This document shows, piece by piece, positions 1-64,000 of a stretch of 64,000 nucleotides of DNA; position 1 is the stretch's first letter; each line of letters begins with the position of its first letter. A program made the position numbers and the translations under genes. Source of the stretch: Bacillaceae bacterium IKA-2. GTDB lineage: Bacteria; Bacillota; Bacilli; Bacillales; Anaerobacillaceae. The notes beneath the pieces were generated by a model. The model searched no databases. It saw only the letters and a program-made list of their open reading frames with translations, and had not been told where the DNA came from. Location: positions 1,860,001-1,924,000 of the forward strand of contig CP134492.1 of assembly GCA_031761875.1 (NCBI GenBank), given 5' to 3'.

Positions 1-2
1 TT

Positions 3-944
3 GTGAAAGAGGCAAGTATAGAAGAGTGCCTAACAAAAATCAATCTTCAATTGGATTTTCAAAAACCTGGTGTTAAATGTATTTCAGGTAATTTCCGTTC
101 ACTAAGTCAAGTGGCACATTTTCATACACATCATTTAGTCAAAGGTAGACAAGAAATCAATATCTTTAAAAATGAGGATAGCTGGTCTGTTAACAATGGT
201 GTCATTTCCTATAACGCATCTGCTACTTATTTTCCTGGGATTTATTCATTAAAGTTTAATGGAGTGGAAATATTTCATCATCAGTATCCACTGATTGAGC
301 CAAAATCGTGGTGGAATCCATGGGGTGGAGGTTTACGTTATACGTTTGAAAACATAAGTGCGTATTCAATGTTAAAGGAAGAAACAACAATCGAAACGAT
401 AACTAAGCTTGATCAGCATGGACATAGTTGGACAGGACTTTGCCTTTCTACAACATTCACAGAACATGAGACGATGAAAGGAATCACTCTTCGTCAATAT
501 GCTTTAACTTTACCTGAGGTACCAGTTCTCGTCTTCTTTGGTGAAATTCATCAAAATTCGGGTAGAACATTCACAAAAGAATTATTAAAATTAGAAGCTT
601 TTTTTAAACCAGCTGAGCAATTATCGTCTTGTTATGTGGAACTGCCAACAGCCGGTAAATTTCATACTTATTATTCTGGTGTAGAAGAACATGTATTAAA
701 GGATACACCATTTGTAACTTTAGGATCTGACGAACGTAAAGACAAGGTAACGGTCATTCATTCTTGTACGAGAAAATCAGCCTCTGTCTATGTAAATAAA
801 GACATAATGCTTGTAGGTTCACAAGAAAAGTGGTCTGCTTCATCAGGAGATATGATGGTCACAAAGCCGACGATATTGCTTTGTGGTCAAGAAAATTTAT
901 CTCCCGTTAATCATCAACTATTTCAACGACTTTCATTTAAATAG
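3..944 (+). CDS. Unrecognised protein, probably 5'-truncated by the window edge
   Basis: The frame is open from base 3 (GTG) to a stop at 944, giving 313 residues, but no ribosome binding site can be seen because the window starts here, so this is probably the C-terminal part of a longer protein. It has no signal peptide or membrane segment. The sequence alternates short hydrophobic strands with many aromatic residues (for example EPKSWWNPWGGGLRY near residue 100), which looks like an all-beta sandwich of the mutarotase/carbohydrate-binding type; that is inference from pattern only. The next gene, an amidohydrolase, starts 9 bases after the stop, so the two are probably one operon and may act on the same substrate. 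I do not recognise the family. Confidence 0.6.
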   Translation: MKEASIEECLTKINLQLDFQKPGVKCISGNFRSLSQVAHFHTHHLVKGRQEINIFKNEDSWSVNNGVISYNASATYFPGIYSLKFNGVEIFHHQYPLIEPKSWWNPWGGGLRYTFENISAYSMLKEETTIETITKLDQHGHSWTGLCLSTTFTEHETMKGITLRQYALTLPEVPVLVFFGEIHQNSGRTFTKELLKLEAFFKPAEQLSSCYVELPTAGKFHTYYSGVEEHVLKDTPFVTLGSDERKDKVTVIHSCTRKSASVYVNKDIMLVGSQEKWSASSGDMMVTKPTILLCGQENLSPVNHQLFQRLSFK

Positions 945-953
945 GAGCTTACT

Positions 954-1832
954 ATGCAAATAATCGACGCACACATCCATTTTTCAAATATCGACAGTTT
1001 CAAGAAAACAGCAATGAATGTATCTCATGTTAATTACTCGAAAAAAGGTCTGCAAAAAGAGATGAAGGAAGGAAATATTAAATTAGCGATTGGAATGGGA
1101 GTTACCGAGACCTCTCAAATGGGCTTTCCTGATCATAATGTAACGTCTCCAATGGGACTTGATTTGGAGAAAGAACTACCTCAAAGAGTAGCTATATGCC
1201 CAGGTATTAACCCGTACCAATTAGGTCAAAAGGGGTTAGATGCTTTGGAAGGTGAGCTTAAAAAAATAGAAGTTGTCGGAATTAAAATTTACTTAGGCTA
1301 TTATCCTTACTATGCTTATGACCCTATTTATCAGCCGGTTTACGATTTGGCGGCGACTTACAAGGTCCCCGTTGTTTTTCATACCGGAGACACATACTCT
1401 GAACGAGGATTATTAAAATATGCTCATCCCCTTACCTTAGATGAAGTAGCCGTTTCACGTCGAGACGTCAATTTCATGATGGCACATTTAGGAGATCCAT
1501 GGGTCTTAACTGGGGCAGAAGTCGTTTATAAAAATGATAATATGTTTGCTGATTTATCAGGCTGGATTGTCGGGGGAAAAGAAGAATTGGATGCGAAATC
1601 AAAAGGGAATTTTCTCGATCACATTCGTCACGCTCTTACGTTTTGTGATCATTATGAAAAATTACTATTTGGCTCTGACTGGCCGCTAGCACCTATTAAA
1701 GATTACGCGAATTTTATTGGCGATTTGATTCCTTCTAAACATCTTGAAAATGTATTTTATCAAAATGCCATTCGAATGTTCCCGAAAATAGAAAAAATAT
1801 TAAAGGGCAAATTACCCAATCAACGGGTTTAA
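954..1832 (+). CDS. Amidohydrolase family 2 (TIM-barrel metal-dependent hydrolase)
   Basis: This 292-residue cytoplasmic protein has the signature of the Amidohydro_2 family (PF04909): DAHIHF at residues 5-10 supplies the first metal-binding HxH pair, followed by a GIKIYLG strand, VVFHTGD with the third histidine, MMAHLGDP with the fourth, and LLFGSDWPL with the catalytic aspartate near the C-terminus. Members hydrolyse or decarboxylate small cyclic or carboxylated substrates; the exact substrate cannot be read from the sequence. The ATG at 954 is preceded by AGGAG, 8 bases upstream. It is the last gene of its unit and is followed by a strong terminator in the repeat that starts at 1951. Confidence 0.85.
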   Translation: MQIIDAHIHFSNIDSFKKTAMNVSHVNYSKKGLQKEMKEGNIKLAIGMGVTETSQMGFPDHNVTSPMGLDLEKELPQRVAICPGINPYQLGQKGLDALEGELKKIEVVGIKIYLGYYPYYAYDPIYQPVYDLAATYKVPVVFHTGDTYSERGLLKYAHPLTLDEVAVSRRDVNFMMAHLGDPWVLTGAEVVYKNDNMFADLSGWIVGGKEELDAKSKGNFLDHIRHALTFCDHYEKLLFGSDWPLAPIKDYANFIGDLIPSKHLENVFYQNAIRMFPKIEKILKGKLPNQRV

Positions 1833-1950
1833 ACTAAAATAGTCGAGAGCTTCGTTGACGTGGTCGATGTCATTGATATTTTTCTCGCTACAATATTATC
1901 GATGATAAAGGATCTGAGGCAGCGTTTGAGAAAAGGGGAATTTAAGTGTA

Positions 1951-2079
1951 GAAAAAAAGGCCTGAACAATGGTGTTCAGGCCTTTTAAAATGCTATTATA
2001 ATGACAGTTCTCCTACATTTTTGAGTGTGGAACCAATCTCTGTTTTAGTTGATTCTTCGATACTTCCTGAACAGACTCT
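1951..2079. repeat. Direct repeat, copy A (terminator plus 3' end of a dead gene)
   Basis: This 129-bp stretch recurs almost unchanged at 13456-13582 in the same orientation, with about four differences. It contains a terminator hairpin (1955-1986) and, on the minus strand, the last codons of a protein ending SGSIEESTKTEIGSTLKNVG and a stop near 1996. In this copy homology stops at 2079, after CAGACTCT, whereas in copy B the remnant gene continues. The two copies bracket the group II intron and the sucrose locus. Confidence 0.8.
1955..1986 (+). terminator. Intrinsic terminator after the amidohydrolase
   Basis: A 14-bp perfect stem (AAAAGGCCTGAACA) closes a 4-base loop and is flanked by A and T runs on its two sides, so it can work in both directions. 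It would end the amidohydrolase transcript. Confidence 0.8.
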
Positions 2080-2094
2080 ATAACGCTTAATTAA

Positions 2095-2319
2095 ATACGT
2101 GTTAAGTGGGATGATGATGCATTAGTTGTTGTCAATAGGGTTATCGTTAGTGATAACTCTATGACATTGAATGATGGCGATCAACTTGAATTACTAATCC
2201 CGCTGTCGAGTGGTTAAAGAAGTTAAGATCCTGCTTTTGATCCTGAAAAGCTAGGTATTAAAAATGCTGAATATTGGACGAATGAATATATGAAAGATAA
2301 TCAAAAAAAATCGAGCTAA
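2095..2319 (+). pseudogene. Remnants of a MoaD/ThiS-like sulfur-carrier gene and of an unknown gene end
   Basis: From 2095 to a stop at 2215-2217 the plus strand reads as the C-terminal 40 residues of a MoaD/ThiS-type beta-grasp protein: VVVVN-like strand (ALVVVNRVIVSDNS), then LNDGDQLELLIPLSSG. Functional members end in Gly-Gly; here the last residues are Ser-Gly. An in-frame stop at 2092 removes the N-terminal half. Immediately after, 2227-2319 reads as 30 residues of another C-terminus (DPAFDPEKLGIKNAEYW and onward) that I cannot place. Both look like leftovers of a deleted operon; such sulfur carriers accompany molybdenum or tungsten cofactor enzymes, but that link is inference. Confidence 0.5.
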
Positions 2320-2331
2320 ATAGGTTTTAAG

Positions 2332-2366
2332 AAAACGCTCGGATTATCAATCCCAGCGTTTTTTTA
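2332..2366 (+). terminator. Intrinsic terminator used as group IIC intron target
   Basis: AAAACGCT-C-GGATT / AATCC-C-AGCGTTTT forms a long stem with one C-C mismatch and a 3-base loop, followed by a T run. The group IIC intron begins at 2367, immediately after the T run, as expected for this class, which recognises terminator hairpins. Confidence 0.8.
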
Positions 2367-4252
2367 GTGCGCCCAGCATGGGTGCAATCTCTAGGGTGAA
2401 AGTCCCGAACTGTGAAGGCAGAAGTAACAGTTAGCTTAACGCAAGGGTGTTCACGGTGACGTGAAATCTGAAGGAAGCGGGCGGCAAACTTCCGGTCTGA
2501 GGAACACGAACTTCATATAAGGCTAGGTATCACTGGGTGAGTTTGCTGAACAAAACAAAGCCCTTTCTGTCGAAGGTGACACAGAGTAAATGGAGCAGAT
2601 AGATGGAAGGAAAGATTGCATTCGTACCTGGGGAGATCTGATTGATAAGCCGAGTGATCTTGGCAACCTATTTAGTGATAAATAGCTGAACAGTCAGAAG
2701 TCAGCAGACGTCATAGTACTTCATTATCTTGAAATAATGAGGGAAGGACTGAACAATTAAGAAGAATGAGAGCTAGGCGTGCAGTTCTGCGTTGAAGCAG
2801 ACAATCCTAACGGACTTACTTGAAGAAGGAAATGGTGAATACATGGGGGACTTCAAGAGGGTGGAGCAGGAACTGAAACAAACAGACAAACTCATTCACG
2901 TGGAAAGGAAATGTCAAAATGTTAATGAAGCGAATTCTGTCACGAGAAAATCTTTTACTTGCTTTAAAGCGAGTTGAGAGCAATAAAGGAAGCTATGGCA
3001 TAGATGGAATGTCCGCAAAATCCCTGCGAAGATACCTCTATGAAAATTGGGAAACCCTTTGTTCTTCATTAAAAGAGGGAACCTATCAACCGCTACCCGT
3101 ACGACGAGTCGAAATCCCGAAACCGAACGGCGGAGTAAGGCTATTAGGCATCCCTACCGTAACAGACCGTTTCATTCAACAAGCAATCACTCAAATCTTA
3201 GTTCCAATCTTTGATCCAACCTTCTCAGAGCATAGTTACGGCTTCCGTCCAAAGAGACGTGGGCATGACGCGGTGAGAAAAGCAAAGGGATACCTCGAAG
3301 AGGGAAATAGATGGGTGATTGATATAGACTTAGAGAAATTCTTTGACAAAGTCAATCATGACAAGCTAATGGGGATATTAGTAAAACAAATAGACGATAG
3401 AATTCTACTGAAGTTAATCCGAAAATACCTACAAGCTGGAGTTATGATCAATGGTGTCGTCCACGAAACTGAAGAAGGAGCGCCTCAAGGTGGGCCATTA
3501 AGTCCACTTTTATCAAATGTCGTTCTAAATGAACTTGACATTGAGTTAGAAAAGAGAGGCCATAAGTTTGTTCGTTATGCCGATGACTGTAATATCTACG
3601 TGAAAACGAAGAAGGCGGGAAATCGAGTGATGAGCTCAGTGACGGGCTTCATCGAAACAAAGCTAAAGTTAAAAGTAAATAAGGATAAATCAGCAGTAGA
3701 TCGACCATGGAAGCGTAAGTTTCTGGGATTTAGTTTTACGATTAATAAAGCCCCAAAGATCCGCATAGCCAAAGAGAGTATTAAAAGGTTGAAAGCCAAA
3801 TTAAGAGGAATAACCTCACGATCTAAAGCAATTCCTATGGATCAAAGGATTAGGCAATTAAATCAATACTTAACAGGATGGTGTGGATACTATGCATTAG
3901 CTGATACACCTAGTAAATTCAAAGAATTTGATGAATGGATTAGAAGAAGACTTCGTATGTGTCAATGGAAACAATGGAAACTACCAAAAACAAAGGTGAG
4001 AAAACTTATTGGATTGGGTGTTCCAAAACAGAAGGCATATGAATGGGGAAATTCTCGTAAGAAATACTGGAGAATTTCTAATAGTCCAATCCTAAACAAA
4101 ACCCTCACTAACGCTTATTGGGCGCAACGAGGGTTGAAAAGTCTATATCAACGATATGAATATCTACGTCATACTTAATTGAACCGCCGTATACCGAACG
4201 GTACGTACGGTGGTGTGAGAGGTCGGGGGTTAATCACCCCCTCCTACTCGAT
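2367..4252 (+). mobile_element. Group IIC intron, complete
   Basis: The element starts with the group II consensus GTGCG at 2367 and ends with the domain V/VI region at about 4180-4252, finishing CTACTCGAT. Domain V carries the CGC catalytic triad context (GAACCGCCGTATACCGAACG), which is the group IIC form; other classes use AGC. Long stretches of domain I (for example GGTGAAAGTCCCGAACTGTG and GGAACACGAACTTCATATAA) match what I remember of the structurally solved Oceanobacillus iheyensis group IIC intron. It encodes a maturase without an endonuclease domain. The insertion site directly behind a terminator fits the known preference of this class. Both ends look intact, so it may be active. Confidence 0.92.
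2919..4178 (+). CDS. ltrA: Group II intron reverse transcriptase/maturase
   Basis: This 419-residue intron-encoded protein has the RT fingers-palm blocks in order (GIDGMSAKSLR, IPKPNGGVRLLGIPTVTDR, HSYGFRPKRRGHDAV, WVIDIDLEKFFDKVNHDKL, GAPQGGPLSPLLSNVVLNEL, and the catalytic FVRYADD), then KFLGF and a maturase X domain ending around residue 400. There is no HNH endonuclease domain, as usual in group IIC. It lies in domain IV of the intron. The start at 2919 follows GGAAAGG with suitable spacing; a second ATG two codons on is equally possible. The protein splices the intron RNA and copies it into new sites. No frameshift or missing catalytic residue is seen. Confidence 0.95.
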   Translation: MLMKRILSRENLLLALKRVESNKGSYGIDGMSAKSLRRYLYENWETLCSSLKEGTYQPLPVRRVEIPKPNGGVRLLGIPTVTDRFIQQAITQILVPIFDPTFSEHSYGFRPKRRGHDAVRKAKGYLEEGNRWVIDIDLEKFFDKVNHDKLMGILVKQIDDRILLKLIRKYLQAGVMINGVVHETEEGAPQGGPLSPLLSNVVLNELDIELEKRGHKFVRYADDCNIYVKTKKAGNRVMSSVTGFIETKLKLKVNKDKSAVDRPWKRKFLGFSFTINKAPKIRIAKESIKRLKAKLRGITSRSKAIPMDQRIRQLNQYLTGWCGYYALADTPSKFKEFDEWIRRRLRMCQWKQWKLPKTKVRKLIGLGVPKQKAYEWGNSRKKYWRISNSPILNKTLTNAYWAQRGLKSLYQRYEYLRHT

Positions 4253-4630
4253 TGTTGTTATCTTTTATTTTTTAAAGTGACAAATCACCTATTTAATTTA
4301 GCGGTTTCTTGAAACTGTGGCGACGTTAATATACGCTCAAGTTTATTGTTTTTAGCTTATCTATGGGAGATCATCTACCTTGAGGCAAATATTGACGCTG
4401 CAAATAGGGTCTTTCCAAAAAAAAGATCAGTTTGCATCATACTTCGTTGAAAGAACCCACGGGTAGCTTACTTACCCGCAGAACACCTTATCGCCTTGTC
4501 TGACACAAAATATCCTCATCATCTTTGATCTATTATGTTTTTTTGGAATACCTAAGGAAGATTTCATTAGTGATTTCTTCATTTTTAAACTTACGAAGTT
4601 TTAAACAAAAATCGATATTTTCATTTACGT
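4253..4630. other. Gene-free stretch with a possible structured remnant
   Basis: No coding region was found. On the minus strand, 4425-4510 contains a small hairpin (CGGGTA / TACCCG around AGTAAGC), then GGGTTCTTTCAACGAAG and a T8 run, which looks like the 3' part of a structured RNA or an old terminator. I could not assign it to a known RNA family. Confidence 0.35.
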
Positions 4631-5620
4631 TCAGGTCGTTTGACCTTTTATTAACTCAACATCAACAATTGTATTGTTAATCGTATCCTTATCTTTGCTT
4701 TCTATCATATTGATGATTGTCGAACTCAAAACTTTCCCTAACCGTTTGGTAGGTTGTGAAATGGTTGTGAGTTTTGGTGTTTGCAGCATTCTTGTGAAGC
4801 TATGGTAATCATAACCGACTATTTTTAGTTGTTCAGGGACTTTAATAGCTTGTTTTGTTGCGTGGAGATAGAGGGCATAGGCAACAATATCATTACTGCA
4901 AAAAACACCATCAAAGCCTGGCAGAATTTCTGCCACATCCTCTGTGATAAATTCTTGGAAATATTCAAATGTTAAATTATCATGAGAGCCTTCGATAATT
5001 TCAAAAGGAATTTCGTGCTTCATACAAGTGAGTTTAAAGGCATCAGTACGCCTGTTTGGAAGTAAGTCAAGTTTTAAAGGTCCTGAAATATGGAGAAGAC
5101 GCTTACAGCCTGATTGAATCAAATGTTCAGTTGCTATTTCTCCACCTCTGAAGTTATCTGAGCCTACATAAGGGAAGTTATTAGAAATAATTCGATCAAA
5201 GGTTACGATCGGAAAATTTACTTTTTTATATTCTTCTACATCTAACGTGTGACTACACATAATGATACCGTCTACTCTATTCTCTCTTAACATACTAATA
5301 TAATTTGCTTCTTTTTCAGCTTGATCTAGTGAGTTACAAATAAGAATTTTATAGTTTTGTTCATTTGCAAAAATCTCTACATGTTTAATTAATTCAGAGA
5401 AAAAAGGATGATTTGAATCTGGAACAATCATTCCTAATATATATGACTGGCTTTTCTGAAGCGATCTCGCGATTTGATTTGGTGAGTAATTCATCTCTTC
5501 GATAGCATCCTCAACCTTTTTTCGCGTTCCTTTCCCAATATATCCACGATTGTTTAATACCCGTGAAACAGTTGTTATAGAAACTCCCGCGCGAACTGCA
5601 ACATCTTTTATATTAGTCAC
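4631..5620 (-). CDS. scrR: LacI-family transcriptional regulator of the sucrose locus
   Basis: The 329-residue protein begins with a LacI helix-turn-helix (IKDVAVRAGVSITTVSRVLN, residues 4-23), a hinge-like helix (YSPNQIARSLQKSQS) and a periplasmic-binding-protein-like effector domain (ILGMIVPDSNHPFF to the C-terminus). The start is a GTG behind AGGAGG. It is divergently transcribed from the sucrose uptake and breakdown genes, so it most likely represses them and is released by a sugar signal. Palindromes of the LacI operator type occur in the shared intergenic region, including a perfect GAAAACGTTTTC at 5838. The symbol is assigned from context; it could equally be called msmR or sacR. Confidence 0.85.
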   Translation of the reverse strand: MTNIKDVAVRAGVSITTVSRVLNNRGYIGKGTRKKVEDAIEEMNYSPNQIARSLQKSQSYILGMIVPDSNHPFFSELIKHVEIFANEQNYKILICNSLDQAEKEANYISMLRENRVDGIIMCSHTLDVEEYKKVNFPIVTFDRIISNNFPYVGSDNFRGGEIATEHLIQSGCKRLLHISGPLKLDLLPNRRTDAFKLTCMKHEIPFEIIEGSHDNLTFEYFQEFITEDVAEILPGFDGVFCSNDIVAYALYLHATKQAIKVPEQLKIVGYDYHSFTRMLQTPKLTTISQPTKRLGKVLSSTIINMIESKDKDTINNTIVDVELIKGQTT

Positions 5621-5837
5621 TATTGTGGCCTCCTTTCTGTATTTTAAAATTATTTAATTCGATGAAAACAGCTATATTAAAAGAAGGAAGATTAAGAAAA
5701 TTTATAAACAGATATATTTTTTCTCCGAAATGAAAATGCTACCTGTAGAGGTAATTCAAAAAGGTCGACTTTTTCCTTTTGAGCAACTCGCTAATCTATC
5801 TATTCCAAATAAATTATAACTGTATCACAAAAAAAAG

Positions 5838-5849
5838 GAAAACGTTTTC
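5838..5849. promoter_or_regulatory. LacI-type operator
   Basis: GAAAACGTTTTC is a perfect 12-bp palindrome with the central CG typical of LacI-family operators. It lies between the divergent regulator and the sucrose operon and is the best candidate for the regulator site controlling either promoter. Confidence 0.65.
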
Positions 5850-6036
5850 AGAACACTAAATATATCATAGCATTAATATGGTAACCTTTCCACATGTTTT
5901 ACATTCAAAATAAGTCGATAAATCAATAAAATATCGTAATTATCTAGAATTTACAAGTTATTATCCAAGGTAATAACCTTTATTTATCGTTATATACAAA
6001 ATAAAATGAATAGTGAAAAAATTAAATTTAAATTTT

Positions 6037-6078
6037 ATGAAAACGATTGACATAATTGATCACGAATAGTAATATAAT
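6037..6078 (+). promoter_or_regulatory. Sucrose operon promoter with overlapping cre-like site
   Basis: TTGACA at 6047-6052 and TAATAT at 6070-6075 are separated by 17 bp, a good sigma-A promoter. ATGAAAACGATTGAC, which overlaps the -35 box, matches the CcpA cre consensus at 13 of 15 positions and is also LacI-operator-like, so binding there would block RNA polymerase. Confidence 0.65.
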
Positions 6079-6096
6079 CGTTGTAAGCACTTTCAA

Positions 6097-6108
6097 TAAC
6101 GTTTTCTA
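6097..6108. promoter_or_regulatory. Second operator half-site before the sugar-binding protein gene
   Basis: ATAACGTTTTCT repeats the right half of the 5838 palindrome downstream of the predicted transcription start, where a bound repressor would act as a roadblock. It is followed by the ribosome binding site AGAGGAGGT at 6114-6122. Confidence 0.45.
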
Positions 6109-6130
6109 AAAAAAGAGGAGGTTTCAATTT

Positions 6131-7426
6131 ATGAAGAAATTTTTATCATTTTTAATGTTTGTTGCACTGTTGGCTCTTGCAGCTTGTGGAGGTAACGATG
6201 ATCCAGCACCAACCCAAGGCAATGACGACTCAGAAACAGAAATTTCAATTTTACTTTCTAAGCCAGAGATTGCAAAAGAGTTTGAAGTGGCGGTTAACGA
6301 GTTTGGAAAAGAGAATAACGTTAAAGTAACAATCATTCCGTTAGCAGGTTCAAACCTGTTTGAAAGAATGACATCGCTTTACTCGTCTGGGAATGCCCCG
6401 ACGATTAGTATGATTTCAGCAGAATTTGAGACATTTAAAGATAGATTTTTAGATTTATCAAATGAGCCATGGATGGATAATGTCCAGGCGGGTATGACAG
6501 ACTTTGTAACTGTTGAAGATCAAGTACTGGGTATGCCGCTAACAGTAGAAGCGTTCGGCTACATCTATAATAAGGAAGTTTTAGATGCAGCAGTAGGTGG
6601 AGAATTTGACCCAACTGCAGTAAAAACACATGATGATTTTAGAAGCTTACTTGAAAAAATAGCTGCATTAGAAGGTGTTGATGCCATTCACGTGTCTCCA
6701 ATGGATTGGTCATTAGGAGCTCATTTATCAAATCCATTCTTTGCTGCACAATCAAGTGATCGTGATGAGCGTCACCAATTTATGCAAGATATGATTGATG
6801 GTAATGTTTCTTTAGAAGATAACGAAGTATTTAATGATTGGGTGACTACGCTTGATTTAATGAAGGAATTTAATTCTTCTAAAAACTCACCTTTATCTCC
6901 ACAATATGATGATGGTGCCCTAGCTTTAGCAAGTGGAAATGTAGGTTTATGGTTTATGGGTAACTGGGCTTATCCACAGTTAAAAGAAATCGATCCTGAA
7001 GGTAATTATGGATTTTTACCAGTTCCAATTAGCAATGACGCGGCTGATTTTGGAAACACTCAAATTTCAGTTGGTGTTCCATCTTATTTAGTTGTTGATA
7101 AATCTCAAAATTCAGAGGAACAACAAGAAGCAGCGAAAAAGTTCTTAAACTGGTTAGTATCAACTGAAGCAGGTCAAGAACATTACGTAACAGGTCTTAA
7201 CCTTATCCCAGTATTTGATGGCTTCTCTATTAAGCCGGAAGATTCATTATCTTTATCCATTCTTGATTACATGAGCGGTGACGATACACTGGAGTGGATG
7301 AACTCATATTATCCTGCTGACGGTTTTGCAGCAATGGGGTCTTCTATGCAAAAGTATATTTCTGATAACAGTGATAAAGCTGAATTTACTAAAGAATTTG
7401 AAGACTATTGGAAAAGTGTTAAATAA
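6131..7426 (+). CDS. ABC sugar transporter substrate-binding lipoprotein (sucrose)
   Basis: This 431-residue protein starts with a lipoprotein signal peptide (MKKFLSFLMFVALLALAACG) whose lipobox LAAC puts the lipid-modified cysteine at residue 19. The rest is an extracellular solute-binding protein family 1 fold: EFEVAVNEFGKENNVKVTII, later GNAPTISMISAEFETF, and LALASGNVGLWFMGNWAYPQL. It would sit on the outer membrane face and hand sugar to the two permeases that follow. Sucrose is inferred from the downstream sucrose phosphorylase and sucrase. The strong SD AGAGGAGGT supports the ATG at 6131. Confidence 0.88.
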   Translation: MKKFLSFLMFVALLALAACGGNDDPAPTQGNDDSETEISILLSKPEIAKEFEVAVNEFGKENNVKVTIIPLAGSNLFERMTSLYSSGNAPTISMISAEFETFKDRFLDLSNEPWMDNVQAGMTDFVTVEDQVLGMPLTVEAFGYIYNKEVLDAAVGGEFDPTAVKTHDDFRSLLEKIAALEGVDAIHVSPMDWSLGAHLSNPFFAAQSSDRDERHQFMQDMIDGNVSLEDNEVFNDWVTTLDLMKEFNSSKNSPLSPQYDDGALALASGNVGLWFMGNWAYPQLKEIDPEGNYGFLPVPISNDAADFGNTQISVGVPSYLVVDKSQNSEEQQEAAKKFLNWLVSTEAGQEHYVTGLNLIPVFDGFSIKPEDSLSLSILDYMSGDDTLEWMNSYYPADGFAAMGSSMQKYISDNSDKAEFTKEFEDYWKSVK

Positions 7427-7435
7427 CAACCAAAT

Positions 7436-7467
7436 GGGAGGGCTAATCATTTGCTTTGCCCTCCTTT
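7436..7467 (+). terminator. Intercistronic hairpin (attenuator) after the binding-protein gene
   Basis: GGAGGGC pairs with GCCCTCC across a 14-base loop, followed by a short T-rich stretch. In binding-protein operons such hairpins commonly stabilise the upstream message and reduce read-through into the permease genes, which would give the usual excess of binding protein. Confidence 0.55.
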
Positions 7468-7599
7468 ATTAATAACATTTATGTTGTTGCTATTGCTTGT
7501 CGCAAAGCAACTGAAGTGAAATCAATGGATGTTTTGCGATGAGCAATGCTTATGCTTATTGTTATCAGCATAAATAATCTGAATTAGGGGGTAATTCAA

Positions 7600-8487
7600 A
7601 TGTATAATGAGAAAAAATTAATAGATAAACTGAAGGTTGTATTTTCATTTGCTTTCATACCTCTGTTGGCTTTTCTGGTAGTTATTATTCTTCCATTAAT
7701 GCTTGGAGTGGTGATGACTTTTACTACTTGGACGGGATTTTCAGGTTCACTTTTAGAGTTTAAGGGATTTGAAAATTACGTAATTGCCTTTACGGATCAA
7801 GGGTTTTGGGATTCGATGAAGATCACGTTTTTATATGTCCTATATACGCTAGTTTTGACAAATGTCATTGCATTTGGTTTAGCTCTGCTTGTAACGAGTG
7901 GAATGAAAGGCCAAAACTTCTTTCGAATGGGATTTTTCACTCCAAATTTAATTGGGGGAATAATCTTAGGTTTTATTTGGCAGTTTATCTTTGCAAGGGT
8001 ATTTGTTTATTTAGGTGAATCGATGGGCTTAACGATTTTTTCATCTTCGTGGCTAGCTGAGCCAGACAAAGCGTTTTGGACGATTGTTATTGTTGGGGTT
8101 TGGCAAAGTTCAGGTTATATGATGTTAATTTACATTGCAGGTTTAATGGGTATTAATAAATCGTTGTTGGAAGCAGCTGAATTAGATGGAGCAAATGCAT
8201 GGCAACAAATGCTGAAAATAAAAATTCCATTGATGATACCTGCATTTACAATTAGCTTGTTCTTGACATTACAACGTAGTTTCTTAGTTTATGATGTGAA
8301 CTTATCATTGACAAATGGTGGACCATTTAGATCGACAGAGTTAATTGCGATGCATGTATATAATGATGCCTTTTTATATCAAAATTTCGGCTCTGGACAG
8401 GCAAAAGCATTTATTCTCTTTATCATTGTTGCAACAATAGCGATCACTCAAGTTAGAATCATGAAGAAAATGGAGGTGGAATCATAA
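7600..8487 (+). CDS. ABC sugar transporter permease, MalF/UgpA type
   Basis: The 295-residue protein has six predicted membrane helices and the EAA loop contacting the ATPase (EAAELDGANAWQQMLKIKIP, about residues 190-209). It is a member of the BPD_transp_1 family (PF00528) of the carbohydrate uptake group CUT1. GGGGG lies 7 bases before the ATG. Its stop overlaps the ATG of the second permease (TAATGA-type overlap at 8485-8487), so the two subunits are translationally coupled. It forms the membrane channel for the sugar delivered by the lipoprotein encoded upstream. Confidence 0.9.
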   Translation: MYNEKKLIDKLKVVFSFAFIPLLAFLVVIILPLMLGVVMTFTTWTGFSGSLLEFKGFENYVIAFTDQGFWDSMKITFLYVLYTLVLTNVIAFGLALLVTSGMKGQNFFRMGFFTPNLIGGIILGFIWQFIFARVFVYLGESMGLTIFSSSWLAEPDKAFWTIVIVGVWQSSGYMMLIYIAGLMGINKSLLEAAELDGANAWQQMLKIKIPLMIPAFTISLFLTLQRSFLVYDVNLSLTNGGPFRSTELIAMHVYNDAFLYQNFGSGQAKAFILFIIVATIAITQVRIMKKMEVES

Positions 8488-9314
8488 TGAAAAGAAAGAA
8501 ACAGCTAAGATCAATTATGTTAATTGTTCTTTCAATTGTTTTATTCATTTTATACTTCTTCCCGTTTGTGTTAGTAATAATTAATTCCTTTAAGACTCGA
8601 TTAGATATTGTTAGCAATCCGTTAGCGTTACCTAAATCATTTTCATTGGATAATTACTTTACAGCTTTTGAAACGATGAATTTTATGTCAGCATTGTGGA
8701 ATTCGCTAATTATTACTGTTATTTCAACAACTTTAATTATTGTGTTTGCATCGATGCTTGCTTATTTTCTCGTAAGGTGGAAGTGGAAAATAAATGGTTT
8801 GATCTTTATCCTTTTAATTGCCTCAATGATTATTCCATTCCAAGCATTAATGATTCCTTTCGTTTCAATATTTGGAAATCTTGGTTTATTAAATAGTAAA
8901 TGGATTTTAATGTTCTTCTATTTAGGTTTTGGTCTGGGTTTAGCAACATTTATGTATCACGGATTTATTAAAGGGATTCCAGTTGAATTAGAAGAAGCCG
9001 CAATAATTGATGGTGCGTCAAGATTGCAAGTTTTTTGGTTAGTTGTTTTCCCAATGTTAAAACCAATTACTGTTACTATTGTCATTTTAGATGTGTTATG
9101 GATTTGGAATGATTTCTTATTACCATCACTTGTACTTGTTTCTGATGGGAATCGAACTATTCCATTATCAACTTTTTATTTCTTTGGACAATATACAGCT
9201 GACTTTGGTGCAGCGATGGCAGGTCTTGTTTTAGCGATTATCCCAATCATCATTTTCTTTATTATTCTTCAAAAGCAAGTTATTAAAGGTGTTATTGATG
9301 GAGCGATTAAGTAA
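8487..9314 (+). CDS. ABC sugar transporter permease, MalG/UgpE type
   Basis: The 275-residue protein has six predicted membrane helices and the conserved loop EEAAIIDGASRLQVFWLVVF (about residues 167-186), the coupling-helix site of CUT1 permeases. It partners the preceding permease. The operon carries no ATP-binding subunit: none of the following genes has Walker motifs. In Firmicutes a shared ATPase of the MsmK/MsmX type encoded elsewhere normally powers several CUT1 systems, and that is the likely arrangement here. Confidence 0.9.
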   Translation: MKRKKQLRSIMLIVLSIVLFILYFFPFVLVIINSFKTRLDIVSNPLALPKSFSLDNYFTAFETMNFMSALWNSLIITVISTTLIIVFASMLAYFLVRWKWKINGLIFILLIASMIIPFQALMIPFVSIFGNLGLLNSKWILMFFYLGFGLGLATFMYHGFIKGIPVELEEAAIIDGASRLQVFWLVVFPMLKPITVTIVILDVLWIWNDFLLPSLVLVSDGNRTIPLSTFYFFGQYTADFGAAMAGLVLAIIPIIIFFIILQKQVIKGVIDGAIK

Positions 9315-9340
9315 GAATTTTCTATAAGGGGAAGATACAA

Positions 9341-10795
9341 ATGACGATAAAAAATGAAATTATGTTAATTACTTATGCTGATAGCTTAGGGAAAAATTTA
9401 CAGGAAACTGGTGAATTATTAAAAGATCATTTTAATGGAATTGTAGGTGGAGTTCACATCTTACCTTTTTATCCATCTTCTGCTGATCGTGGTTTTGCAC
9501 CACTAACATATAAGGAGGTAGATAAAGATTTTGGTGGCTGGTCAGACGTTGAAGTAATGTCTAAAGACTTCTTCCTTATGTACGATTTTATGGTTAATCA
9601 CATTTCTCGTAGCTCTGAGTATTTTCAAGATTTCATTGAAAAAAAAGACGCTTCCCAGTACGCTGACTTGTTTATCCGCTACAAGGATTTTTGGCCAAAT
9701 GGTGAACCTACTCAAGCGGATGTAGATTTAATCTATAAGAGAAAGCCACGCGCTCCATATATTGATGTTACATTTGCTGATGGAACAACAGAAAAAATTT
9801 GGTGCACATTTGACGAAGAACAAATTGATTTAAATGTTTATACTGAAACTACAAAGAAATTTATTAAAGAGAATTTATCCTATCTTTCTAAAAAAGGCGC
9901 TTCAATTATACGCTTGGATGCTTTTGCTTATGCAACGAAAAAGGTCGGAACGAATTGCTTCTTTATTGAACCAGATACGTGGGAAATGATGGATGAAGCA
10001 AAGCAAATTCTTGAACCGTTTGGCGTGGAGTTGCTACCAGAAATTCATGAGCATTATTCTATCCAATTAAAATTAGCAGAAAAAGGCTATTGGGTCTATG
10101 ATTTTGCATTACCAATGCTAGTCTTACATGGTCTTTATAGTGGAAGAAGCGAAAGATTAATTAATTGGTTGAAAATTTGTCCTAAAAAACAATTTACTAC
10201 GCTTGATACCCATGATGGAATTGGGATTGTAGATGTTGCTGATTTATTGACCCAGGAAGAAATTGATGAGACAAAAGAAAACCTATTTTCAAAAGGTGCT
10301 AATGTAAAGAAAATTTATAATACAATGGCTTACAACAATTTAGATATTTACCAATTGAATTGTACGTATTATTCGGCTCTTGGCAATAATGATGATGCTT
10401 ACGTTTTAGCTCGAGCAATCCAATTCTATACACCAGGTATTCCACAGATATATTATGTAGGTTTGCTTGCAGGAGAAAATGACATTGAGTTACTAGAGGA
10501 AACAAAAGTAGGAAGAAATATTAATCGTCATTATTATACAAAGGATGAAGTCGTAGAAAATTTACAAAGGCCGGTATTAAAAAGACTATTTAACTTAATG
10601 AAATTCAGAAATACGTATCAGGCGTTTGATGGTGATATGACCGTAGTTGACAATACTGATCCACAACTATTAGAAATAAACTGGAAAAAGGATCAGTTTG
10701 AAACAACATTAAAAGCAAATCTATTAACAAAGGAATTTATTATTACGTATCTCGATCAAGAGACTAGTGAAATAAAAAAGTTAAATAATATTTAA
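9341..10795 (+). CDS. gtfA: Sucrose phosphorylase (GH13 subfamily 18)
   Basis: The 484-residue enzyme converts sucrose plus phosphate to alpha-glucose 1-phosphate and fructose in the cytoplasm. It begins MLITYADSLGKNL, typical of sucrose phosphorylases, and shows VGGVHILPFYPSSADRGFAP, DFMVNHISR (residues 82-90), the nucleophile Asp193 in IIRLDAFAY, the acid/base Glu234 in LLPEIHEHY and the transition-state Asp292 in TLDTHDGIG. These positions agree within one or two residues with the characterised Bifidobacterium enzyme as I remember it. SD GGGGAAG precedes the ATG. It saves one ATP relative to hydrolysis, and the fructokinase downstream handles the fructose. Related GH13_18 enzymes act on sucrose 6'-phosphate or glucosylglycerate, so substrate should be regarded as likely, not certain. 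Confidence 0.88.
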   Translation: MTIKNEIMLITYADSLGKNLQETGELLKDHFNGIVGGVHILPFYPSSADRGFAPLTYKEVDKDFGGWSDVEVMSKDFFLMYDFMVNHISRSSEYFQDFIEKKDASQYADLFIRYKDFWPNGEPTQADVDLIYKRKPRAPYIDVTFADGTTEKIWCTFDEEQIDLNVYTETTKKFIKENLSYLSKKGASIIRLDAFAYATKKVGTNCFFIEPDTWEMMDEAKQILEPFGVELLPEIHEHYSIQLKLAEKGYWVYDFALPMLVLHGLYSGRSERLINWLKICPKKQFTTLDTHDGIGIVDVADLLTQEEIDETKENLFSKGANVKKIYNTMAYNNLDIYQLNCTYYSALGNNDDAYVLARAIQFYTPGIPQIYYVGLLAGENDIELLEETKVGRNINRHYYTKDEVVENLQRPVLKRLFNLMKFRNTYQAFDGDMTVVDNTDPQLLEINWKKDQFETTLKANLLTKEFIITYLDQETSEIKKLNNI

Positions 10796-10873
10796 CTTTG
10801 GTTGCACCCTAAATCGAAAAAAACTAAACATGTCAATTTAGGGAGAATAACGATTCAATATAGAGGTGTAATT

Positions 10874-12358
10874 ATGGAGCGGCATCAACAAAATATAAAT
10901 AAAGCAACTAGAAGTATTGAAGAAATGAAAGTTCAAGTAGCGCAAAATCATTGGAGACCTCAATATCATCTGTCTTCTCAAGCTTATTGGATAAACGACC
11001 CAAATGGTTTTGTGTTTTATAAAGGCGAATATCATTTGTTTTATCAGCATCATCCATATTCCGCTCAGTGGGGACCAATGCATTGGGGTCATGTGAAAAG
11101 TAAAGATTTAGCTAAGTGGGAGCACTTACCGATTGCTCTTGCTCCAAGTGAAAACTATGACCTTGAGGGTTGTTTTTCCGGTAGTGCAATTGAAGTGGAC
11201 GAGAAACTTTATCTAATCTATACAGGCATTCCTTGTGAAAAGTATGATTCAGAATTGAAACAAATACAATGTCTAGCAGTAAGTGAAGACGCTGTATATT
11301 TTGATAAGCTTGAAGAGAATCCGGTGATTTCAGCAGAGCCAGAAGGAAACATTAACCATAATGATATTCGCGACCCAAAAGTGTGGAAGCATGGAGATTA
11401 TTACTACTGTGTATTAGGTTCAAAAACAAATGAAGAAATCGGACAAGTTCTTTTATATCGTTCGACAGATTTAAAAGCCTGGGAATTTCTAAATATTGCT
11501 GCAAAGGGTGAAGGAAATTGTGGCTATATGTGGGAATGTCCAGATCTTTTCAATTTAGACGGAGTAGATGTACTTATCATTTCACCACAAGGAATGAAAC
11601 CTGAAGGTGATTTATACCAGAATGTACATCAAGCAGGTTACATTTTGGGGAGCTTCAATTACGATACAGGAAAGCTAGACCACGGCAAATTTGAGCTTCT
11701 TGATTACGGTTTTGATTTTTATGCTCCACAAACAACAATTGATGACAATGGTCGACGAATTTTAGTGGCATGGATGGCAATGTGGGAAAGTGAAATGCCA
11801 GAACAAGAATTTGGATGGTCCGGTGCCATGACATTACCTCGTGAGTTAAAGCTTGTGGACGGCAAGATTATTTCTCAACCTGTTTCCGAATTACAATCTT
11901 TACGAAGAGATGTAGTAGCGTATGAAAATATCACTATCGAAGAGGAACAGAGTTTAGATGGGATATCAGGTGATTGCTTTGAATTGGAAGTTATCATTAA
12001 TGCCAAAAATGCTGCTAATTTTGGGGTAAAGCTAAGAGTTAGTGAGGAAAATGAGGAAGAAACTGTTGTCGCATATAATGCAAAAGAAGGTATACTATCC
12101 TTTGACAGAAATAAGGCGGGTACTGGCCCAGGCGGGATTCGAAAAGCACCAATAGCAATAAGGGAGAATAAAGTACACCTACACATATTTGTTGATAAAT
12201 CTTCTGTTGAAGTGTTTATTAATGACGGCGAACAAGTGATGTCAGGTCGTATATATCCTAGTGAAAAAGCAACAGCTGTCAGCTTTTTTGCAGACGGTGA
12301 AATCGAAGTAGTTACTATGAAGAAGTGGGACTTAGATGGATGCTTCTCGGTGGGTTAA
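10874..12358 (+). CDS. scrB: GH32 sucrase / sucrose-6-phosphate hydrolase
   Basis: The ATG at 10874 is preceded by AGAGGTG, so I prefer it over an in-frame TTG at 10802; the protein is then 494 residues. It is a five-bladed beta-propeller glycoside hydrolase family 32 enzyme: nucleophile Asp42 in WINDPNG, transition-state stabiliser Asp167 in IRDPKVW, and acid/base Glu221 in WECPDLF, followed by the C-terminal beta-sandwich (from about residue 340; FVDKSSVEVFIND near the end). No signal peptide, so it acts inside the cell, splitting sucrose or sucrose 6-phosphate. Since uptake is by ABC transporter and yields free sucrose, invertase activity on unphosphorylated sugar or fructo-oligosaccharides is more likely than the PTS-type role. 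Confidence 0.88.
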   Translation: MERHQQNINKATRSIEEMKVQVAQNHWRPQYHLSSQAYWINDPNGFVFYKGEYHLFYQHHPYSAQWGPMHWGHVKSKDLAKWEHLPIALAPSENYDLEGCFSGSAIEVDEKLYLIYTGIPCEKYDSELKQIQCLAVSEDAVYFDKLEENPVISAEPEGNINHNDIRDPKVWKHGDYYYCVLGSKTNEEIGQVLLYRSTDLKAWEFLNIAAKGEGNCGYMWECPDLFNLDGVDVLIISPQGMKPEGDLYQNVHQAGYILGSFNYDTGKLDHGKFELLDYGFDFYAPQTTIDDNGRRILVAWMAMWESEMPEQEFGWSGAMTLPRELKLVDGKIISQPVSELQSLRRDVVAYENITIEEEQSLDGISGDCFELEVIINAKNAANFGVKLRVSEENEEETVVAYNAKEGILSFDRNKAGTGPGGIRKAPIAIRENKVHLHIFVDKSSVEVFINDGEQVMSGRIYPSEKATAVSFFADGEIEVVTMKKWDLDGCFSVG

Positions 12359-12387
12359 ATAAATAATCATTTAGGGGTTTATAATAT

Positions 12388-13362
12388 ATGGCGAAAAATG
12401 GCTTAGTTGTATGCGTAGGTGAGTTATTAATTGATTTTTTTTGTACAGAAATTGATGTAAATCTTGTAGCAGGGAGTACGTTTGAAAAACAAGCAGGTGG
12501 AGCACCGGCTAATGTTTGTGCAGCTATTTCTAGGCTAGGTGGTGAAGCTGCTTTTGTTGGTAAAGTTGGTAACGACCCTTTTGGTGTTTTTTTAAAGAAA
12601 ACATTAGACAATGAAAATGTTGATACAAACATGCTCGATTTAACTGATGAAGCACCAACAACTTTAGCGTTTGTATCGTTACAAGAGAACGGTGAACGAG
12701 ATTTTATCTTTAATCGTGGTGCAGATCAGCTTCTTCAATATAAAGATATCGATTTACAACGTGTCCGAGAAAGTAAAATCATTCATTTTGGGTCAGCGAC
12801 AGCTTTACTTGATGATCCGTTTCGAAAAACTTATCTTCAGTTAATTGAAGACGGAACAGAAAATCATTCGTTCATTTCTTTTGATCCTAACTACCGACAA
12901 GCGCTTTGGAGTGGAAGGATAGATGAGTTTGTTTGTTTGGCAAAAAAGTGTATTTCAAAGGCTGATTTTGTCAAGGTAAGTGAAGAGGAATTAGTACTCA
13001 TTTCGGGAACAAAAGATAGAGAAGTGGCTATCCATATGTTCCATGAACTAGGTGCTAAACTTATTGCGGTTACGTTAGGGAAAGACGGGACAATAATTTC
13101 AAATGGCCAACAGCAAGAAATTGTTAGTAGTATCAAAGTAAAATCTATTGATTCAACTGGAGCTGGTGACGCATTTGTAGGAGCAACTCTTTATCAACTT
13201 AGTCAAATGTCCGATCCTAAAAATATAGTGACAGAAATTTCTAAAATTAAGGACATAATCGGTTTTGCAAATATTGTTGGCGCTATCACTTGTACAAAAA
13301 TTGGGGCAATCTCTTCCCTACCTAGATTAGATGAGGTATTAAGCGAAAAAAATAGTGTATAG
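12388..13362 (+). CDS. scrK: Fructokinase, PfkB (ribokinase) family
   Basis: The 324-residue kinase has both PfkB signatures: [16 protein letters not shown] (residues 37-52) and [17 protein letters not shown] (residues 255-271), with Asp261 as catalytic base. [10 protein letters not shown] (residues 165-174) is typical of fructokinases. It phosphorylates the fructose released by sucrose phosphorylase and the GH32 enzyme to fructose 6-phosphate. It is the last gene of the sucrose operon, with a 29-base gap after the sucrase gene, and is followed at 13459 by a strong terminator in the second copy of the direct repeat. Confidence 0.9.
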
Positions 13363-13455
13363 TCGTTATAAAATCGATTAGTTCAGATAACGTGGAGAAA
13401 ACTTAAAATACGTATTAAATAACAATATAATTCGCAGTGAAAAATTTAATTATTG

Positions 13456-13582
13456 GAAAAAAGGCCTGAACAATCGTGTTCAGGCCTTTTAAATGCGATT
13501 ATAATGACAGTTCTCCTACATTTTTGAGTGTGGAACCAATCTCTGTTTTAGTTGATTCTTCGATACTTCCTGAACAGACTCT
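13456..13582. repeat. Direct repeat, copy B
   Basis: Second copy of the repeat at 1951-2079, same orientation, 11.5 kb away. Homology ends at CAGACTCT (13582). In this copy the minus-strand remnant gene extends beyond the repeat to about 13760. Confidence 0.8.
13459..13490 (+). terminator. Intrinsic terminator after the sucrose operon
   Basis: A 14-bp perfect stem (AAAAGGCCTGAACA) with loop ATCG and flanking A/T runs; it can act in both directions and would end the operon. Confidence 0.8.
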
Positions 13583-13760
13583 GATAATGTTTTGTAAACT
13601 ACCTTTAAATCGCTTTTCTGGAATAATTACTCTAGTGCGGCGATTTTTTCTAACAGCACTGCTTCGGTTACGTCTGCATCGAGAGTGAGCTGGCCTTTTA
13701 CGATAAAGTTTGTTGGTTTGGTTAATGCTAAAAATTGATCGTTGGATCTTACCAACTCAC
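13499..13760 (-). pseudogene. Decayed 3' part of an unrecognised gene
   Basis: Reading the minus strand from 13760, the frame gives KLKSELVRSNDQFLALTKPT and continues NFIVKGQLTLDADVTEAVLL to an in-frame TAA after KIAALE; the same frame then continues LFQKSDLKVVYKTLSESVQ, after which the sense passes to another frame ending STLKNVGELSL and a stop at 13499-13501. One stop and one frameshift within 90 codons show that it is dead. The terminal 27 codons are shared with copy A of the direct repeat. I do not recognise the family. Confidence 0.5.
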
Positions 13761-14078
13761 TTTTTAGTTTAATTTTATTTGTTTCACGAACATTTAACAA
13801 TACTTAGTGAAAAATCGTTATTTTGCCCTCTCATCTAGATAACGGTTGAAGTAGACAAATTGTTGGAAATTAAAATAAATTGTTATGAGGTATTTAGAGA
13901 TTATGTTAAACTTGTCGAAAATACACAATTATATACGTTAGAACAGATCGGGGTTTAGGACGGTTTAATTCCACTAAGACAGAGCCTTGTCCTATTTTAC
14001 AGATTGTTTAAACCGGAAAGCCCACTACTTTTACCCGTGAGAGTTGTCAGAATTCAATAAGTTAGTGGGTGTTTTTAA
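13761..14078. other. Gene-poor stretch with a hairpin before the permease genes
   Basis: No gene with a credible start is visible. A short plus-strand frame (about 13843-13959, TVEVDKLLEIKINCYEVFRD and on) looks protein-like but has no start or ribosome site and is unrecognised. GCCCACTA at about 14020 and TAGTGGG(T) at about 14063 can pair, placing a hairpin just before the next gene. Confidence 0.3.
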
Positions 14079-15041
14079 TTGCCGTTAGTGAAAGATGTTA
14101 TAAAAGCAATATTTGGCTGGTTTGTTGCAGTCGTGATTATTATTTTAATCGTTTGGATTCCCCGTGAATTCTCATTTGAGAGGACAGAGTATGAAATCTT
14201 TCCAGCTTATACATTTTCAAGCGAATTATATAAAGAAAACTTAGTTGAATATGGAAAACTAGTCTTTGAGGATAGGAGCTTAGGAGAAAATCGCTTTGGT
14301 AAACCAGTTACAGATGATATAAAAACCTATTTCAGTAGGAGTATGGTAATTATAACCTTTGCTTTTTTTACCGCTATTATTTTTGGGACATTAAAAGGTT
14401 TTCTTGATTATCGGTTAAAAGAAAGTAAATGGAACTTTATAGGGAATAATACGACATTTCTTTTTCAGTCAATGCCTGATTTTTTTGTTGTGATTATTTT
14501 TCAAATAATTATGCTTAATTTAATGAGTAAAGGATTTCCACATATCAAAATATATGGAGTTGATAGCTGGCAAAATTTTCTCATAGCAGGTTGCTTCTTA
14601 TCAATTTTCCCAACCATTTATTTCACGAGAATTGTTTTTTCTGCATTAACAAAGGAAGAGGGATTACCGTATTTGTTAACGGTCAAAAGTAAAGGAATGT
14701 CAAATTTTACTTTGTTATGGAAACATCAATTTGGAAATAGCGTTTTCCAAGTCGTCCCACATATACCGACTATTATGCTTTACATAATATCTAACTTATT
14801 GATTATTGAGTACTTAATGTATTTTCGCGGGGCTGGGTACCGCTTATATGAGGCGTTAGGCTTTGCAGGTGCAACACTTAGTGGTCGTAATCGCACACCG
14901 TTTTCTATAAATGTTTACGAACCTGAACTTGTCATTGCTATTTCGGCCGTGTTTATTGCTTTTGTGGTATTTGTACAGCTTGTATGTAAAATTTGGATTT
15001 ATTTCTCTCCTTTATGGAACGGAGGAGATCAAGTTGAATAG
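14079..15041 (+). CDS. ABC transporter permease, DppB/OppB-like
   Basis: The 320-residue protein (TTG start) has an N-terminal membrane helix at about residues 10-27, a soluble extracytoplasmic stretch to about residue 85, and then five or so helices with a coupling loop (LLTVKSKGMSNFTLLWKHQF) typical of peptide/nickel transporter permeases (BPD_transp_1). It overlaps the next permease gene by 8 bases, so the two form a heterodimeric channel. Neither a binding protein nor the usual paired ATPases (DppD/DppF) is nearby, which is unusual for this family. Substrate is unknown. The start codon choice is moderately supported by GTGGGTG upstream. Confidence 0.8.
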   Translation: MPLVKDVIKAIFGWFVAVVIIILIVWIPREFSFERTEYEIFPAYTFSSELYKENLVEYGKLVFEDRSLGENRFGKPVTDDIKTYFSRSMVIITFAFFTAIIFGTLKGFLDYRLKESKWNFIGNNTTFLFQSMPDFFVVIIFQIIMLNLMSKGFPHIKIYGVDSWQNFLIAGCFLSIFPTIYFTRIVFSALTKEEGLPYLLTVKSKGMSNFTLLWKHQFGNSVFQVVPHIPTIMLYIISNLLIIEYLMYFRGAGYRLYEALGFAGATLSGRNRTPFSINVYEPELVIAISAVFIAFVVFVQLVCKIWIYFSPLWNGGDQVE

Positions 15042-15915
15042 AACTCTTAAACTGTCAATCGTATTGTTATCTTTGCTATTTTGTTTTGTATTTATAGGAC
15101 CTTTTCTCCCGAACTTACAAGAATCTGACAGTATCAAAGATTATCTTATCCATGATGACGGTAGAATTGAAGTAGCTCCATTTGCTCCTTCGAAGTATTA
15201 TTTATTAGGTACAGATCAATACGGTCGTGACTTATTAACTTTGTTAATTCATGGTGGAAGAGACACGTTGTTACTAGTTTTTGCGATAATGTTATTACGG
15301 TATGGGTTCGCAATACCTCTTGGAGTTCTTGCGTATAAAAATAATGGTTTTTTTCATAGGTTCATTCAAAGTATAAATGGTTTTTTTGCTATGGTGCCGA
15401 TTTTATTTTTTGCAATTTTAATCATGAATTTACCAATGTTTATTTCTGGACAGTATAGATTTCTGTCTATTTTAGTGATTTTATCTTTACTTGAAGCCAG
15501 TAGAACTGCTTCTGTAGTACAATCTCATGTCAATGAAATTTACCGTTCAACATACATGGAGGGTGCAATTATTAACGGTAGTGGTTTTTTTACAAAAATA
15601 AAATATTATTATTGGCGGCATTTGCGTCCTCAGCTTATTATTTTGTTTTTCTTGGATGCTTCAAGAGTAATGCTTTTATTAGGTCAACTTGGTTTTTTGT
15701 CGATGTTTTTTGCTCAGACGTGGGTGCTAGATGAATCAGTAGGCTATTTAGTAAGGAATGATTTACATGTTTGGCCAACGATGCTAGCGGACACGAGAAA
15801 TTTTTTGCAGAAAAGTATTTGGATTCCACTGTGGCCAGCTTTAATGATTGCTTATTCGATATTTTCACTACAGCTATTTGGAGAAGGGTTGCGAAAACAG
15901 CTAGAACGAAGATAA
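15034..15915 (+). CDS. ABC transporter permease, DppC/OppC-like
   Basis: The TTG at 15034 follows GGAGGAG with good spacing and overlaps the end of the previous gene by 8 bases; the protein is 293 residues. It has an N-terminal helix (about residues 5-24), the motif LLGTDQYGRDLLTLLIHGGR that is diagnostic of OppC/DppC permeases, four to five more helices and a coupling loop near TYMEGAIINGSGFFTKIKYY. It pairs with the upstream DppB-like protein. The frame is open further upstream to 14911 but that extension would lie entirely within the preceding gene and is rejected. Confidence 0.8.
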   Translation: MNRTLKLSIVLLSLLFCFVFIGPFLPNLQESDSIKDYLIHDDGRIEVAPFAPSKYYLLGTDQYGRDLLTLLIHGGRDTLLLVFAIMLLRYGFAIPLGVLAYKNNGFFHRFIQSINGFFAMVPILFFAILIMNLPMFISGQYRFLSILVILSLLEASRTASVVQSHVNEIYRSTYMEGAIINGSGFFTKIKYYYWRHLRPQLIILFFLDASRVMLLLGQLGFLSMFFAQTWVLDESVGYLVRNDLHVWPTMLADTRNFLQKSIWIPLWPALMIAYSIFSLQLFGEGLRKQLERR

Positions 15916-15970
15916 CGACTTAGTTGTCGCAAACTGTAATTCGATAAAAAGTCGACCTAGTAAATTTGGT

Positions 15971-16022
15971 GGTTGATCATCTGGACGTTATAGAATTAAC
16001 GTGCAGATGATCAAACGGTTTT
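15971..16022 (+). terminator. Intrinsic terminator after the permease pair
   Basis: GTTGATCATCTG-GACGTTA pairs with AACGT-GCAGATGATCAAAC around a short loop, followed by a run of T. It closes the permease operon. Confidence 0.8.
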
Positions 16023-16156
16023 TTTAATTTTTTTTTAATAAACAGTAGCAATTCTTGATATTGTGTTATATGATATAAATAATTAATAATGTTGTTATAT
16101 AACAGATAACGGATAGCAGACAGGATAACTAAAAAAGTGGGAAAAGGTGATTGGAA

Positions 16157-16480
16157 ATGAACAAAACAGAATCAATAGCACGTAAAATACTAGGGTGGAA
16201 ATTAAATAGTTCGGATAGATGGTATGATAGTGAACAAAGTGTTTTCATCAATACTTCTGACTTTCAACCCGAGGAACACCTTGACCATGCGATGCTAATC
16301 GTCAAAAGATTAGAAAAGTTCGGGTTTCAATATACTACAAATGGAGTTTCCGATTGTCACTTTAATGAAGTAAGCGCAACTGGTGATACGTTAGCAGAAG
16401 CAATTACGAATGCAGCTTACTCAATTGTTGGAGAAAACTCAATTGTTGATAGTAGTAAAATATGGCAACAATTATGTTAA
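16157..16480 (+). CDS. Small protein resembling the phage ABA-sandwich domain family
   Basis: The ATG at 16157 has AAAAGGTG about 8 bases upstream and is preferred to a TTG two codons earlier; the product is 107 residues. It is a soluble alpha/beta protein with conserved-looking elements KILGWKLNSSDRWYD near the start, an acidic middle and a TGDTLAEAITNAAYSIVG helix near the end. This pattern resembles the phage ABA-sandwich (DUF2591-like) proteins found both in phages and in Bacillus chromosomes; no function is established. It stands alone, followed by a strong terminator. Confidence 0.6.
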   Translation: MNKTESIARKILGWKLNSSDRWYDSEQSVFINTSDFQPEEHLDHAMLIVKRLEKFGFQYTTNGVSDCHFNEVSATGDTLAEAITNAAYSIVGENSIVDSSKIWQQLC

Positions 16481-16510
16481 ACTGATTGCTCCTTTCTGAG
16501 GAGGGGCAGT

Positions 16511-16562
16511 AAAAAACAAGAAAACCTACCAAGATTTTTTATGGTAGGTTTTCTTGTTTATT
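16511..16562. terminator. Bidirectional terminator between convergent genes
   Basis: AAACAAGAAAACCTACCA pairs with TGGTAGGTTTTCTTGTTT, an 18-bp perfect stem with flanking A and T runs. It ends the gene to the left and overlaps the stop of the small minus-strand gene to the right. Confidence 0.85.
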
Positions 16563-16674
16563 CTTTTTTAGCCTCACTTGCAATATTTTTAAAAGATTTA
16601 ACTTTTCCATGAGGATTTTGAGCTTCTTTGCGTTTTCGAAATTGTCGATCTTCTTGTGATTTTGATTGCGTCAT
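16558..16674 (-). CDS. Small basic protein of 38 residues
   Basis: A 38-codon frame on the minus strand starts with ATG at 16674 behind AAGGCGGGG (16681-16689), a good ribosome site with 6-7 base spacing. The product (MTQSKSQEDRQFRKRKEAQN and on to SEAKKE) is highly charged and lacks hydrophobic segments. The style is that of the short hydrophilic proteins often seen in Bacillus spores, but I do not recognise the family. It ends at the bidirectional terminator. Confidence 0.55.
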   Translation of the reverse strand: MTQSKSQEDRQFRKRKEAQNPHGKVKSFKNIASEAKKE

Positions 16675-16899
16675 GTCAAACCCCGCCTTATTGATTTTGA
16701 TGTGTTTTTTGGACCTGATTTTTATTTTGCCAAAAAGGTTTTAAAATATTCTACTTCTCATTACTTTTAGTTCAGCATAGAAAAGACATGGGATTAGCAT
16801 CGCACGTGCACTTTTACAAAATCCTGAAATACGGTATAATGTTTGAATGAAAGAAATGATTTTTGACCTAATGCAATTAGGAAAGGCGTGAAAATAGTA

Positions 16900-17940
16900 A
16901 TGAAAGTAGTTCAAGTAATCGGATATGGCGGAATAGAACAATTACAAGTAGTCGACAAACAGATTCCCCAACCAAAAGAAAACGAAGTACTCATTCAAGT
17001 CAAAGCATGTGCGATTAATAATACAGAAATCTGGATGCGCGAAGGTGCTTATGGTACTGAGAAAAAGTCTGGTTGGCGTCCTGAAGGAGTGAAATTTCCA
17101 ATAATACCTGGATCAGATATTACCGGCAAGGTAGTAGGTGTTGGTATTAATGTAGATGAAAAAAAGATTGGCGAAGATGTTATCTTATTTCCATTCACTT
17201 CGGGGGCTGAAGAAGGATACGAGAATATTTCGGATGATATGTCTTTTATTGGCTCAGAATATGATGGTGGTTATGCCCAATATGTTGTTTGGCCTGCAGA
17301 ACTTTGCTTTCCAATGCCCTTACCAAGCTACTCCGAAAGTGCAGCATTTCCTGTAAGCGGTTTGACCGCATGGCATATGGTCGAGCAAATCAGACTCCGT
17401 GCTAATGAAACCGTCATGGTTACAGGTGCAAATGGTGGGGTTGGTTTTCTAAATGTTCAAATTGCTGCTAAGGTTTTTGGAGCAACGGTTATTGCCATTG
17501 TAGGTGACCTTTCATTGGAAGCTAAAATGAAAGAGTTAGGGGCAACTCATGTATTATCATATAAATCAAAACAACTTGAACAGGAAATTCTCGAGGCAAA
17601 TGGAGGAACTCCGATCGATGCTGTTTTGGATGTTGTAGGAGATGCTCTGTTTCATACTTCACTTCAAGTATTAAAAAAAGGAGGCAAATTTTGTACCTCA
17701 GGATCTGCTGGTGGACAAAAAACGGAGTTGGATTTCAGAACATTATATTTAAAACATATTACTTTGCTTGGATCGGTCTTGGGAACAAGAGAAGAGTTTA
17801 AACGATTAATGCAGGCAGTATCAAATCATCAAATCAAACCTATTATTGATCGTACTTTTCCACTTCATGAAGCTGGAAAAGCACAGATGTATTTTAAAGA
17901 ATCAGGTAAACTAGGGAAAATTGTTCTCTTGCCAGAATAA
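16900..17940 (+). CDS. Zinc-free medium-chain dehydrogenase, quinone oxidoreductase-like
   Basis: The product has an N-terminal GroES-like domain (VQVIGYGGIEQLQVVD, KACAINNTEIWMREG, GSDITGKVVGVG) and a Rossmann domain with the NADPH-binding loop GANGGVGFLNVQIAA. The zinc ligands of true alcohol dehydrogenases are absent, so it belongs to the quinone oxidoreductase/zeta-crystallin side of the MDR superfamily. It probably reduces quinones or reactive enones with NADPH. I take ATG 16900 as start (346 residues) because MKVVQVIGYG is the usual family N-terminus; GTG at 16888 is too close to the AGGAAAGG site. It stands alone and is followed by an inverted repeat. Confidence 0.85.
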   Translation: MKVVQVIGYGGIEQLQVVDKQIPQPKENEVLIQVKACAINNTEIWMREGAYGTEKKSGWRPEGVKFPIIPGSDITGKVVGVGINVDEKKIGEDVILFPFTSGAEEGYENISDDMSFIGSEYDGGYAQYVVWPAELCFPMPLPSYSESAAFPVSGLTAWHMVEQIRLRANETVMVTGANGGVGFLNVQIAAKVFGATVIAIVGDLSLEAKMKELGATHVLSYKSKQLEQEILEANGGTPIDAVLDVVGDALFHTSLQVLKKGGKFCTSGSAGGQKTELDFRTLYLKHITLLGSVLGTREEFKRLMQAVSNHQIKPIIDRTFPLHEAGKAQMYFKESGKLGKIVLLPE

Positions 17941-17975
17941 TCTCACTAAAAAAGCTGTGCCCGATAGGATTTCGA

Positions 17976-18024
17976 TAAAAAAGACGACTCAAATTCAGAA
18001 AGTGAATTTGAGTCGTCTTTTTTG
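17976..18024. terminator. Intrinsic terminator, both strands
   Basis: AAAAAAGACGACTCAAATTC pairs with GAATTTGAGTCGTCTTTTTT, a 20-bp stem with a short loop. It would terminate the dehydrogenase transcript. Confidence 0.85.
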
Positions 18025-18050
18025 AAAGTTAAGAAAGCATAAAATTTTGT

Positions 18051-18170
18051 CGGCTGTCTAGCTCTAGGCCCCATCGGCTCGAATACTTCAGTCCTACAAT
18101 TGCGGTCTAAGAGCTGACCGCTACGAACAGGCCTTCAAGTGTTTCTCGCCGAGAGTAAAGTCTACCCTTT
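18051..18170. repeat. Decayed dispersed repeat of Bacillaceae type
   Basis: GTCGGCTGTCTAGCTCTAGG and the GC-rich segment that follows resemble a palindromic intergenic repeat seen in many Bacillaceae genomes. No second copy is visible in this window, so the call rests on memory of the family. The remainder of 17941-18270 shows nothing else. Confidence 0.4.
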
Positions 18171-18270
18171 GTAAAGATCATATTAAATTTCTGCAGCGCG
18201 ATTTTTCATTGGCATAAAGAGGGGATCAAACTTCATACTTATAAACAATGAAGTAAAAGGAGAGATATAC

Positions 18271-19083
18271 ATGGCGATTCAACTAGGAACTCATATTATT
18301 TATACCGTGCAGCCTGGAGATACGGTTTACAGACTTGCTGTAAGATTCGAAAGTGATGTCGATGCGATTAGTCGTGCAAATGCTCTATATCCACCTTATA
18401 CAGATCCATTTCTGATTTTCCCCGGAGAGGTGTTGGTTATTCCTAGACAATATATCGGCCCAACGCAAACTCTCTATGTCATACAACCTGGAGATAGTCT
18501 AGGATTGCTATCACAACGATTTTCAACAGAATGGGAAATTATAGCTGGAATTAATCCGACGGTACAGAACCCAAACATTATTTTTCCGAACCAACAGTTG
18601 ATCATGCCTATTTTTGTTTTTGACGTGAGGTTGAATGATACTCTCTATTCCATTTCGCAACAAACGGGTGTTTCATTGGAGAAAATTTTGTTAGCAAACA
18701 GATTCCGTACTAGCGTTTCACCTGATCTGATTTTTGAAGGGATTAAAATCCTGATTCCGATTCCATCGATGAAAAACATCGCTGTTCTTAAACCTTTACC
18801 GGGAAGTATTGTTCGTGAAAATTCAATCATTGAAGGGTTTGCGAGGGGATTCGAAGCCAACGTGCTCTATCGGCTAATTGATGCAAATAATACAGAAGTA
18901 ATCGAAGAAACGTTTACAACCGCTGATTATGCCGGTCCCGACTATGGGCCATTTAGAGACAGGATGTTATTTGACGCTAATCCAACAGCCGCAGAAGGGA
19001 AATTACAAGTGTATACAAGAAGTGCAAAGGATGGTTCTATCCAAGATTTAGTAGAGATCAAAGTTTTCTTTGACATTCAATAA
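18271..19083 (+). CDS. LysM-repeat protein with C-terminal Gmad2 domain
   Basis: The 270-residue protein has three LysM repeats (about residues 9-58, 67-112 and 116-163; YTVQPGDTVYRLAVRF, YVIQPGDSLGLLSQRF, FDVRLNDTLYSISQQT) followed by a Gmad2-type immunoglobulin-like domain (IVRENSIIEGFARGFEANVL to the end). LysM binds peptidoglycan; Gmad2 (PF10648) is found in spore germination and envelope proteins. There is no signal peptide, as in several mother-cell-made spore coat proteins with LysM, so a spore-surface or cortex location is plausible. The ATG at 18271 follows AAAAGGAGAGA. It stands alone. Confidence 0.85.
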   Translation: MAIQLGTHIIYTVQPGDTVYRLAVRFESDVDAISRANALYPPYTDPFLIFPGEVLVIPRQYIGPTQTLYVIQPGDSLGLLSQRFSTEWEIIAGINPTVQNPNIIFPNQQLIMPIFVFDVRLNDTLYSISQQTGVSLEKILLANRFRTSVSPDLIFEGIKILIPIPSMKNIAVLKPLPGSIVRENSIIEGFARGFEANVLYRLIDANNTEVIEETFTTADYAGPDYGPFRDRMLFDANPTAAEGKLQVYTRSAKDGSIQDLVEIKVFFDIQ

Positions 19084-19164
19084 AAAAATAACTCCCCTGC
19101 ATTCTCGGCAAAAAAAATGGGAAATTAGTGAAGAAGCCTAGCTTGATGAATACTTAAACAAATT

Positions 19165-20070
19165 TTATTGTAATGATTCGTCTAAGCGCTCGCCTTCATC
19201 AAGGGTGATGAAAGAAAAACCTAGTTCTTTTAAGAGGGGAATGGCCATTTGCACACCGGCGGCGGTTCCTTTTGACGGTTGGTTCATATGTAAAAGCGCA
19301 ATTGAGCCTGGTTGCGCTTTTAAAAGTGCCTCTTTGACTTGGTTTGCAGTAAATGTTGCACCTGCATCACCTAAAATGTCGTAATTGACAACTTTCATCC
19401 CTAAATCTTCAACGATTTGAACAGCTACTTCATCATAAAAGGCAGTTCCTGAGCGGAAATAACGTGATTCATGCCCAGTTAGATTTTTGATCTTTTCGTA
19501 ATTAGTCACTACTTCTGCAATTACCTCATCTACACTAGTTGTTCCTTTAATTCCCCAAGCTGTACCCCCTTTTATTGATAGTGGACGATGCTCTGTACCG
19601 TGGTTTTCAATTTGAAATTGCTTAAGAGAAGCTAAATAAAGAAATGTCTCTAGGTTAGTGTCAATCCACCGGCTATTTACGAATAACGTCGCTGGAATTT
19701 TTTCCGTTATTAAAAAGTTAATAAGTTTCTCATCATAGCCGCTCCCAAATTCTCCACCGCATGCATCAAATGTTAAAGCGACAACTTTCTTATCTGTGTT
19801 GAAATTTCTAATGACATTTGTAACATTTTCACCCCATTGTCTAGGTTCAGAATAGTTTTTTTGTTTTACTGCAATGATTTTTTCTGCTAAGTTTTCTAAA
19901 GGTTGAATAAATAATGGCGGTTGAATATTTACGATCTCTTTATCGCTTCTGTTAAAATAAGAATGATCATTTCCAAGTTTGACTGAACTAGAAGTGTTAA
20001 ACGGGAAAAATAAATAACCAATAACCAAAAACAAGGAAATTGTTGCTATTAAAGTTAGCTTCCGAATCAT
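19165..20070 (-). CDS. Polysaccharide deacetylase family protein, membrane-anchored
   Basis: The ATG at 20070 follows AAAGGAG (minus strand) and gives 301 residues; an in-frame TTG six codons upstream overlaps that ribosome site and is rejected. An uncleaved signal or anchor covers about residues 5-22, then a linker and a NodB-type domain: motif 1 KVVALTFDACGGEFG, motif 2 ENHGTEHRPL with the two metal histidines, RYFRSGTAFYDE, and LLHMN near the end. Motif 1 is TFDACG and not the canonical TFDDG, so one acidic residue is missing; a recognised subgroup has this form. It would remove acetyl groups from an extracellular polysaccharide such as peptidoglycan. Confidence 0.82.
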   Translation of the reverse strand: MIRKLTLIATISLFLVIGYLFFPFNTSSSVKLGNDHSYFNRSDKEIVNIQPPLFIQPLENLAEKIIAVKQKNYSEPRQWGENVTNVIRNFNTDKKVVALTFDACGGEFGSGYDEKLINFLITEKIPATLFVNSRWIDTNLETFLYLASLKQFQIENHGTEHRPLSIKGGTAWGIKGTTSVDEVIAEVVTNYEKIKNLTGHESRYFRSGTAFYDEVAVQIVEDLGMKVVNYDILGDAGATFTANQVKEALLKAQPGSIALLHMNQPSKGTAAGVQMAIPLLKELGFSFITLDEGERLDESLQ

Positions 20071-20296
20071 AAATAAATCTCCTTTCAATAAAAATGTAGG
20101 TTAAGTCTATTTTTACACGAAAGTATCAATTTATCTAATACTTATTGTAAAAAATATTTTGCTTGTCATTATCTATTTTTAAAATGATGTTAGAACAAAC
20201 TTTCATATTTCCCATTTTCGTTGGCAATTAGTATTAGTAATGAGATAATTAATACTTCAACTTGAAACTAGGGATTTTTTGAAGAGGTGAAGGTTT

Positions 20297-20632
20297 ATGA
20301 ATGTCATTTTATATGATTTGATTTTAGTGGTATTTGGTATGGTTTTAGGCATCATTGTTAGTGATCCTCTGAAAAAACTATTTACAGGAAAATTTAAGGA
20401 AGAGGCGCGGCAGAAGAAACGTGTCCAACTTTTGCTATACATTCGTGAAAATAATACTAAGATTGCACCGACAACGGAAGAGTTGTCCGAAAAGGTGTTT
20501 ACTGGTAAAAATGATATAAACTCGGTGAGTAAGCTTCTAAAAGAAATCGAAAAAACAGGATTAATTAAGGGGATAGTTAATAAAGGACAGCCTGAAAGCA
20601 AGACGAAGTGGGTTTATCTTAAAAAACAATAA
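20297..20632 (+). CDS. Membrane-anchored small protein with winged-helix-like domain
   Basis: The 111-residue product begins with one membrane helix (IILYDLILVVFGMVLGIIVS region, about residues 3-22), then a basic stretch and a C-terminal segment resembling a winged helix (TTEELSEKVFTGKNDINSVS, LLKEIEKTGLIKGIVNKGQP). This would be a membrane-tethered DNA-binding-like protein. GAAGAGGTGAAGG precedes the ATG. The family is not recognised; a separate transcription unit is likely because the neighbour on the left is divergent and a palindromic repeat follows on the right. Confidence 0.6.
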   Translation: MNVILYDLILVVFGMVLGIIVSDPLKKLFTGKFKEEARQKKRVQLLLYIRENNTKIAPTTEELSEKVFTGKNDINSVSKLLKEIEKTGLIKGIVNKGQPESKTKWVYLKKQ

Positions 20633-20663
20633 GCTCGGTGCCCTAGGTAGGTTAATTAATGAC

Positions 20664-20751
20664 GGTGCCTGACACCCGAGCGTGTAGATTGTGAATTTTT
20701 GGTGTTGGTACGACTGGATTGTTGTAAAAAATTCACAAGGTGTCTGACACC
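20664..20751. repeat. Palindromic dispersed repeat, copy 1
   Basis: The 88-bp element starts GGTGCCTGACACC and ends GGTGTCTGACACC; just inside, TTGTGAATTTT pairs with AAAAATTCACAA, so the whole can fold into one hairpin. Further copies lie at 42112-42199 and, interrupted by an IS110 element, at 54513-54520 joined to 56388-56470. Confidence 0.8.
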
Positions 20752-20859
20752 GAAGTCGCTCCAAATACTTGTAAGCAGATAAACTTTGGTATAATAAAAT
20801 AGCGACGCTGGGATTTCATCCTCGAGTAAAGTGAAAGCATATTGATCGGAGAGTAAAAC

Positions 20860-22593
20860 ATGAGAGAACAACAAAATAGTCTAAAACCATTTATTTCGCT
20901 AATCTTATCTACAAGAATCTCGAAGCCAGCTATGGCTCTAGGGTTAATAGGGAGCATTATTACGACACTTGTCGGGCTAACAATTCCGTTATTTGCAAAA
21001 GAAATAGTAGATGGATCCGCCTTAGGTTCAATAAGCATCACGATCATAATTGCAATCGGCATCGCATTTATTCTTCAAGCGGTTATCGATGGATTTTCGA
21101 TGTACCTGTTAGCGGCAGTAGGTCAAAGAATTGTCGCTCGGTTACGAGAGTTCCTCTGGTTAAAGCTGATTAGGCTGCCGGTAAGCTTTTATGATAAAAC
21201 TGCGAGCGGCGAATCAGTAAGTCGAGTTGTCAACGACACGGGTATTGTAAAAGATTTAATATCACAGCATTTTCCGCGCTTTATTACAGGCATTATCTCT
21301 ATTATTGGAGCAGTGATTATCCTCCTAGTTATGGATTGGAAAATGACAGTAATTATGTTGATTTCAGTTCCTCTAACGCTCGCTTTGATGATTCCACTTG
21401 GCAGGAAAATGAGGAAAATAGCACGTGGTTTACAAGATGAAACAGCTATTTTTACCGGAAATATTCAACAGACTCTGGGTGAAATACGTTTAATGAAAGC
21501 GGCAACTGCTGAAGAATTTGAAGGAAATAAAGGAAAAGATGGGATTGAAAAACTACTTGGTTTTGGATTAAAGGAAGCACGCATTTTTGCAATGATTGGT
21601 CCACTTATGTATCTGATTATCATGATTGTGATCGTCTTAATTATGGCATATGGTGGTATGCGTGTCGCCGAAGGAACGATGTCAACTGGTTCACTTGTTG
21701 CTTTTTTACTTTATCTCTTCCAAATCATTATGCCAATTACAACTTTTGCGATGTTTTTTACTCAATTGCAAAAAGCGAAAGGGGCAACAGAACGAATTAT
21801 CGACATTTTGGAATTACCTGAAGAAGCAAGCCAGGAAGGTTTAGAAAAGGATATCACCAACGAATCTGTCTATGTTGAAAATGTATCCTTTGCCTATAGT
21901 GAGGATGAGCCAGTCATTGAAAATGTTTCATTTGAAGCGAGGCCAGGTGAAATGATCGCCTTTGCAGGGCCAAGCGGTGGTGGTAAAACAACCTTGTTCA
22001 GTTTACTTGAACGTTTTTATGAACCAACTTCAGCCCAAATACGGATTGGTGCGACACCTATAAAGGATTTATCGATGAAGTCATGGCGCAGTCAAATTGG
22101 CTATGTTTCTCAGGAAAGTGCGATGATGTCTGGGACGATTAGAGAAAACTTAACGTATGGTTTAGCTGATTCGAAAAATATATCGGATGATCGACTATGG
22201 GAAGTCGCGAGAATGGCTTATGCGGATGAATTTATTCAAGCATTTTCGAAAGGATTGGATACAATAGTTGGTGAGCGGGGTATGAAATTGTCAGGAGGAC
22301 AAAGACAACGGATTAGCATTGCGCGTGCATTTTTGCGAAATCCTAAAATTTTGATGATGGATGAAGCAACGGCAAGCTTAGATAGTCAGTCAGAAGGCAT
22401 TGTTCAGCAAGCATTAACTCGGCTAATGGAAGGTCGTACCACCTTCGTGATTGCGCACAGGCTCTCAACAATTGTCGATGCGGATAAAATTATTTTCATT
22501 GAAAAAGGGAAAGTGACAGGAAGCGGAACTCATCAAGAACTGACACAAACTCATGAATTATATCGTAAATTCGCAAAACAGCAGCTATCATGA
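20860..22593 (+). CDS. bmrA: ABC half-transporter, multidrug exporter (BmrA-like)
   Basis: The 577-residue protein has an N-terminal six-helix exporter domain (about residues 20-310) fused to a nucleotide-binding domain with Walker A GPSGGGKTTLF, Q-loop IGYVSQESAMMSG, signature LSGGQRQRISIARA, Walker B ILMMDEATASLD and the switch histidine in IAHRLST. Length and the segment VNDTGIVKDLISQHFPRFIT resemble Bacillus subtilis BmrA, which works as a homodimer exporting many drugs. The ATG at 20860 lies behind GATCGGAGAG. The symbol is given from overall similarity as remembered; another lipid or drug exporter of the same subfamily is possible. Confidence 0.85.
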   Translation: MREQQNSLKPFISLILSTRISKPAMALGLIGSIITTLVGLTIPLFAKEIVDGSALGSISITIIIAIGIAFILQAVIDGFSMYLLAAVGQRIVARLREFLWLKLIRLPVSFYDKTASGESVSRVVNDTGIVKDLISQHFPRFITGIISIIGAVIILLVMDWKMTVIMLISVPLTLALMIPLGRKMRKIARGLQDETAIFTGNIQQTLGEIRLMKAATAEEFEGNKGKDGIEKLLGFGLKEARIFAMIGPLMYLIIMIVIVLIMAYGGMRVAEGTMSTGSLVAFLLYLFQIIMPITTFAMFFTQLQKAKGATERIIDILELPEEASQEGLEKDITNESVYVENVSFAYSEDEPVIENVSFEARPGEMIAFAGPSGGGKTTLFSLLERFYEPTSAQIRIGATPIKDLSMKSWRSQIGYVSQESAMMSGTIRENLTYGLADSKNISDDRLWEVARMAYADEFIQAFSKGLDTIVGERGMKLSGGQRQRISIARAFLRNPKILMMDEATASLDSQSEGIVQQALTRLMEGRTTFVIAHRLSTIVDADKIIFIEKGKVTGSGTHQELTQTHELYRKFAKQQLS

Positions 22594-22623
22594 AGATTTT
22601 GAGAGAAAAGTGGGGTGGTTTTC

Positions 22624-22896
22624 ATGGATGTTACGAATGAGGCAATAGAGTTTCTTGTTATGCTAAAGAAAAAACGTAATAAAAGTGGCTTTCGAGTAGG
22701 TTATAACGAAAAAAGTAAATGAGGACATTCAAAATTTAAACTAACTCTGGATGAGTTACGTGACGGCGACAATGTAAAAAATATTAATGGATTGACATTT
22801 TACTCAACAAATGAAGTGGAAATACATCTCAATCGTTTAATAGTTTCATATGAAAATGGAAGGTTAGGGCTTAAAGATAAGGCCAATCTATTTTAG
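22624..22896 (+). CDS. Candidate HesB/IscA-like selenoprotein with in-frame TGA (Sec33)
   Basis: From ATG 22624 (GGGGTGG upstream) the frame reads 32 codons to TGA at 22720-22722, then continues without further interruption for 57 codons to TAG at 22894-22896. The joined product is 90 residues: GFRVGYNEKSK, the TGA residue, then GHSKFKLTLDELRDGDN and on. This matches the HesB/IscA fold, and the TGA falls exactly where HesB proteins have their first conserved cysteine (SGC-G context). A family of small HesB-like selenoproteins with Sec at this position is known (TIGR01911). A SECIS-like hairpin follows at the right distance. It would act in Fe-S or redox chemistry. The alternative is a cysteine-codon-to-stop pseudogene, but no other damage is present. 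Confidence 0.75.
22742..22758 (+). promoter_or_regulatory. Candidate bacterial SECIS hairpin
   Basis: TAACTC-TGGAT-GAGTTA forms a 6-bp perfect stem with a 5-base apical loop. The loop begins 25 bases after the TGA and its second base is G. Bacterial SECIS elements need a small apical loop with a G among its first two bases, about 16-37 bases after UGA; all three conditions hold. Confidence 0.65.
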
Positions 22897-22907
22897 GAGG
22901 AAAATTC

Positions 22908-23852
22908 ATGAAATATAGAAGATTAGGAAGCTCTGGTTTAAAAGTTAGTGAAATAAGTTTAGGTAGTTGGTTAACTTATGGTAAATCAGTCGATGAAAAT
23001 TTAGCTGAAAAGACAATACATAAAGCCTATGAGTTAGGAATTAATTTTTTTGATTCAGCAAATGTCTATGAACGTGGAGAAGGGGAGCGGGTGTTAGCTC
23101 AAGCTCTTAAGGAATACCGCCGAGAGTCATATGTGATTACAACAAAGGCTTTTGGACAAATGGGTGACGGGCCTAACGACCGGGGATTATCGCGTAAACA
23201 TATTACCGAGCAACTCCATAGTAGTTTAAAGCGGATGAAATTAGATTATGTAGATGTTTTTTATTGTCACCGTTACGATCATGAAACACCTGTCGAGGAG
23301 ACGCTGCGAGCGATTGATGATTTAATTCGCCAAGGAAAAATCTTATATGCAGGGGTTAGTGAATGGAGTGCAGCTCAAATCGAGGAAGCAGTCAGAATTG
23401 CAGATAAACGTTTATTAGATCGTATCGTTGTTAATCAACCTGTTTACAATATGTTTAAACGCTATATTGAAAACGAAATTATTCCTGTCAGTGAAAAGCA
23501 TGGCATTGGTCAAGTTGTATTTTCACCATTAGCTCAAGGTATTTTGACAGGCAAATACAAGCCAGGTCTTGTTCCAGAAAGTAGTCGAGCGGCAAATGAG
23601 TCGATTAATACTGGAATAAAAAATATGTTGAATGATGATGTTCTCAATAAAGTTGAAAACTTAGAAAAGATCGCGTCAGAATTGGACATCACGTTACCGT
23701 CACTTGCTTTAGCGTGGATTTTACGCCAACCTAATGTTGCAAGTGCTTTAATCGGAGCCAGTAAACCTAGTCAGATTGAAGAAAATCTGAAGGCGATTGA
23801 TGTTGCATTATCGGAGGACGTTCTAAACAAAATCGAAGTAATTTTAGCATAA
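22908..23852 (+). CDS. Aldo/keto reductase, Kv-beta-like group
   Basis: The 314-residue TIM-barrel oxidoreductase begins MKYRRLGSSGLKVSEISLGS and shows the active-site tyrosine segment FFDSANVYERGEGERVL, the catalytic lysine in VITTKAFG, the histidine region DVFYCHRYDHETPVEE, and an NADP-binding C-terminal segment ALIGASKPSQIEENL. It resembles the voltage-gated potassium channel beta-subunit/YqkF-type group of the family and should reduce aldehydes or ketones with NADPH. AGGAGG lies 7 bases before the ATG and only 11 bases separate it from the selenoprotein candidate, so the two are probably co-transcribed. Confidence 0.88.
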   Translation: MKYRRLGSSGLKVSEISLGSWLTYGKSVDENLAEKTIHKAYELGINFFDSANVYERGEGERVLAQALKEYRRESYVITTKAFGQMGDGPNDRGLSRKHITEQLHSSLKRMKLDYVDVFYCHRYDHETPVEETLRAIDDLIRQGKILYAGVSEWSAAQIEEAVRIADKRLLDRIVVNQPVYNMFKRYIENEIIPVSEKHGIGQVVFSPLAQGILTGKYKPGLVPESSRAANESINTGIKNMLNDDVLNKVENLEKIASELDITLPSLALAWILRQPNVASALIGASKPSQIEENLKAIDVALSEDVLNKIEVILA

Positions 23853-23910
23853 TCATTGACAAGGAACGAGTTAGCACTTAATATAAGTTTATTCAATAAC
23901 AACTAAATAA

Positions 23911-24052
23911 CTCTTATCAAGAGTGATTGAGGGGCCAGGCCCGATGACATCCAGCAACCACCAAGTAATTGGAAAGGTGCTACTTCCTGCAGAATGTTTC
24001 ATTCTGAAAGATAAGCTGAACTTTTTTAGCCTCTTTCATTTGAAAGAGGCTA
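23911..24052 (+). ncRNA. SAM-I (S-box) riboswitch with expression-platform terminator
   Basis: CTCTTATCAAGAGTGATTGA, GGGGCCAGGCCCGATGA-CA-TCC-AGCAACC, AAGGTGCTACTTCCTGCAG and GAAAGATAAG are the conserved S-box blocks in order; CTTATC and GATAAG form P1. A terminator (TAGCCTCTTTCA pairing with TGAAAGAGGCTA, 24027-24052) follows. High SAM would therefore stop transcription. No plus-strand gene with a known methionine role follows: the next gene, mtnU, is on the opposite strand and converges on this RNA. Confidence 0.9.
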
Positions 24053-24267
24053 TCTTGATTCTATTTAGAGCCTATTCTTAGTTTGCTACGATACACTTAT
24101 TTTTTAATGGCGACTAAATCGGTAATATTACTGAGTTATAGATGTAACTCCTTACAAGGAGCAGAAAAAATCGAAAGTGCTAGAAATTGCTTTTGAAAGG
24201 AGTGATGTTAGGCATTGGAAGAAAAATAATAGACGATCATCTTGATCCATTATTTATTGGAAATGCC
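24053..24267. other. Region between the riboswitch and the 3' end of mtnU
   Basis: No recognisable gene. There is a GAAAGGAGTG ribosome site followed by ATG at 24205 and a 39-codon frame (MLGIGRKIIDDHLDPLFIGN and on) that ends at 24324 inside the mtnU complement. This could be a leader peptide or the relic of a lost gene; it may also be chance. Confidence 0.35.
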
Positions 24268-25044
24268 TTAATACAAATCGGGACGTCGATCTTCAAAAAT
24301 AGGAATTTGTTTACGAATTTCTGAAACAATAGCTAAATCAAGTGTAGCTGTTAAAATAGTCGAATTTTGACCAGCTTCTGCTAGAAACTCTCCCCAAGGA
24401 TTAATGATGAGGGAATGACCAGCAAATTGATTATTTGGATCGCTTCCAGAGCGATTGCACGCCACGATGTAACATTGATTTTCAATGGCACGACTTTTTA
24501 ATAACGCTCGCCAATGATCTAAGCGGACAAGCGGCCACTCTGCAACGATAAAAATGATTTTTGCGCCAGTTATTGTATGAGCTCGCACCCATTCAGGAAA
24601 ACGGATGTCATAACAAATTAGGCCAGCAGAGGAAATGCCATCAAGGTTAAATAAACCTTTCTTATTTCCAGGTTGAAGATAAAGGTGTTCATTCATTAAC
24701 TTGAATAAATGGACTTTACTATATTCACTGATGCATTCGCCTTGGCGGTTAAAGACATACATTGTGTTTGTAATTCCTGCAACGGTTTTCTTGGCAATCG
24801 ACCCTGCAACAATGTTTACTTCGTGTTGTTTGGCAAGCAGTGAAATAAAATTTTTCGTATCTTTTCCATCAACATCGCCGATTTCATTTAATCGAGCAAG
24901 ATCATAGCCAGTTGTCCATAGTTCTGGGAGGATAATCACATCGGGCTTAGTTTGCATGGCTTTATGAATTTCCTTGAGAATGAGCTCTTTATTTTGAGTG
25001 GGTTTTCCATATTGAATATCAAATTGTAAACAAGCAACTTTCAT
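24268..25044 (-). CDS. mtnU: Carbon-nitrogen hydrolase of methionine salvage (omega-amidase, MtnU)
   Basis: The 258-residue nitrilase-superfamily enzyme has the catalytic triad Glu41 (ILPELW), Lys110 (YSKVHLF) and Cys144 (CYDIRFPE). In Bacillus, MtnU next to the MtnE aminotransferase hydrolyses the 2-oxoglutaramate formed when glutamine donates the amino group in methionine salvage. It is divergent from mtnE, with about 110 bases between the two starts. Its 3' end faces the SAM-I riboswitch, so riboswitch read-through would generate RNA antisense to mtnU. Confidence 0.85.
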   Translation of the reverse strand: MKVACLQFDIQYGKPTQNKELILKEIHKAMQTKPDVIILPELWTTGYDLARLNEIGDVDGKDTKNFISLLAKQHEVNIVAGSIAKKTVAGITNTMYVFNRQGECISEYSKVHLFKLMNEHLYLQPGNKKGLFNLDGISSAGLICYDIRFPEWVRAHTITGAKIIFIVAEWPLVRLDHWRALLKSRAIENQCYIVACNRSGSDPNNQFAGHSLIINPWGEFLAEAGQNSTILTATLDLAIVSEIRKQIPIFEDRRPDLY

Positions 25045-25155
25045 GACGATTCAACTCCGTTATCTTTAATTTTGTTTAGGATTAGCTAATACTTTGTATT
25101 TTTGAATGAAATTCATTCTCTTACAAGAGCAAAGAAAAAATTTGTGGGGTGTTTT

Positions 25156-26370
25156 ATGAAGCAGTTTCAACAATCTGATATGTTAAAAAGTCTTCCAAAA
25201 CAGTTTTTTGCAAATCTGGTCAAAAAGGTAGAAAAAGTAAAACTTGAGCATGATGATGTCATCAACTTAGGCCAGGGAAATCCAGATCAACCAACACCTT
25301 CTCACATTGTTAAAGCACTGCAAGAAGCTACTGAAAATTCAGTTTACCATAAATACGCTCCATTTCGAGGCTTTTCATTTTTGAAAGAAGCGGTGGCGAC
25401 TTATTATAAGCGTGAGTATGATGTCGATCTTGATCCCGAAACAGAAGTGGCCGTTTTATTTGGAACAAAAACTGGACTAGTAGAAATCAGCCAATGCTTA
25501 TTAAATAAAGATGATATTGCATTAGTTCCAGACCCTGGATATCCTGACTACTGGTCAGGTATAGCGATAGCTGGTGGTAAGATGTCGCCGATGCCTCTTT
25601 TGGAAGAAAATCAGTACTTACCTGATTTTAGCAAAATTACTGATCGTACATTAGAAAAATCGAAACTAATGTTTTTAAATTATCCAAACAATCCAACTGG
25701 TGCGATTGCTACGCAAGAATTATTTGAACAAGCAATCAAAGTCGGTGAGGAAAATGATATTTGTATCGTTCATGATTTTGCCTACGGTGCGATTGGTTTT
25801 GATCAAGAAAGGCCAATCAGTTTTATGCAAATCCCAGATGCGAAAAATGCTGGTATCGAGATGATGACATTATCAAAAACATATAACATGGCGGGCTGGA
25901 GAATTGGCTTTGCCGTTGGTAATGCAAGTGTGATAGATGCATTAAATCTTTTTCAAGACCACTATTATTGTAGCGTATTTGGTGGAATTCAAGAAGCGGC
26001 TGCTACTGCATTACTCGAATCTCAAGCTTGTGTGACTAAACTTGTCGATTGTTATCAGAACCGAAGAGATGTATTTATCAAAGCAATTAGTGAAATTGGC
26101 TGGAAAGTAGACGCACCTAAAGGTTCATTTTTTGCCTGGCTACCAGTTCCCCCTTCGTATACTTCTGAACAGTTTGCTGATTTGTTATTGCAAAAAGCTA
26201 GAGTAGTGGTTGCGTCTGGTAATGGTTTTGGAAAATTTGGTGAAGGATATGTACGGATTGGTTTATTGAGTAGCGAAGACAAGTTAGTTGAAGCAGCACA
26301 ACGAATTGGACGATTAAACATTGTCTGGAATGAACAAGATGCAATCGATTCAAACCACAGCAGGACCTAG
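25156..26370 (+). CDS. mtnE: PLP aminotransferase of methionine salvage (MtnE-like)
   Basis: ATG 25156 follows GTGGGGTG and gives 404 residues, so I prefer it to the upstream ATG at 25102. It is a fold-type I class I/II aminotransferase: NLGQGNPDQPTP near residue 40, VPDPGYPDYWSG, NYPNNPTGA, FAYGAIGFD, and the PLP lysine in LSKTYNMAGWRIGF. In Bacillus the mtnU-mtnE neighbourhood identifies it as the enzyme that transaminates 4-methylthio-2-oxobutyrate to methionine. The metQNI genes follow on the same strand after a 112-base gap, linking salvage to uptake. Confidence 0.85.
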   Translation: MKQFQQSDMLKSLPKQFFANLVKKVEKVKLEHDDVINLGQGNPDQPTPSHIVKALQEATENSVYHKYAPFRGFSFLKEAVATYYKREYDVDLDPETEVAVLFGTKTGLVEISQCLLNKDDIALVPDPGYPDYWSGIAIAGGKMSPMPLLEENQYLPDFSKITDRTLEKSKLMFLNYPNNPTGAIATQELFEQAIKVGEENDICIVHDFAYGAIGFDQERPISFMQIPDAKNAGIEMMTLSKTYNMAGWRIGFAVGNASVIDALNLFQDHYYCSVFGGIQEAAATALLESQACVTKLVDCYQNRRDVFIKAISEIGWKVDAPKGSFFAWLPVPPSYTSEQFADLLLQKARVVVASGNGFGKFGEGYVRIGLLSSEDKLVEAAQRIGRLNIVWNEQDAIDSNHSRT

Positions 26371-26482
26371 TTATTACAAAAATGAGCAAGAGGAATGGCA
26401 GAGAGTTGAGTTACTTAAGCGTTGAAATGAATTGCAGTTATTAAAGTAAATATTAAAAACCAACAAAGAGGAGACGATTTAA

Positions 26483-27295
26483 TTGAAAAAACTTTTAGTA
26501 ACAGCTTTCACAACAGTATCATTACTAGCATTAGCGGCATGCGGAGGAGCAGATAATAGTAAGCAAGAATTAGCAGAGGATTATCTTAAAATAGGGGTAA
26601 CTGCTGGGCCACATGAGCAAATTCTTGAAAAAGTGAAAGAAGTAGCAGCAGAAAATGGATTGGAAATTGATGTCCAAGTATTTACAGAATATGTCATGCC
26701 TAATGTCGCGTTAGCCGAAGGTGATCTTGATGCGAATAGCTTTCAACATAAACCATATTTAGATAATTTCAAGTCTGACCGTAATCTAGATCTTGTCGAA
26801 GTAGCGACAACAGTTAACTTCCCAATGGGTATTTACTCAACAGAAATTAGTGACGTTTCAGAATTGAAAGAGGGAGATATAGTCGGTTTGCCAAATGATC
26901 CGACAAACGGAGCAAGAGCGTTAATTCTTTTTGAAGCAGCTGGATTAATCACCTTAGATCCAGATGCTGGAGTTGCAGCAACTATTAATGATATTGTTGA
27001 AAATCCTAAAAACTTAAAATTTATTGAACTAGAAGCATCACAAATTCCACGTCAATTAGATGAATTAGTAGCTGCAACGATTAACACAAACTTTGCTATT
27101 GAACATGGCTATGTTCCTACCAGAGATTCTATTTTTATCGAACCAGGTGATTCACCATGGGTTAATCTTATTGCTGTACGTACTGAAAATAAAGATGATG
27201 CTGTTATTGCCAAATTAATTGAAGCTTATCAATCTGAAGAAGTTAGACAGTTTATTGAAGAGCAGTTTGAAGGCTCTGTTGTCCCATCTTGGTAA
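26483..27295 (+). CDS. metQ: Methionine ABC transporter substrate-binding lipoprotein
   Basis: The 270-residue protein (TTG start behind AGAGGAG) has a lipoprotein signal peptide with lipobox LAAC (Cys20) and the NlpA/MetQ fold: LKIGVTAGPHEQILEKVKE, VFTEYVMPNVALAEGDLDAN, SFQHKPYLDNF, VGLPNDPTNGARAL. The protein binds D- or L-methionine on the cell surface for import through MetNI, encoded directly downstream. No S-box lies in the 112-base gap before it. Confidence 0.92.
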   Translation: MKKLLVTAFTTVSLLALAACGGADNSKQELAEDYLKIGVTAGPHEQILEKVKEVAAENGLEIDVQVFTEYVMPNVALAEGDLDANSFQHKPYLDNFKSDRNLDLVEVATTVNFPMGIYSTEISDVSELKEGDIVGLPNDPTNGARALILFEAAGLITLDPDAGVAATINDIVENPKNLKFIELEASQIPRQLDELVAATINTNFAIEHGYVPTRDSIFIEPGDSPWVNLIAVRTENKDDAVIAKLIEAYQSEEVRQFIEEQFEGSVVPSW

Positions 27296-27341
27296 AAAGA
27301 AAAGCAGAAACACTTTAAGTGTTCTGAAAGGAGTGGAAACG

Positions 27342-28364
27342 GTGATTTCACTAAAAAATATTTCTAAAACATTTCACTCAAAAAAAAGTAAGATTGATGC
27401 ATTACGAAATGTTTCCCTTGAAGTGAAACAAGGTGAAATCTTTGGAGTTATTGGATATAGTGGTGCCGGAAAAAGTACGTTGATCCGTTGTGTCAATTTG
27501 CTTGAAACACCAAGCGCTGGAGAAGTAGTGATCAATGGTACAAACTTGATGAATCTTCCCCAATCAAAATTGCGAGAACAACGTCAAAATATCGGGATGA
27601 TTTTCCAAGGTTTTAATTTATTAAAAACAGCAACTGTCTATGATAATGTAGCGATTCCGTTAAAGCTTGCAGGAATATCTAAAATTGAGGTTGAAAAGCG
27701 AGTTAAGAAATATTTAGCAATTGTCGGCTTAGAAGATAAGCACCATGCGTATCCAGAACAACTATCAGGTGGTCAAAAACAGCGAGTGGCGATTGCCAGA
27801 GCTTTATCTCATGAACCAGAAGTTCTCTTAAGTGATGAAGCGACAAGTTCGCTTGATCCAGAAACAACGGAAGCGATACTCGAACTGCTTTTAAAGATCA
27901 ATCAACAATTTAAGATTACTATCTTATTAATTACTCATGAGATGCATGTCATTCAAAAAATATGCGACAAAGTTGCAGTGATGGAAAATGGCGAGGTAAT
28001 TGAACAAGGTAATGTGATTGATTTGTATTCAAATCCCAAACACGCAACGACGAAAAAATTCATTGATAGTATGTTTCCGGTCGATCTTCCTACCACTGTC
28101 GTTGACGAACTAAGTCAAAAGGGTCCGATTATGAAACTGTCTTTTGTCGGTCAGTCAACAGGAAAGCCAGCTCTAGCGAATATTGTCAAGAAATTCGACG
28201 TTTATACTAATATTTTATCTGGTAGCATCGTTCAATTAAAAAATGAACCATATGGAAGAATGATCGTCCATATTGAGGGAGAAGAAAAAGATACAACTGC
28301 AGCCATTTTAAGTTTAGAAGAAGAAGGCGTTCGAGTCGAGGAGGTGAGTATCGATGATCTTTAA
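27342..28364 (+). CDS. metN: Methionine ABC transporter ATP-binding protein
   Basis: GTG 27342 follows GAAAGGAGTGG and gives 340 residues; the frame is open further upstream but that part overlaps metQ and lacks family similarity. Walker A is GYSGAGKSTL, the signature LSGGQKQRVAIARAL, and the Walker B region VLLSDEATSSLDPE. The last 80 residues form the NIL domain that binds methionine and inhibits transport when the amino acid is plentiful. It overlaps metI by 11 bases. Confidence 0.93.
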   Translation: MISLKNISKTFHSKKSKIDALRNVSLEVKQGEIFGVIGYSGAGKSTLIRCVNLLETPSAGEVVINGTNLMNLPQSKLREQRQNIGMIFQGFNLLKTATVYDNVAIPLKLAGISKIEVEKRVKKYLAIVGLEDKHHAYPEQLSGGQKQRVAIARALSHEPEVLLSDEATSSLDPETTEAILELLLKINQQFKITILLITHEMHVIQKICDKVAVMENGEVIEQGNVIDLYSNPKHATTKKFIDSMFPVDLPTTVVDELSQKGPIMKLSFVGQSTGKPALANIVKKFDVYTNILSGSIVQLKNEPYGRMIVHIEGEEKDTTAAILSLEEEGVRVEEVSIDDL

Positions 28365-29028
28365 TATATTAGAATTTTATGAAAAATGGGGTTCAAATAT
28401 TTGGAAAGCAACCGCTGAAACGTTTCAGATGGTATCGATCTCCCTGTCAATTTCCATTATAATCGGTATCCCACTAGGAGTACTGATTGTCTTAACTCGA
28501 CCGAATAAGAGCTTAGAAAATAAGTATGTTTATCAATCTTTAAATGTCTTGATTAATATTATTCGTTCAATTCCGTTTATTATTTTACTGTTTTTTATTC
28601 TCCCTTTTACAAAGTTAATTGTCGGGACTTCAATAGGCGTTAAAGGAGTAATCGTCCCACTTGTTGTTTATACTGCGCCGTACATTGCCCGATTAATGGA
28701 GTCTTCTTTACTTGAAGTTAACAAAGGGATTCTTGAAGCGTATGAGGCAATGGGGATCAAAACAAGGCATATTATTTGGCATGTGATGATTCGCGAGGCA
28801 CGACCTTCGATTATTCTTGGTTTAACGATTGCGACGATTGGATTAATTGGTGCAACTGCGATGGCTGGTCTCGTTGGAGCAGGTGGTCTTGGTGATTTAG
28901 CTTATCGATTTGGCCATCTTCGGTATGAAGAAGATGTGATGATTGTGACAGTCGCACTACTTGTTATTCTTGTTCAAGGTATCCAATCAATCGGAAATTA
29001 TCTGGCAAATAGGTTGAAAAAGGATTAG
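28354..29028 (+). CDS. metI: Methionine ABC transporter permease
   Basis: The 224-residue protein has five predicted membrane helices and the coupling motif LEAYEAMGIKTRHIIWHVMI, as in the MetI/MetP group of BPD_transp_1 permeases. It dimerises and works with two MetN subunits. GAGGAGGTGAG upstream supports the ATG at 28354 inside the end of metN, indicating translational coupling. Confidence 0.92.
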   Translation: MIFNILEFYEKWGSNIWKATAETFQMVSISLSISIIIGIPLGVLIVLTRPNKSLENKYVYQSLNVLINIIRSIPFIILLFFILPFTKLIVGTSIGVKGVIVPLVVYTAPYIARLMESSLLEVNKGILEAYEAMGIKTRHIIWHVMIREARPSIILGLTIATIGLIGATAMAGLVGAGGLGDLAYRFGHLRYEEDVMIVTVALLVILVQGIQSIGNYLANRLKKD

Positions 29029-29428
29029 TAATGAAGCTTGTGCTGCAGAGTGTGATGGCGAAATAGATGGGCGTGAAATCTTGTTTTTTGAAACTATTGT
29101 TTCGTCCAACTATATCTAGGCATCTTCATATTGCTAAAAGTAGTTTGCTAAAATTAATCTAGTAACTTTTAAACAGTTGGCTTAAACAGTCAACTGTTTT
29201 ATTATTTTTGACAAGATTTATGAATTTACTCAGAGCGAAAATTATCTGCATTTTTTATTTAGAGTATATTGATTTGTTTTCCAGTTAGCGGTATATTTGG
29301 CATTGAGGTTATAATGTATTATATGATGTTTGTGATAGGGCTGACACAGCAGAGATGTTAGCTTCATGATTAAGTTGCATCGATTACAAGAATGTTTTTT
29401 TAAAAATTATCCGTTGGAGGGTAAATCG
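29029..29428 (+). terminator. Gap after metI with an intrinsic terminator at 29172-29201
   Basis: AAACAGTTG pairs with CAACTGTTT around a short loop and is followed by a T-rich run (TATTATTTTT); this ends metQNI. The rest of the gap holds no gene. A possible promoter for pdp lies in the AT-rich part near 29310-29340, but no clear boxes were chosen. Confidence 0.65.
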
Positions 29429-30733
29429 ATGAGAATGGTAGATGTAATTGAAAAAAAACGAGACGGACATGAATTAAGTAAAGAAGAAATTAGCTTTATC
29501 ATCAATGGTTATACGAACGATCAAATTCCTGATTATCAAATGTCTGCTTTTGCGATGGCTATTTTCTTTCAAGGAATGACCCAACAAGAGCGTGTTTATT
29601 TAACTGAAGCGATGGTTAATTCAGGAGATCAAATTGACTTATCGGCAATTGAAGGAATCAAAGTTGATAAGCATAGTACAGGCGGCGTCGGTGACACAAC
29701 GACTCTTGTCCTTGCTCCACTAGTGGCAGCCGTTGGGGTGCCTGTAGCAAAAATGTCAGGAAGAGGTTTAGGACATACAGGTGGAACAATTGATAAACTT
29801 GAAGCTGTTCCGGGTTTTAACGTTGAAATAAGCAACACTAAGTTTATTAAATTAGTCAATGAAAATAAGGTAGCGGTTATTGGTCAAAGTGCTAATTTAA
29901 CACCGGCAGATAAAAAGTTGTATGGATTGCGTGATGTTACCGGAACGGTTAATTCAATACCACTTATTGCAAGTTCTATTATGTGTAAAAAAATTGCCTC
30001 CGGTGCTGATGCGATCGTCCTAGACGTAAAAACAGGTAATGGTGCTTTTATGAAAGAGCTTGATGAAGCAGAGGAGTTAGCAAAAGCCATGGTTGAAATT
30101 GGTAACGGTGTTGGACGAAAAACGATGGCCGTGATTTCAGACATGAGTCAACCACTTGGCTTCGCGATCGGAAATGCTTTAGAAATAAAAGAAGCCATTG
30201 ATACATTAGTAGGTAAGGGACCTAAAGATTTACAAGAATTATGTTTAGTACTGGGCAGTCATATGGTTGTTCTTGCTAATAAAGCAGAAAATCCTGAAGA
30301 AGCTCGGCAAATGTTAATAGAGGTAATCGAAAACGGGAAGGCTTTAAAAACGTTCAAACTATTCTTGGCTGCTCAAGGTGGCGATACATCTGTCATTGAT
30401 GATCCGACGAAACTTCCTACAGCAAACTATACATATGAGGTAGTGGCAATGGAAACAGGATATATAGCTGATATTATTGCCGACAAAATTGGCAAAGCCG
30501 CGATGGTTCTTGGAGCAGGTCGCGTAACGAAGGATTCAGTCATTGATTTAGCGGTAGGCCTTGTTTTACAGAAGAAGGTCGGTGATTTTGTAAAAGCAGG
30601 CGAGTCGATTGTAACGATTCATAGTAATTCAGAAAATGTTGAAGATGCAAAAAGACGAATTTATGAAGCTTATTCAATTGTTGAACAGGAAGTACTGGCT
30701 CCGACTTTAATTTATAAAGAAATTTTATCATAA
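29429..30733 (+). CDS. pdp: Pyrimidine-nucleoside phosphorylase
   Basis: ATG 29429 is preceded by TTGGAGGGT and gives 434 residues beginning [13 protein letters not shown], the usual family N-terminus; a longer frame from 29366 is rejected. The protein carries the thymidine/pyrimidine phosphorylase signature ([20 protein letters not shown]) and [18 protein letters not shown] for phosphate binding. It splits uridine, thymidine or deoxyuridine with phosphate to base and (deoxy)ribose 1-phosphate. deoC and punA follow on the same strand, forming a nucleoside salvage operon. Confidence 0.93.
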
Positions 30734-30827
30734 AGGATGTTCAAAGAGTCCGGTAATCATAGTAGTCGATTCTCTTCGTTGATTATCCTCTTTTTTGAAC
30801 ACTCACTCATAGAAAGGGTGTATTATA

Positions 30828-31496
30828 TTGGCTAACTTAGCAAAAATGATCGATCATACAGCGTTAAAACCCGATACGTCGAAGGAACAAATTGTCACCC
30901 TTTGCACGGAAGCAAAGGAGTATATGTTTGCATCTGTTTGTGTAAACCCAACATGGGTAGAAACAGCAGCAGAGTTATTGAAAGACTCTGGTGTCGATAT
31001 ATGTACAGTCATTGGTTTTCCGTTAGGGGCAAGTACGCCTGAAACAAAAGCTTTTGAAACGAAGGATGCAATTAGTAAAGGCGCAACTGAGGTCGACATG
31101 GTCATTAATATCGCCGCTTTAAAAGGTGAAAATTATCAACTTGTTGAGCGTGATATTCGCGCGGTAGTGGAAGTGGCAAAAGGGAAAGCCTTAATAAAGG
31201 TCATTATCGAAACTTGTCTTTTGACAGATGAAGAAAAAAAGCACGTATGCCGGATAGCAGTTCAAGCAGGTGCAGATTTTGTGAAAACGTCGACTGGATT
31301 TTCCACAGGTGGTGCGACAGTTGAAGATATTACTTTAATGAGAAAAGTTGTTGGCCCAACTATTGGCGTAAAAGCATCCGGTGGAATTCGAAGTAAAGCA
31401 GATGCAGAAGCGATGATTACGGCTGGAGCGACTCGTATTGGAGCTAGTTCAGGTATTTCGATTGTAAATGGTGAAACGTCAACGTCAACTTATTAA
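30828..31496 (+). CDS. deoC: Deoxyribose-phosphate aldolase
   Basis: The 222-residue TIM-barrel class I aldolase cleaves deoxyribose 5-phosphate to glyceraldehyde 3-phosphate and acetaldehyde. Lys153 in [14 protein letters not shown] forms the Schiff base, with Lys182 in VKASGGIR and Asp90 in EVDMVINI completing the active site. The start is TTG behind GAAAGGG. Its stop overlaps an ATG, but the punA start is taken 18 bases further on. Confidence 0.93.
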
Positions 31497-31513
31497 TGAA
31501 TGGAGTGTTCGAT

Positions 31514-32341
31514 ATGGAAAATATGTACAATAAAATTAAGGAATCTGCCGCTTTTATTGCGGGACAAATCAAAATCAAACCTGAAATTGGACTAATTTTA
31601 GGTTCAGGGCTAGGTGAACTAGCAGACGAAATTGATCATGCAGTAAAAATTGCTTATAGTGATATCCCAAATTTCCCTGTATCAACGGTAGAAGGCCATG
31701 CAGGACAACTAGTTATTGGGGAATTAGATGGTAAATATGTCATAGCAATGCAAGGGCGCTTTCACTTTTATGAAGGTTACTCAATGCAGGAAGTAACATT
31801 CCCTGTCCGAGTCATGAAAGAGCTTGGTGTTGAACTTATGGTTATTACCAATGCATGTGGTGGTATGAACAAAAGTTTTCAACCAGGTGACCTAATGATT
31901 ATTACTGATCACTTAAATATGACAGGTGTGAATCCGCTTATTGGACCTAATGAAAATGAACTTGGACCGCGTTTTCCTGATATGAGTCATGCGTATACCC
32001 CTGAATTGGTCACTAGTGTCGAAGAAATAGCTAGTAAACTAGAGATTAATTTGCAAAAAGGTGTATATGCTGGTGTAACAGGTCCAACATATATGTCAGG
32101 TGCAGAATTAATTATGCTTCGAAATCTTGGTGGTGATGTTGTTGGGATGTCTACGGTGCCAGAAGTAATCGTCGCTCGTCACGCTGGGATGAAAGTTATT
32201 GGAATTTCTTGCGTAACAGACATGGCAATTGGCGAAGAGATAGTAGGAATTACACATGAACAGGTTGTTGAAGTAGCCAATCGCACAAAACCAAAATTTA
32301 TTAAGCTAGTAAAGAAAATTGTCTCTACCTATCGTGCCTAG
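31514..32341 (+). CDS. punA: Purine-nucleoside phosphorylase (inosine/guanosine type)
   Basis: ATG 31514 lies behind TGGAGTG and yields 275 residues, the normal length; ATG 31496 has no ribosome site. Typical elements are LILGSGLGELADEI, STVEGHAGQLVIGELDG, ITNACGGMNKSFQPGDLMII and GVYAGVTGPTYMSGAELIM. It phosphorolyses inosine and guanosine, supplying (deoxy)ribose 1-phosphate for the same pathway as pdp and deoC. A mutase (drm/deoB) that usually completes the set is not in the window. Confidence 0.93.
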   Translation: MENMYNKIKESAAFIAGQIKIKPEIGLILGSGLGELADEIDHAVKIAYSDIPNFPVSTVEGHAGQLVIGELDGKYVIAMQGRFHFYEGYSMQEVTFPVRVMKELGVELMVITNACGGMNKSFQPGDLMIITDHLNMTGVNPLIGPNENELGPRFPDMSHAYTPELVTSVEEIASKLEINLQKGVYAGVTGPTYMSGAELIMLRNLGGDVVGMSTVPEVIVARHAGMKVIGISCVTDMAIGEEIVGITHEQVVEVANRTKPKFIKLVKKIVSTYRA

Positions 32342-32417
32342 TTCGGTAAATATGTTGGTGCAAAGCAGCTTTAACTAGATCAGTTTACTAAAGAATATAA
32401 TTTGAAAAAGATTTATC

Positions 32418-32495
32418 TGATCACCTCTAATTTCTAGGGGTGATTGCTGTTTAGAGAAAGACGAAAAAAACCTCATATAGAGGTCTTTTAGTGAA
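32418..32495. terminator. Two hairpins between punA and sinR
   Basis: GATCACCTCTA pairs with TAGGGGTGATT (about 32419-32444), and AAAACCTC pairs with GAGGTCTTTT (about 32469-32490). They lie between the convergent punA and sinR genes; the second has T on one side and A on the other and may serve both strands. Confidence 0.6.
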
Positions 32496-32515
32496 GAGTT
32501 AGCAAATGAAGATAC

Positions 32516-32842
32516 CTAATTATTTTTACGCCACTTGTTAAATTCTAAGTATTCGCGAAATTGTTCTTTACTAACACCTGACTCCATAGCCTCTTTTACT
32601 AACCCTATCCAAGTAGCATCAAGATCACTCGCCGTTGTTGTTTCATTTTTTTCATTTAATAACGTTTCAACACTTACATTTAAAACGGAAGAAATTTTTT
32701 CGAGAAATTGAATGGAGGGGTTAGATTGGATGTTTCTCTCAATTGAACTCAAGTATGATTTTGCTACACCAGCAGATTCTGCTAGTTCAGATAAGGAAAC
32801 CCCTTTTTCTAACCTAATTTTTTTAATTTGTTCACCAATCAT
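32516..32842 (-). CDS. sinR: Biofilm master repressor SinR
   Basis: The 108-residue protein matches Bacillus SinR almost end to end: a Cro/C1 helix-turn-helix (IRLEKGVSLSELAESAGVAK, SYLSSIERNIQSNPSIQFLE) followed by a C-terminal dimerisation hook (EWxxLVKEAMESGVSKEQFREYLEFNKWR pattern). SinR tetramers repress matrix genes and are disarmed by SinI. The gene lies downstream of sinI on the same strand. A terminator hairpin lies between the two, so sinR probably has its own promoter. Confidence 0.92.
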   Translation of the reverse strand: MIGEQIKKIRLEKGVSLSELAESAGVAKSYLSSIERNIQSNPSIQFLEKISSVLNVSVETLLNEKNETTTASDLDATWIGLVKEAMESGVSKEQFREYLEFNKWRKNN

Positions 32843-32951
32843 CTGTATCGTTTCCTCTCTCAGCCTTTATGTAATTTATTCAATTATAAAGTTTTAGATT
32901 TGCTATGTAAATAGAACTAAGGAAATCATACTGGTCGATTCCCACTGAAAA

Positions 32952-32993
32952 ACTACATCTAGTTGAGCAGAGACACTCTAGACTAGATGTAGT
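32952..32993 (-). terminator. Terminator between sinI and sinR
   Basis: ACTACATCTAG pairs perfectly with CTAGATGTAGT around a 20-base loop; on the minus strand it is followed by TTTTT. It should stop most sinI transcription before sinR, which lets the two antagonists be made at different levels. Confidence 0.75.
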
Positions 32994-33054
32994 GAAATGT
33001 GGCTATTTTTTGGTATTATGAAGTTAATTCTATGGTGATTTTTTTCTCTATTTT

Positions 33055-33231
33055 TTAACCGTTTATGTTTACATTATGATTAGTATGAGCGCCGTCCATA
33101 TTTGCCAAAAGAGCCTTCTGATTATTTGAAAAAAATGCCCTAATTTCTTCTTTACTTAAGCCAATCTCGATTGCTTCTTTAATTAGTTTAACCCACTCTT
33201 GATCCAAATTTGAAGTTTCGATACGATTCAA
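33055..33231 (-). CDS. sinI: SinR antagonist SinI
   Basis: A 58-codon minus-strand frame starts with TTG at 33231 behind AGGAGGGG (8-base spacing) and ends with TAA at 33055. Residues 9-37 (LDQEWVKLIKEA, then GLSKEEIRAFF) align with the SinI/SinR dimerisation helix pair, compare LDQEWVELMVEA and SPEEIRKYL of Bacillus SinI. There is no DNA-binding domain. It would form SinI-SinR heterodimers and release matrix genes. Position upstream of sinR on the same strand is as in Bacillus subtilis. The TTG start and small size make it easy to miss. Confidence 0.88.
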   Translation of the reverse strand: MNRIETSNLDQEWVKLIKEAIEIGLSKEEIRAFFSNNQKALLANMDGAHTNHNVNING

Positions 33232-33747
33232 TTTTGTCCCCTCCTAAAATACTTTTAGCATTTCAGGTAGCCCAGCCATCTGTATTGAAAATATAAACAA
33301 TCTTAGATCTGTGACTTTGCGTCCCTACTTTTCAATAGGTTTGCCTTTAACTGATAAATTTGTAAAAAATGATATCTTAGTCTCGATTGCTTTCATATGA
33401 CTTATGTAGTAATTACAAGTAGTATATCTGAAAAGTAAATTTATTTTTGTAGAAAAATGTCGTTTACAAAATATTCTAAAAAAATAAAAAAGTACAGTGA
33501 AAAGTTTTGATTAGCTTGAAAATAAAGTCATATATTGTAAAAAAATGGATTTTAAAGTAAAAAAACTTTTAATTAGATTAACTGAGCTAGTTTATTGAAA
33601 AATATTTTTTAAAAAAGATTGAAGAAAATGATAGATAACAACATAAAACCAACTAAAATGTCGATATTTTTATATAGAAAAAAGCAACCGTCCCCCCCTA
33701 AAAATAAAAGGGTAGAATAGTTGCTTTATTTTTAAACTATTTAATAA
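33232..33747. other. AT-rich gap upstream of sinI with a hairpin at 33679-33726
   Basis: No gene is visible. The sinI promoter must lie within the first 150 bases, but I could not choose boxes with confidence. AAAGCAAC pairs with GTTGCTTT (about 33682-33725) around a C7 and GGGT-containing loop; it is placed to terminate the truncated EAL gene on the minus strand. Confidence 0.5.
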
Positions 33748-34877
33748 CTAGATTTTTTCTAATAATTGTTCTAGTTTTTCAGCTCCAACAGGTTTGCTTA
33801 TTAAATAGCCTTGCATCTTCACGCAACCCATTTCTTTTAAGAATTGTTTTTGGTCTTCGTATTCTACACCCTCTGCAGTTGTAGAAATTCCAATAGCCTT
33901 TGCCAAACTAATAATCGTCGTTATGACCGTTTTTGCACTTTCATCATTAGATATATCTTTAACAAAGGATCGATCTATTTTGAGCGTACTAATTGGGAAT
34001 TTTGTAAAATAAGCTAGAGAGGAGTAGCCTGTTCCAAAATCATCTATGGCAATATTAATTCCCATTTCCTTTAATCGCTGCATTTTCTCAAGCTTTTCAG
34101 TAACCACTGCCATTGCTGTTGATTCTGTAATTTCTAATTCGATATATTTTGGGGCGATCCCAATTTCCCTTACCGCTTGTCCGACGATATCAATAAAGTT
34201 AGCTTGGTCAAACTGCAGCACTGATATATTAACGGACACAAACATAGGTTTAAAGCCTGCATTTTGCCAAAATTTATTTTGCCTCAGCGCCTCGGTCAAG
34301 ACCCATTTTCCAATGTCGATAATTAGCCCTGATTGTTCCGCTATTTCGATTAACTTAGGTATTGAAACATCACTAAATCTTTGGTTATTCCAGCGTATAA
34401 GTGCTTCAGTACCAACAATTTTATTCGTATTGATGTCTACAATCGGTTGATATACCAAATAAAGCTCACTGTTTTCAATAGCATGATAAAGTGCATTTTC
34501 TACTTCTTGTTCGAAATTTATTATTTTAGCCATCTTCGTATCATAAAACTGAAAACGATTGCCGCCAACTTTTTTTGCTTGAAGTTTGGATATATTTGCC
34601 TCATTTATCATTGTCTCAATATCTATTTGAAAACTATCAGAAGTAGCAACACCCATTGAAACTTTTAAACGATATTCATTTTCTTTAATAATCATTTCTG
34701 TACTTGTTTCTAGCCATAACTGTTGAATACGATACTGTAGCTTTTCTGCTGATTCCTCTTTTAAAAGGATGATAAATTCATCTCCGAAATATCTACCGAT
34801 AATTTCTTCCTTGTCCACAAAAATTTGCAATCGTTCAGAAAATTGTTTATGATACTCTAAAAGTGGCCCATTAATAG
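33748..34877 (-). pseudogene. C-terminal half of an IS-split GGDEF-EAL protein
   Basis: This is the 3' part of the gene whose 5' part is at 40733-41977. It encodes the end of the diguanylate cyclase domain (active site degenerate: RYFGDEF in place of GGDEF) and a complete EAL phosphodiesterase domain (VYQPIVDINTNKIVGTEALI, DDFGTGYSSLAY, LKIDRSFVKDIS, AEGVEYEDQ). The EAL motifs look intact. Deleting the IS and one AATA copy joins TTTTTGTATT to CTATTAATGG and restores one frame of 792 residues. Separated from its sensor and start, this half is unlikely to be expressed, unless from within the IS or an internal ATG at 34830. Confidence 0.9.
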
Positions 34878-34969
34878 AATAATATCAATTGAAAAACGGT
34901 CCAGTACTTTAACACTAATCTCTTACTGTTATGATGGCAGTAAAGGGGTGGGATGGAGTGATTGAGATA

Positions 34970-35755
34970 ATGGACAAACATGCAATAATAAAACTAAAGC
35001 AGCAAGGTGTATCCAATAGAAAAGCTGCCAAGCTTTTAAACATCAATCGGAAAACAGTCGCAATCTATTGGAATGAGTACCAGAAGAACAATACTCTGTT
35101 GAATGCCTTAGACGTTAATAAAAAAGAAGTACAAGAAGTACAAGAAAAAATATGCGAGGCACCAAAGTATAATGCTCAAAATAGAAAGCCAAGAAAGTAC
35201 ACAGCAGAAATCGATACCAGATTAGACGAAATCCTAGAGAGTGAATCTGAAAAGTGTAAAGAGTTAGGTCGACATAAACAACAGCTGACTAATTTGCAAA
35301 TTCACCAAATGCTAGTCAATGAAAAGTTTGATATTGGATATACAACTATTACAAATAAAATCAGAGAAAAAAGAAACAAACCTAAGGAATGCTTTATTAA
35401 ACAATCATATGATTTAGGGCAAAGACTTGAATATGATTTTGGCGAAGTGAAGTTAGAAATAAACGGGGAGATCAATACCTATCATCTAGCTGTACTATCT
35501 TCACCAGCTGCTGATTTCAGATGGGCGTATTTATATAAGAATCAAAAGCAAGACGTCTTTATGGATTCTCATGTGCGTTTCTTCGATATGTTAGGTGGCG
35601 TTTATTCAGAGATTGTGTACGACAATATGAGAAATGTAGTATCAAAATTCATAGGTAAAACTGAAAAAGTCCTCAATGAGAATTTGCTAAAATTGTCACT
35701 CTACTACGGATTCGATATCAACGTCACTAATTGTTTCAGTGGAAACGAGAAGGGT
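34970..35755 (+). pseudogene. istA: IstA transposase, N-terminal fragment
   Basis: The fragment has the helix-turn-helix region (LKQQGVSNRKAAKLLNINRK) and the first two catalytic aspartates of the DDE domain (EYDFGEVKLEINGE and EIVYDNMRNV). The frame runs NCFSGNEKG to base 35755 and then enters the RIT element, where it stops. Joining base 35755 to 39256 continues the frame as HVEGSVKIIRNKAFAL, in which VE supplies the third catalytic residue, for a full IstA of about 500 residues. The insertion thus lies three codons before the catalytic glutamate. ATG 34970 follows GGAGTG; upstream in-frame ATGs at 34931 and 34934 exist. Confidence 0.88.
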
Positions 35756-35798
35756 AATGAAAAGTATATGATAATGTAAAGTAAGGCTGTTAAATAAC
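35748..35798 (+). repeat. RIT left terminal inverted repeat
   Basis: 51 bp beginning AGAAGGGTAATGAAAAGTAT; inverted copy at 39179-39229 with a single difference. Its first eight bases coincide with istA sequence. Confidence 0.88.
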
Positions 35799-35856
35799 CG
35801 TAAGTAAAGGATCCCTCGCTGTTTTACTTTACATTATCTGCAACGCAAACACTATT

Positions 35857-36876
35857 TTATTTATCAAATCTTTTTAGCCATTCCAATAAATCTCCACTTT
35901 TTTGCCAAGAAGGTGCACCTTTTGGTACAACATCTGTATATGCTTTTTCAATTGCTTCTCTTTTTTGTTTTGAATCTACCTTAGCGTAAATTTCAGTTGT
36001 TTGGACAGAACGGTGACCTAGTATATCACGGATGTATATGAGATTAACTCCTGCTTGGAGTAAGTGCATAGCTTTTGAATGTCTCAGACAATGACAGCTA
36101 AATCGTTCTGGGATTAATATTTGATCTTTAATACGAGCCTTGCGTGCATATTTATCTAGTATGTAATTCACCCCTGCCCGGGTCAGTTTTTCTCCTCTTT
36201 TGTTACAGAACAATGGGTACATGTTTGCTGACAAACTTAACAGCCCCTGCTCATCCATATATCGATTTAATAAATCTAACGGAGCATCCATCAGAGGGAC
36301 TATCCGGGCTTTATTCCCCTTACCAATTAACTTTACAGTACATGGTCTGTCAAAACGTACTTGTGACGGAGTGAGGTCAATGATTTCCTGTACTCTTCCA
36401 CCGCTTTCATACATAATTGACAAAAGAGCAAGATCTCTTCGTCCTATTTTAGTTGACTGATCAGGCATTTCCAAAAGTAGTCTGATCCCATTAAGCGTTA
36501 GGTAACTGATTGATTTTGTTTCTGTTTTCTTAACCCGGATTCCAAGGATTCTCTGCCATTCCAAAAGATTATCGGGGCTCTGATACTGGAGATATTGGAA
36601 GAAAGAGTGTAATGCCGCAAGGCGGACGTTCCTTGTGGCTGTACTACAGCCACGCTCTGTTTCTATCCAGTCAAGAAAGTGAATAACCATTTCCTTATTA
36701 ATCATGCCCAGCGTCAGAGAATTTGTTTTTATTCCTTTTTTATCCTTGATAAATGTAAGGAAAAGTACAAATGTGTCTCTATAAGAGGCAATCGTATTTA
36801 TACTGAACCCCATTTCTCCTGGCAGGTATTTTGTAAGAAATCCTGTCAGATAGCGAGAGAAATCAGTCGGCTTCAT
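35857..36876 (-). CDS. ritC: Tyrosine recombinase, third of the RIT trio
   Basis: ATG 36876 lies 8 bases after GGAGG and overlaps the end of the second recombinase by 14 bases, so I use it in preference to 36906; the product is 339 residues. It has an N-terminal SAM-like core-binding domain and a C-terminal catalytic domain with Arg in ESGGRVQEIIDL, His-x-x-Arg in HCLRHSKAMHLL, and LGHRSVQTTEIYAKVD with the nucleophilic tyrosine. RIT recombinases act together; the individual role of each is not known. Confidence 0.88.
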   Translation of the reverse strand: MKPTDFSRYLTGFLTKYLPGEMGFSINTIASYRDTFVLFLTFIKDKKGIKTNSLTLGMINKEMVIHFLDWIETERGCSTATRNVRLAALHSFFQYLQYQSPDNLLEWQRILGIRVKKTETKSISYLTLNGIRLLLEMPDQSTKIGRRDLALLSIMYESGGRVQEIIDLTPSQVRFDRPCTVKLIGKGNKARIVPLMDAPLDLLNRYMDEQGLLSLSANMYPLFCNKRGEKLTRAGVNYILDKYARKARIKDQILIPERFSCHCLRHSKAMHLLQAGVNLIYIRDILGHRSVQTTEIYAKVDSKQKREAIEKAYTDVVPKGAPSWQKSGDLLEWLKRFDK

Positions 36877-37837
36877 AATGGTCAACCTCCGGAAATACAT
36901 AGGCACAAACGTTATCTACTTCTCTAATTAAATCAGGGTACATGTCAGATGTTAGCCTTACATACTTATCTGTAGCCTCTAATGACTGATGCCCAAGATA
37001 TTTTGATAATATTGGGAGTGAGTAGTATAAATCTAGCCCAGCTTCTGACATTTTCACAAGAGAGTGTACACTGAAAGTGTGACGAAAGTCATGCATTCTT
37101 GGGCCAAAACCCTTCCCACCATGTGGAATTCCTGCATTCCAGAGTATTTTTCTGAACCATTCATATATTGCCTTGGCATTACATTTTTGCCCATTGTTCT
37201 TGATAAAAAAATAACCTTTCGGTTCATATTTGCCGGGACGAACATTCCTATATTGAATACACACCTCAGTTAGTGTTTCAGATAATGGGAGTATTCGGTC
37301 TTTGCCGTTTTTCGTTTCCCTGACAATAATATTTTTTGCATCAAGATCAACATCCTTACATGTTAGGGATAACGCTTCGCTGATACGGATGCCACAGCCA
37401 TATAGCATTCTAAATAAAGCGGGGAGTACATACACAGTTGTTTCAAATCGTCTATTAACTTTAAGCGTATCACATGCATCGAAGAATGCATTCACTTCCT
37501 TTTTCGAGAAAATATGTGGTACAAACGTACTGCTGTACTTTTTAGGCAATCTCGGTATATGTGATGGATATCCCATATCATTTAAATAGGCGGAAAATTT
37601 TGCAATATAATGAATCCTCGCATAACGTGTCTTGTCTGATTCATTTGGACGCTTCTCACTCCATTTATCAACAATCTCCTTTGATAGACCGAGTTTTAAT
37701 ACGGCATTATCTATTGTAAATCTGTCAAATAACGAAAGTGTGTAAGTGGCATCAACAAACTTGTAACCGAGGTTTCTTTTGAAATCAATGTACTGTTCGA
37801 TTAAACCAGCATAAATACCACAATAGTTCGGCATCAT
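36863..37837 (-). CDS. ritB: Tyrosine recombinase, second of the RIT trio
   Basis: The stop TGA of the first recombinase overlaps an ATG at 37837 (ATGA), behind AGGAGGTGG, so I take that as the start; the product is 324 residues. Catalytic elements are GCGIRISEALSLTCKD, HDFRHTFSVHSL and LGHQSLEATDKYVRLT with the tyrosine. No frame damage is seen. Overlap at both ends means that the trio is translated as one coupled unit. Confidence 0.88.
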   Translation of the reverse strand: MMPNYCGIYAGLIEQYIDFKRNLGYKFVDATYTLSLFDRFTIDNAVLKLGLSKEIVDKWSEKRPNESDKTRYARIHYIAKFSAYLNDMGYPSHIPRLPKKYSSTFVPHIFSKKEVNAFFDACDTLKVNRRFETTVYVLPALFRMLYGCGIRISEALSLTCKDVDLDAKNIIVRETKNGKDRILPLSETLTEVCIQYRNVRPGKYEPKGYFFIKNNGQKCNAKAIYEWFRKILWNAGIPHGGKGFGPRMHDFRHTFSVHSLVKMSEAGLDLYYSLPILSKYLGHQSLEATDKYVRLTSDMYPDLIREVDNVCAYVFPEVDHYEAD

Positions 37838-39087
37838 TCCACCTCCTTGGCATAAAATGGCGTTTTTAAGAGTGGAACATCTAATGCGCATTGGCTCAAA
37901 GATGTTAAGTCTATTCGTAAATAAGTTTTTGTGCTTTCGGTATTCTTGTGACCTAGCACTTCTGATATAACATGGATGGGTATTTTTTGTTCCAGTAGTT
38001 GCCCAGCAAGACTGTGCCTCAAAGCATGAGGACCATGTTTCTTTTCTGTTATGTTTTTAATGCCAGCACGACGGAGATAAAAAGTAACAATGCTATGCAA
38101 AGTCGATCTATTTAGGCAGTTATATGGCGGGATTGCATGTAGGAAGACATAAGGAAGATCAGATTTAGGCCGTCCATACTTCAGATAATCGATAATAGCC
38201 TCTCCTATTTCTATTAAAAGTGGATGCTCAATCTTATTTTTAGTCTTTTGTTGAACAAGTGTAATTGTATTCTTTTCCCAGTGTATGTTTTCAAACTTCA
38301 ACAGACAGATGTCAGAAGCCCTCAATCCCAATCGTGCAGCCAATAGTATCATAGCAGCATCACGCTTCCCTTTTGGGCTACTTCTGTCAACAGTATTGAT
38401 TAATGATTCAACTTCATTTTTCGTATATGTCGTGGGTAGTTTACATTGCTTCTTGTAATTGTCTTTTGGAATTAGGTATGAAAAGTCAATCCCTGTATAC
38501 CCATTGTCATGTAGATATCTCATAAACCCACGTAAAGTGGTAAGCATGCTGTGGCGCGTTGCAGGTGTATAAAAACCAAGCTGATTCACAAATCCTAAAA
38601 TGTGTTGTTTTTTAATTGCTTCGGTTTCCATGACTCCTTCTTCATTAAAAAAACTAAGAAAGCGATGAAGATTTAATCGGTAATGACCAAGCGTATTTTC
38701 TGTAATACCCAAAGATTTTCGGTGATTAAGGAAATCCACCATAGGATTACCGATGCAACCATAAAATTGGTAGGATTTCTTTGCCCTTCTGTATTGGAAC
38801 GTTCCTGTAGACTGAAATTCAGTTAGAACATCCACACACCGGATTATGCTCTTTTCCCAATGGCTAAATTCCTCGTATTTCCCAGTACCAATAAAGTCAG
38901 CTATAAATGCTCCACCTACTGACGCTGAATAATACTCAATCTGATTGTTTTCCATAAAAGTAGCCAGTTTTTGCCACGCGGAACGATATTGGCTTATCCT
39001 TGATTCGGAATAGGACATATCCCGAAGGGATTTAACTACTTCTGAGGACAGTTGTTCAAATGTTTGATATTTTTGTTCCATAATCAT
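37834..39087 (-). CDS. ritA: Tyrosine recombinase, first of the RIT trio
   Basis: The 417-residue protein is the longest of the three, with an N-terminal helical extension (about residues 1-110) before a SAM-like domain and a phage integrase-type catalytic domain: LGLRASDICLLKFENI, HALRHSLAGQLL and LGHKNTESTKTYLRID with the nucleophilic tyrosine. The size order (417, 324, 339) fits the known RIT pattern of a longer first recombinase. AGGAGG precedes the start on the minus strand. Confidence 0.88.
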   Translation of the reverse strand: MIMEQKYQTFEQLSSEVVKSLRDMSYSESRISQYRSAWQKLATFMENNQIEYYSASVGGAFIADFIGTGKYEEFSHWEKSIIRCVDVLTEFQSTGTFQYRRAKKSYQFYGCIGNPMVDFLNHRKSLGITENTLGHYRLNLHRFLSFFNEEGVMETEAIKKQHILGFVNQLGFYTPATRHSMLTTLRGFMRYLHDNGYTGIDFSYLIPKDNYKKQCKLPTTYTKNEVESLINTVDRSSPKGKRDAAMILLAARLGLRASDICLLKFENIHWEKNTITLVQQKTKNKIEHPLLIEIGEAIIDYLKYGRPKSDLPYVFLHAIPPYNCLNRSTLHSIVTFYLRRAGIKNITEKKHGPHALRHSLAGQLLEQKIPIHVISEVLGHKNTESTKTYLRIDLTSLSQCALDVPLLKTPFYAKEVE

Positions 39088-39178
39088 AACCTCCTATATT
39101 TAACGTAGGCGACCTCGCCTATATTAAATATAGCCATTGAAAATGTAAAGTAAAACAACTAGAATCACTTTGTTTATA

Positions 39179-39229
39179 GTTATCTAACAGCCTTACTTTA
39201 CATTATCATATACTTTTCATTACCCTTCT
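39179..39229 (-). repeat. RIT right terminal inverted repeat
   Basis: Inverted copy of 35748-35798, ending ACCCTTCT. Eighteen bases (AATGCAAAGCTTTACATT) separate it from a further AGAAGGGT at 39248-39255, after which istA resumes. Confidence 0.85.
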
Positions 39230-39255
39230 AATGCAAAGCTTTACATTAGAAGGGT

Positions 39256-39936
39256 CATGTGGAGGGCAGCGTGAAGATAATTAGGAACAAAGCATTTGCG
39301 TTAACTTATAAGTTTAAGACATTCGATGATGCACGTGAATACTTGAATACTATATTGATAGAACTCAATAAAGACAGCACTATTTCTGAAGAAATAAAAC
39401 ATCTTCAACCTACAAAACCAAAGCTTGATCTTGCAACAGTTACAGTGCAAAAACCAAATAAATATAGTTTTGTACGAGTTGATAACAACCACTATTCAGT
39501 ACCGGAGTATCTTGTAGGACGCTTAATAACAATCAAGAAATATTACGACACAATAGGCTTTTATTCAAACAACATACTCGTTTGTGAACACAAAAAAATA
39601 GATGGTACTAACGAGATAAGTATTAAAATTAAACATTACTTAAACTCATTAAACAAAAAACCAGGTGCAATCAAGAACTCCCACGCTCTAAAAAGCATAC
39701 CAAGGTTAAAAGCCATCTATGATACTAATTTTAGCAGAAACAAGAAAAAATTCATAGAGATCATTCAAGAAAATGATGATAAACCAATCGAAGAAATACT
39801 ATTGATTCTAGAAACATACAATAAATCTCATATCGATATTATTCCATCTATGCACATAGATAAAACTGCACTTAGCAACATCGCTACAAGGCAAGTATCT
39901 AGATATAACGAATTATGTTTCTCGGAGGTGGAATAA
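39256..39936 (+). pseudogene. istA: IstA transposase, C-terminal fragment
   Basis: This 226-codon stretch is the continuation of istA after the RIT insertion: HVEGSVKIIRNKAFALTY begins with the catalytic glutamate, followed by the helical and Mu-transposase-like C-terminal region (YSVPEYLVGRLITIKKYYDT, basic tail). Position 39259 could serve as a GTG start without a ribosome site, so independent expression is improbable. It abuts istB: the istB ATG begins directly after the stop, preceded by GGAGGTGG within istA. Confidence 0.88.
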
Positions 39937-40683
39937 ATGCAAATACAAGAAATGGCCCATATACTAAAATTACCCTATATAAAAACCAATTATCAAATGC
40001 TTCTTGATGAAGCAAACCATACAAACATGACCCACCGAGAGCTGATAAGTCGTCTACTCGAAAGAGAATTAGAACTAAGGCTTGAGAATGGTTTAAAACA
40101 TAGACTCAGAAGGGCTAAATTCCCTCTTAACAAGTACTTAGAAGACTTCGACAAGAGTAAGTACCATAAGAAATTTATACCGAAATTCGAAGAACTAGAA
40201 ACGTTGCAGTTCATTGAAAATAAAGAAAATATAATCTTAATAGGATCTCCTGGCTGCGGGAAATCACATTATAGTATTGGGCTTGGTATTAAGGCGTGTT
40301 TGGAAGGCAAAAGTGTATTGTTTATCTCTGTACCTAACTTAATAATAGAGTTAAAAGAAGCAATGAGTGAAAGCAAACTATCGCAATATAAAACCAAATT
40401 TGAAAAGTACAGTCTTGTCGTTTTAGATGAACTGGGATACGTATCATTTGACAAAATTGGTTGTGAAATACTATTTAATTTATTATCAAATAGAAACGAT
40501 AAAGGATCAATAATCATAACAACAAACTTGGCTTTTGATCGCTGGGAAGAGATTTTTAAAGACCCGATGCTTACTGGTGCAATTGTAGATAGACTTGCTC
40601 ACAAATCACATATCTTAGATATTTCACGAGAAGTAAGTCACCGATTTGAAGAGACAATGTCATGGCTAAAACCAACTAAATAA
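39937..40683 (+). CDS. istB: IstB-type AAA+ transposition helper
   Basis: The 248-residue AAA+ ATPase has an N-terminal helical IstB domain, Walker A GSPGCGKSHYS (about residue 107), Walker B LVVLDELGYVSF and sensor region SIIITTNLAFDRW. IstB assembles on DNA and delivers IstA to target sites in IS21 transposition. The gene is intact, but with istA broken the element cannot move unless an intact relative supplies the transposase. Confidence 0.92.
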   Translation: MQIQEMAHILKLPYIKTNYQMLLDEANHTNMTHRELISRLLERELELRLENGLKHRLRRAKFPLNKYLEDFDKSKYHKKFIPKFEELETLQFIENKENIILIGSPGCGKSHYSIGLGIKACLEGKSVLFISVPNLIIELKEAMSESKLSQYKTKFEKYSLVVLDELGYVSFDKIGCEILFNLLSNRNDKGSIIITTNLAFDRWEEIFKDPMLTGAIVDRLAHKSHILDISREVSHRFEETMSWLKPTK

Positions 40684-40732
40684 GTGGACCTTTTTTCAAC
40701 TGATTCGTGGACCGCTTTTGAGTTGACAAATA

Positions 40733-41977
40733 CAAAAATATTTGAAGAACTAAGTTTCCTTCTAAATAGCCACTAATACTATTAATGCGTTTAAAATTAT
40801 CGATTGACACAATGACGATTGCGGAAACAGGATATTTGTTAGTGATTTTTTTGATTTGGTAAGGTAACTCCAACAAAAAACCATTAAAATTATACAAATG
40901 AGTTAAAGGATCGTAATAGGTTAGCATTTTTATTTTCCTAAGCATTTTATTAAAACTTTTTGCTGCTGTTCCTATCTCATTTCTTACTGTTTCATCAGCA
41001 ACTACTTCTGTATTTCCTGATTCTGCTTCTTCAAAAACTTCTTTGAGCTTTAAAATTGGTTTTGAAATACTATTTGAATAGAAGTATGCGAAAAAACTAA
41101 CAGCAATAACAATCATAATAAAGGCTAAAAATATGTTTAAACGAATATCATTTATACTACCTAAAACTTCATCTGTACTAATTGAAAGCAGCAACGTCCA
41201 GCCAGGTGATCCTTTAATATCTTTGTAAAATGTAAAGACTTCCCCGCCTTGATCATCCTTATACTTAAGCCACCGTAAGTTATTTTGCATTATGAGGTCA
41301 TCAGCTACTTCAAGATCTGGTATATGATATGAAATATGCTGATCAATTCCAATTATTCCATCAGGATGAACAATAATCTGACTGTTTCTATCAACAACCC
41401 AAGCGTAGCTAGTTTCACCAACATTGATGCTATTAACAACATTAGTAAGAAAGTTAATATCGATGACAATATTGACCAAGCCGACAACAATATCATGATT
41501 TCTCACCTCATGAGAAATCGTGACAATTGGTATGTCTGGGTCTGCAAACGGACTTAAAAATGGTTGTGAAATCCAATATACTTCTTCTTCATCGAATATT
41601 TTTAGATACTGCTCTTGTCCGGAAATATCGATTTCATTTCCTTGCGTTGTCCAACCCTTGCCGTCTAATCCCGCAATTGTCATATTGCGGTGATTTCCTT
41701 CGATTACAACACTTGGTAAAAATTTTTGGATTTTTTCCATATCCATTGACTTGACAACAGAAGATTGCGAGATCATTTTTACTTCTTCAACATATTTTTC
41801 TAATATTTTGTTAAGCTCACCTGCCCTAGCATTGGTAATCTCTTGGTACTGCAACATCGATTGATCAGGGAGTCTTTTTAATTGTTTGTCAACAAAATAA
41901 CCAAGAAGACCTGATAAAATGAGGATTCCAAATAACAATGAAATAAGCATCTGGCTTCTAATAGATTTCAAATTCAT
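40733..41977 (-). pseudogene. N-terminal half of an IS-split GGDEF-EAL sensor protein
   Basis: ATG 41977 follows GGAGAG. Encoded are a membrane helix (about residues 10-28), an extracytoplasmic Cache-type sensor domain (VVIEGNHRNMTIAGLDGKGW, ISQPFLSPFADPDIPIVTIS, GSPGWTLLLSISTDEV), a second helix (about residues 283-303), a HAMP linker and the start of a GGDEF domain (YYDPLTHLYNFNGF, VSIDNFKRINSIS). The frame runs into the IS21 right end, where a stop in the element ends it. Its other half is at 33748-34877. The intact protein would have sensed an external signal and turned over cyclic di-GMP, with the EAL domain probably the active output. Confidence 0.9.
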
Positions 41978-42111
41978 AATTATTATCTCTCCAATCACTT
42001 TATATAACGATAAGACTGCTTGTAAACCTGGAAAAATTTCTCTTAATCTATCTTTTAGTTATTATACTAAATTTTAGCAACTTTTTGTCGAAATATGGAT
42101 TTTTTTTTTGG

Positions 42112-42199
42112 GGTGCCTGACACCAAGGGTTATAGATTGTGAATAGACGATGTTGTTGTCATTGAATTCCTAGAGAAAATTCACATGATGTCTGGCACC
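42112..42199. repeat. Palindromic dispersed repeat, copy 2
   Basis: Begins GGTGCCTGACACC, ends GATGTCTGGCACC, with internal TTGTGAAT/ATTCACA inverted segments as in copy 1 at 20664. Confidence 0.8.
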
Positions 42200-42338
42200 C
42201 GGACTTGTAAGGGAGTGCTGGTGGTTTTAAGCAATATGGTGCTCAGATTTAGAAAGACTAGATTAGTAAAAATATGATCGTCCATTTCCATCCTAAAATA
42301 GTTTCATTTTCTTTCTTAATTAAAATAATCATTGTAAT

Positions 42339-42660
42339 CAGGAAACCTTTAGATGGGGTTTCTTTTTTCATACCCTCTAAAAAATGATCGCATAACCGTA
42401 TAGTATAAGTAATAATGAAAAAACTATTAGAAAAAATCAAAAAAGGTTTCATTACAACTTTTAGATTTTTTTTGATTTAACCTCAGTTGTTGAGGGTAAT
42501 CTACTTTCAAAGATAGCTAGTTTTGCTTTTGGTTACGAGGATACGAGTATAGAATCTTGATATGGAGGCCACCTAACAATTGGTAACTATTAGGTTTCTG
42601 TGTTTGGGATGTCGTATAACCGGGTATCTATTATTAAGAAGAGTCGACTTTAACATTTCT
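42339..42660 (+). pseudogene. Degenerate copy of the 44578-45070 leader and small gene
   Basis: GGAAACC/GGGTTTC with a T run (42340-42367) is a terminator, followed by CTAAAAAATGATCGCATAAC and CGTATAGTATAA, as at 44610. The segment 42480-42560 (TTGAGGGTAATCTACTTTCA, then CGAGTATAGAATCT) matches the second half of the gene at 44691-44969 but has an internal deletion and no open frame. The final part (GTCGTATAACCGGGTATCTA) matches 45035-45060. This is the left copy of a tandem duplication. Confidence 0.65.
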
Positions 42661-42782
42661 GGAGCTATAGGTATCTAAAGCTACTTTAAAGTTATTGTTG
42701 TTCATTTCACAGCAATATTTTTGGATATGGATTGAAAAATGAATAATGAATAAATTAGAACGTTAGGAGTTGTTACGAAACA

Positions 42783-42929
42783 ATGTGGTTTATATTCTTG
42801 GTACTGATGGTATTGTGGTTTTTAGGATTTATTTCAGGGAATGTATTGGGTGGTTACTTGCACATTCTGTTAATCGTTGCCGTTGTGGTGGTTCTTATCA
42901 GAGTTATTCAGGGACGCAGACCACTTTAA
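42783..42929 (+). CDS. Lmo0937-family mini membrane protein (48 residues)
   Basis: A 48-codon frame starts at ATG 42783 with AGGAG 15 bases upstream. The product (MWFIFLVLMVLWFLGFISGN, then GGYLHILLIVAVVVVLIRVI and QGRRPL) has two short hydrophobic helices around a Gly-Gly turn and a basic tail, the pattern of the Lmo0937/DUF5670 family of tiny membrane proteins, which are often stress-related; no biochemical role is known. It lies 26 bases before the next small gene and may share its transcript. Confidence 0.75.
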   Translation: MWFIFLVLMVLWFLGFISGNVLGGYLHILLIVAVVVVLIRVIQGRRPL

Positions 42930-42955
42930 ATTTATAACGACGAAGGGTGATTAAT

Positions 42956-43231
42956 ATGAGTGACGAATTTAATAAAGAGGAAAAAACACAGCATAATAAA
43001 GAAGAAAAAATACAGCATCATAAACAGGAAAATCCTAGCTTGGTTAGTGCGACCTTCATTAAATACTTCTTTATGACCGTGATTACGCTAGTAATTTTGT
43101 TCTTCCTGGCCTTCTACATGTTGCCAATGTTTGATCGGGATGGTGGGCAACAACAGGATAACGGAGAGAATAGTGGAATTCTCAAAATTGAGATCAATAA
43201 TTCAGATGACGGAGAAGCTGAAGAAAATTAA
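42956..43231 (+). CDS. Small single-TM protein, paralogue of 45140-45457
   Basis: ATG 42956 follows GAAGGGTG and gives 91 residues: a charged His/Lys/Glu-rich N-terminus, one membrane helix (YFFMTVITLVILFFLAFYML, about residues 41-60), then FDRDGGQQQDN and an acidic tail. The helix and flanks are almost identical to the protein at 45140, so the two arose by duplication. The N-terminus is probably cytoplasmic. Function is unknown. A terminator follows at 43258-43287. Confidence 0.75.
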   Translation: MSDEFNKEEKTQHNKEEKIQHHKQENPSLVSATFIKYFFMTVITLVILFFLAFYMLPMFDRDGGQQQDNGENSGILKIEINNSDDGEAEEN

Positions 43232-43257
43232 TTTTCGACAATTTCAAAGTGCACTTT

Positions 43258-43287
43258 AGGGCTATCCAGATATTTTGGATAGCCCTT
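43258..43287 (+). terminator. Intrinsic terminator
   Basis: AGGGCTATCCA pairs with TTGGATAGCCCT around a 5-7 base loop, followed by a short T-rich stretch. Confidence 0.75.
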
Positions 43288-43527
43288 GCTTGTTTCATAG
43301 TGCTCCTGTTTTGAAAGATAACTATCATAGGCAATCCAGAATTGTGATATTAATTTTATTTTTTTAAGAAATTTTTCTGATTTTTTGTTAAACTTAATTC
43401 ATTGAAAAAATAAAAAGCTACTGAGTCAACAAATAACAGTCCGCACGCTACGCACCTTCTGTCGAAAGTATCTTTTTTTCGTAAGTCGCAAGTAGTTTAC
43501 AAAAATGGATAGAGGTGATGGTGAGTA

Positions 43528-44181
43528 ATGAAAATTGAAATTGAAAATAAGTTAATAGAATTTGATATTCAATATGGAAAGACCAAGAAGCTATCGATTC
43601 AAATTGATTCGATCGGTTATATAATTGTTAAAGTACCTAAAAATACAAGTAAAGAAATGATCATAAGTGCGATCGAACACCAAGGTAAATGGATACTAGA
43701 GAAATTAGCTAAAATTGCTGAAGCTCGAGAAATCCCAATGGAAAAAGAGTATCAGGATCAAGGGATGTTTTTTTATCTTGGAAAAGAGTACCCGCTCGAT
43801 GAATTAATTGAGACTAGTGATTTAGGGGAAGAAGAACTTAAAAAAAATCTCAAAAAATTTTATATTTCTAGCTGCAAAAAAATTATCGGGGAACGAATAA
43901 AAAGCTACCAACAACAACTAGGAGTAAAGCCAAAATCGATTGAAATAGTAGAATCAAAAATGAAGTGGGGGAGTTGTAGTTCAGATAAAAAATTAACCTT
44001 TAATTATCGACTGGCAATGGCTCCAATAGATATTATCGATTATGTCATCATCCATGAACTATGTCATCTTACTCATATGAATCATGACCGCTCATTTTGG
44101 CGACGTGTCGGAAGTATCCAACCAGATTATAAAAAAAAGCAAGAGTATTTGGCAAGGTATGGTCAAGCTATGACATTGTGA
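43528..44181 (+). CDS. YgjP-like (M48-related) metallopeptidase
   Basis: The 217-residue soluble protein has an N-terminal beta-rich region (IEFDIQYGKTKKLSIQIDS) and a C-terminal zinc-binding domain: KMKWGSCSSDKKLTFNYRL followed by YVIIHELCHLTHMNHDRSFW, with HELCH as the zinc site and a downstream Asp. This is the YgjP/DUF45 family, often found beside or within type I restriction systems but here alone. The substrate is unknown. AGAGGTGATGG precedes the ATG at 43528. Confidence 0.88.
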   Translation: MKIEIENKLIEFDIQYGKTKKLSIQIDSIGYIIVKVPKNTSKEMIISAIEHQGKWILEKLAKIAEAREIPMEKEYQDQGMFFYLGKEYPLDELIETSDLGEEELKKNLKKFYISSCKKIIGERIKSYQQQLGVKPKSIEIVESKMKWGSCSSDKKLTFNYRLAMAPIDIIDYVIIHELCHLTHMNHDRSFWRRVGSIQPDYKKKQEYLARYGQAMTL

Positions 44182-44265
44182 AATTCATTCACTTACTACT
44201 TAATTTTCAAGGACTGGTCACTCCAAGGGCGACTTAATTCGCCAAAAATGAGCCAACTCTTTTAG

Positions 44266-44424
44266 TTATTTTTTCTTAGAATTAACATGCTCCGGAGATA
44301 TAATGTTATTCTCTGTTCGATAACGTTCACAATCTAACTTTAAACACTTCCCATTAACGTGATTACCGTACTTTTTTCGAAAAATCTCAATACAATAGCA
44401 TTTATCAGCTTTATTAATCGGCAT
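44266..44424 (-). CDS. Small four-cysteine protein (52 residues)
   Basis: ATG 44424 follows TGGAGG with 7-base spacing on the minus strand; the frame runs 52 codons to TAA at 44266. The product (MPINKADKCYCIEIFRKKYG, then NHVNGKCLKLDCERYRTENN and a Lys-rich tail) has Cys9, Cys11, Cys27 and Cys32 in a CxC...CxxxxC layout, suggestive of a small metal-binding fold. No membrane segment. I do not recognise the family. Confidence 0.6.
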   Translation of the reverse strand: MPINKADKCYCIEIFRKKYGNHVNGKCLKLDCERYRTENNIISPEHVNSKKK

Positions 44425-44577
44425 TTTAAGCCTCCATATCTTTTAGTAGTGAAAATTTTCATCATGAATCATCAACAAATAAAGTAGAATTTATCATTTC
44501 CTCTTAATAATACTATAACTTAGCTTATTTTGATCATTTTTGAAATCTAGTGATACATTAAATAATTTCTGTAATCT

Positions 44578-44640
44578 GGAACCTTGAATACAGGTTCTTT
44601 TTTTATACCCCCTAAAAAATGATGGCGTAACCGTATAGTA
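44578..44640 (+). promoter_or_regulatory. Terminator followed by conserved leader (module copy B)
   Basis: GGAACC-TTGAATAC-AGGTTC and a T7 run form a terminator (44578-44602). It is followed by CCCCCTAAAAAATGATGGCG and CGTATAGTATAA, which recur at 42365-42412 and, weaker, at 45598-45640. The conserved block lies just upstream of small genes and probably contains their promoter. Confidence 0.5.
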
Positions 44641-44690
44641 TAAATAGCAATAGCATTAATATTACTAGAAAAAACAAAAGGGGTTTAGTG

Positions 44691-44969
44691 ATGACTTTAA
44701 AATATTTTGTCCTTGATATAATTCGAAAAATGGACGACTTCGATGCCAAAAATAGCAATAGTATAAAAAAAGTAATCCGGATAGCGATTGAAGACTTTCG
44801 GTTTAAGACTATGGAAAAAATCGGAGACGGTGGGAACGGAGTATTATATTTAGCCTCTGATGTTGAGGAAAATCTACTTTCTAAGATAGCGGAGTTTGCC
44901 ATTGATAATGGAGAAGAAACGAGTATAGAATCTGTTTATGAAGGTCATATAATAGTCAGAAAATATTAG
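44691..44969 (+). CDS. Unrecognised small acidic protein
   Basis: ATG 44691 lies behind AAAGGGGTTTAG and gives 92 residues with no membrane segment: MTLKYFVLDIIRKMDDFDA at the start, a KKVIRIAIEDFRFKTMEKIG segment, and an acidic end. A broken copy is present at about 42420-42560, which shows that the gene belongs to the duplicated module. No family recognised; helical/beta alternation suggests a folded soluble domain. Confidence 0.6.
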   Translation: MTLKYFVLDIIRKMDDFDAKNSNSIKKVIRIAIEDFRFKTMEKIGDGGNGVLYLASDVEENLLSKIAEFAIDNGEETSIESVYEGHIIVRKY

Positions 44970-45139
44970 GATGAAATATTTGGAATGTAAGCTGACTATT
45001 CCACGGGGCAAGCCCATCGGGTTTTATTGGCTATAATTCTATAACCTGGTAGCTATAATTAGGAAGACTCGTATTCATGTAGTCTTGCATTTTAATGAAG
45101 CAATTGGAACCTATTTTTAAAAAAAGAAGGGTGATATAT

Positions 45140-45457
45140 ATGAGTGATGATTTTAAAAAAGAAGAAAAAACAGAACATAAAAAAGAGGGAAAATTTCAGA
45201 ATCATAAAACGGAAAACCCGAGCCTTGTGAGTGCGACGTTCATCAAATATTTCTTCATGACGATCATTACGCTAGTGATTTTGTTTTTCCTGGCCTTCTA
45301 CATGTTGCCAATGTTTGATCGGGATGGTGGGCAGCAACAGGATAATGGAGATAGCGGTGGAATTTTGAATATTGAGATCAATAATACAGATGACAGCGGA
45401 GAAACTGAAAGTAACGATGAAGCCGAAGATGGCGAGGAAGTTGAAGAGGAAAATTAA
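45140..45457 (+). CDS. Small single-TM protein, paralogue of 42956-43231
   Basis: ATG 45140 follows GAAGGGTGA and gives 105 residues; a frame extension to 45095 lacks a ribosome site. Layout: Lys/Glu/His-rich N-terminus, the segment NPSLVSATFIKYFFMTIITL, the rest of one membrane helix, FDRDGGQQQDN, then a very acidic C-terminal tail (EDGEEVEEEN) longer than that of its paralogue. Unknown function. Confidence 0.75.
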   Translation: MSDDFKKEEKTEHKKEGKFQNHKTENPSLVSATFIKYFFMTIITLVILFFLAFYMLPMFDRDGGQQQDNGDSGGILNIEINNTDDSGETESNDEAEDGEEVEEEN

Positions 45458-45989
45458 TTCTCTGCAACTGATAAAACAGTTAGTCTTAAAAAAGTTATTA
45501 CTTTGATAACAATTTGGTAACAATTTTTATTTATATTTAAGCTAAGTCCAAAAGCAAATAGTAATCATGGTACTCAGGAGCCCTGTTTAGGGTTTCTTTT
45601 TTTACTCTCAAAAAAAATAATGATTTTACCGTGTAGTGTGGAATTCAGTAAATTTGTAGAGGCTTTTCCGAACAGCGAAAACTATGTACTATGTAGAACG
45701 ATAACATGCCTTTTGAGGTGGGATAGGGTTCAGTCAGAGTATGACGCGAAGGCAAATTAGCAAAGGTATGTTCTGTACAACAAGCACTTGAAATGGTATC
45801 CTTATTTTTAGAAAGTCTTGAAACAAGCCGATAAACGGTAACGCAAACCCTTAAGGTTAGCGCTGTCCATGAAAGTTTAAGAGAAAAATACAAGTATCTA
45901 TAATAGATAAGATAAAGATAGACGAAGTATTTTAGAGCCCACTGAATTTAACTGTGTGGAATTTCAGGATATTGGTGAGAGGAGTGGAT
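45458..45989. other. Gap with a third terminator/leader copy
   Basis: GGAGCCCTGTTTAGGGTTTC followed by T7 (about 45578-45604) is a terminator, and the sequence after it (ATAATGATTTTACCGTGTAG) is a weaker third copy of the leader at 44603. From 45645 to 45893 a minus-strand frame of 82 codons exists but has no ribosome site and no recognisable domain. No other gene is seen before the response regulator. Confidence 0.45.
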
Positions 45990-46712
45990 ATGATGCAACG
46001 TTATAAAGTTCTAGTCGTTGATGATGATCCCAATGTTCGTGAGATTATTCGTATTTTCTTTAAGCAACATCAAATCGATTTAGTGGAAGCCAATGATGGC
46101 CAAATGGCGTTAGAATTAGTTGAGAAAGAATTGCCAGATATCATTATATTAGATGTGATGATGCCTAATATGGATGGATTCGAAGTGTGTCGAGAAATCC
46201 GCAAAAAATTTGATATTCCAATTATCATGTTAACGGCTAAAACAGAAGAAATGGACCGAGTACTTGGTTTAGAACTTGGAGCAGATGATTATGTTACTAA
46301 ACCTTTTAGTCCGAGGGAATTAATTGCACGCATAAAAGCTATTTTTCGTCGTATGCAACCAAATGATAATCCCTTTGGAAATGAAAACGGAATTGGAAAT
46401 GGAAATGGAAAAAGATCACTCGCATTTGAAGGTCTTGCCATTCATATTGATCGCCGAGAAGTACTAGTTCAAGGCGAAAAAATTATTCTTCGACCGAAAG
46501 AGTTTGACTTATTAGTACACCTAGCAAAATCACCTGGAAACGTTTTTACTAGAGAACAACTGTTAGAACAAGTTTGGGGTTACGATTTTTTTGGAGATAT
46601 CCGAACGGTAGATGTCCATATTAAGAAGTTGAGACAAAAGTTAACTAATTTACAAAAAGAATGTATTCACACAGTTTGGGGCGTGGGATACAAATTTGAG
46701 GTGGAAGCTTAA
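45990..46712 (+). CDS. OmpR/PhoB-family response regulator
   Basis: ATG 45990 follows GAGAGGAGTGG and gives 240 residues; the upstream extension to 45954 lacks similarity. The receiver domain has the acidic pocket VLVVDDDPN, phosphoacceptor Asp in IIILDVMMPNMDGFE, and the switch lysine in YVTKPFSPREL. A C-terminal winged helix follows (RPKEFDLLVHLAKSPGNVFT, VDVHIKKLRQKL). A Gly/Asn-rich linker (GNENGIGNGNG) joins them. The stop overlaps the kinase ATG (TAATG), so the pair is translationally coupled. Confidence 0.92.
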   Translation: MMQRYKVLVVDDDPNVREIIRIFFKQHQIDLVEANDGQMALELVEKELPDIIILDVMMPNMDGFEVCREIRKKFDIPIIMLTAKTEEMDRVLGLELGADDYVTKPFSPRELIARIKAIFRRMQPNDNPFGNENGIGNGNGKRSLAFEGLAIHIDRREVLVQGEKIILRPKEFDLLVHLAKSPGNVFTREQLLEQVWGYDFFGDIRTVDVHIKKLRQKLTNLQKECIHTVWGVGYKFEVEA

Positions 46713-48136
46713 TGTTTGGAATGAACAAAAGTATTTTCCGCCGCCTCATTCTAAGTTATATGATTACAGTTGTAGTAGGGATTGGGATTGTCGGAATTCT
46801 AATGTTTTATTTTGCTAATAACTATAATTATAATGCAAAACAAGAGGAGTTACTCAGACAAGGTAGGACGGTTAATACTAATATCCAAGCAACAAACATT
46901 ATCGATAAAGAAAAGCAAGATAAATTAGAATTTCTTGATCATACTTTTGATGCTAGAATCTGGATTTTTAATGAGCAAGGTGAAATTATTGCCACATCAA
47001 CTCATGATGAAGTCTCAATAGGGAAATCAGTTGCATCTTCTATTGTAGAAAAAGTAATTCAAGGTGAGAATGCCGTTGAACGCTTGTCATTTGAGGGATT
47101 AACAGAGCCAATGCTTTCTGTTGTTGTTCCTTGGGGCGAGAGTGATAATGTATATGGCGGTATCATTTTACATTCACCGCTTACGGGATTAAACGATTTC
47201 ACTAGGAAAATGAGGGAAACGATTCTTTGGGCAACTCTTTTTGGTATTATTCTTTCAACAGCAATGGTTTCTTATCTATCTTGGACGATTTCCCGTCCCT
47301 TACAACAAATCGATCGTGCAGCATCAAGAATCGGTGTGGGAGATTATGTTGAACGGATTAATATTAAATCAGAAGATGAAATTGGAGATTTGGCCAATAC
47401 AATCAATTTGATGGCTGAAAAACTTGAAAAAATTGATTCAGAACGGAAAAAATTAGATGAGATTCGCAGTGATTTTTTAGGTAATATTTCACATGAGTTA
47501 AGAACACCTTTAACGACTATGCAAGGATTTTTAGAAGCTCTTCAAGATGGTCTAATAGAGGAAGATGGCAGACAAAGATACTATAATGTTATGTATGATG
47601 AAACGATTCATATGAATCATTTAGTAGATGATCTAATGGATTTAATTAAATTGGAAAATAAGCAAATTACGCTTTCGAAATATCATATTGATACAAAGCC
47701 TATTTTAGAAAAAGAAACATTTAAATTTAAAAAGGAAGCTTCAGAAAAAAATATTGATATCATATTAACGATAAATGAGCCACTGCCGAAAGCAGTTGCA
47801 GATCCTGTTCGATTTGAACAAATTCTCAATAATTTATTAAAAAATGCTGTTAAGTTTACTGAGGAAGGAAAAATAACTATTTCAGCTGAAGAAGATGGTC
47901 AGTATCTTTTACTCTCAGTTACAGATACAGGATTAGGTATTTCAGATGTAGACCAAGAATTGGTTTGGGAGCGTTTCTATAAAGTAGACCGCGGAAGGTC
48001 AAGACAAAATAAAGGAACAGGACTCGGTCTGGCGATTGTTAAACAATTAGTAGAATTACACGAGGGGAAAATTACTGTCCAAAGCGAGATTGGAAAGGGA
48101 ACGACGTTTAAAATATGGATCCCAGCTGTAGTTTAA
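46712..48136 (+). CDS. Membrane sensor histidine kinase
   Basis: The 474-residue kinase has two membrane helices (about residues 12-35 and 171-191) flanking an extracytoplasmic sensor of about 135 residues, a HAMP linker (SRPLQQIDRAASRIGVGDYV), a HisKA domain with the phospho-histidine in FLGNISHELRTPLTTMQGFL, and an HATPase domain with the N box (QILNNLLKNAVKFTEEG), G1 (DTGLGISD) and G2 (GTGLGLAIVKQL). It phosphorylates the response regulator encoded just upstream. Layout resembles PhoR/ResE/WalK-type kinases; the signal is not evident. Confidence 0.92.
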   Translation: MFGMNKSIFRRLILSYMITVVVGIGIVGILMFYFANNYNYNAKQEELLRQGRTVNTNIQATNIIDKEKQDKLEFLDHTFDARIWIFNEQGEIIATSTHDEVSIGKSVASSIVEKVIQGENAVERLSFEGLTEPMLSVVVPWGESDNVYGGIILHSPLTGLNDFTRKMRETILWATLFGIILSTAMVSYLSWTISRPLQQIDRAASRIGVGDYVERINIKSEDEIGDLANTINLMAEKLEKIDSERKKLDEIRSDFLGNISHELRTPLTTMQGFLEALQDGLIEEDGRQRYYNVMYDETIHMNHLVDDLMDLIKLENKQITLSKYHIDTKPILEKETFKFKKEASEKNIDIILTINEPLPKAVADPVRFEQILNNLLKNAVKFTEEGKITISAEEDGQYLLLSVTDTGLGISDVDQELVWERFYKVDRGRSRQNKGTGLGLAIVKQLVELHEGKITVQSEIGKGTTFKIWIPAVV

Positions 48137-48567
48137 GTGCCCCTCAGTATGCGCTGTGATCATAATAGGAGTTATATTAATTTGAAATTAAACAGGGAAC
48201 TAGGGTCATCATTAAGCCCTGGTTCCTTTTATCGTACGCCTTGATTGTGGGGAGCTACCACAAACGAAAAGTCACTTATGATAGGCAGACATACAACATA
48301 GAGTTGTATGTCTTTTTAAAATACTATATTTAATGAATTTCATAATTCTTATTGAAGATACTATGATAATTAATCTCGCTTAGTTAAACCATCACCAATT
48401 AGAAGTAGAAGTAGCTTGTTATGGCTGATTTACTACTGGTACGAAGAATTACATTTTACTAGGTAAGAACTAAATTTAGGGAGAATGTTTTGGTAGTTAT
48501 AATTGCTTTTAGTGGTCTAAATTCATGATCAATGGGAAAATAGAGTATACAGAAGGGGGTTATTAGC
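48137..48567 (+). terminator. Gap with two terminators
   Basis: GGGAACTAGGG pairs with CCCTGGTTCC (48195-48229, then TTTTA), and AGACATACAAC pairs with GTTGTATGTCT (48283-48312, then TTTTTA). The first ends the two-component operon. No gene in the remainder; GGGGGT before 48568 is the ribosome site of the next gene. Confidence 0.7.
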
Positions 48568-49446
48568 ATGACGAGAGACGGATTTATTGAAGTTAATGGT
48601 GGCAAGGTATGGTATCAAAGAAATGATCTTGGTATCAAAAAGACACCAGTCATTGTATTACACGGAGGTCCCGGTTCATCTCACTATTCAATGCAGGGGT
48701 TAAAAGTGCTAGCTGAGCAACGCCCGGTAATTTTTTATGACCAATTGGGATGTGGAAAGTCAGAGCGTCCGACAGACGAATCACTTTGGCACATTGACCG
48801 TTTTGTTGAGGAATTAGGGCAAGTAAGAAAGGCACTTTCTCTTGATGAAGTACATATTCTCGGGCATTCTTGGGGAACTACACTTGCAGCAGCCTATATG
48901 TTAACAAAACCTGAAGGTGTTAAGAGTGTTATTTTTTCTAGCTCTTGCCTTAGTGCACCACTTTGGGCAGAGGATCAAGAACGAAATCGCCAAAAATTGC
49001 CTACTGATGTCCAAGAAACATTAACAACTGCTGAGACCAATGGTACGACTGACTCGCAAGAATATAAAGATGCTACTCATGAGTTTAATAAGCGTTTTGT
49101 TTGTCGAATCGATCCGTGGCCAGAATTTTTAAAAAAAGGAGCACATCTTAAAAATGGTGAAGTGTACAATATTATGTGGGGTCCTTCAGAGTTTCATGTT
49201 ACTGGAAATTTGAAAAAATTTGATTGCACACAAAGGTTAAAGGAAATCAACGTTCCAATCCTTTATACATGTGGCCGTCATGACGAAGCGACACCAGAAT
49301 CAACGGAATATTACCATAGTCTTACACCGAACTCAAAATTCCATGTATTTGAAAATAGTGCTCATATACCATATTTAGAAGAGCCAAAAGAATATATTCG
49401 AGTTGTTGGTGATTTCCTTGAAGAAGTAGATTTGGATAGTAATTAG
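48568..49446 (+). CDS. Proline iminopeptidase-like alpha/beta hydrolase
   Basis: The 292-residue cytoplasmic hydrolase has the oxyanion motif LHGGPGSSH, VIFYDQLGCGKSERP, the nucleophile elbow GHSWGTTLA (Ser about residue 97), an acidic residue in YTCGRHDEATPE and the catalytic histidine in ENSAHIPYLEEP. HGGPG and the DQLGCGKS segment are typical of the S33 peptidase family, which releases N-terminal proline from peptides. A convergent terminator separates it from the next gene. Confidence 0.85.
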   Translation: MTRDGFIEVNGGKVWYQRNDLGIKKTPVIVLHGGPGSSHYSMQGLKVLAEQRPVIFYDQLGCGKSERPTDESLWHIDRFVEELGQVRKALSLDEVHILGHSWGTTLAAAYMLTKPEGVKSVIFSSSCLSAPLWAEDQERNRQKLPTDVQETLTTAETNGTTDSQEYKDATHEFNKRFVCRIDPWPEFLKKGAHLKNGEVYNIMWGPSEFHVTGNLKKFDCTQRLKEINVPILYTCGRHDEATPESTEYYHSLTPNSKFHVFENSAHIPYLEEPKEYIRVVGDFLEEVDLDSN

Positions 49447-49509
49447 TAAAATAATACAAAGCAATTCATGATACAGAACGAAATGAAGTGTTGCCACTAA
49501 AGAGAAAAA

Positions 49510-49556
49510 CAGCGACAACGAAGTCAAATGAGTGACTAGCTTGTCGCTGTTTTATT
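49510..49556. terminator. Bidirectional terminator between convergent genes
   Basis: AACAGCGACAA pairs with TTGTCGCTGTT around a loop of about 24 bases, with A and T runs outside the stem. Confidence 0.7.
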
Positions 49557-49628
49557 GTTGTTTCAAATTTAAATAGGGCCCGCTTGGTGCGCGGTTGGAA
49601 ATTTGATTTTTTTCCACATATATTTTGT

Positions 49629-51263
49629 CTAGCGCATCGCTTTTTTTGGCGGTGAGTCCATATGCGTTTTGACGAGGTGTTCAAGTAATGATGGCAATAC
49701 TTCAAATGCATTCTGAATGTTAAGGCGTTCAGTTTTTTTATGAGCGTCTTTACCAAAAGGACCAACGTTTAAAACTGGTGCAGCTAATTGCTCCATTTCT
49801 GTAAATGGTATAAAATAGCGCTCTCCCCAGACCGGTGTGTTTTTCTCGAAGCTTTCCCAGCCAGTCATGGAACCTTTATATGAAACATAACTCAAATCAG
49901 AAATTCCATTAAAAAATGAGACTGGTTTAATAACTAATGAGAATTGCTCTCTAGCAAAGGAGCGCAATTTATCGATAAGTTCAGATATTTCTTTTTCATG
50001 ACCACTGTGAACAGCAGGATAGTAGGGTGGGGTAAAAAATATGATAACCATCGGCGCCAATTCTTGGCAATAAATTGAGAAAAGGTCAACGATATGAATA
50101 GACATTTCACGATCATCTAACTTTTCGGGTTCGTTGATTTCTGTTATTATATGATCGACATAGGATTGTCCATATTTATTAATAGCATAATTCGCTAATT
50201 CTTCGTATGTGAGGACCTTAATATCAATTTTCTGTTTTGTGAGACCTTCGCGTTCTAGGACGCCCGTCAATTGATCGTTCATCTCTTGAACAGATTCTCT
50301 AGCTAATTCTAAGTATAGATCGATAACTTCTTTTGCACTGCGTTCCATCAAGAACACATTGTAGAAAGCAGCAGCCCGGTGCGGCGTTTGTGCAGAATAA
50401 TTCTGTTTTAAATCTTTTAGATAAAGTGTTGAAGGCAGGGGAGTTCGTTCACCTTGAACAACTTCCGAAAACTTCATATTCCATTCTATATTTTTAGTCA
50501 AGATAGAGGCCATCCAGGCAGCATTGACACCACTTAACGGCTCGCCAACATGCGTTTCTTGACCATAAAAAAGTGCTGCGGGCATTATTTTACCAATAGA
50601 ACCCGTGTATGCGTAAAATGATTCATCGCCTGGTTTTTGAGAAAATACGGGTTCGGAATTCAAAAATAAACTGTAATTTAATTTATATGTATGAGATATT
50701 TCTAGTAACTTGGTAACGGCTGTTCGCATACCGACTGAACATACTTCTTCATCCGGTACCGTTAGTAGTAATAAATTAATAGGCCACTTTTCTAGTGCTG
50801 CTTTTTCCAACAAAGATAGATGCAAGACAAGCCCACATTTCATATCCAATATCCCTCTACCAAACAAATAATCTCCTGATTTAATGTCCCGCCTTACTTC
50901 TTCTGAAAATGACTCCTTTTGTTCAGTAATAGCTTTTGTTAATTCATGCACAGAGAAAGCTAGGTGACGAATATCACCATATTCTTCAACATTCACTACA
51001 TCAAAATGACTGATTAAGACGATTGTTTTTGTTGCTTTTTGGTGCCTGTATAAGGCTGTTAAATAACTTCGATTATCATCGGTTGAATGAATTTCTACTA
51101 ATTCTGGATGCTCTTGAAAATAGTTTGTAGAAAGTAAAATATCTTTCAATCGGAAGGGAAATAATTTTTCCTGTTCTGATAAAGAAATACTTTCAATACT
51201 AACTAAATCAGCTAATAATTCTGTTAATTGCTGTGGAGTCTGCATTTTTATCAATTTCTTCAT
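49629..51263 (-). CDS. rocB: M20 family peptidase, RocB-like
   Basis: The 544-residue protein has the zinc-binding motifs of M20 peptidases: VLISHFDVVN (metal His/Asp), GRGILDMKCGLVLHL (bridging Asp) and VPDEEVCSVGM (catalytic and metal Glu). Length and layout, with long insertions in the dimerisation domain, match RocB from the Bacillus arginine-utilisation cluster, whose exact reaction is unknown. SD AGGAGG lies 9 bases before the ATG. No other roc genes are nearby, so the symbol is by similarity only. Confidence 0.82.
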   Translation of the reverse strand: MKKLIKMQTPQQLTELLADLVSIESISLSEQEKLFPFRLKDILLSTNYFQEHPELVEIHSTDDNRSYLTALYRHQKATKTIVLISHFDVVNVEEYGDIRHLAFSVHELTKAITEQKESFSEEVRRDIKSGDYLFGRGILDMKCGLVLHLSLLEKAALEKWPINLLLLTVPDEEVCSVGMRTAVTKLLEISHTYKLNYSLFLNSEPVFSQKPGDESFYAYTGSIGKIMPAALFYGQETHVGEPLSGVNAAWMASILTKNIEWNMKFSEVVQGERTPLPSTLYLKDLKQNYSAQTPHRAAAFYNVFLMERSAKEVIDLYLELARESVQEMNDQLTGVLEREGLTKQKIDIKVLTYEELANYAINKYGQSYVDHIITEINEPEKLDDREMSIHIVDLFSIYCQELAPMVIIFFTPPYYPAVHSGHEKEISELIDKLRSFAREQFSLVIKPVSFFNGISDLSYVSYKGSMTGWESFEKNTPVWGERYFIPFTEMEQLAAPVLNVGPFGKDAHKKTERLNIQNAFEVLPSLLEHLVKTHMDSPPKKAMR

Positions 51264-51588
51264 TATTTTATCCTCCTGACTTCCTAGCCCGTTCTAAGCC
51301 CCAAAAACGTATTCTTAGATAGTTTCGGGAGAGTTTGTTAAAAGTATGCTACTATTTTTTTTATATTGTGAGTTATTTTTTCTCAAAAAGTTGATTGGGT
51401 TTACGAAAAAGATGAAGTAATAAGATGTGAAAAAGCTTTTTTGTTCATCTTTTACTTAATATAATGTTATCTTTATATAGTCAGTTCGTTACTGGGGATG
51501 ATAGTTCCTGCAATAGTTATATAGTTGTAAATATAAATATGTAGTTAGTATCGATGTTAAAATATGAGTAAATAAGTGAGGTATGATT
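51264..51588. other. Intergenic region between divergent genes
   Basis: AT-rich; must contain the promoters of the RocB-like gene and of the small membrane protein. No convincing boxes or repeats were picked out. Confidence 0.3.
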
Positions 51589-51993
51589 ATGATGAATAGA
51601 ACGAAAATATTGCTCCGTTTATCGGCTGTTTATGCGGTAATTGGTGCTGTTATTGGATCACATATGGCTGGGTCCGGATCGATGATGTTTAAAGCGATCC
51701 ACGCTCATATTTTGGTTGTCGGCTGGCTTTCCCTATTTGCTTTTGCGACCTTTTATGCTATTTTTGCGATTCCAAAAAAATCAAAACTAGCGATGTTTCA
51801 TGTGTGGACTGCGATAATAGGTAGTTTCGGTCTTACGGCTGGGATGTGGATGCATTATTTTAAACCAACATGGGCTCCAGAAACTTTCACATTGATTTTT
51901 TATATTGTTGGTGGTACGACTTTGTTAATTAGTTTCATTATTTTTGCGATCATGACATTTATTTTTGGCAGGCACTTCGCCGATAAAAATTAA
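51589..51993 (+). CDS. Four-helix membrane protein with oxidase subunit I-like motif
   Basis: Several ATGs are clustered; 51589 has GTGAGGT at suitable spacing and gives 134 residues. Four membrane helices are predicted (about residues 8-28, 36-58, 66-88 and 98-124). KAIHAHILVVGWLSLFAFAT in helix 2 resembles the histidine-bearing helix of heme-copper oxidase subunit I/NorB-like proteins, and further histidines are present in FHVWT and MHYF. A haem-binding or redox-linked role is possible but not shown. It stands alone with its own terminator. Confidence 0.65.
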   Translation: MMNRTKILLRLSAVYAVIGAVIGSHMAGSGSMMFKAIHAHILVVGWLSLFAFATFYAIFAIPKKSKLAMFHVWTAIIGSFGLTAGMWMHYFKPTWAPETFTLIFYIVGGTTLLISFIIFAIMTFIFGRHFADKN

Positions 51994-52022
51994 TAGTGTA
52001 AAAGAGTTAAGAAATGAAGAAT

Positions 52023-52077
52023 AGAAAAAGGGTCAAATTCCACGAGCAGATGGATTTTGACCCTTTTTTCTATTCTT
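52023..52077. terminator. Intrinsic terminator
   Basis: AGAATAGAAAAAGGGTCAAA and its continuation pair with TGGATTTTGACCC and the following TTTTTTCTATTCT, a long stem of more than 20 bp with an 8-base loop. The rest of the gap to 52442 holds no gene. Confidence 0.8.
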
Positions 52078-52442
52078 TCGATCTTCTTCTAGTATTCTTA
52101 TTCTCAATAAGATTTTTTAAGGATAAAAATAAACATTCTAAATGCTTTCAGATAATCATTTAATCAATTAAATGGTTATACAAAACTTAGCGATATTAGT
52201 TCTTTCATTATGAAAGTTTCGTTCTTTATATAGGATGCAAAATAGTAAGTAAACGTAAAAAAACCGGAGATAATAAGGGATTTTTGTTCATTATAACGAA
52301 AAAACAGCTAAATTTACTTCTTTTCAATTGATAGAATATCATTTATACTCAAGTTAGTCGTTCTTTAAAAAGAACAAACTGTTCTCCCACGGCATGAAAA
52401 GTTATCTGAAAATGGCACGATGAGAGAGGGTAGGTTTATTCT

Positions 52443-53429
52443 ATGGAAAAAATCAGCTTTGAACTTGTTGGGAAAGTATTAGAGGAAGATGTTGTTTCAG
52501 ACCTTGATGTTCTGTTGTTAACAAAGGGTACGATCCTTACAAAAGCGAATATCCTACTTCTAAAAAAACAGTATTCTAAGAAAGTAAAAGTTTCTGAAGA
52601 TCTTTCTTTTAAAAACTTATATTTAAAAAATATTAAGCATATTGAACATTTATTTTCTTTTCTCGAAAAAACGAAGTCGATTGACATGGAAGAATGGTTT
52701 CATCACGAACAGATTGTTAGATTCGTTCAAAAAGATGCATCCTTCATTGAACAAATGTATGAAATTAAAGCCCAGTCTTCACTTTATGTACATAGCGTCA
52801 ACGTTGGCTTGATTGCCTTTTTTCTCGGGAAGTTGTTAAGGTATTCTTATCGTGAAAAGTTACATATATGGAAAATGGGTGTCTTACACGACATTGGGAA
52901 ATTAAAATTAGATAGTGAATTGCTATTTAAGCAGGAAGAAGAATTAACAGAAGAAGAGCTCCATGAATACAAACAACACCCTAATTTGGGATTGAATATT
53001 CTAAGCGAAGTGAAGGGTGTAAACGCTGAAATAGTAAGTGCTACAAAATTTCATCATGAACAAATTGATGGTTCGGGATATCCAAATAAGGTAAAGGTTA
53101 ATTGTTTACCAGTTACGGTTCAAATCGTTTCAGTTGCAAATAGAATTGATAAAATAATTAGCGCTAATAGGAATCCATTTCATTTAGTTAATTTACTTAT
53201 CGAAGAAACACGAGAAAATAAGTTAAATCCAGCGATCACGATCCCGTTTGTCCGTCATACTCTGAGAAAGTACGTCGGTAAAAAAATAGTACTAAACGAT
53301 GAAACGAAGGCGGAGATTGTGTTTATTTTTGATCATGAACCAACACAACCTTTGATTTACCTAAATGAAAGAAAAATGTTTATTGATTTACGGGAAAATC
53401 ATAAGTTGAAAATTAAAGACTTTGCGTAA
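52443..53429 (+). CDS. HD-GYP cyclic di-GMP phosphodiesterase
   Basis: The 328-residue protein has an N-terminal region of about 110 residues of DUF3391-like/unknown type and a C-terminal HD-GYP domain: HSVNVGLIAFFLGKLL, the HD pair in VLHDIGKLKLD, EYKQHPNLGLNIL, and HHEQIDGSGYP with the GYP-type signature. All metal-binding residues appear present, so it should hydrolyse cyclic di-GMP. There is no membrane segment. GAGGGTAGG lies upstream of the ATG. A hairpin follows at about 53455-53503 (CCAAAAAGTATGTCAAAAAT pairing with ATTTTGACATGC and TTTTTGG). Confidence 0.88.
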   Translation: MEKISFELVGKVLEEDVVSDLDVLLLTKGTILTKANILLLKKQYSKKVKVSEDLSFKNLYLKNIKHIEHLFSFLEKTKSIDMEEWFHHEQIVRFVQKDASFIEQMYEIKAQSSLYVHSVNVGLIAFFLGKLLRYSYREKLHIWKMGVLHDIGKLKLDSELLFKQEEELTEEELHEYKQHPNLGLNILSEVKGVNAEIVSATKFHHEQIDGSGYPNKVKVNCLPVTVQIVSVANRIDKIISANRNPFHLVNLLIEETRENKLNPAITIPFVRHTLRKYVGKKIVLNDETKAEIVFIFDHEPTQPLIYLNERKMFIDLRENHKLKIKDFA

Positions 53430-53578
53430 AGAAAGATGAAGTTGAAGAAAATATCCAAAAAGTATGTCAAAAATATTCCTTTATTTTGACATGCTTTTTG
53501 GATCTCAAATCTACTTGATGCGAAACTTTTCTTTTGTATTATCGTCTAAATATTAAACAGAGAAAGAGGGTGGTCATA

Positions 53579-54493
53579 ATGGGTAAGTTGTGTCATTTTA
53601 TTGGCATATTTTTTCTAGTTACAATATTGGCACTAATGTTTGGTTGCAGTAGTAGTGATAATTCTGATCAAGGTTTTAGGAATTCTAATGAAAAAGCTGA
53701 GGATGCTGCAACAGAATCAGAAATGGATTATGATGGTACGGATTCTGGTGAAAGTACTCAAATTGCACGGGATCTGGAGAAAAATTTTAATGACACTGAC
53801 CGAATGATCATTTACCATGCTAACCTTTCTATAGAAGTAAATGATTATCACAAAGTAGAAACGCAAATTCTGGAGAAAGTTTCGACCCTTGGTGGATATA
53901 TAGTAGAATCAACCATTTATGCTAGTGGAAAAGAACGCATAAATGGAAATTTAGTTGTGAAAGTTCCACAAGCTTCTTTTCACAGTTTTATTAATGACGT
54001 TGAATTAACTAGTATGAAAGTTTATGATCGCCATGTTAGCAGTAATGACGTAACAGAAGAATTCATTGATTTAGATTCACGCTTAAAGTCAAAACGAGTT
54101 GTCGAAGAAAGATTGCTTGGTTTTTTGGAACAAGCCAAACAAACTGAAGATCTCTTAAAAATCTCTAACGATTTAGCAAGAGTGCAAGAAGAAACCGAAC
54201 AATTACTTGGAAGAATGAATTATTTAAAAAATAACATCGCTTATTCAACAGTTTCACTTCAATTATCAGAGAAACTTGTAAATGTTCAATTTATGCAAGA
54301 TAAGGAAGCACTAAATACATGGCTAAAGTCAAAAAGTTTGTTTATGGATAGCTTAAATGGTGTTATCTCATTTTTCGCAAGTGTAATTGTGTTTTTTATT
54401 GGACGTAGCCCAATTTTATTGCCTATTGCTGTATTTGGAATAATTGCTATAATTTTTATAAGAAAACAGTATAAAAATCCTTCGCAAGAATGA
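53579..54493 (+). CDS. DUF4349 lipoprotein
   Basis: ATG 53579 follows AGAGGGTGG and yields 304 residues, with a lipoprotein signal (ILALMFGCSSSDNS; Cys about residue 23). After an acidic linker comes the DUF4349 domain: DRMIIYHANLSIEVNDYHKV, YIVESTIYASGKERINGNLV, VKVPQASFHSFINDV, then a coiled-coil region (LKSKRVVEERLLGFLEQAKQ) and a C-terminal membrane helix (about residues 260-290). It is anchored outside the membrane at both ends. Function of the family is not known. Confidence 0.85.
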   Translation: MGKLCHFIGIFFLVTILALMFGCSSSDNSDQGFRNSNEKAEDAATESEMDYDGTDSGESTQIARDLEKNFNDTDRMIIYHANLSIEVNDYHKVETQILEKVSTLGGYIVESTIYASGKERINGNLVVKVPQASFHSFINDVELTSMKVYDRHVSSNDVTEEFIDLDSRLKSKRVVEERLLGFLEQAKQTEDLLKISNDLARVQEETEQLLGRMNYLKNNIAYSTVSLQLSEKLVNVQFMQDKEALNTWLKSKSLFMDSLNGVISFFASVIVFFIGRSPILLPIAVFGIIAIIFIRKQYKNPSQE

Positions 54494-54512
54494 TGGTACC
54501 AGCGCAAAAATT

Positions 54513-54520
54513 GGTGCCTG
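54513..54520. repeat. Left fragment of palindromic repeat copy 3
   Basis: GGTGCCTG, the head of the dispersed repeat, cut here by the IS110 element. The rest of the copy is at 56388-56470. Confidence 0.8.
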
Positions 54521-54668
54521 GTGTATGAAATAATAAATGTCGAAAGATCTTTTAAAGAGGAGAAAGGAGAAAAAAGGACAAAAAAAGACCCCAGCGACTA
54601 CATGTAGTAAGATAAAACTACCTGACGGGAAGCCTCATCACAAACTACAAAATTGGAGCGTGAGTCAC

Positions 54669-56069
54669 ATGGGGCAAAAACATAAATCTAAGTCTAATAA
54701 TATTAGAGGAAGAAAAGGAAGTCAATTCCGATCTGAGCTAAGAGGTACAGATCTGGAGCGAGTATTAATTGTAGCCATTGATGCAGCGAAGTTTTATCAG
54801 AAAGCGATGGTGTGTAATTATTTTGGTGATGTACTAGTGAAACCTACATTTTTTGGTGTTAATAAAAAAGGTATTAGCCAACTTCACGAAAAGATCGAGC
54901 ATGCAAGCAAGGAAGTTGACGCAGAGCGGATTTTTGTTGGTATTGAGGCAACGGGGCATTACTATGAGGATATTGTGAGGGAATTAGGCGCTTTAGGATA
55001 CGGTGTAACGATTATCAATGCGGCAACGACACACGAAGAAAGATCAAGTTCGTTGAACTGGACTAAGACCGATGACCTCGATCTCAAGGCTATTGCCCAA
55101 GTCATTATTCAAAATAAAGGGACGGAGAGTAAGTTGCCGACGGGAACTCATCAAGAGTTAATAACGTTAACGAGAGCACGTAGGAGTGAAGTTAGAAAGA
55201 GATCCAGAGTCAAGGTAGAGATCCGGACGTTAATGGACAAAATTTGGAGAGAGTTCCAAGGGCACGTTATAGTAAATGGTCATACGCCAAATAAAGTAGA
55301 ATTATTTAGTGATTTTTGGGGCAAGTCCTCCCTCTTTTTTATGGAAAACTTCCCGCACCCAGAAGATCTTCTATCAATGAGTGAAGAAGATCTTCGAAAC
55401 CTATCGATTGAACATAATTTGAAGTTACGAGATTTAACCATTAAGAACCTGTTATATATCGCTAAGGAAAGCCTATGCAGGCCTAAAAGAGACGTTCGAG
55501 CTGAGCTACTATTACTAAAGCTAGCCTTACCAAACTTTCGAAATCTGAATGCCAATATAAAGGTGTTAGATCGAGAAATTGAGCGTATTTTATTAGAAAC
55601 AGATGGGCGTCTCCTTCTCAGTATTCCAGGAATTGGAGTGACAACGGCAGCGGAATTCTACTGTGAGGTAGGCGATGTACTGGCCTTTGAGCATGCAGGG
55701 CAGATTATCAAAAAAGCAGGAACCAATCCAATTGTCATTCAATCAGGGGGTCTAGAAGGGTTCTATGGAAAAATATCGAAACAAGGAAATAAGAATTTAC
55801 GCTATGTCGTCTATAATATTGGAAAGAGCTTAGCACAGCACAATAAAGATGTACGTCCGTATTACGAGAACCTCAGAGCGAAAGGCAAACATCAAAGAAA
55901 AGCGTACATTGCCTTAGGAAATAAGTTCATTCGAATAGCATTTGCGATGCTTACGAATCGAACCGTGTATCAGACAAATGATGAGTCTTACCAGTATTTA
56001 CGAATGATGAAAGCAAAGTTACGACATACAAAAATGTCGGAGTTTTCTCGAATCATTAGTGCAGCATAG
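54669..56069 (+). CDS. IS110-family DEDD transposase
   Basis: ATG 54669 has GGAG 10 bases upstream and gives 466 residues; an in-frame ATG at 54537 has no ribosome site and begins only 17 bases inside the element. The N-terminal RuvC-like DEDD domain shows Asp38 (VAIDAAKFY), Glu93 (GIEATGHYY) and the Asp135-Asp138 cluster (KTDDLDLKA). The C-terminal Transposase_20 domain has the helix-hairpin-helix LLLSIPGIGVTTAAEF and IQSGG with the likely nucleophilic serine. It is an RNA-guided recombinase by family knowledge. Confidence 0.92.
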   Translation: MGQKHKSKSNNIRGRKGSQFRSELRGTDLERVLIVAIDAAKFYQKAMVCNYFGDVLVKPTFFGVNKKGISQLHEKIEHASKEVDAERIFVGIEATGHYYEDIVRELGALGYGVTIINAATTHEERSSSLNWTKTDDLDLKAIAQVIIQNKGTESKLPTGTHQELITLTRARRSEVRKRSRVKVEIRTLMDKIWREFQGHVIVNGHTPNKVELFSDFWGKSSLFFMENFPHPEDLLSMSEEDLRNLSIEHNLKLRDLTIKNLLYIAKESLCRPKRDVRAELLLLKLALPNFRNLNANIKVLDREIERILLETDGRLLLSIPGIGVTTAAEFYCEVGDVLAFEHAGQIIKKAGTNPIVIQSGGLEGFYGKISKQGNKNLRYVVYNIGKSLAQHNKDVRPYYENLRAKGKHQRKAYIALGNKFIRIAFAMLTNRTVYQTNDESYQYLRMMKAKLRHTKMSEFSRIISAA

Positions 56070-56090
56070 TGAAATAACAGTAAAAATATG

Positions 56091-56260
56091 AGTCTCCTCC
56101 TCTGGGACTGAGGGAAAATCGATTCGGTGCCGGAGGCTGTAGACCTCGAGTGTCAGCATGATTTACCTCGTCCTACAAATACGAATTGTACGTTAAGATA
56201 AAATCCTGAACTAACCAGGTTGTATCCCTGTAGTATGAAAAACGAGGTTAAGGTTCTTTT
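56091..56260 (+). ncRNA. Candidate IS110 bridge RNA
   Basis: The non-coding right end folds into two loops. Target loop: GGTGCC (56126-56131) equals the left half of the target; GTGTCAG (56150-56156) is the complement of CTGACAC, the right half including the core; the two flank a small hairpin (GAGG/CCTC, 56133-56147), and AAATC/GATTT can close the loop outside. Donor loop: closed by ACCTCGT/ACGAGGT (56165-56171, 56242-56248); TTGTACGTT (56186-56194) matches the element right end TAGTACGCT at 7 of 9, and ACCAG (56214-56218) is the complement of CTGGT at the left end. Order (target loop, then donor loop) is as in IS621. Ends of the RNA are estimates. Confidence 0.65.
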
Positions 56261-56387
56261 CAAGTCCGAGAGGAGAAAGGCTCAATAATAAGCTTTCTGT
56301 CAGTTGCTTATTGGATTTTTTTGTATATTATTACATGAGTTTATTAAGTTTGTTTAATTTTTAGAAAAAACTAATTGACATAGTACG

Positions 56388-56470
56388 CTGACACCAATCA
56401 GTCGATATTGTGAATGGTCGATGTTGAATCCATCATATTCTTGAAGGAAATTCACAAGATGTCTGGCACC
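56388..56470. repeat. Right fragment of palindromic repeat copy 3
   Basis: CTGACACC onward, with ATTGTGAAT/ATTCACAA internal inverted segments and end GATGTCTGGCACC; continues the head at 54513-54520. Confidence 0.8.
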
Positions 56471-56602
56471 ATAAAATAGTCCAGGGAGAAAAGTTTGATC
56501 TCCACTGGATTTTTTTAATTATATAACTATTGATCTAGGAAGTTAAAATTGGGCCTGAAAGATTTATGCTATCAAAAAACATAATATATTTTCTTAAAAA
56601 AG

Positions 56603-56630
56603 TGTAATCTTTAGCTTAAGATATGTCGTC
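56603..56630 (+). promoter_or_regulatory. Possible ECF-type autoregulated promoter
   Basis: TGTAAT at 56603-56608 and CGTC at 56627-56630, 18 bp apart, resemble the TGTAAC/CGWC boxes of sigma-X-type promoters. ECF sigma operons usually drive themselves from such a site; the spacing is slightly long. Confidence 0.4.
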
Positions 56631-56667
56631 TATTATGTAGAGACGAAAAAAAAGGGGGGGGAGAGAA

Positions 56668-57213
56668 ATTAACGATGAGGCTTTACTAAAACAAGTGCGA
56701 CGAGGAAATGATCATGCCTTTCGTTTGTTCATTGAGAAGTATCGAAATGATATTTATAAAGTGGCATACTCAGTGTTGCGAAATGAAAAAGATGCAGAAG
56801 ATGCAGCTCAGGACATCTTTTTGAAGATTTATTACTCTCTCCCTAAGTATGAAGGTAAGGGTTTAAAGACGTGGATGACCCGGATTGCTGTTAATCATTC
56901 TATTGATATGAAAAGAAAAAAAGAGCGCTGGCGAGAGGATGTCACAGAAGATCTGAACTTGCAATTTAAAACGGCGAGTACAGATAGTGTCGAGGGAGAG
57001 CTTTTAAAGAAAGAGATGAAAAGTCAGGTTTTAAATAGGGTCAATGAGTTACCTAAGAATTACCGTGATGTTGTCTATGGTTATTACATACAAGAAAAAA
57101 GCTCACAACAATTAGCAATAGAGTTGGATGTAAAAGAAAAAACAATCGTAGTGAAGTTGCACCGTGCTAGAAATTGGATGAGGAAACGTTGGAAGGAGGA
57201 GGATTTTGAATGA
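56668..57213 (+). CDS. ECF-type RNA polymerase sigma factor
   Basis: The coding sense extends upstream of GTG 56695 through NDEALLKQVRRGNDHAF, the usual N-terminus of this family, to an ATT at 56668 that lies about 5 bases after GGGGGGGGAG. No ATG, GTG or TTG is available in that part, so an ATT start is proposed (181 residues). Region 2 contains DAEDAAQDIFLKIYYSL and KTWMTRIAVNHSIDMKR; region 4 contains LPKNYRDVVYGYYIQEKSSQ and LHRARNWMRKRW. The gene overlaps its anti-sigma factor gene by 4 bases (ATGA). Confidence 0.8.
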   Translation: MNDEALLKQVRRGNDHAFRLFIEKYRNDIYKVAYSVLRNEKDAEDAAQDIFLKIYYSLPKYEGKGLKTWMTRIAVNHSIDMKRKKERWREDVTEDLNLQFKTASTDSVEGELLKKEMKSQVLNRVNELPKNYRDVVYGYYIQEKSSQQLAIELDVKEKTIVVKLHRARNWMRKRWKEEDFE

Positions 57214-57659
57214 AGCATATTTCAAATGAAGAGTGGACGCGATATGTAAAAGGGCAACTACCAGAAGAACTTCGAGACAGCTATGAGACTCATTTATACG
57301 AATGTGACGCTTGTATGGATTCATATCTTCAAGCAATAGAAACTTCTGAATCCTCGATACCTGATTTAAATGAGGGCAGCCTATTGACAGAGTCAATTAT
57401 GAATCGAATTGGTGGTACCGATCTTAAAAAGGGATTAACTAGCCAACGCCCACTTTATCAACATACGTTGTTCCATTATCTAATTGCTGCTGCTATGACG
57501 ATTGTTCTAATGTTTTCAGGAATGTTTCAGTCACTTACCAATTATCTAGATGATGTTCAAAATACAACCTTGTCACAACAAACTCCTTCCATTACTGAAA
57601 AAATATTAGATACTACATTTACGCGAATAAATGAAGAAGAACAAGGAGGCGATCAATAA
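57210..57659 (+). CDS. Anti-sigma factor with zinc-finger (ZAS-type) domain and one TM
   Basis: The 149-residue protein has an N-terminal HxxxCxxC motif (HLYECDACMDSY, about residues 28-39), the zinc-associated anti-sigma signature, then one membrane helix (HYLIAAAMTIVLMFSGMF, about residues 89-106) and a short outer tail. It should hold the upstream sigma factor at the membrane until a signal arrives. AAGGAGGAGG precedes the ATG, which overlaps the sigma stop; the next gene overlaps its own stop by one base, so the operon is tightly coupled. Confidence 0.85.
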   Translation: MKHISNEEWTRYVKGQLPEELRDSYETHLYECDACMDSYLQAIETSESSIPDLNEGSLLTESIMNRIGGTDLKKGLTSQRPLYQHTLFHYLIAAAMTIVLMFSGMFQSLTNYLDDVQNTTLSQQTPSITEKILDTTFTRINEEEQGGDQ

Positions 57660-58753
57660 TGAATAACAAAAACAAACATCCTCTAGTTGGATTTTTATTA
57701 TCAGTGTTTCCTGGTGGCGGACAATTTTATTATCATAATACATTTAGGGGTATTTTTTACTTATTAGCAACGGTCGTACCCGTTCTTGGCTCGGTATTCC
57801 TAGCAATAATAAGTGGTAATGGGAATTTTATAATTGCTTCAGGTGTAGGTGTATTTTTCTATCTCGTCAGTTTTATTGACACGATTATGGTCGGGTTACG
57901 CCGACCTCGTGAGGTTACCGTTCAAAATAGCGACGCAACGCTAACACAAGAAACTAGCAGTGTCGAGTCAGAGCGATTTTTCACGATCGTATTGTCATTT
58001 ATCCCAGGTGTTGGCCATTTTCAGCTCGGACTGATGAATAGAGGTTTTACATTTCTAACAGCGTTTTTAGGAGCGGGAATGATGATTTTCTTTACCTCGA
58101 TTATCTTAAGACAAAATGCGTTTTTAATTTTCATGGCATTTCTACCAGTTGTTTGGGTTTATAGCTTCTTTGATGCGATACAACAGTTAAATAAAAAGCA
58201 ACGAGGCGAAGTACTTGAAGACCGTTCCATTCTTGAAGACTTAGAAAAGAGTCGTGAAGATGGTCGTAAAAGTAAAACAATCGCGACTTTATTATCAATT
58301 TTTCCTGGAGCTGGGCATCTTTATTTAGGATATCAGCGCCGTGGGGTCCAATTGATGGCGGCATTCTTGTTGTCCCTTTATATATTAGATGTGCTTCGCT
58401 TAGGGATCTTCTTGTTCTTAATCCCAATTATTTGGTTTTACAGCTTCTTTGACGGCTTGCAAAAAGCGAGTAGACATGATGGAGACGAGCCAGTAGATGA
58501 TGTACCGATTATCAGTTATCTCGTTAACCACCAACGTTGGATTGGTATTGGGCTAGTTGTATTCGGTATGTACTATATGCTTGATCGCGTGCTTATGCCA
58601 ACAATTGCACCACAATTAACTGAGTTTCTTCAAGTTGACATTCGCCGATGGTATTACGACTATTTTCAGATTATTGTTGTATCTATTTTACTAATTGCTG
58701 GTGGTTTTAAGCTAATGATAGGAAGTAAAGCAAAAGGAGAAGATGCCTCGTGA
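57659..58753 (+). CDS. Multi-pass membrane protein with three internal repeats
   Basis: The 364-residue protein contains three related units, each starting with a motif of the form SxFPGxGxxYxxxxxRG: LLSVFPGGGQFYYHNTFRG (residues 13-31), VLSFIPGVGHFQLGLMNRG (about 118-136) and LLSIFPGAGHLYLGYQRRG (about 218-236), each followed by two or three membrane helices. A final pair of helices at the C-terminus follows a basic loop. The repeat motif resembles TM2/DUF5683-type membrane domains. It lies in the sigma/anti-sigma operon and is presumably part of its envelope response; the precise role is unknown. Confidence 0.75.
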   Translation: MNNKNKHPLVGFLLSVFPGGGQFYYHNTFRGIFYLLATVVPVLGSVFLAIISGNGNFIIASGVGVFFYLVSFIDTIMVGLRRPREVTVQNSDATLTQETSSVESERFFTIVLSFIPGVGHFQLGLMNRGFTFLTAFLGAGMMIFFTSIILRQNAFLIFMAFLPVVWVYSFFDAIQQLNKKQRGEVLEDRSILEDLEKSREDGRKSKTIATLLSIFPGAGHLYLGYQRRGVQLMAAFLLSLYILDVLRLGIFLFLIPIIWFYSFFDGLQKASRHDGDEPVDDVPIISYLVNHQRWIGIGLVVFGMYYMLDRVLMPTIAPQLTEFLQVDIRRWYYDYFQIIVVSILLIAGGFKLMIGSKAKGEDAS

Positions 58754-59673
58754 GGACATGGAGAGTAGGAACTGTATCGATGGGGGCATCCCTAGTTTTT
58801 CTAGGAGTTTTACTGCTTTTTTCTAAAATGTTAGGACTTGAAATATATCCGATTATGGCGTCTTGGTGGCCGATTATCTTAATTGTTCTAGGTGTTGAAA
58901 TACTAATTTTCTTTTTTCTGAATCAGAATGAGAAAACAAGCGTAAAATATGATATTTTTAGTATTCTATTTATTGGATTTATTGGAACGGTTGGTATTGT
59001 TTTTGCATTGTTGAGTTCGCTAGGAATTGCTGATGAAGTTAGCGCCGCGATCTCAAGTCAGGAAGAAACGAGGGATTTACCTTCGTTTGAGCAACAACTT
59101 CCAAATAGTATTGAACGGATCGTTATTGAAACAGGCAATCATCCTCTCGTGGTGGAAGGAACCAATTCTAGTGAGTATGCTATTTTTGGTCAGTACCGAA
59201 CACAAGTGTCAGCGCAAGACCAACAAGTTCTTGAAACAGCGAATGACTATCTTAGTACACACCAAAAAGGAGACACATTATTTGTAATATTAAAAGGCTT
59301 ACCACAACGACATGGTTGGAACTCTAGCTATTTGTCAATGTCGGTAACGATGCTTATTCCGTCAAATATGGATGTCGAGATTAGAGGCGCTCAGGATGTT
59401 GAATTACGCCCGCGTACCATTAATGCTGATTATTTAATTGACCAGGCTTCTTATGTATCTGTCTATTTGCCAATAGACAGTGATGTAGTTCTCCAAACAA
59501 CAAATGTCCAAGAGTTGCTTGAAACAAATCTTGAGTGGGAGCTAACAAACGGGAATGATGAAAAAGACGAGCTGACATCGACGTCCACAAATGCCCAAAT
59601 TATAGTAGGAAATGGAAAAAATAAAATTAGTATCTTAAATTCAACTAGTATTAGTGTTTATAAAAAAAATTAG
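58750..59673 (+). CDS. LiaF/LiaI-like envelope protein
   Basis: The 307-residue protein (GTG start overlapping the previous gene by 4 bases) has three membrane helices in the first 100 residues (GASLVFLGVLLLFSKMLG, WWPIILIVLGVEILIFFFL, FSILFIGFIGTVGIVFALL), typical of LiaI-LiaF/DUF5668 domains, and a beta-rich extracytoplasmic part (IERIVIETGNHPLVVEGTNS and on) like the adhesin-type DUF4097 domain of LiaF/YvlB. It completes the four-gene operon, which therefore looks like an envelope-stress unit. Confidence 0.75.
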   Translation: MRTWRVGTVSMGASLVFLGVLLLFSKMLGLEIYPIMASWWPIILIVLGVEILIFFFLNQNEKTSVKYDIFSILFIGFIGTVGIVFALLSSLGIADEVSAAISSQEETRDLPSFEQQLPNSIERIVIETGNHPLVVEGTNSSEYAIFGQYRTQVSAQDQQVLETANDYLSTHQKGDTLFVILKGLPQRHGWNSSYLSMSVTMLIPSNMDVEIRGAQDVELRPRTINADYLIDQASYVSVYLPIDSDVVLQTTNVQELLETNLEWELTNGNDEKDELTSTSTNAQIIVGNGKNKISILNSTSISVYKKN

Positions 59674-59707
59674 AACGTTTTATTATGATATTACTTAGTT
59701 ACTAAAC

Positions 59708-59753
59708 TTGAATGCCTGATCCCAAGCATACCGTGCTCGGGATTAGGCATTTG
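59708..59753 (+). terminator. Intrinsic terminator of the sigma operon
   Basis: AATGCCTGATCCC pairs with GGGATTAGGCATT around AAGCATACCGTGCTC, followed by a T-rich stretch. From here to 60048 no gene was found. Confidence 0.8.
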
Positions 59754-60048
59754 CTTTTATAGAAAGACTTGGAGTAATTAAATAGGGATAAACTGTTTAT
59801 ACCTACAAGTAATGGCAATCCCAATTAATGCAGTATTGGTGGAATGTCGATACTTATTTCGTCTTTTAAAGAAATTTTAATTATTGCGGTATCTTCCAAT
59901 CATATATTTTCATTTTTAAGAAATAAACTAACCAATTCGCTTAAGTATCTCTATTTCTCCAAATTACATTAAAAAAATTATTAGGTATGATATCTTATAG
60001 ATAGAGTCTTTATAAAATATTGAAGCCGTCAAAAGGAGGGGATTTACT

Positions 60049-60723
60049 TTGGAAAATATCAGTAAAAAAGATTTCGATTTACAACGACCACATTGGGAAA
60101 ATCATTGGCTTTATTCACAAAACCCAGAGCTAATATCTGAGCCTCCGAGTGAAGCGGCCAAACAAGCAGTAGCTGTATTCAAGGAAAAAGGGATTACTAA
60201 GATTATTGAATTAGGTGGAGGATTAGGACGGGATACGCTTTATTTTGCTGAACAGGGTTTGCAAGTTTATGTTCTTGAATATACGGAAAGCGGAGTCGAA
60301 ACTATTCGTAGAAAAGCAATCGAAAAAGGGTTATCTAAATCGATTGTTGCAGCACAACACGATGTTAGAAACCCACTTCCTTTCGATAAAGCTTTTTTTG
60401 AAGGTTGTTTTTCGCATATGTTGTATTGTATGGCATTTACTAACGAAGAACTTGATTTTTTATCGCAAGAAATCAAGAGAGTTTTAATACTAGATGGAAT
60501 TAATATGTATACAGTCAGAAATACAAAAGACCCAATGTATGGAACTGGAATTCATAAAGGCGGAAATATGTTTGATATTCAAGGCTTTATAATAAATTTT
60601 TTCGATAAAGCGATGATAAAAAAGTTAGCAAAAGAATATGAACTACTAGATATTATTGAGTTTGAAGAAGGGAGTCTCCCAAAAAGATTATATAATGTTA
60701 TTCTCAAAAATAAGATGACTTAG
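60049..60723 (+). CDS. Class I SAM-dependent methyltransferase (TehB-like)
   Basis: The 224-residue protein (TTG start behind AAAAGGAGGGG) has motif I IIELGGGLGRDTLYFAEQG (about residues 47-65), the acidic residue of motif II in VYVLEYTES, and a motif IV-like GCFSHMLYCMAFTNEEL. An N-terminal HWENHWLYSQNPEL segment and the YTVRNTKDPMYGTGIHKGG region are typical of the tellurite-resistance TehB/thiopurine-type branch. Substrate unknown. It appears to be a single-gene unit. Confidence 0.8.
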   Translation: MENISKKDFDLQRPHWENHWLYSQNPELISEPPSEAAKQAVAVFKEKGITKIIELGGGLGRDTLYFAEQGLQVYVLEYTESGVETIRRKAIEKGLSKSIVAAQHDVRNPLPFDKAFFEGCFSHMLYCMAFTNEELDFLSQEIKRVLILDGINMYTVRNTKDPMYGTGIHKGGNMFDIQGFIINFFDKAMIKKLAKEYELLDIIEFEEGSLPKRLYNVILKNKMT

Positions 60724-60859
60724 TGAATAAATTAGTAAATGCGGCAAACTGATTAGTGAATAGTTATTTATTCGTATAGTAGCCTTCTCCTTTCATGGGG
60801 AGCTGGTGCCCTAGTGTATAATTGTAGAGACTATCAAGATCAAATGTAGGGGGAAAAAT

Positions 60860-62131
60860 ATGCATCAGAGAGTACTTAACTATCAATCTATCTTAGGAGC
60901 TTTTCTTTTAGCCTTTTTATTAATTTTAGTTGGCTGTGGGGCCCCATCAGCTGAGGTTCAACCTATTGATGAAACAAAACAACAACTAAATGATGAGAAT
61001 TTAGAATCGGTGGTTCCGATTGAAGACATAGACATAGATATAGATATAGATGTAGATGTAGATAAACAAGAAGAAGACAAAATCGATAAACAAGACAAAG
61101 GAGAGTTAGCAATTCACTACATTGATGTAGGTCAGGGTGATGCGACTCTTTTTATAGGCCCTGATTTTACAATTTTAATTGACGCTGGGAGACATAATTC
61201 AAGTGATGTTACACCTTATCTTCGTGAGCAAGGTGTTTCGGATATTGATTTAATGATTTTAACACATCCTCATTCAGATCATATCGGTCAGGCGGATATC
61301 ATTTTGAAGGAATTAAAAGTAAAAGAAGTATGGATGAGTGGGGATGAGCACACGACTCAAACCTTTGAACGTGTACTAGATGCAACTCTAGAGTCAGGCG
61401 CTGATTATCATGAGCCAAGGGCAGGAGAAACCTTCGAATTTGGATCTGCTTTTGTAGAAGTTGTTAATCCCCTCAATATAAATGGGAATTTGCACGCTGG
61501 AAGTGTATCTGTCCGGATTAGTTTTGGAGATATTAAATTCTTATTTACGGGTGACGCTGAGCACCAAACCGAAGCGGATATGATTAACCGCGGACATGAC
61601 TTAGAAGCACATTTTTTCCAATTAGGACATCATGGATCGTCGACATCTAATACGCCAGCATTTCTAAATAAAGTTAAACCTGAAGTGGCGATTTATAGTG
61701 CAAAAGCAGAAAATAGTTATGGTCATCCTCATGATGAGATTGTTTCACGAATTAATAACATGGGTATAGATCTTTATGGAACCGATGTACATGGTACGAT
61801 CATCGTGACAACCGACGGCGAACAATATACAGTCGAAACAAATAAAAGTGGCGCTGTCACAGAAACATCCAACTATATTACACCGAAAGAAGCTGATTCT
61901 GAGTCTGAATCTGAGTCTGAATCTGAAGTGAAAACTAATAGTGACTGTATAAACATCAACACGGCTTCAAAGGAGCAGTTAGAAAAAATAACCCATCTAA
62001 GTACAGTAAGGATTACGGAACTGATTCAATTGCGCCCATTTAGTTCAATAGAAGAACTAACTGAGATTAATGGAATTGGGCCAGCGAGACTAGCAGATAT
62101 TAAAGAGCAAGGATTAGCTTGTTCGGAGTAA
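60860..62131 (+). CDS. ComEC-like metallo-beta-lactamase lipoprotein with HhH domain
   Basis: The 423-residue protein has a lipoprotein signal (LLILVGCG; Cys about residue 27), an acidic low-complexity linker (IDIDIDIDVDVD), a metallo-beta-lactamase domain of the ComEC/Rec2 C-terminal type (IHYIDVGQGDATLF, LTHPHSDHIGQ with the metal ligands, FLFTGDAEH, LGHHGSSTS), a Ser-Glu repeat linker and a C-terminal helix-hairpin-helix domain (ININTASKEQLEKITHLSTV, EINGIGPARLADI) like that of ComEA. It would be an extracellular, membrane-anchored DNA-binding hydrolase, possibly a nuclease. It has GGGGG before the ATG. Confidence 0.85.
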   Translation: MHQRVLNYQSILGAFLLAFLLILVGCGAPSAEVQPIDETKQQLNDENLESVVPIEDIDIDIDIDVDVDKQEEDKIDKQDKGELAIHYIDVGQGDATLFIGPDFTILIDAGRHNSSDVTPYLREQGVSDIDLMILTHPHSDHIGQADIILKELKVKEVWMSGDEHTTQTFERVLDATLESGADYHEPRAGETFEFGSAFVEVVNPLNINGNLHAGSVSVRISFGDIKFLFTGDAEHQTEADMINRGHDLEAHFFQLGHHGSSTSNTPAFLNKVKPEVAIYSAKAENSYGHPHDEIVSRINNMGIDLYGTDVHGTIIVTTDGEQYTVETNKSGAVTETSNYITPKEADSESESESESEVKTNSDCININTASKEQLEKITHLSTVRITELIQLRPFSSIEELTEINGIGPARLADIKEQGLACSE

Positions 62132-62169
62132 CCGACTAAGAAATATTGAGAATTAAAAGGGGGGATAGA

Positions 62170-62424
62170 ATGGATAAAGCAGTTGTAGACAGGATTGTTG
62201 ACGAAAAGCTTGTCGTATTGCTAGTGGGAGATCAAGAAATTGAGAAGGTAATTGCTTTGGAAAAATTACCTGCTGGAGTAATGGAAGGAACATGGATAAA
62301 AGTCGAATTCAATGGTAATGACTTAATTGCTATTGAAGTAGATGAAGAAAAAACTAGTGAAACGAAGGAACGCGTTAGAAGCAAAATGGACTTGTTACGC
62401 GAGCGCTCTAAAAGAAAAAAGTAG
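62170..62424 (+). CDS. DUF3006 protein
   Basis: ATG 62170 follows AAGGGGGGATAG and gives 84 residues beginning MDKAVVDRIVDEKLVVLLVG, the typical DUF3006 beta-barrel start, with a charged helix at the end. Genes of this family regularly stand beside ComEC-like metallo-beta-lactamase genes, as here (38 bases after the stop of the upstream gene), so it is probably a partner or regulator; the function is unknown. Confidence 0.82.
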   Translation: MDKAVVDRIVDEKLVVLLVGDQEIEKVIALEKLPAGVMEGTWIKVEFNGNDLIAIEVDEEKTSETKERVRSKMDLLRERSKRKK

Positions 62425-62608
62425 TAAACAATTTATACAAGAAATATGCTGGTCTTTTGATTTACACATTAGAGTAATAAAAAAAGTTAGCCCATTGAGA
62501 TTATAAATAATCAGAACAGAAATATATTGTATTACTACATTATTCCATATTTATGTTATACTAGATTTCGACAATATATTAATGTTAAAAGAGAGAAGGA
62601 ACTTATAC

Positions 62609-63775
62609 ATGACAATTAAATATTATAAATCGGTTTTACTTATTTTGATTTTCTCGCTTATGTTTTCCGCTTCAACCGTTGGTGCAGAAGGCATGGCACC
62701 TTCGCCTGATCTTGGAAAAGCAAGTAAGTATGGTATTTTAGGTAAGACCACGACCGTTACTGAAGAAACCATTGTAAATGGAAGTCTTGGAAGCGGAGGC
62801 GCAACAGGGACTGCGACTGTTTCAGGTGACACAGATATAGCTGATGGTGATTATCCAGCAGCGATTGACGATTTAGGTTCAGCCATTGTCACTGCAGATG
62901 CACTAGAAGCTGATTCTAATGCAGACGCAAATCTTGGAGGTGAAACGCTAACACCAGGCATATACGTATTTACTGATGCTATTACAATAGGGTCTGATGT
63001 AATACTTGATGGTGACGGGGTTTACATATTCCAAACTAGTGGAGAACTTAAAACTGCTGCAAACACGGAAATTATATTATCCGGTGGCGCTCAAGCCTGT
63101 AATATTTTTTGGATAGCCGAAGAAGCAACTATTGGAGCAAACAGCACCTTTGAAGGAACACTAATGAGTAGGTCAGCTATCACAGTTGGCGCTAACTCGG
63201 TAACTAACGGCAGAATTTTAGCACAGACAGCAGTTACTGCTGATGCTGACAATACAACAATTAACGTTCCAACAGAATGTACTGAACCAGAATCAACAGA
63301 AGAAACAGAAGAAACAACAGAAGAAACAACAGAAGAAACAACAGAAGAAACAACAACTGCTCCAGCACCAACAGTAGATTGTGAAACTACTGTTACTACA
63401 AAGATTGATTCCGATGGCAACATGATCATTCATGCGGTGTTACCGAATGATCAAAAAGCAACAGGTACTTGGAATTTTAATCTTGGTGGTAAAATGTACA
63501 CAGTAACAGGTAATGAAGAGATAACTTATACGGCAGAAAATCCACCTGTCGGAACTTATGAAGTAGGCGTACAATTTATTTCAGATGATAATGGAGAGAC
63601 AATCGATCTAGAAGTATGCGCACCAGTGTCTGTAGCTACCATTACTGGCGGTGAACTTCCAGATACGGCAACACCGTGGTATAATTTACTCTTTATTGGA
63701 GCTATTTCTTCGATATTAGGTATAGTAGCACTAATGGGTGCAACAGTCTGGAACAGAAAAAAGCTTAATGCGTAA
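62609..63775 (+). CDS. DUF3494 (ice-binding-like) surface protein with LPDTA sorting signal
   Basis: ATG 62609 follows AGAAGGA at 8-base spacing and gives 388 residues; the ATG at 62582 lies before that site. A signal peptide (ILIFSLMFSASTVGA) is followed by a DUF3494 beta-helix (YGILGKTTTVTEETIVNGSL, LTPGIYVFTDAITIGSDVIL, IFWIAEEATIGANSTFEGTL, SRSAITVGANSVTNGRIL), a Thr/Glu repeat linker, a beta-domain with two Cys, and a C-terminal LPDTA motif, hydrophobic helix and RKKLNA tail. The motif predicts covalent attachment by a sortase accepting LPxTA. DUF3494 proteins include ice-binding and adhesive proteins. The final codons overlap the next gene. Confidence 0.85.
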   Translation: MTIKYYKSVLLILIFSLMFSASTVGAEGMAPSPDLGKASKYGILGKTTTVTEETIVNGSLGSGGATGTATVSGDTDIADGDYPAAIDDLGSAIVTADALEADSNADANLGGETLTPGIYVFTDAITIGSDVILDGDGVYIFQTSGELKTAANTEIILSGGAQACNIFWIAEEATIGANSTFEGTLMSRSAITVGANSVTNGRILAQTAVTADADNTTINVPTECTEPESTEETEETTEETTEETTEETTTAPAPTVDCETTVTTKIDSDGNMIIHAVLPNDQKATGTWNFNLGGKMYTVTGNEEITYTAENPPVGTYEVGVQFISDDNGETIDLEVCAPVSVATITGGELPDTATPWYNLLFIGAISSILGIVALMGATVWNRKKLNA

Positions 63776-64000
63776 AAAGAGATCATCTTCAAATAAGATT
63801 AAAGTTGCTAAAATACTGTCCCTAGGATTTTTAATCCTGGGGATTAGTTCTATCATTTGGGCATTGGTTCAGATTTACGGACATTCAGGAGAGGGTGTTT
63901 CTATATCAGAAATAGAAAGCAGCCCGCCATTATCTGCACCGATAATAGAAGAAGAGTACGAAGAAGTCGAAAGTCCCGCTCTTCCCCTTAGCACTCCAGA
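63768..64000 (+). CDS. N-terminal part of a probable class D sortase (cut by window end)
   Basis: ATG 63768 overlaps the end of the LPDTA protein gene by 8 bases. The 77 visible codons give a basic N-terminus (MRKKRSSSNKIKVAKILSLG), one membrane helix (FLILGISSIIWALVQIYG) and a Pro/Glu-rich linker (EEEYEEVESPALPLSTP). This is the usual N-terminal layout of class D sortases, and the overlap with a substrate gene carrying LPDTA supports it, but the catalytic region lies outside the window, so the identity is inferred. Confidence 0.6.
   Translation, partial: MRKKRSSSNKIKVAKILSLGFLILGISSIIWALVQIYGHSGEGVSISEIESSPPLSAPIIEEEYEEVESPALPLSTP

Follow-up and report, generated by a model that had tools for sequence, protein, structure and literature searches.

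While examining the window, by which we mean the whole stretch of 64,000 nucleotides that was analysed (coordinates are on its + strand unless marked otherwise), we saw that positions 54520-56389 hold a complete IS110-family insertion sequence of 1,870 bp, delimited by joining its flanks and by the same ends in four copies in the genome. To its left stand the left target half and a CT core, GGTGC-CT (GGTGCCT, 54513-54519); the element closes with its right end TTGACATAGTACGCT (56375-56389), the CT of which reads on into the right target half as CT-GACACC (56388-56395, with GACACC at 56390-56395). When the flanks were joined without 54520-56389 they rebuilt GGTGCCTGACACC and, with it, a dispersed-repeat copy that is typical in other respects, as the original prediction had claimed for the head of this repeat. 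The remainder of the interrupted copy follows at 56390-56470, with an inner inverted repeat at 56405-56415/56450-56460 and the partner palindrome GATGTCTGGCACC at 56458-56470. Intact copies lie at 20664-20751 (GGTGCCTGACACC ... GGTGTCTGACACC) and 42112-42199 (GGTGCCTGACACC ... GATGTCTGGCACC), and there is a copy of GGTGCCTGACACC with one mismatch at 20739; the window has three matches with at most one mismatch against 0.01 expected. The repeat copies of the window enclose an inverted repeat of the type TTGTGAAT/ATTCACA. All coordinates first proposed for the element, its flanks, the guides and the ACCTCGT/ACGAGGT stem agreed on re-checking.

The recombinase gene of the element, tnp, is predicted to span 54669-56069 and to encode a 466-residue DEDD/RuvC recombinase with a Transposase_20 domain. 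The longest open reading frame begins at 54537 (54537-56069), a start we rejected as an over-call; 54669 is more likely because the same frame in Evansella clarkii has a stop with only two sense codons between it and the ATG equivalent to 54669. The product matched PF01548 and PF02371 (DEDD_Tnp_IS110, Transposase_20) in Pfam and the NCBIfam model NF033542, "IS110 family RNA-guided transposase" (186.5 bits vs a cut-off of 140), and its sequence matches in the PDB were to IS621 and ISCro4, over the C-terminal part only. An AlphaFold model built from nine aligned proteins (mean pLDDT 75.6, pTM 0.64) found chains of IS621 or ISCro4 as its 11 best Foldseek matches in the PDB (E-values 1.2e-13 to 4.8e-12; TM scores by target 0.66-0.70). 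Residues D38, E93, D135, D138, S359 and G360 are invariant in the nine proteins, and the aligned recombinases have the motif G--P----SG without the L. Membership in the IS110 family is well supported.

The left end of the window element has its own version of a CCCC...GGGG inverted repeat (54585-54690), as does that of E. clarkii. In seven of the 13 left ends folded (L010, L037-L041 and L089) a long inverted repeat, for example CCACCGTTTTCAT ... ATGAAAACGATGG, was predicted to pair over the ribosome site and start codon; it was absent from the best fold of L011, L035 and L049. Such a hairpin may block translation from outside transcripts.

Downstream of tnp, the non-coding right end holds a predicted bridge RNA, its region including an outer stem being 56089-56285 (placed by fold and by covariation over 18 sequences) and its core, with target and donor loops, 56110-56247 (a covariance-model match of 126.3 bits, the window being among the 12 model sequences). 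The target loop carries the left guide GGTGCC (56126-56131), which equals the top strand and would pair with the bottom strand, an apical hairpin GGAGG...ACCTC (56132-56147, with five of six pairs invariant in the 18 sequences) and the right guide GTGTCAG (56150-56156), the complement of CTGACAC; directly after GGTGCC the RNA has a G, in contrast to the T of the core. A donor stem-loop closed by ACCTCGT/ACGAGGT (56165-56248) carries the left donor guide TTGTACGTT (56186-56194; the element right end is TAGTACGCT) and the right donor guide ACCAG (56214-56218), the complement of CTGGT at the putative circle junction. The right end has the two guide-bearing loops, one for target and one for donor, at the positions and with the matches that had been claimed.

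Other features of the window include group II intron signatures with three Rfam matches (2450-4252, +), a SAM riboswitch (23911-24017, +) and a c-di-GMP-I-GGC riboswitch (33262-33354, -), the latter two by Rfam. Downstream of the repeat there are two overlapping open reading frames (56695-57659, +), which may encode an ECF sigma factor and its anti-sigma partner.

Copies, relatives and the interrupted repeat

The host genome (4.42 Mb, one contig) contains four near-identical copies of the transposase, all of them in GGTG(C/T)-CT-GACAC: two in GGTGC-CT-GACACC, one in GGTGT-CT-GACACC and one in GGTGC-CT-GACACT. Copies sharing one guide sequence therefore all occupy the matching site, none an unrelated one. 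The exceptions to the main site are a copy in GGTGTCTGACACC and one in GGTGCCTGACACT, inside a different palindrome; the GGTGC-CT-GACACT copy sits inside CATTCGGTGCCTGACACTGAATG. The three copies in the paired repeat (those in GGTGC-CT-GACACC and GGTGT-CT-GACACC) have one common orientation, for which the sequence suggests a reason: the 13-bp palindrome has a central T and so offers the CT core on one strand only. Insertion occurred without duplication at a shared core, CT being present at both ends of these copies and of relatives. The genome has 91 GGTGYCTGACACC sites and 0 of a reversed control pattern, many of the 91 being paired roughly 50-130 bp apart. The palindrome that serves as target belongs to a dispersed REP-like repeat.

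Searches for relatives gave matches with E-values of 1e-80 or less in 11 genomes among 397 sampled within the order, and with 1e-60 or less in five among 398 sampled within the class; both counts include the host genome. No match was found in plasmids at 1e-40; at 1e-5 there were at least 5000 matching plasmid records, all below 60% identity among those listed (25.6-28.7% in 20 of them). An alignment-based search of viral contigs found no match. The host genome also has a second IS110-family element, matched five times at 25% identity (L005-L009; an internal stop interrupts one match). Its 3' non-coding region is long, and in four left flanks examined the left end reads ...CAGTTAGC or ...CCGTTAGC. 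We considered it as a part of the window lineage and rejected it, with its other flanks (four copies) and no match to the covariance model (two loci and the rest of the genome).

Several relatives were unusual. On its left flank, locus L091 in genome G626 directly abuts the right end TTTGACATAGTACGCT of another element, with one CT common to both and with the same letters as the end of the window element, a junction that possibly arose by insertion at an element end or by recombination between two elements. In L093 of the same genome, two GGTACCTGTGCAC/T-type repeats lie downstream of the RNA where the right end was expected and the usual end was not found; a repeat of this type may have entered or replaced it. 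L130 (G395:C1:940166) is a second G395 copy with intact guide loops and tnp in two frames, and L154 (G268:C1:1500211) is a left-truncated relic that keeps its right end and most of the bridge RNA and in which no tnp was found.

These decayed relatives bear on whether the window element could itself be a dead copy, with guides that are ancestral and out of use. Activity of the element is a prediction, and besides the split tnp of L130 and the relic L154, internal stops occur in L036, L089 and L092. Against this, the four copies of the host genome have open frames, are 100% identical after rounding (one scores slightly lower) and lie in four different flanks, and so spread recently; we consider a dead copy unlikely.

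Structure and placement of the RNA

Taken as a single sequence, 56089-56290 was predicted to fold only modestly better than its shuffled versions (-59.9 kcal/mol, z -2.54, with three of 200 shuffles as good). The alignment of 18 sequences supported the outer stem, the base of the target loop, the apical hairpin and the donor stem: measured against shuffles that keep the relatedness among the 18 sequences, 89.0% of 774 cells were paired (shuffle mean 81.8), 21 of 43 pairs had changes on both sides (shuffle mean 11.6, 0 of 500 as high), there were 60 double-change cells (shuffle mean 19.4) and 42 further pair types (shuffle mean 36.4, 4 of 500 as high). Among slid versions of the structure, the best reached 12 pairs and 35 cells, vs 21 and 60 in place. 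Pairs of the outer stem form in only 74-77% of cells, a shortfall that probably comes partly from alignment; this stem was read from family G243, replacing a small 3' hairpin given by RNAalifold, and the structure was to that extent chosen by eye. In several relatives the individual minimum-energy fold has a target loop unlike that of the consensus.

A covariance model of the inner part of the RNA, built from 12 families including that of the window, matched the right end (56110-56247), where the original prediction had placed the RNA, rather than the left. In the host genome it found four RNAs, one per tnp copy, with 150 of 2057 first-look candidates scored, and it also recognized the RNA at loci from six families that had not gone into it (L036, L038, L040, L090, L092 and L093). 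Six more distant IS110 loci (L005, L006, L012, L013, L020 and L028) gave no match. Rfam at gathering scores had nothing within the element, and at E-values up to 5 on 54400-56500 it gave three matches, all far below their cut-offs.

Three classes of donor guides were seen: GTACG with (A/G)CCAG, for element ends GTACG-CT-GGT; ATACG with (A/G)CTAG, for ATACG-CT-AGT; and AAACG with AATAG, for AAACG-CT-ATT (one end being AAACG-TT). With wobble pairs counted, left and right donor guides agree with their element ends in 17 of 18 families; in the 18th the right end was not delimitable. This co-variation supports the proposed match of TTGTACGTT and ACCAG to the ends of the window element. The matches are short and the three classes follow clades, so they represent few independent events.

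The position of this RNA makes the placement of the element within the family mixed, the RNA lying where it does in the IS1111 group, while guide order, protein length, motif and the short end repeat point to the IS110 group. An IS110-group element has its RNA in the left (5') end, and here it is 3' of tnp; such an element also has the bottom-strand guide 5' of the top-strand guide, and that is the order seen here (GGTGCC, then GTGTCAG). It could be argued from the 3' RNA that the element is instead IS1111-type, as a right-end RNA with a long right end and a short left end is what PMC11187229 and PMC11208160 describe for IS1111, and exact 7-bp end repeats were found in five of 13 families (inside the terminal 30 bp on both sides, and not all at matching places), with the result that the boundary between the two groups is not sharp. 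We nevertheless find this assignment quite improbable given the IS110 guide order, a recombinase of 466 residues rather than 330-350, its G--P----SG motif without the L, and window ends whose shared repeat is just 4 bp long near the tips and 5 bp long within 30 bp, where IS1111 elements have a subterminal inverted repeat of 7-17 bp. With IS110 guide order and IS1111 RNA position, the element would be a candidate for an intermediate stage in the suggested relocation of the RNA from one element end to the other.

Guides, target sites and neighbouring Y1 genes

The original prediction held that the repeat is the target matched by the RNA guides, and co-variation of guides and sites across 16 families supports it. 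These were 16 of 19 families (40 loci), with 36 sites. The rows dropped were G626a, whose left flank is the end of another element, G626b, whose right end was not found, G641, which had no guide pattern (its RNA was later found in L092), and the copy L097, whose left end was unmatched. For G395, G586 and G720 the ends were set by eye, and L033 (E. clarkii) has Ns in the left flank beyond the six bases scored. Over the five bases beyond the core, 79 of 80 right-guide positions agreed with their own site (permutation mean 54.5), and over six bases 75.7 of 96 left-guide positions did (permutation mean 57.2); 0 of 100,000 permutations reached the observed value for either, a tail probability that is inexact since permutations take families as exchangeable. 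Left guides that fitted less well were those of G268c (3/6), G128 (3.3/6) and G268a (3.5/6).

The right guide GTGTCAG of the window is shared by G004, with sites CTGACAC. E. clarkii, G002, G023, G243 and G248 have GTGACAG and sites CTGTCAC; G268b, G268c, G128, G395 and G174 have GGGACAG and sites CTGTCCC; G172 has GGGTCAG and a CTGACCC site; G586 has GACACAG and CTGTGTC; G268a has CGTTTAG and CTAAACG; and G720 has TGCACAG with a CTGTGCG site, matching at four of five bases with one mismatch. In the closest named relative, E. clarkii (77% amino acid identity), one guide base has changed and the site has changed to match. A relative at 55% identity with the guides CAGTTTCC/CGTTTAG sits in AATTTC-CT-AAACG and AGTTT-CT-AAACG. 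On sequence grounds these G268a elements (L034 and L042, both in genome G268) are a naturally redirected branch. Their sites are unlike the REP class; AAAGTTAGTAGTTATCCACAA precedes the element in both, and a hairpin-like sequence follows it.

As read from sequence, this co-change of guide and site is strong evidence that the RNA chooses the site. That the recombinase instead reads the palindromic repeat through protein-DNA contacts, the RNA matches being a by-product of the palindrome or of a captured target, is very improbable: a near-palindromic target does make short matches easier to find and several families have similar sites, but guide and site differ in step when the window is compared with its closest relative, and again over 16 families, the guides hold fixed places in a conserved fold 1.6 kb away from the left flank, and G268a pairs AAACG-type sites with matching guides. 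We therefore favor, at a probability of about 93%, the reading that the window element is an autonomous IS110-family element guided by a bridge RNA (seekRNA). Searches limited to open-access papers showed none on guide/site co-variation for this repeat class.

In the host genome, one of seven Y1_Tnp genes (the open reading frame in L086) has four of the sites within about 210 bp, two upstream and two downstream. In G002, G023, G243, G248 and E. clarkii, where the site is GTGCCTGTCAC, the motif occurs 18-69 times vs 0-2 for the control, and one Y1 gene in each has the motif within 350 bp on one or both sides (12 of 13 Y1 matches examined in these five genomes). The flank test covered 37 Y1 loci, all seven of the host genome and 30 of 44 other matches; an open reading frame was read in 29 and eight were dropped. 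As a raw count, a genome's own site motif lay within about 1.5 kb of a Y1 gene in nine of 13 genomes (the host genome, G002, G004, G023, G243, G248, G268, G395 and E. clarkii), and none lay near Y1 in the loci examined of G172, G128, G174 and G626. The G004 match, beside a gene of another Y1 cluster, may be due to chance, and clustering of mobile DNA may in part explain the proximity, because 12 of the 18 sites in G002 concentrate on one contig. The arrangement of repeat and Y1 gene resembles REP/RAYT systems (PMC3733652), and Y1 genes flanked by other repeats are described in the same source.

Proposed mechanism and comparison with known systems

From the observed sequence, fold, co-variation and site occupancy we infer a course in which the RNA would be expressed from the 3' non-coding end, its outer stem enclosing the two loops. 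The element would excise as a circle with the junction TAGTACG-CT-GGTGTATG, by analogy with IS621 and ISEc11/ISEc21 (PMC11208160, PMC11187229); this junction puts TTGACA and AAATAAT 17 bp apart, by eye a possible junction promoter. In the target loop GGTGCC would pair with the bottom strand and GTGTCAG with the top strand of the repeat site, the joined ends of the element, TAGTACG-CT-GGTGT, would be bound by TTGTACGTT and ACCAG of the donor loop through pairing, and the RNA would so bring circle and repeat together. The recombinase, through its DEDD RuvC and serine domains, would then catalyze strand exchange at the shared CT, inserting the circular element without duplication. The repeat is presumably spread by the Y1 enzyme, and the element would use a repeat associated with another transposase as a multi-copy landing site.

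The lineage is present in at least one order and one further family of the class. We see an even chance that its guide loop followed the REP-like repeats of its hosts as palindromes near Y1 genes diversified, and it could go either way whether, on the same reading, guides were rewritten to match the GTCAC, GACAC, GTCCC and GACCC types, with one branch moving to an unrelated site. RNA-guided insertion linked to repeats of a second transposase is a possible route to many tolerable sites. The guide/site pairs at 77%, 55% and 43-48% protein identity are ready-made test pairs for reprogramming rules, and they concern an RNA-guided recombinase that is larger and whose RNA is placed differently. The disagreement between RNA location and guide order bears on the origin of the IS110 and IS1111 groups.

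The element is like IS621 in its DEDD and serine recombinase fold, in target and donor loops with the same order of left and right guides, and in insertion into REP palindromes (PMC11208160); unlike IS621, with its RNA in the left end and 328 residues, it has its RNA 3' of tnp, both loops inside one outer stem, and a recombinase of about 466 residues. It shares an RNA downstream of tnp and a long right end with IS1111-type elements that have a seekRNA (ISEc11, ISPa11, ISKpn4), although these are set apart by the description in PMC11187229, with reversed guide order, a longer subterminal inverted repeat and a smaller transposase. Insertion of IS110 elements into REP palindromes has long been known (PMC1525189, and for IS621 PMC11208160), and ISPpu9, ISPpu10 and ISPa11 (PMC1525189) resemble the window element in this; their targets are Pseudomonas REPs and not of the GGTGYCWGRCACC class, and the abstract of PMC1525189 has no RNA guide. 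Elements with an IS110-type transposase and a downstream, 3' non-coding region were already noted in PMC11187229 (green group of Fig. 1b), and as that arrangement is the one found here, the window element possibly belongs, by description, to the same subgroup.
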